Source: Nitrococcus sp.
GTDB taxonomy: Bacteria > Pseudomonadota > Gammaproteobacteria > Nitrococcales > Nitrococcaceae
NCBI GenBank assembly: GCA_030452365.1
Contig: JAKDMK010000029.1
Coordinates: 1-12,878, forward strand
Reading direction: 5' to 3'
Length of the DNA: 12,878 bases
How positions within the stretch are numbered: the first letter of the stretch is position 1; every line of letters begins with the position of its first letter. Position numbers and translations under genes: made by a program. Under the pieces are notes generated by a model. It was not told the DNA's origin. It did not search any database and saw nothing but the letters and a program-made list of their open reading frames with translations. Shown here piece by piece: positions 1 to 12,878 of the stretch.

Positions 1-2
1 TT

Positions 3-24
3 TGAAAAGGCCATATCGGCCGGC
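3..24 (-). terminator. Possible weak rho-independent terminator after acetoacetyl-CoA synthetase
   Basis: Read on the minus strand, GGCC (21-18), a five-base loop and GGCC (12-9) form a short hairpin followed directly by TTTT (8-5). It lies about 35 bp past the stop codon of the synthetase gene. The stem is only four pairs and GGCC is itself palindromic, so this may be chance. Confidence 0.3.
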
Positions 25-54
25 GCGCCGCGTTGACGATCCGCCTGCGCGCCT

Positions 55-2028
55 TTACTGGAACAGCTCCTCGATGGTGGCGATCTTATCAAGTGCCCCC
101 GGATTGGCAAGCGCTTCCCGATTGGCGATCTTCTCGCCGCGCAGTAGCTTGACAACGGCAAGCTCGACTTTTTTGCCATTGCGCGTGTAGGGGATCTCGT
201 CGAGCTGGACGATTTTCGCCGGCACATGCCGCGGGCTGGCCCTTGCGCGGATGCGTTGCCGTATCCTGTCTCGGAGCGCGTCGCTGAGCGTGTGGCCCTC
301 GTTTAACACGACCAGCAGGATCACGCGGACGTCGCCACGCCAAGGCTGCCCCACCACGAGGCAGTCGGCGATCTCAGGCATGGTCTCGACCGGTCGATAA
401 ATCTCCGCGGTTCCGATGCGCACTCCGCCGGGGTTGAGTGTCGCATCGGAGCGGCCATGGATCGTCGAGCCGCCGTGCGGGTAGAAGGTGATGTAATCGC
501 CTTGGGCCCAGACACCGGGATACGTTTCGAAGTAAGCCTTGCGATAACGGGTCATGGCGGGGTCGTTCCAAAACCTGACCGGCATGCTTGGCGTCGGCTG
601 AGTGCAGACCAGCTCGCCGGGCTCCCCCACCACCTCAGTGCCGTCTGCGGCGAAGGCCTTGACATCCATGCCCAGCATCTTGCACTGGATCTCGCCTCGG
701 CGAACCGGCAGGATCGGGCAGGCCCCCACGAAGCAGGATACGATATCGGTTCCTCCGGAGATTGATCCGAGCAGCACCTCGGGCTTGATTGCTTGGTAAA
801 CATAATCGAAATCCTCGGGCAGTAGCGGCGAGCCCGTGGAGAAAATTACCCGGAGCCGGTCGAGATCATGCGCCTGACTGGGCTTTAGACCGGCATTACG
901 GCAACTGCCAAGGAACTTGGCGCTGGTGCCGAAGTGTGTGATCCGTTCGCGCTCGACAAGCGCCCAAAGGATATTCAAGTCGGGATAGCTCGGCGAGCCG
1001 TCGAAGAGAATCAGCTCCGCCCCGGTCAGCAGCCCCGAGGCGAGCCAGTTCCACATCATCCAGCCGGTGGTGGTGAAATAGAAGAACACGTCGGATGGTC
1101 CGATGTCAGCGTGCAGAATCAGCTCCTTGCTGTGCTGCAGCAAAGTGCCGCCGGCGCCGTGGACGAGGCATTTCGGTACTCCGGTGGTACCGGAGGAGTA
1201 GAGGATGCAGAGCGGATGATCGAAGGGTAGCCGTTCGAAGTGCAGGCGATGGCCTTGACCGGCGGCGAGCGCGTCCTCCCAGCGGATGAGCTTTGGCTCT
1301 TGCGGGATGGCTACATCGGGCAAATCACTGATCATGACCACGGATTCGATCGTGGGCATCTGCCGTTGCAGCTCCCGTAGCTGATCCAGGCGAACAAAGG
1401 GTTTGCCGTTATAGCGATAACCGTTGCCGGCGATCAGGAACTTCGGTTCGATCTGCCCAAAGCGATCGAGAATACCGTTGACGCCAAAATCCGGCGAGGC
1501 TGATGACCAGATCGCGCCGATGCTGGCCGTAGCGAGCATCGCGATCAGCGCCTCGGGGGTATTGCCAACGATGCCAGCCACCCGGTCGCCCGGGCCCAGG
1601 CCCTGCGCTAGCAGAAAACCCTGCAACTTGCCGACTTCGCCGCACAGCGCCCCATAGCTCAGTTGTCGGCGTGGGCGGGACTCGGATACGGCCGTGACGG
1701 CGGGTTTGGCAGCATCGCCGTGCAGAGCCTCGCGCAGCAGATTCTCGGCGAAATTAAGCCGCGCGCCGGGAAACCACTCAGCCTCGGGCATGTGCCGAGC
1801 GCCGAGCACCCGTGAGTGGCGCCGGCTGGCGATGACGCCGGTGTAATCCCAGATGCTCTCCCAGAAGGTCTCGATCTGGCTCACCGACCAGTGATGCAGC
1901 GCCTGATAATCTCTAAACCGCCCATGGCCCTGCGCCTCCAGCCAATGCTGATACTGCGCCATGTTGCTTTGCTGCAGATCGCGCTCGGTGGGCTGTCGGA
2001 GAATCGGGGAATCCGCGCTCATATCCAT
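55..2028 (-). CDS. Acetoacetyl-CoA synthetase (acetoacetate--CoA ligase)
   Basis: This is a 657-residue cytosolic ligase of the ANL (acyl-adenylate-forming) superfamily. It activates acetoacetate with ATP and CoA to acetoacetyl-CoA, AMP and PPi, feeding ketone bodies or degraded polyhydroxybutyrate back into central carbon metabolism. The adenylation motif YSSGTTGVPK is at residues 277-286 and TTTGWMMWNW at 319-328. A GDYITFYPHGG/HGRSDATLNPGGVRIGT stretch marks the ATP-binding hinge. The C-terminal IPYTRNGKKVE (from residue 612) carries the catalytic lysine. The length is normal for this family and longer than most acetyl-CoA synthetase-like enzymes' core. The start used is the ATG at 2028; a second in-frame ATG at 2022 with GAGC upstream is an equally possible start. 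The gene upstream (DUF1499) ends 129 bp away on the same strand. No promoter was recognised. Confidence 0.95.
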   Translation of the reverse strand: MDMSADSPILRQPTERDLQQSNMAQYQHWLEAQGHGRFRDYQALHHWSVSQIETFWESIWDYTGVIASRRHSRVLGARHMPEAEWFPGARLNFAENLLREALHGDAAKPAVTAVSESRPRRQLSYGALCGEVGKLQGFLLAQGLGPGDRVAGIVGNTPEALIAMLATASIGAIWSSASPDFGVNGILDRFGQIEPKFLIAGNGYRYNGKPFVRLDQLRELQRQMPTIESVVMISDLPDVAIPQEPKLIRWEDALAAGQGHRLHFERLPFDHPLCILYSSGTTGVPKCLVHGAGGTLLQHSKELILHADIGPSDVFFYFTTTGWMMWNWLASGLLTGAELILFDGSPSYPDLNILWALVERERITHFGTSAKFLGSCRNAGLKPSQAHDLDRLRVIFSTGSPLLPEDFDYVYQAIKPEVLLGSISGGTDIVSCFVGACPILPVRRGEIQCKMLGMDVKAFAADGTEVVGEPGELVCTQPTPSMPVRFWNDPAMTRYRKAYFETYPGVWAQGDYITFYPHGGSTIHGRSDATLNPGGVRIGTAEIYRPVETMPEIADCLVVGQPWRGDVRVILLVVLNEGHTLSDALRDRIRQRIRARASPRHVPAKIVQLDEIPYTRNGKKVELAVVKLLRGEKIANREALANPGALDKIATIEELFQ

Positions 2029-2157
2029 CGCTCGATCACGCAGTCAGGTAGACCTGATGGCGAGTGCACGGGGCTGATCTGCGGCTTACAACAGTATAAC
2101 AGGTGAGGCATCGGCTTGATTGCCCGCCACCGCATGCCAACATTAACAATGCACGGG

Positions 2158-2634
2158 TTAGTGAAGCCGCTGTTCGATCTGCTGGCGTAAGCGCACGATG
2201 CGCGCGGTGTTCGCGCCGAAATCCGCCTTCCCCACCCGCGATGCGGAGCGCAGATGCAACGCGCTGCCACCATCCTCGGCCGTCTTCACCCAGACTTCGA
2301 CATCGTCTTTGAAATGCCAGAGCCGTGTGACCGCCACCGCATGCAGGTAGTGACGCTTGGGATCGATGGATTGAATTTTCCAGCCATTGGCGCGCGCCGC
2401 CGCGACCGCGGCCTCGAGCACCGCTTGCGCCGGGCGGCGGTAGACGTATACCCGGCGTTCTGGATAGGCCGACATGGGCTCGGTTTGGGCGACATGGCGG
2501 GTGAGGTAAGTGCCGAGCCGGGCAAGTAATCCTGGGCTCGAGGTCAGCGGTGGGCGGTTGTAGGCAATGACGGCAAGCGGTGTGATTAGCGCAATTACAA
2601 TGAGCGCCAGCAGGAGCCGAATCAGTTGATGCAT
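2158..2634 (-). CDS. DUF1499 family protein, membrane anchored
   Basis: A 158-residue protein with one hydrophobic segment at residues 4-25 (LIRLLLALIVIALITPLAVI), so it is probably an inner-membrane anchor or uncleaved signal with the rest outside the cytoplasm. The remainder fits DUF1499: an RRPAQAVLEAAVAAA helix, then TRLWHFKDDVEVWV, and a C-terminal RSASRVGKADFGANTARI signature. No biochemical function is established for the family. An in-frame ATG further upstream (2775) would add 47 low-complexity residues that overlap the SDR gene. The ATG at 2634 was preferred because it opens directly on the hydrophobic segment and has GGCGGA just upstream. It starts 19 bp after the SDR stop, so the two are probably co-transcribed. 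Confidence 0.85.
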   Translation of the reverse strand: MHQLIRLLLALIVIALITPLAVIAYNRPPLTSSPGLLARLGTYLTRHVAQTEPMSAYPERRVYVYRRPAQAVLEAAVAAARANGWKIQSIDPKRHYLHAVAVTRLWHFKDDVEVWVKTAEDGGSALHLRSASRVGKADFGANTARIVRLRQQIEQRLH

Positions 2635-2653
2635 AATCCGCCAACCGCTTTTG

Positions 2654-3385
2654 TTACCACTCGATCGGATGGCCGTGCTTGAAGAACACGCCGCTTGGTC
2701 CGGTATCAGACAATGTTGCGGCCTCGACCACCCATTCCGCCGCCTCCGCCGGGCTATAGGTAGCCTGTGCACCACCCATGCGGGTGCGTGCCCAGCCCGG
2801 ATCGACCGAGTTGATCTTGATGTTCTCCGATTCGAGCTCCGCGGCGACCACGCAAGTCATCACGTTGAGCATTGCTTTGGACATCCGGTAGGCCGGGAAG
2901 CCGTGCTCCATACGAGCGAGCTGACCATAACCCGAGGAAATGTTGACGATGCGCCCGTAGCCATGGCGACGCATTAACGGCACGAGCATCTGGATTAGGC
3001 GCAGTGGTCCAAATGCATTGGTCTGCAGATTCTCACGCAGCGATTCCAGGGGCATATCGAGTACGCCGGGTGCACTGCGAGCACCCTGCGCGAGATCCTG
3101 TTCGGGGAAGATCCCGGCATTGTTGATCAACACATCGAGTCGACCGAAAGCGTTGTGCAGAAATTCGGCAAGACGCTGCATACTCTCCATGCGGGTGACA
3201 TCGAGGGGATGGTAGCCGACGTCCAGCGCCTCGCCCTGGAGCTTATCGGCCGCGGCTTTGCCCTGTACCGCATCGCGGCTGGTGAGGACGGCCTTGTAGC
3301 CGCGCCGCGCCAACTGGCGCGCGGTTTCCAGGCCAAGTCCGCGATTGGCGCCGGTGATGACGGCAATGCGGCGATTTTCAGTCAT
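2654..3385 (-). CDS. Short-chain dehydrogenase/reductase (carbonyl-reductase-like)
   Basis: A 243-residue classical SDR oxidoreductase, soluble and nucleotide-dependent. It shows the full family signature: TGANRGLG (11-18) for the Rossmann glycine-rich loop, NNAG (88-91), Asn123 in QTNAFG, Ser150/151 in VNISSGYG, and YRMSK with catalytic Tyr166 and Lys170. The DPGWARTRMGG segment resembles the carbonyl reductase/menthone-reductase-like branch, which usually prefers NADP(H). The substrate cannot be read from sequence. The frame runs 23 codons further upstream, but the ATG at 3385 places the Rossmann beta strand (RIAVITGA) in its normal position. It lies 93 bp downstream of gpmA on the same strand and is followed after 19 bp by the DUF1499 gene. 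Confidence 0.93.
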   Translation of the reverse strand: MTENRRIAVITGANRGLGLETARQLARRGYKAVLTSRDAVQGKAAADKLQGEALDVGYHPLDVTRMESMQRLAEFLHNAFGRLDVLINNAGIFPEQDLAQGARSAPGVLDMPLESLRENLQTNAFGPLRLIQMLVPLMRRHGYGRIVNISSGYGQLARMEHGFPAYRMSKAMLNVMTCVVAAELESENIKINSVDPGWARTRMGGAQATYSPAEAAEWVVEAATLSDTGPSGVFFKHGHPIEW

Positions 3386-3478
3386 ATTTATGGCACCAGA
3401 GCAAATGAAATTGACAGTAGTCGGCCCCTCCGGCGGGGTCAAGCCGCCCGTCATACGGTGAGGCGATGCCCCGGCCCA

Positions 3479-4177
3479 TCAGGTGCCGTCCCGCAGGTAG
3501 TAGGTTTGGAGCACCGTCAGATCATCCTCCAGCTCGTAGACGAGTGGCTCGCCCGTGGGGATCTCCAGGCCAGAAATCTCCGCGTCGCTGATTGCGTTGA
3601 GGTGCTTGATCAAGGCACGCAGGCTGTTGCCATGGGCGGAGATAAGCAAGGTCGTACTGTCCTTGAGGCGCGGTATGATGCTGTCGTTCCAACAAGTGAT
3701 CACCCTTTCCTGAGTGTCTTGCAACGACTCTGTCGAAGGCAGCCACTCAGGGCGCAGGTCGGCGTAGCGCGGGTCAAACCGGGGATGGCGCGGATCGTCC
3801 TCGGCCATGCCCGCAGGCCGCGTCGCATAGCTGCGGCGCCAGATATGCACCTGCTCGCTACCGTACTCGCGGGCGGTTTCAGCCTTGTCTAAGCCGGTGA
3901 GCGCACCATAATGGCGCTCATTGAGCCGCCAGTCCTTGGTAATCGGCAGCCACATCTGATCCATGACGTCGAGCGCGATCCAGCAAGTGCGGATCGCCCG
4001 CTTAAGCACAGAGGTGTACACCCAGTCAAAACGAAATTCGTGCCGGGCAAGTAACCGCCCGGCCTCATAGGCCTCCTCTCGCCCTTGATCGCTCAAATCG
4101 ACGTCTTGCCAGCCCGTGAACCGATTTTCTAGGTTCCAGCTGCTCTGGCCGTGCCTGAGCAAGACGAGCTTCTTCAT
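3479..4177 (-). CDS. gpmA: 2,3-bisphosphoglycerate-dependent phosphoglycerate mutase
   Basis: This 232-residue glycolytic enzyme interconverts 3-phosphoglycerate and 2-phosphoglycerate through a phosphohistidine intermediate. RHGQSSWN begins at residue 8, with the phosphorylated His9. [10 protein letters not shown] follows, then [10 protein letters not shown] with the proton-donor Glu87, and [13 protein letters not shown] with the second catalytic His182. The length is near the family norm (about 230-250), with a slightly short C-terminus. The frame is open for 62 codons upstream, but that extension overlaps the peptidase gene and has no family similarity. The ATG at 4177 has GGGAG about 10 bases upstream and gives the canonical [11 protein letters not shown] start. 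The 88-bp gap to the peptidase stop should hold its promoter, but no clear -35/-10 pair was seen. Confidence 0.97.
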
Positions 4178-4265
4178 CGGTAAGCGATCTCCCGCGCCGC
4201 GTAAGGCCATCAACGTGAGTGCATGATACCAACTGTGACAGGCAAAGGCGCTGTATCCTTGGCAC

Positions 4266-5096
4266 TTAACGTGGGAGATTCCGTCCCGGTATTTGCGTGA
4301 GCGTGCTGAGCCCGCTCTCCGTATCGGGCTCAGCAGGATATGGACATGGCTGGTCATCCGCACAACCCCAGTCCTCGTGCGCCAGGGGTGCTTTGTTCAG
4401 TTCATCCTGGCGTAGCCGCCAGTCCGGCATGAATCGGTCCATGAGTTCGCGAAACCAATCCGTGTGATGTCGTTCGAGTAGATGTACCAATTCATGCACG
4501 AGGACGTATTCCAGGCAGGCGTGCGGCTTACGGATCAGCTCCAGGTTCAGCCAGATGCGCCGTGCCCCGATGTTGCAGCTTCCCCAGCGGGTTTTCATGC
4601 GCTTGATGCGGCACTCCGCGACGCCCTTGCCGATGATAGGCTCCCAGGTCGCCAGAAGGTCCGGCACCAGGCCGCGCAGCTCCCGCCGGTACCAGCGCTC
4701 CAGCACCCGCCGGCGGGCGGCGGTATCGGCGCCCGGCGGCACCCGTAGCGCAATCGTGCGATTGCCGGCCAAATGCACGCCGGCACGCCCCGGTGCTTCG
4801 ACCACTTCGAGCCGATAGCGCTCGCCACGGTAATAGTGGCTCTCGCCGGTGACCAACTCGCGCGCCGACTCGCGCGCCTGGGCCAGGAACCGCCGTTGAT
4901 GGCGGCGAATCCAAGCCAGCCGGGAGACGATGGCCAGACGTATGGTCTCGTCATCCATTCGCGCCGGGGCCGCCACGCGCACCCGGCCATCCGGCGGGTA
5001 GACGCCGATATGCAAGTTCTTGATGGCCTTGCGGCGAACCTCCACCGGAATCCCGTTGACCTGTATATGCAGGCGCTCAGTTGGGGTCGATATCAC
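4266..5096 (-). CDS. YgjP/SprT-like zinc metallopeptidase (DUF45, M48-like)
   Basis: A 276-residue predicted zinc hydrolase. HELVH at residues 201-205 supplies the two zinc histidines and the catalytic Glu202. His210 or His211 in ERHHTDWF is the likely third ligand. MKTRWGSC (167-174) is the hallmark of the YgjP/DUF45 family. The N-terminus ([31 protein letters not shown]) matches the family's beta-rich lead-in. Homologues are often found beside hsdR in type I restriction loci, where their role is unknown (recalled knowledge, not checked). Here no hsdR is present, and it is the last gene of the defence-like operon. The start is a GTG at 5096 that overlaps the preceding small gene by 20 bp, with GAGG about 15 bases upstream. 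A later start is possible. The last ~35 residues after DDQPC look unstructured. Confidence 0.92.
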
Positions 5097-5310
5097 GCCC
5101 GCTATCTTTTACCTCTGGCACGTTGCCACCGCCGGCAGAGGCGTCGTCGTTGGGCGGAATATTCAACATTTCCGGCTCGATGCGCTGTACTCGGCCATCC
5201 CGCCAGATCACCGCGTACTGGCCCAGCCGCCTCTTGCGTTCCAGCGCTTCATGGACCGCTTTACGCAGGCTCTCCAGCATGCGTTGGTCGTCTTCAGTGA
5301 GTTGCATCAT
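5077..5310 (-). CDS. Small uncharacterised protein of the 'RRLGQYA' type, intact copy
   Basis: A 77-residue protein of unknown function. The N-terminal half is a charged helix (EDDQRMLESLRKAVHEALERKRRLGQ). It runs into a short predicted strand-turn unit, QYAVIWRDGRVQRIEPEML (31-49), and a poorly conserved acidic, glycine-rich tail. No known domain or catalytic motif is visible. Its start codon overlaps the kinase stop as ATGA (5310-5307), so its translation is probably coupled to the kinase. Its own end overlaps the peptidase gene. A near-copy lies at 6165-6401, immediately after the DUF262 gene. Pairing with two different upstream genes suggests an accessory or binding subunit. An antitoxin role for the kinase is possible but is only inference. 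Confidence 0.8.
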   Translation of the reverse strand: MMQLTEDDQRMLESLRKAVHEALERKRRLGQYAVIWRDGRVQRIEPEMLNIPPNDDASAGGGNVPEVKDSGRDIDPN

Positions 5311-5897
5311 AGCCTTGCCTCACTTTGTAGATCGGCATAAACCGCCACGTCCAGTATCGTGCGGTTCTCGCCTTGTTGCACTAGAACTGGCAAAGGTACA
5401 TCCCCATTATTGAGAAAACACCGAGACCTATCGACCTGCGACGCAAAGTGACAGAAAAAATTCCGTAAACTGCGTGCGAAGCGTCGCTCAATAGCTGCCT
5501 GCGGGATATCGTGCCCGCCGTGGGCTACACGTTCAGCGACACGCAAACGTGACATCTCGACGCTGGGCAATGCCAGATACACCAGCTCCACACGCCAACC
5601 GTCGCACTGGAGGCGCGAAACAAGCTGAAAATAAGCTCGCCCGGATAGCGTCGTCTCGAAACCGAAATCTTGCCTTTCCCGAACGCACTGCTTTATTCGT
5701 GACAGATAAATTCGGGAGGCAGCTACTTGCACCTGTTCCGGGGACAACGGTGACAAGCCTGCCGCGATCGAATCGACGTTAATGAAACGACGGCAGCCCA
5801 CCACCTCGGGCAGATAGGACAACGCGAAGGTCGTCTTGCCAGCGCCGTTCGGGCCAGCGATAATCCAACAGGTCGGATGTGAACGGCGACCCGTCAC
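5307..5897 (-). CDS. Zeta-toxin-like P-loop kinase/ATPase
   Basis: A 196-residue P-loop protein. GPNGAGKTT at 15-23 is the Walker A motif. FINVDSIAAGLSP (38-50) and FGFETTLSGRAY (79-89) are typical of the zeta-toxin/chromosomal 'AAA' kinase group, in which the Asp and Glu contribute to catalysis. RVAERVAHGGHDIP and RRFARSLRNF provide the basic lid. True zeta toxins phosphorylate UDP-N-acetylglucosamine; for this short chromosomal group the substrate is not established. The reading frame is open 75 codons further upstream, but that part is an out-of-frame reading of the HsdS remnant. The GTG at 5897 was chosen because it overlaps that remnant's TGA as GTGA and gives the expected family length. 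The next gene starts in an ATGA overlap. No recognisable epsilon-type antitoxin is adjacent. Confidence 0.85.
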   Translation of the reverse strand: MTGRRSHPTCWIIAGPNGAGKTTFALSYLPEVVGCRRFINVDSIAAGLSPLSPEQVQVAASRIYLSRIKQCVRERQDFGFETTLSGRAYFQLVSRLQCDGWRVELVYLALPSVEMSRLRVAERVAHGGHDIPQAAIERRFARSLRNFFCHFASQVDRSRCFLNNGDVPLPVLVQQGENRTILDVAVYADLQSEARL

Positions 5898-6168
5898 CCC
5901 GAAGCCTCTGCGGGTTTCGGCTTCAGTCGTGCCATCTGTACGCGGCCGGTGAGGAGTTGCTGCATCACGCCCTGCTTGACCTGGCGGGCCTTGTCGCGGC
6001 GGCGTTCCAGGGCTTCGATTTCGTTGTCCATGTCGGACAGAAGTTGGCGATGGCGGTCTGTTCGTCTTCACCCTGTCGGGCGGATAAGCGCAGCGCATCC
6101 GCCACAGTCTCTGAAAACCCAACGGCGTAGCTTCGTTCCCGGATAACCTTCGTGCGATCCGGTTTCAC
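5894..6168 (-). pseudogene. Frameshifted remnant ending in a type I R-M HsdS C-terminus
   Basis: Two adjacent frames join into a recognisable HsdS (specificity subunit) tail. From the GTG at 6168 one frame reads to QGEDEQTAIANF, ending about 6040. A different frame then continues LLSDMDNEIEALERRRDKAR and VKQGVMQQLLTGRVQM, stopping at TGA 5896-5894. HsdS proteins typically end with QTAIAxxLSDMDxEIxALE, a coiled-coil helix and QGMMQELLTGRIRL, so a single lost base near 6040-6043 explains the break. Only the distal conserved helix region survives; both target-recognition domains are missing. The first ~33 codons are not recognised and may come from another gene. The GTG overlaps the end of the upstream small-gene copy as GTGA, and the TGA overlaps the kinase start. 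A 45-residue ORF from the ATG at 6031 could still be translated and keep the kinase coupled. Confidence 0.72.
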
Positions 6169-6401
6169 TCACGACGCCTGTCGATATCACGCCCAGCATC
6201 TGTCGCCTCGGGCACGCTTCCATCGCTGGTAGAGGCATGACTGTGCGGAAATTTCTGCATTTCCGGCTCGATGCGTTGCACTCAGCCGTCTCGCCAGACT
6301 AGCGCATATTGCCCCAACCGGCGCTTGCGCTCTAGCGCGCCCACCACCGCCTTTCGCAACGCTGCGAGTGCCTGGGATTCGTAGTCGCGCTCATTCATCA
6401 T
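6165..6401 (-). pseudogene. Second copy of the small 'RRLGQYA' gene, interrupted by a TGA
   Basis: From the ATG at 6401 (overlapping the DUF262 stop as ATGA) the frame reads MMNERDYESQALAALRKAVV, then GALERKRRLGQYALVWRDG, and meets TGA at 6284-6282. Reading through, it continues VQRIEPEMQ and ends ...AGRDIDRRRE, with its own TGA at 6167-6165. The intact copy at 5077-5310 has RVQRIEPEM here with the codon CGA, so one C-to-T change explains the stop. The rest of the frame is undamaged, which suggests a recent mutation. A GTG follows the stop at once, so restart is conceivable. The break probably reduces coupled translation of the genes downstream. A 14-base identical stretch (TCGATATCACGCCC on the plus strand) at 5087-5100 and 6181-6194 marks the shared end of the two copies. 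Confidence 0.85.
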
Positions 6402-8356
6402 GCCTCCGCTACCGTCAGCACCTCCCGCCTGACGTAATCGCGGAACTTGTCAACTGAGGTAAATACGCGATAGCCCGCCTCACTCGCGATGGCCAACAAG
6501 TCTTGGGCTTCGTTTAACAGCATGGCCACGGGCTGGGTCAACCCTTCCTGTAGGCCATGCATCCAGGCCAAATCGAAGATGGCTCGCTGTTCCCCCGTGT
6601 CAGGGTCGGAAAAATCGAAGCCCATTACACCGGCCGAAAGACCCTGTTGGACTACCCAGTTATTGAGAGTGGTGAGCTCTGCTTGCTCTTCGTCGCTGGT
6701 TATGCCGCCGCCGACTACCGCCGGTGCAGCCATCGCTCCTGCCGGCCCTTCGAGCCACTGAGTATCGCCATGCAACAGCTCTTCCATGCGGCGATTGACT
6801 TCTTCAGCCAGCAACGCCTTGCGTGCTTCAAGGAAATCCCGGAAGCAACCAATTTTCCAAAGTTCTGGATCCATTGGAATCCATTGCGAGGCCAGAGCGC
6901 CGCGATGATCCTGTTCCACTTTCGCGAAATACTCCTCCGGCAGCCGATTGCTAATAATGAGATTGGTGTCCTTGGTCAGGAAACAGAAATTGGCCAATGC
7001 ATTAACCTCGGAGCGCTGGAAGTTGAGCTTGGTCGCCTCGTAGAGCTGCGATTTGGGGAAGATATGATGAACCTCGAGACGGCTCATCCTACCGAGCAGA
7101 TTGGCCCGCAACGGCAGGCCGGTACCCCAGTCGCGGGCCGCCCCCATGCGGGTGATCAGATAAAGAACGGGATAGAAACGTGCCCCCAGGCTCCAACCAG
7201 TGAAGTGGCCCGGCTGCACGCGCAGTGCACCATGCCATAGGCGAAGCTGGCTGATCAACTCGTTAGCACCGGCATTTTCGGTTTCCAGCGCTTCGAGATC
7301 TTTGTCAATGTAGGTTTCCGTCGATCCAGAGTATCGGCCCCACATACCAGTCTGGGCGAACCAGAACAGCAGCTTGTCGCGTTCGGTCTCAGTGAGTTTA
7401 CCTCCCATTTTATCCAGATAGCGCGCCATCACGGGGATGGCAAAGCGACCAAAAATTACCCGATCATGATCAAGCCCTAGCCGTCCGGCAATCATATTCA
7501 GCAGATTGTCGATGTGCCTGTTTGCATGAGCCAGCGCATCGCGGACTTCCCCTCCGGACTTGTTGTGCAGGTGCTGGAATTTGGCTTCTCCGGTGAGCAC
7601 GGTATTGACGGAGCGCAGCAGCCAATCAAGATTGAAGTTGTAGCCGGCTTGCTCCCAGTCCTTCAGCTTGGTTTTCATTTCGTTCCTGGCTTCCGGCCAG
7701 TCGGCGCAGATCTTGGCCAAAGCCAAATCGCCCTTGGAGAGCTTGGTGCCACCGCTGTTGACCCGATTGAAGATGTCGACGACCACGTCCAGTGTCATGT
7801 GTTCGCCTGTGACTTCCTCGATGTGCAGAGCAACATCCAGAATACCGAGTATGCGCGCAAGCCGGCCCGCGTAACCAGCGGCCCTGATACCGATTTCAGG
7901 CTGCTCGGCCAGTGTCTCGACCATGCTCTCCAGGCCAGCCGGGCCCTTCTTCATCAGCGTGCTGACGTCGATCCACAGTGGATCGTCCTGCATCCTGATG
8001 GGCTGATAGAAGGAGAACTCCTCTTTATCCAGGTGGAACATCAGTCCGGTAAAGGCCCGCTCGTCGCCATCGAAGAACTTCGGTGCCTTGCCCCGAGCCA
8101 CACCGTAGAGCGAAGTTATCCGCTGCTGCCCATCAAGCAGCAGTTTGACGACGCCTGACGCAACTTGGCCATCGCCTCGGGAAGCAGCTTGGTCGGCCTG
8201 CGTCGCCCAAACCAGCAGACCGCCCACAGGATGGCGCCGATAGAGCGAAGCGAACAGCCCGCGCACCTGATCGCGATTCCAGACATAGCCACGCTGGAAT
8301 TCCGGCAATGCCATGTGGCCGCTGTCAATGTGATCAAGAATGGTTGAAATTCTCAT
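6398..8356 (-). CDS. DUF262/DUF1524 (GmrSD-like) HNH nuclease, defence type
   Basis: A 652-residue protein with two known modules. Residues 1-250 are DUF262 (ParB-like nucleotide-binding fold): LPEFQRGYVW (17-26), PVGGLLVW, and the signature DGQQR at 75-79, with FNRVNSGGTKLSKGDLALAK at 196-215. Residues 415-480 are the DUF1524-type HNH nuclease: RLEVHHIFPKSQL (426-438), then NALANFCFLTKDTN (452-465) and NRLPEEYF. DUF262-HNH proteins such as GmrSD, BrxU and SspE act as nucleotide-dependent restriction of modified or phage DNA; the exact target here is unknown. Residues 575-645 form an extra C-terminal unit (GFDFSDPDTGEQRAIFDLAW ... GYRVFTSVDKFRDYVRREVL). The ATG at 8356 was chosen over one 14 codons upstream because MRISTILDHIDSG is the usual beginning. 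It is the first gene of the operon. Confidence 0.92.
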   Translation of the reverse strand: MRISTILDHIDSGHMALPEFQRGYVWNRDQVRGLFASLYRRHPVGGLLVWATQADQAASRGDGQVASGVVKLLLDGQQRITSLYGVARGKAPKFFDGDERAFTGLMFHLDKEEFSFYQPIRMQDDPLWIDVSTLMKKGPAGLESMVETLAEQPEIGIRAAGYAGRLARILGILDVALHIEEVTGEHMTLDVVVDIFNRVNSGGTKLSKGDLALAKICADWPEARNEMKTKLKDWEQAGYNFNLDWLLRSVNTVLTGEAKFQHLHNKSGGEVRDALAHANRHIDNLLNMIAGRLGLDHDRVIFGRFAIPVMARYLDKMGGKLTETERDKLLFWFAQTGMWGRYSGSTETYIDKDLEALETENAGANELISQLRLWHGALRVQPGHFTGWSLGARFYPVLYLITRMGAARDWGTGLPLRANLLGRMSRLEVHHIFPKSQLYEATKLNFQRSEVNALANFCFLTKDTNLIISNRLPEEYFAKVEQDHRGALASQWIPMDPELWKIGCFRDFLEARKALLAEEVNRRMEELLHGDTQWLEGPAGAMAAPAVVGGGITSDEEQAELTTLNNWVVQQGLSAGVMGFDFSDPDTGEQRAIFDLAWMHGLQEGLTQPVAMLLNEAQDLLAIASEAGYRVFTSVDKFRDYVRREVLTVAEA

Positions 8357-8608
8357 GCAATTGACCTGTAAAAACCCTTGTACTCTTTCTCCCTGCAATC
8401 TCGAAGAAGTGTTGATGATTACTCAAGGCCTGTCCGTGCGTCATTCTGCATAACGCGCAAGCTTGCCCAATCCCGTACTGCAGCCAAAGCATTGGGGGTC
8501 GGGTGCAGAGCTTAGGGCAAACGTTGGGGTTCGCGAGCTCACTCCACCCAACGGTAGCCGAGCCGCTTTCGGCGTGCAGAGTTTCAGCGTTTGCAGCGCG
8601 CTGAGATC
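8357..8608. other. Intergenic stretch between the cyclase and DUF262 genes
   Basis: This 252-bp gap holds no convincing gene. It must carry the promoter of the minus-strand defence-like operon, but no clear -35/-10 pair stands out. A small inverted repeat (GCCGA 8554 region with TCGGC) and a seven-pair stem GCAGCGC (8593-8599)/GCGCTGC (8612-8618), which overlaps the cyclase stop codon, are visible. The latter could be a terminator for the cyclase gene, but no T run follows it. Confidence 0.4.
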
Positions 8609-9271
8609 TTAGCGCTGCGCGAGCACCTGATTGGATAATGGCCGCAGCAGTGCCCGAGCCGGCGCACCATCGGCGCCGGCGAGCCGCAGCGGTAGACAGA
8701 TGAGCTCATAGTAGCCGGGGTCGACCGCGCCCAGATTCAGGCCTTCGATAATCCATATCCCCGCGCCTAAGAGCGCACGGTGCACCTCGGCGCCATCGCC
8801 CTGATAGGGGCCTACCGACAAGTAATCGATGCCGAGCAGCCGTATCTGCCGACTGGCGAGGTAGCGCGCGGCCTCTAGGCTCAATCCGGTGAACTCGGGA
8901 TCGAACGCTTGCTCGGACCAGATGCGATCCGAATTGCGGGTCTTTAGCAGTAGCCGCTCGCCGGTTTGAATGTCGGCTGACTCGAGTGCCTGCCGCGAAA
9001 CCGGGCCTGGCGTAGCTACGCTTATCACGCGCGCGCGTCCAATGGTTGCCGTAAAGGGCAGCGCATCCATGCTCGCGGCGCCCGGCAGATAATGGATCGG
9101 CGCGTCCATGTGCGTACCCGTGTGTGCGCTCATGCAAAGCTCGGTCAGGTTGGCCTCGTCGCCGCGCTCGATGGCGTGTGCTCGGCGCACGCGCACGGGC
9201 GGATCGCCTGGCCAGTGCACCATTGCGTCACGGATGGGTACCGAGATGTCGATCCAGCCGCTAGACTCCAT
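8609..9271 (-). CDS. Cyclase-family metal hydrolase (kynurenine formamidase-like)
   Basis: A 220-residue member of the cyclase/KynB family of metal-dependent amidohydrolase-like enzymes. HTGTHMDAPIH at residues 50-60 is the family's metal-binding signature. IDISVPIRDAMVHWPGDPPV (7-26) is the usual N-terminus, and GIDYLSVGPY (147-156) with VHRALLGAGIWIIEGLNL (163-180) gives the C-terminal active-site half. KynB itself hydrolyses N-formylkynurenine. No other tryptophan-degradation gene is nearby, so the substrate is unproven. The frame is open 71 codons upstream, but that stretch runs into the transposable element's end. The ATG at 9271, with AAAGGA upstream, gives the correct family start. Its upstream region is cut short by the RAYT element, whose left end is only 50 bp away. 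Confidence 0.9.
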   Translation of the reverse strand: MESSGWIDISVPIRDAMVHWPGDPPVRVRRAHAIERGDEANLTELCMSAHTGTHMDAPIHYLPGAASMDALPFTATIGRARVISVATPGPVSRQALESADIQTGERLLLKTRNSDRIWSEQAFDPEFTGLSLEAARYLASRQIRLLGIDYLSVGPYQGDGAEVHRALLGAGIWIIEGLNLGAVDPGYYELICLPLRLAGADGAPARALLRPLSNQVLAQR

Positions 9272-9321
9272 CCATCTCAGTCCTTTGGCGAACCGGCGAT
9301 ACGAAAGACGTTTCTGAGGAT

Positions 9322-9344
9322 TCAAAGGGGTCAGACTCGATTGA
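9322..9344 (+). repeat. Left REP-like end of the RAYT element
   Basis: The core GGGTCAGACTCGATTGA (9328-9344) is repeated inverted, base for base, at 10108-10124. Including the outer bases, 21 of 23 match. The repeat is itself an imperfect palindrome (TCAA at one side, TTGA at the other, GGGTC against GACTC inside), as expected for a REP hairpin. Confidence 0.88.
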
Positions 9345-9398
9345 ATATTTGCCTTTCGCGAGATAAGCTGCTGTTTTGCAAGTGGGCCGAGGGATGTG

Positions 9399-10121
9399 AT
9401 GGCTCGATTGCCAAGATTTGTGCTGCCCGGGCAGCCGCAACACGTCATCCAGCGCGGCAACAACCGCGAGGCGGTCTTTGGCACGGTGGCTGATTACCGC
9501 TTCTATCTGGAAAAGCTCCAGGCGGCGGCCGAAAAGCATCGCTGCGAAATCCACGCCTATGTGCTGATGACCAACCACGTCCATCTCCTGCTGACCCCGC
9601 ATAAAGAAGACGGGATCGGTAAGCTCATGCAAACGCTGGGGCGCTACTACGTCCAATACTACAACCATTGTTATCAGCGCACCGGCACCTTGTGGGAGGG
9701 CCGCTACAAAGCGACGCTGATCGACACCGAGTGCTACCTGCTGACCTGTATGCGCTATATCGAGCTCAATCCGGTACGCGCCGGCATGGTAGGGCACCCT
9801 TCGGAATATCCCTGGTCCAGTTACCGGCATACGGCCCTGGGGCAAGCCGATGAGCTGCTGAGCGCGCATGATGAATACCGCAGGCTGGGCAAGACGGACG
9901 CAGAACGCCAAGCGGCCTACCGGCAACTGTTCAGAGGTCGCATTGCGCAGAGCACTCTGGAGCAAATACGCCACGCCACCAACAAAGCCTGGGTGTTAGG
10001 CGATGAGCGATTCAAACGCCGGATCGAGAGACAATTACAGCGGCCGGTTGCGCCAAAGGCCCGCGGGGGTGACCGCAAGTCAGAGAACTATCGGCATCAC
10101 GCCAAAATCAATCGAGTCTGA
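9399..10121 (+). CDS. REP-associated tyrosine transposase (TnpA_REP, HUH family)
   Basis: A 240-residue HUH/Y1 transposase of the RAYT group, which nicks and joins single-stranded DNA at REP sequences. MTNHVHLLL (57-65) carries the HUH metal site at His60 and His62. GRYYVQYYNHCYQRTGTLWEG (81-101) is the conserved central motif. MRYIELNPVRAGM (118-130) contains the probable nucleophile Tyr120. YPWSSYRH (137-144) and a basic C-terminal tail (APKARGGDRKSENYRHHAK) follow. The ATG at 9399 was chosen over a GTG one codon earlier; GAGGG lies about 8 bases upstream. No frameshift or missing residue was seen, so it may be active. The stop lies inside the right REP-like end. A long antisense frame over it is not a gene. 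Confidence 0.93.
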   Translation: MARLPRFVLPGQPQHVIQRGNNREAVFGTVADYRFYLEKLQAAAEKHRCEIHAYVLMTNHVHLLLTPHKEDGIGKLMQTLGRYYVQYYNHCYQRTGTLWEGRYKATLIDTECYLLTCMRYIELNPVRAGMVGHPSEYPWSSYRHTALGQADELLSAHDEYRRLGKTDAERQAAYRQLFRGRIAQSTLEQIRHATNKAWVLGDERFKRRIERQLQRPVAPKARGGDRKSENYRHHAKINRV

Positions 10122-10130
10122 CCCTATTGA
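10108..10130 (-). repeat. Right REP-like end of the RAYT element
   Basis: TCAATCGAGTCTGACCC (10108-10124) is the exact reverse complement of the core of the left end. It also supplies the last codons (NRV) and TGA of the transposase. With the following TATTGA it forms an imperfect hairpin: TCAAT/ATTGA outer stem, GAGTC against GACCC inner stem, and a single-base centre. Confidence 0.88.
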
Positions 10131-10405
10131 TTGTCGGCAAGGACCCGGCTTACTCTCCGACCACGGTTTCACCTTCATCTAATTCGCGAATTCGTGGCCT
10201 GTCCAGGTTCCTTTTCAGCTGATACACGTGCGGAATGTTCGCATTACTGCACGGCCGCATGATATTCTTACACTCCGCTCATTGAATGAGTTTCGCTGAG
10301 CGGAAGAACCGCACGGGATGCGGTCGGATGAACAGACTGCACACCCGGTACAGGGCGCTACTAGCAGGATGCCGCATAGGGAGCGCGGGTGAAGGAGGAA
10401 GACGT
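10131..10405. promoter_or_regulatory. Intergenic region with palindromes upstream of the AbrB-like antitoxin
   Basis: This 275-bp gap holds no gene but is rich in symmetry. AATTCGCGAATT (10181-10192) is a perfect 12-bp palindrome flanked by CCACG (10161-10165) and CGTGG (10193-10197). TCCGCTCA (10274-10281) and TGAGCGGA (10297-10304) are an exact 8-bp inverted repeat, and TCATTGAATGA (10279-10289) is a palindrome inside it. These are candidate operator sites for the antitoxin or ends of an old insertion. No confident -35/-10 pair was found. Confidence 0.4.
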
Positions 10406-10678
10406 ATGGCTTCGGCAGTAAAGACGGTTGGCCGGAGCGGGCAGATCTCGCTAGGCAAGGAGTACGCAGGCCGCCAGGTGATTGTCGAGGAGACGGCGCC
10501 GGGCGTGTGGGTGATCAAGGCAGGAACGTTCGTGCCTGACAGTGAGCGCTGGTTGCACGAGTCGCCCGTACGCGAGAGCCTGGATCGTGCGATTGCCGCA
10601 GCGAGCACCAGCGCCCCCGCCGATCGGCTCGATGAGATCAAGGAACGAGTCGACAATGGCAACGGCGATAAGGCTTGA
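10406..10678 (+). CDS. AbrB/MazE-like antitoxin
   Basis: A 90-residue protein whose N-terminal half (VKTVGRSGQISLGKEYAGRQVIVEETAPGVWVI, residues 5-37) looks like a swapped-hairpin AbrB/MazE DNA-binding domain. The C-terminal half (SERWLHESPVRESLDRAIAA ... DRLDEIKERV) is helical and charged, the usual toxin-binding part of an antitoxin. The start ATG at 10406 has a strong AAGGAGGAAG ribosome site; the frame is open 40 codons upstream, but no ribosome site or homology supports that. The last 23 bases overlap the start of the next gene, a layout typical of toxin-antitoxin pairs, where antitoxin and toxin usually repress their own promoter. The palindromes in the upstream gap could be its operator. 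Confidence 0.83.
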   Translation: MASAVKTVGRSGQISLGKEYAGRQVIVEETAPGVWVIKAGTFVPDSERWLHESPVRESLDRAIAAASTSAPADRLDEIKERVDNGNGDKA

Positions 10679-10958
10679 CCTCAACAACCCCGAATTTCAG
10701 GAGCTCTTCTTCTCTCTCGAGAAGCCGCAACAGCTCGCGGTGCTCAAGACCTTCCAGAAGCTGCGGCAAATGACTTGGGAACAGGTCTACACCGACTCGG
10801 GCTCAAACTGGGAGGCGATCCTCTCCAAGACGGGGCCGGGCGGTGGCCGCCTCTACTCCTTTCGCATCGGCAAGGGCTTTCGAGGCGTAGCCTATCTTGA
10901 TGACGCATGGCTACGCGTGCTCGGCGTCTACCCCGACCACGACAGCGCCTACCGATAG
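10656..10958 (+). CDS. Putative RelE-fold toxin partner
   Basis: A 100-residue protein starting with ATG at 10656 inside the end of the antitoxin gene. The N-terminus (IRLDLNNPEFQELFFSLEKP) and helix AVLKTFQKLRQMTWEQVY lead to RLYSFRIGKGFRGVAYLDDAWLRVLGVYPDHDSAYR. That last stretch resembles the RelE/HigB beta-sheet core, which binds the ribosome and cleaves mRNA in characterised family members. Arg/Lys residues at RIGKGFR and the closing PDHDSAY are the likely functional parts, but catalytic residues are not assigned with confidence. Length and overlap with the antitoxin fit a type II toxin. This call rests on remembered similarity and gene order, and it could instead be an uncharacterised partner of the AbrB-like protein. 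Confidence 0.72.
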   Translation: MATAIRLDLNNPEFQELFFSLEKPQQLAVLKTFQKLRQMTWEQVYTDSGSNWEAILSKTGPGGGRLYSFRIGKGFRGVAYLDDAWLRVLGVYPDHDSAYR

Positions 10959-11075
10959 CTCGGGCAACCGGCACGCCAGCCCCGGCATCAACTCCCCATC
11001 GAGCTCAGGTTCGAGAAATTCCCCGGTCAGGAGCGATACCGCGTCCGTCAGGGCGCTTGCCCTGGTTGCCCACCG

Positions 11076-11097
11076 TGTATACATTGCCTCTATACAT
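11076..11097 (+). promoter_or_regulatory. Probable vapBC promoter/operator with TATACAT repeats
   Basis: TATACAT occurs twice (11078-11084 and 11091-11097), 13 bases apart in the same orientation, and a related ATGTACA lies at 11114-11120, just before the antitoxin start. One TATACA could serve as the -10 box with TTGCCC (11066-11071 or 11057-11062) as a poor -35, though the spacings (19 or 15) are not ideal. RHH antitoxins bind short repeats like these over their own promoter. Confidence 0.45.
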
Positions 11098-11121
11098 CAT
11101 GAAGCCGCGTGAGATGTACAG

Positions 11122-11370
11122 ATGGTCCGCACCCAGATTTACCTCACCGAATCCGAGCAGCAGGCGCTGCGGGCGCTCTCGCGCCGCACTGGCCGCACTC
11201 AAAGCGAGCTGATCCGTGAGGCCGTGGACCGGCTCATTGCGCAGTCAGAAAGAACGGATCGTCTCGCTCTGCTCAGGCAGGCGCGCGGCATGTGGCAGGG
11301 CCGGGAAGACCTGCCGGATTTTGCCGCACTCCGCCGCGAGCTCGACCACTCGGCATCGGGACCGGAATAA
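11122..11370 (+). CDS. vapB: RHH-type VapB-like antitoxin
   Basis: An 82-residue protein. VRTQIYLTESEQQALRALSR (2-21) is the beta strand plus first helix of a ribbon-helix-helix DNA-binding domain, and RTGRTQSELIREAVDRLI (22-39) is the turn and second helix. The C-terminal tail (LLRQARGMWQGREDLPDFAALRREL) is the kind of disordered helix that blocks the PIN active site. Its TAA overlaps the toxin start by one base (TAATG), so the two are translationally coupled. It is expected to neutralise the toxin and repress the operon through the repeats upstream. No strong ribosome site precedes the ATG. The family assignment is by motif and neighbour only. Confidence 0.87.
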   Translation: MVRTQIYLTESEQQALRALSRRTGRTQSELIREAVDRLIAQSERTDRLALLRQARGMWQGREDLPDFAALRRELDHSASGPE

Positions 11371-11753
11371 TGCCGAAGCGGCTGTTGTTCGATACGGATG
11401 TACTCATTGATTATCTGCGCGGAGTCCAGGAAGCCATCGCCTATCTTGAGAGCCGGAAGGAAGTGTTGCTCGTGTCGGCCGTCACGGCGGCGGAGCTATA
11501 CGCCGGCGTGCGCGAGGGCCAGGAACGGACGGCGCTTGGCGCGTTCATAGGGGCGTTCGAGGTGCTGCCACTGGATCAGGCGATTGCAGAGAAGGGTGGT
11601 CTCCTGCGTCGGGACTATGGCAAGAGCCATGGTACAGGATTGGCCGATGCGCTGATCGCGGCCACTGCCGAGCTCCAGCGGGCAACACTGGTGACGCGGA
11701 ACCACAAGCACTTCCCGATGTTGAAGCACGTGCAGGTGCCATACCACTGCTAA
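11370..11753 (+). CDS. vapC: VapC-type PIN-domain ribonuclease toxin
   Basis: A 127-residue PIN-domain protein, the toxin of a VapBC pair; such toxins cleave tRNA or rRNA with magnesium. The acidic active site is complete: Asp8 or Asp10 in LLFDTDVLIDYL, Glu42 in SAVTAAELYAG, Asp93 in GTGLADALIAATA, and the usual TRNHKHF (109-115) near the end. The length is typical. The ATG at 11370 overlaps the antitoxin stop as TAATG; a longer frame begins at 11292 but reads the antitoxin gene out of frame. No damage was seen, so the module looks functional. hsdM begins 109 bp downstream on the same strand. Confidence 0.93.
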   Translation: MPKRLLFDTDVLIDYLRGVQEAIAYLESRKEVLLVSAVTAAELYAGVREGQERTALGAFIGAFEVLPLDQAIAEKGGLLRRDYGKSHGTGLADALIAATAELQRATLVTRNHKHFPMLKHVQVPYHC

Positions 11754-11862
11754 CCGCTAGCGCGGCTAAACTATCCTCCGCGGGCTTCGCCTGAGCTTGC
11801 AGAATCAGGCAGCACAACAAGCTCCATGACAACACAGACCCGAGAACGAACAGAAACCATCC

Positions 11863-12878
11863 ATGATCATCGGCGAGCTCAAATCCAAGGTCGACCGCAT
11901 CTGGGACACGATGTGGTCGGGCGGCATTTCCAATCCGCTTTCCGTCATCGAGCAGCTCACCTATCTGCTCTTTATCAAGCGGCTCGACGAGCTGCACACG
12001 CTGCGCGAGCGCAAGGCGGCGCGCACCGGGAAGCCCATCGAGGAGCCGATCTTCGCGGCCGATGAGGAGCACCTGCGCTGGTCGCGCTTCAAGGAGACCG
12101 CGCCGGAGCAGATGTTCGCGACGGTGCGCGACGAGGTGTTCCCCTTCATCAAGGGCCTCGGGCGCAACGGCGGCGACGCGGCGGAGGGCGATTCCACCTA
12201 CAGCCACCATATGAAGGACGCGCTCTTCATGATGCCCACGCCGCGCGTGCTGGCCAACGTGGTGGACCAGCTCGACGCCATCGACATGGCCGACAGTGAC
12301 ACCAAGGGCGATCTCTACGAATACATGCTCGGCAAGATCGCCAGCGCCGGGCAGAACGGTCAGTTCCGCACGCCGCGCCACATCATCAAGCTGATGGTGG
12401 GGATGACCGCCCCCACACCCAAGGACATGATCTGCGACCCGGCCTGCGGCACGGCGGGCTTTCTGATCGCCGTCTCCGAACACCTGCGCGCGCACCACTC
12501 CGATGCCATCTACAGGAACGAGGCCTCGCGCCGCCGCTTCAACGAGGGCACCTTTCACGGCTTCGACTTCGATTCCACCATGCTGCGCATCGGCAGCATG
12601 AACATGCTGTTGCACGGCGTGGAGAACCCCGACATCCGCTATCGGGATTCCCTGGCCGAGGGCGCCTCGAACAATGGCGGCGACGACGCGGAGAAATACT
12701 CCCTTATCCTCGCCAATCCGCCCTTCGCGGGCAGTCTGGACTACGAGACCACCGCCAGGGACCTGCAGCAGATCGTCAAGACCAAGAAGACCGAGCTGCT
12801 GTTCCTCGCGCTGTTCCTGCGCCTGCTCCAGACCGGCGGACGGGCGGCGGTCATCGTGCCGGACGGCGTGCTGTTCGG
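11863..12878 (+). CDS. hsdM: Type I restriction-modification DNA methyltransferase subunit (N-terminal part)
   Basis: The gene is open to the window edge; 338 codons are present of a usual ~480-530. HsdM is the N6-adenine methyltransferase subunit that binds S-adenosylmethionine and works with HsdS, and with HsdR for cleavage. The N-terminal helical HsdM domain (KVDRIWDTMWSGGISNPLSVIEQLTYLLFIKRLDEL, 9-44) is followed by QFRTPRHIIKLMV (167-179). Motif I for AdoMet, DPACGTAGF, is at 192-200 and the catalytic NPPF motif at 285-288. The start ATG at 11863 gives the standard MIIGELKSKVDRIWD beginning, although the ribosome site is weak. The 109-bp gap after vapC shows no other gene. hsdS and hsdR, if present, lie to the right of the window. 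Confidence 0.97.
   Translation, partial: MIIGELKSKVDRIWDTMWSGGISNPLSVIEQLTYLLFIKRLDELHTLRERKAARTGKPIEEPIFAADEEHLRWSRFKETAPEQMFATVRDEVFPFIKGLGRNGGDAAEGDSTYSHHMKDALFMMPTPRVLANVVDQLDAIDMADSDTKGDLYEYMLGKIASAGQNGQFRTPRHIIKLMVGMTAPTPKDMICDPACGTAGFLIAVSEHLRAHHSDAIYRNEASRRRFNEGTFHGFDFDSTMLRIGSMNMLLHGVENPDIRYRDSLAEGASNNGGDDAEKYSLILANPPFAGSLDYETTARDLQQIVKTKKTELLFLALFLRLLQTGGRAAVIVPDGVLF

What the first reader, a model, noticed from the sequence alone, without database searches (positions are those of the whole stretch)
4266..8356. Six-frame coupled operon mixing a DUF262-HNH nuclease, a zeta-like kinase, an HsdS tail and a YgjP peptidase
All reading frames are on the minus strand with junctions ATGA (6401), GTGA (6168), GTGA (5897), ATGA (5310) and a 20-bp overlap at 5077-5096. 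Such uninterrupted coupling across unlike functions suggests selection as one unit. The DUF262-HNH family is established as restriction/defence, zeta-like kinases are toxin-related, and YgjP-type peptidases are recalled near hsdR. The combination may be a composite defence cassette: a nuclease effector plus a kinase/protease arm. That function is inference.
Basis: partly seen in the sequence, partly recalled or inferred. Interest (0 to 1): 0.72.

Follow-up and report, generated by a model that had tools for sequence, protein, structure and literature searches.

The report
Kinase–antitoxin cargo of restriction operons

The parts
6398..8356 (-). DUF262 (GmrSD_N)-HNH nuclease, 652 aa, intact; LLDGQQR motif and an HNH-like HHIFP...N stretch visible in the sequence
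   Evidence: GmrSD_N 3.6e-25, GmrSD_C only 12.2 bits against a cut-off of 23; PADLOC HEC-05 2.8e-43; relatives at 69%, 67% and 53% in three other genomes of 369, the 67% one between hsdS and hsdR
6168..6401 (-). Broken copy of the small-protein gene (smallA): in-frame TGA at codon 40; paralogue of smallB
   Evidence: 61%, 1 TGA; 77% DNA identity over 162 columns
5896..6168 (-). Relic of the 3' end of hsdS, frameshifted; its stop overlaps the kinase start as in intact hsdS-kinase operons
   Evidence: (69% to the HsdS of L022)
5307..5897 (-). Zeta-like P-loop kinase, 196 aa, intact; GPNGAGKT, D42, FETTLSG (E81), R139 and R142 kept
5077..5310 (-). Small partner protein (smallB), 77 aa, intact; predicted helix 6-28 plus hairpin 33-44, motif ALERKRRLGQYAVIWRDG; putative antitoxin
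   Evidence: 435 homologues at E <= 1e-3; no Pfam; alignment; weak model
4266..5096 (-). YgjP-like zinc metallopeptidase, 276 aa, HELVH motif intact; normally the gene after hsdR in this kind of operon
   Evidence: PF01863 5.2e-60; hsdR-ygjP order in L031, L052, L053, L056, L062, L071, L097 and L209

Best explanation
The block is the remnant of the cargo slot of a Type I RM operon (hsdM-hsdS-[cargo]-hsdR-ygjP) that has lost hsdM, nearly all of hsdS, and hsdR. Surviving cargo: a GmrSD-type nuclease gene, and a two-gene module in which a zeta-like kinase is followed, with a 4-bp overlap, by a small helix-hairpin protein. I propose that the kinase is a toxin that phosphorylates a metabolite or nucleic-acid end, that the small protein binds and silences it, and that translational coupling keeps them matched. 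Placed between the modification/specificity gene and the restriction gene, the module would be co-expressed with the RM system and act as a retention (addiction) element and/or a suicidal second line when the RM system or host translation is disabled, as described for PrrC and DarTG2. Shown here: anatomy, recurrence, the slot, the one-sided loss pattern, the predicted kinase fold, purifying selection. Inferred: toxicity, neutralisation, substrate, defence.
Confidence: 0.62

Rival explanations
1. The kinase and small protein are accessory regulators of the restriction enzyme, not a toxin and antitoxin: the small protein is a subunit or adaptor of the RM complex, and the kinase modifies or gates it.
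For: Small protein overlapping hsdS, with hsdR further on and no kinase, in seven loci; strong conservation of LERKRRLGQYAVIW; recurrence in both Type I and Type III systems.
Against: Many pairs have no RM gene nearby (17 of 36 intact pairs labelled none); in the window and in G003 kinase and partner are under purifying selection without hsdR beside them; the partner stays with nearly every intact kinase of the clade whether or not RM genes are near.
Confidence: 0.2
2. The kinase is a nucleic-acid end-healing kinase (polynucleotide-kinase-like) that repairs restriction or phage-inflicted ends; the small protein is a cofactor.
Confidence: 0.12
3. All six frames act together as one composite defence system.
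For: Continuous short overlaps on one strand; a distant DUF262 gene directly before a kinase-small pair in L083.
Against: Two frames are broken; the sister genome G003 runs from the first codons of DUF262 straight to the kinase start and lacks the rest of DUF262, smallA and the hsdS tail, but keeps the other genes; the three closest DUF262 relatives (L202-L204) have no kinase or small protein within about 1.5 kb.
Confidence: 0.04
4. Neutral debris with no present function.
For: Broken smallA and hsdS tail; missing hsdR.
Against: dN/dS of kinase, smallB and YgjP resembles that of three flanking genes; frames intact.
Confidence: 0.05

Closest known systems
Zeta / PezT toxins (PF06414) with epsilon / PezA
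   Same: P-loop kinase fold (1gvn, 2p5t); K/D/E/R positions invariant within the clade sample
   Different: Shorter kinase; the partner gene lies downstream, encodes a short helix-plus-hairpin protein, and its profile matched no PDB antitoxin by sequence
DarTG2 embedded between hsdS and hsdR (RptR island, PMC12255303; passages and section 25 seen)
   Same: Toxin-antitoxin module in the same hsdS-hsdR slot; the paper also lists an M48 gene among the conserved neighbours; one of my loci (L097) has a macro-domain darG-like gene together with kinase and small protein
   Different: Different toxin and antitoxin; our module also lies between mod and res of Type III systems
PrrC within EcoprrI (Type IC RM; passages in PMC3874165 and PMC12707154)
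   Same: Latent suicidal effector embedded in a Type I RM operon
   Different: PrrC is an anticodon nuclease held by the RM complex itself
GmrSD / BrxU Type IV restriction enzymes; PADLOC HEC-05
   Same: DUF262 N-domain; HEC-05 profile hit
   Different: C-terminal Pfam domain below cut-off; here a cargo of a Type I RM slot
ParD-like (PF11903) plus zeta-like kinase pairs
   Same: Related kinase at 31% identity with a predicted antitoxin gene beside it (L185)
   Different: Antitoxin upstream and of another family; outside the RM-embedded clade

Membership tests
Zeta toxin family (PF06414) toxin-antitoxin systems | Kinase domain of the zeta family | tested here: met
Zeta toxin family (PF06414) toxin-antitoxin systems | Conserved catalytic residues (Walker lysine, acidic residues, arginines) | tested here: met
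   K21, D42, E81, R139, R142 invariant in 34 aligned kinases including the window's; their roles are recalled from zeta, not tested
Zeta toxin family (PF06414) toxin-antitoxin systems | Epsilon/PezA-like antitoxin gene upstream | tested here: not met
   The partner gene is downstream; no PDB antitoxin matched its profile by sequence; so filed as zeta-like, not as an epsilon-zeta system
Zeta toxin family (PF06414) toxin-antitoxin systems | Toxicity neutralised by the partner; UDP-GlcNAc phosphorylation | not testable with these tools
   needs bench work
Type I RM operon | hsdM, hsdS and hsdR intact and together | tested here: not met
   Only a frameshifted hsdS 3' end and ygjP remain in the block; an hsdM start lies about 6 kb from the kinase on the other strand, at the contig edge
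RM-embedded cargo module (hsdS-hsdR slot) | Homologues lie between hsdS and hsdR in intact operons | tested here: met
   kinase+small: L031 and others; DUF262: L209
RM-embedded cargo module (hsdS-hsdR slot) | Contributes to phage defence | not testable with these tools
   no assay; PADLOC 2.0.0 gives the small protein no hit and the window's kinase only weak hits (E 0.0035 or worse)
GmrSD (Type IV restriction) | GmrSD_N and GmrSD_C domains | tested here: inconclusive
   GmrSD_N met (3.6e-25); GmrSD_C 12.2 bits, under the cut-off of 23
YgjP-like metallopeptidase (PF01863) | Domain over cut-off with a zinc-binding HExxH | tested here: met
   203 bits; HELVH in the translation

The most novel reading that the evidence does not exclude
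A clade of zeta-type kinases with a previously undescribed downstream antitoxin family (helix plus beta-hairpin, two homologous subfamilies) forms a guard module that repeatedly enters the gap between modification and restriction genes of both Type I and Type III RM systems, where it senses failure of the RM operon and kills or arrests the cell; in Nitrococcus-like bacteria it has become free-living after its host operon died.
Probability: 0.35. Interest if true: 0.72.

Novelty: new variant of a known kind. Interest (0 to 1): 0.5.

Why it matters
Toxins embedded in Type I RM operons are on record (PrrC, DarTG2). A kinase/partner pair that takes the same position in Type I and Type III systems of several phyla would make the guard-versus-addiction question testable with one module in two RM contexts, and gives a sequence handle (ALERKRRLGQYAVIWRDG) for a family of hundreds of unnamed small proteins without a Pfam model. 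It also shows how strings of overlapping genes of unlike function can arise: as cargo left behind when an RM backbone is lost.

Tried and rejected
Phage link: a family member (P0024) gave no match in 50,697 phage records and three places in two plasmid records (with the window's 77-aa protein found one of these two records); the alignment gave one locus in viral contigs (L200, where the reading frame at the left end looks HsdR-like by eye). So the family is rare in these collections; not followed further.

NCBIfam gave no useful name for the nuclease, kinase, small protein or YgjP. Solved-structure sequence searches with the kinase and the small-protein alignment gave only chance-level hits. 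No fold search was made with the small-protein model because its confidence is too low. Promoter/terminator scan of 4150-8700: 2 promoter-like sites (shuffles 1.6) and 3 terminator-like sites (shuffles 4.0), about what chance gives.

Papers: ten searches: zeta toxin with Type I RM, COG4185 (18), zeta toxin + hsdR, restriction-linked accessory genes, zeta toxin + Type III restriction, embedded toxin-antitoxin and anticodon nuclease, 'between hsdS' + toxin, zeta-like + RM, guilt-by-embedding, zeta/epsilon. I saw listings only, except passages of PMC3874165, PMC12707154, PMC2701414, PMC3874152 and PMC12255303, and section 25 of the last. None of what I saw describes this kinase/small pair in RM operons. 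The Payne et al. 2024 preprint on embedded defences is in the reference list of PMC12255303; preprints are not held and I have not seen it, so it may list this module. PMC12255303 also mentions an 'AAA-like ATPase' plus 'putative RNA-binding protein' pair between hsdS and hsdR in four genomes; I could not check whether that is this pair.

Weak points of my counts: in the tree run four kinases were labelled 'Hma'; PADLOC shows for L047 a DrmD-like helicase + Type III methylase + Type III nuclease and for L102 DrmD-like helicase + Type III methylase + HEC-01A. The counts use the corrected label, extended by me from these two loci to six more (L041, L050, L064, L078, L094, L095) because the hits have similar sizes and order; the tree was not rerun. 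Some tree labels were set by hand: window and L032 as Type I (relic hsdS or ygjP only), L068 as Type I (hsdS 1.4 kb upstream), L033 as none. In the tree, rows at or under 40% identity could not get the Type III label, so L185 (res-like helicase 456 bp upstream) counts as none there, but as RM. The 41% cut was chosen after seeing the table. One of the 65 kinase places (G269:C15, a weak fragment) was not fetched; nine incomplete kinases and two duplicates were left out of the tree. Two of the 80 small-protein loci lay at contig edges and were not judged. The 80 loci are the best 80 of 131.

Full report
WHAT IS IN THE WINDOW. The window is a 12,878-bp contig (C547) of a draft genome of 656 contigs; its closest relatives in the searches are Nitrococcus records. 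On the minus strand from 8356 to 4266 lie: a DUF262 (GmrSD_N)-HNH protein; a broken copy of a small-protein gene (TGA at codon 40); a frameshifted HsdS C-terminal relic; an intact zeta-like kinase; an intact copy of the small-protein gene; and an intact YgjP metallopeptidase.

WHERE THE PARTS COME FROM. A scan of genome contigs with an alignment of the small protein gave 131 loci, of which the best 80 were returned. In L031 the order is hsdM-hsdS-kinase-small-hsdR-ygjP with overlapping ends from hsdS on; L052, L053, L056, L062, L071 and L097 show hsdS, kinase, small, hsdR and ygjP in the same order, partly with extra genes between (Pfam names for L031). The titles of these seven include cyanobacterial (Aliterella, Chlorogloea), Rhodothermales, Acidobacteria and gammaproteobacterial (Halorhodospira) records. 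The window's HsdS relic ends on the kinase start as the intact hsdS genes do, and ygjP is the gene that follows hsdR. hsdR is absent from the block. The DUF262 gene also belongs to this slot: in G065 the order is hsdM-hsdS-DUF262 (66% to the window)-hsdR-ygjP (Pfam). The window's own genome carries on contig C320 hsdS-RhuM/Fic-hsdR-ygjP. So the six frames are cargo and 3' end of a Type I RM operon, with the backbone lost. Two copies of the small gene with an hsdS end between them suggest that two such cargo regions were joined (inference).

THE SISTER GENOME. In G003 (Nitrococcus sp. 48_S62, contig of 13,653 bp) an 82-base match covers the DUF262 start to about codon 24, and the next match begins at the kinase start; the rest of DUF262, smallA and the HsdS relic are missing, while kinase (90%), smallB (83%) and ygjP (89%) remain. 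Between the two genomes dN/dS is 0.14 for the kinase (bootstrap 0.08-0.24), 0.29 for smallB (0.11-0.70) and 0.27 for ygjP (0.17-0.42), against 0.22, 0.14 and 0.14 for three flanking genes. So kinase, partner and YgjP still look selected without the RM backbone. An orphan small protein elsewhere in both genomes has 0.59 with a wide interval (0.22-2.7), so nothing can be said for that one.

RECURRENCE AND CONTROL. A kinase search of 369 genomes of the class found 65 places in 57 genomes; 64 were examined, most with up to 8 kb on each side where the contig allowed. With RM genes defined by phmmer to references named by Pfam or by eye, 16 of 34 kinases with local identity of 41% or more (the window included) have a same-strand RM gene within 1.5 kb, against 1 of 30 below 41% (Fisher p 5e-5). 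The cut was set after seeing the data; a tree of 86 kinases puts every one labelled RM-embedded in one 60-row clade (SH-aLRT 98) and needs 19 changes between embedded and not, of which starred branches force at least 7 (shuffled mean 25.1). Genome-wide, the 57 genomes hold 160 PF02384 and 117 PF01555 matches (my sums), so a random point lies near such a gene in roughly 1% of cases (hand estimate). Among the 80 small-protein loci, 28 are beside Type I, 8 beside Type III and 1 beside GmrSD genes, and 43 beside none by my rule (the Type III assignment of the large loci rests on PADLOC hits for L047 and L102, extended to six others by size and order). In six loci of the kinase sample the pair lies between mod and res (L148, L149, L150, L153, L156, L159); PADLOC confirms the methylase of L148 as Type III.

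ONE-SIDED LOSS. Of 78 judged small-protein loci, 36 have an intact kinase upstream, 22 a kinase remnant and 20 none. Of 26 judged intact kinases at 41% or more, 24 have a partner of one of the two subfamilies; the other two (L165, L182) have a look-alike small gene that my profiles did not score. Of 26 judged kinases below 41%, none has one. Loss of the kinase with the partner kept is thus common, and the reverse is rare (Fisher p 2e-5). This is what a toxin and antitoxin would show. Cautions: the two searches ascertain differently, the kinase gene is three times longer, and the small protein may have a role of its own, since in seven loci it directly follows hsdS with no kinase (L039, L043, L049, L051, L059, L061, L063).

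MECHANISM. Most likely the kinase is a zeta-like toxin held by the small protein, and the module sits in the M/S-R gap so that it is made together with the RM enzymes. Toxin modules in such operons are on record: DarTG2 between hsdS and hsdR in PMC12255303 (passages and section 25) and PrrC in EcoprrI (passages). Whether the role is retention or suicidal back-up cannot be told from sequence. The DUF262 nuclease probably acts alone as a modification-dependent restriction enzyme (from established knowledge of GmrSD; not tested). YgjP's role in RM operons is unknown to me beyond its position.

NOVELTY. The slot and the idea of embedded toxins are known. I found no description of this kinase and partner in RM operons in the searches named in Tried and rejected; the embedded-defence preprint of Payne et al. 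2024 was not available. I rate it a new variant of a known kind.

Noticed in passing
window 11122-11753 (+): A VapBC-like pair: ribbon-helix-helix protein (PF12651, PF01402) followed by a PIN-domain protein (PF01850).
   Followed up: partly
window 10406-10958 (+): Two small overlapping genes that look by eye like another toxin-antitoxin-style pair; no Pfam match for either.
   Followed up: no
window 11863-12876 (+): Start of an hsdM (HsdM_N and N6_Mtase) running off the contig end, on the other strand from the studied block.
   Followed up: no
window 9396-10121 (+): IS200-like (Y1) transposase gene (PF01797).
   Followed up: no
L029 (G000:C320) 655-7119: Same genome: hsdS-RhuM/Fic-hsdR-ygjP, another cargo in the hsdS-hsdR slot.
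   Followed up: partly
L097 9219-15848: Kinase, small protein and a macro-domain darG-like gene together in one Type I operon of Halorhodospira abdelmalekii, with a further 861-aa gene upstream of the kinase.
   Followed up: partly
L047 3059-13572; L102 5731-14501: DrmD-like helicase linked to a Type III methylase, with the kinase-small pair embedded and, in L047, a Type III nuclease after it.
   Followed up: partly
L018 9442-9645 and L019 898-1101: Orphan small protein without kinase in both Nitrococcus-like genomes.
   Followed up: partly
L048, L079, L082, L087, L093, L108: Kinase remnants that keep only the C-terminal third or so next to an open small protein; chance, or the part that the small protein binds?
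   Followed up: no
L135 683-898 and 1982-2197: Two copies of a subfamily-B-like small protein flank one kinase, a parallel to the duplicated small gene of the window.
   Followed up: no
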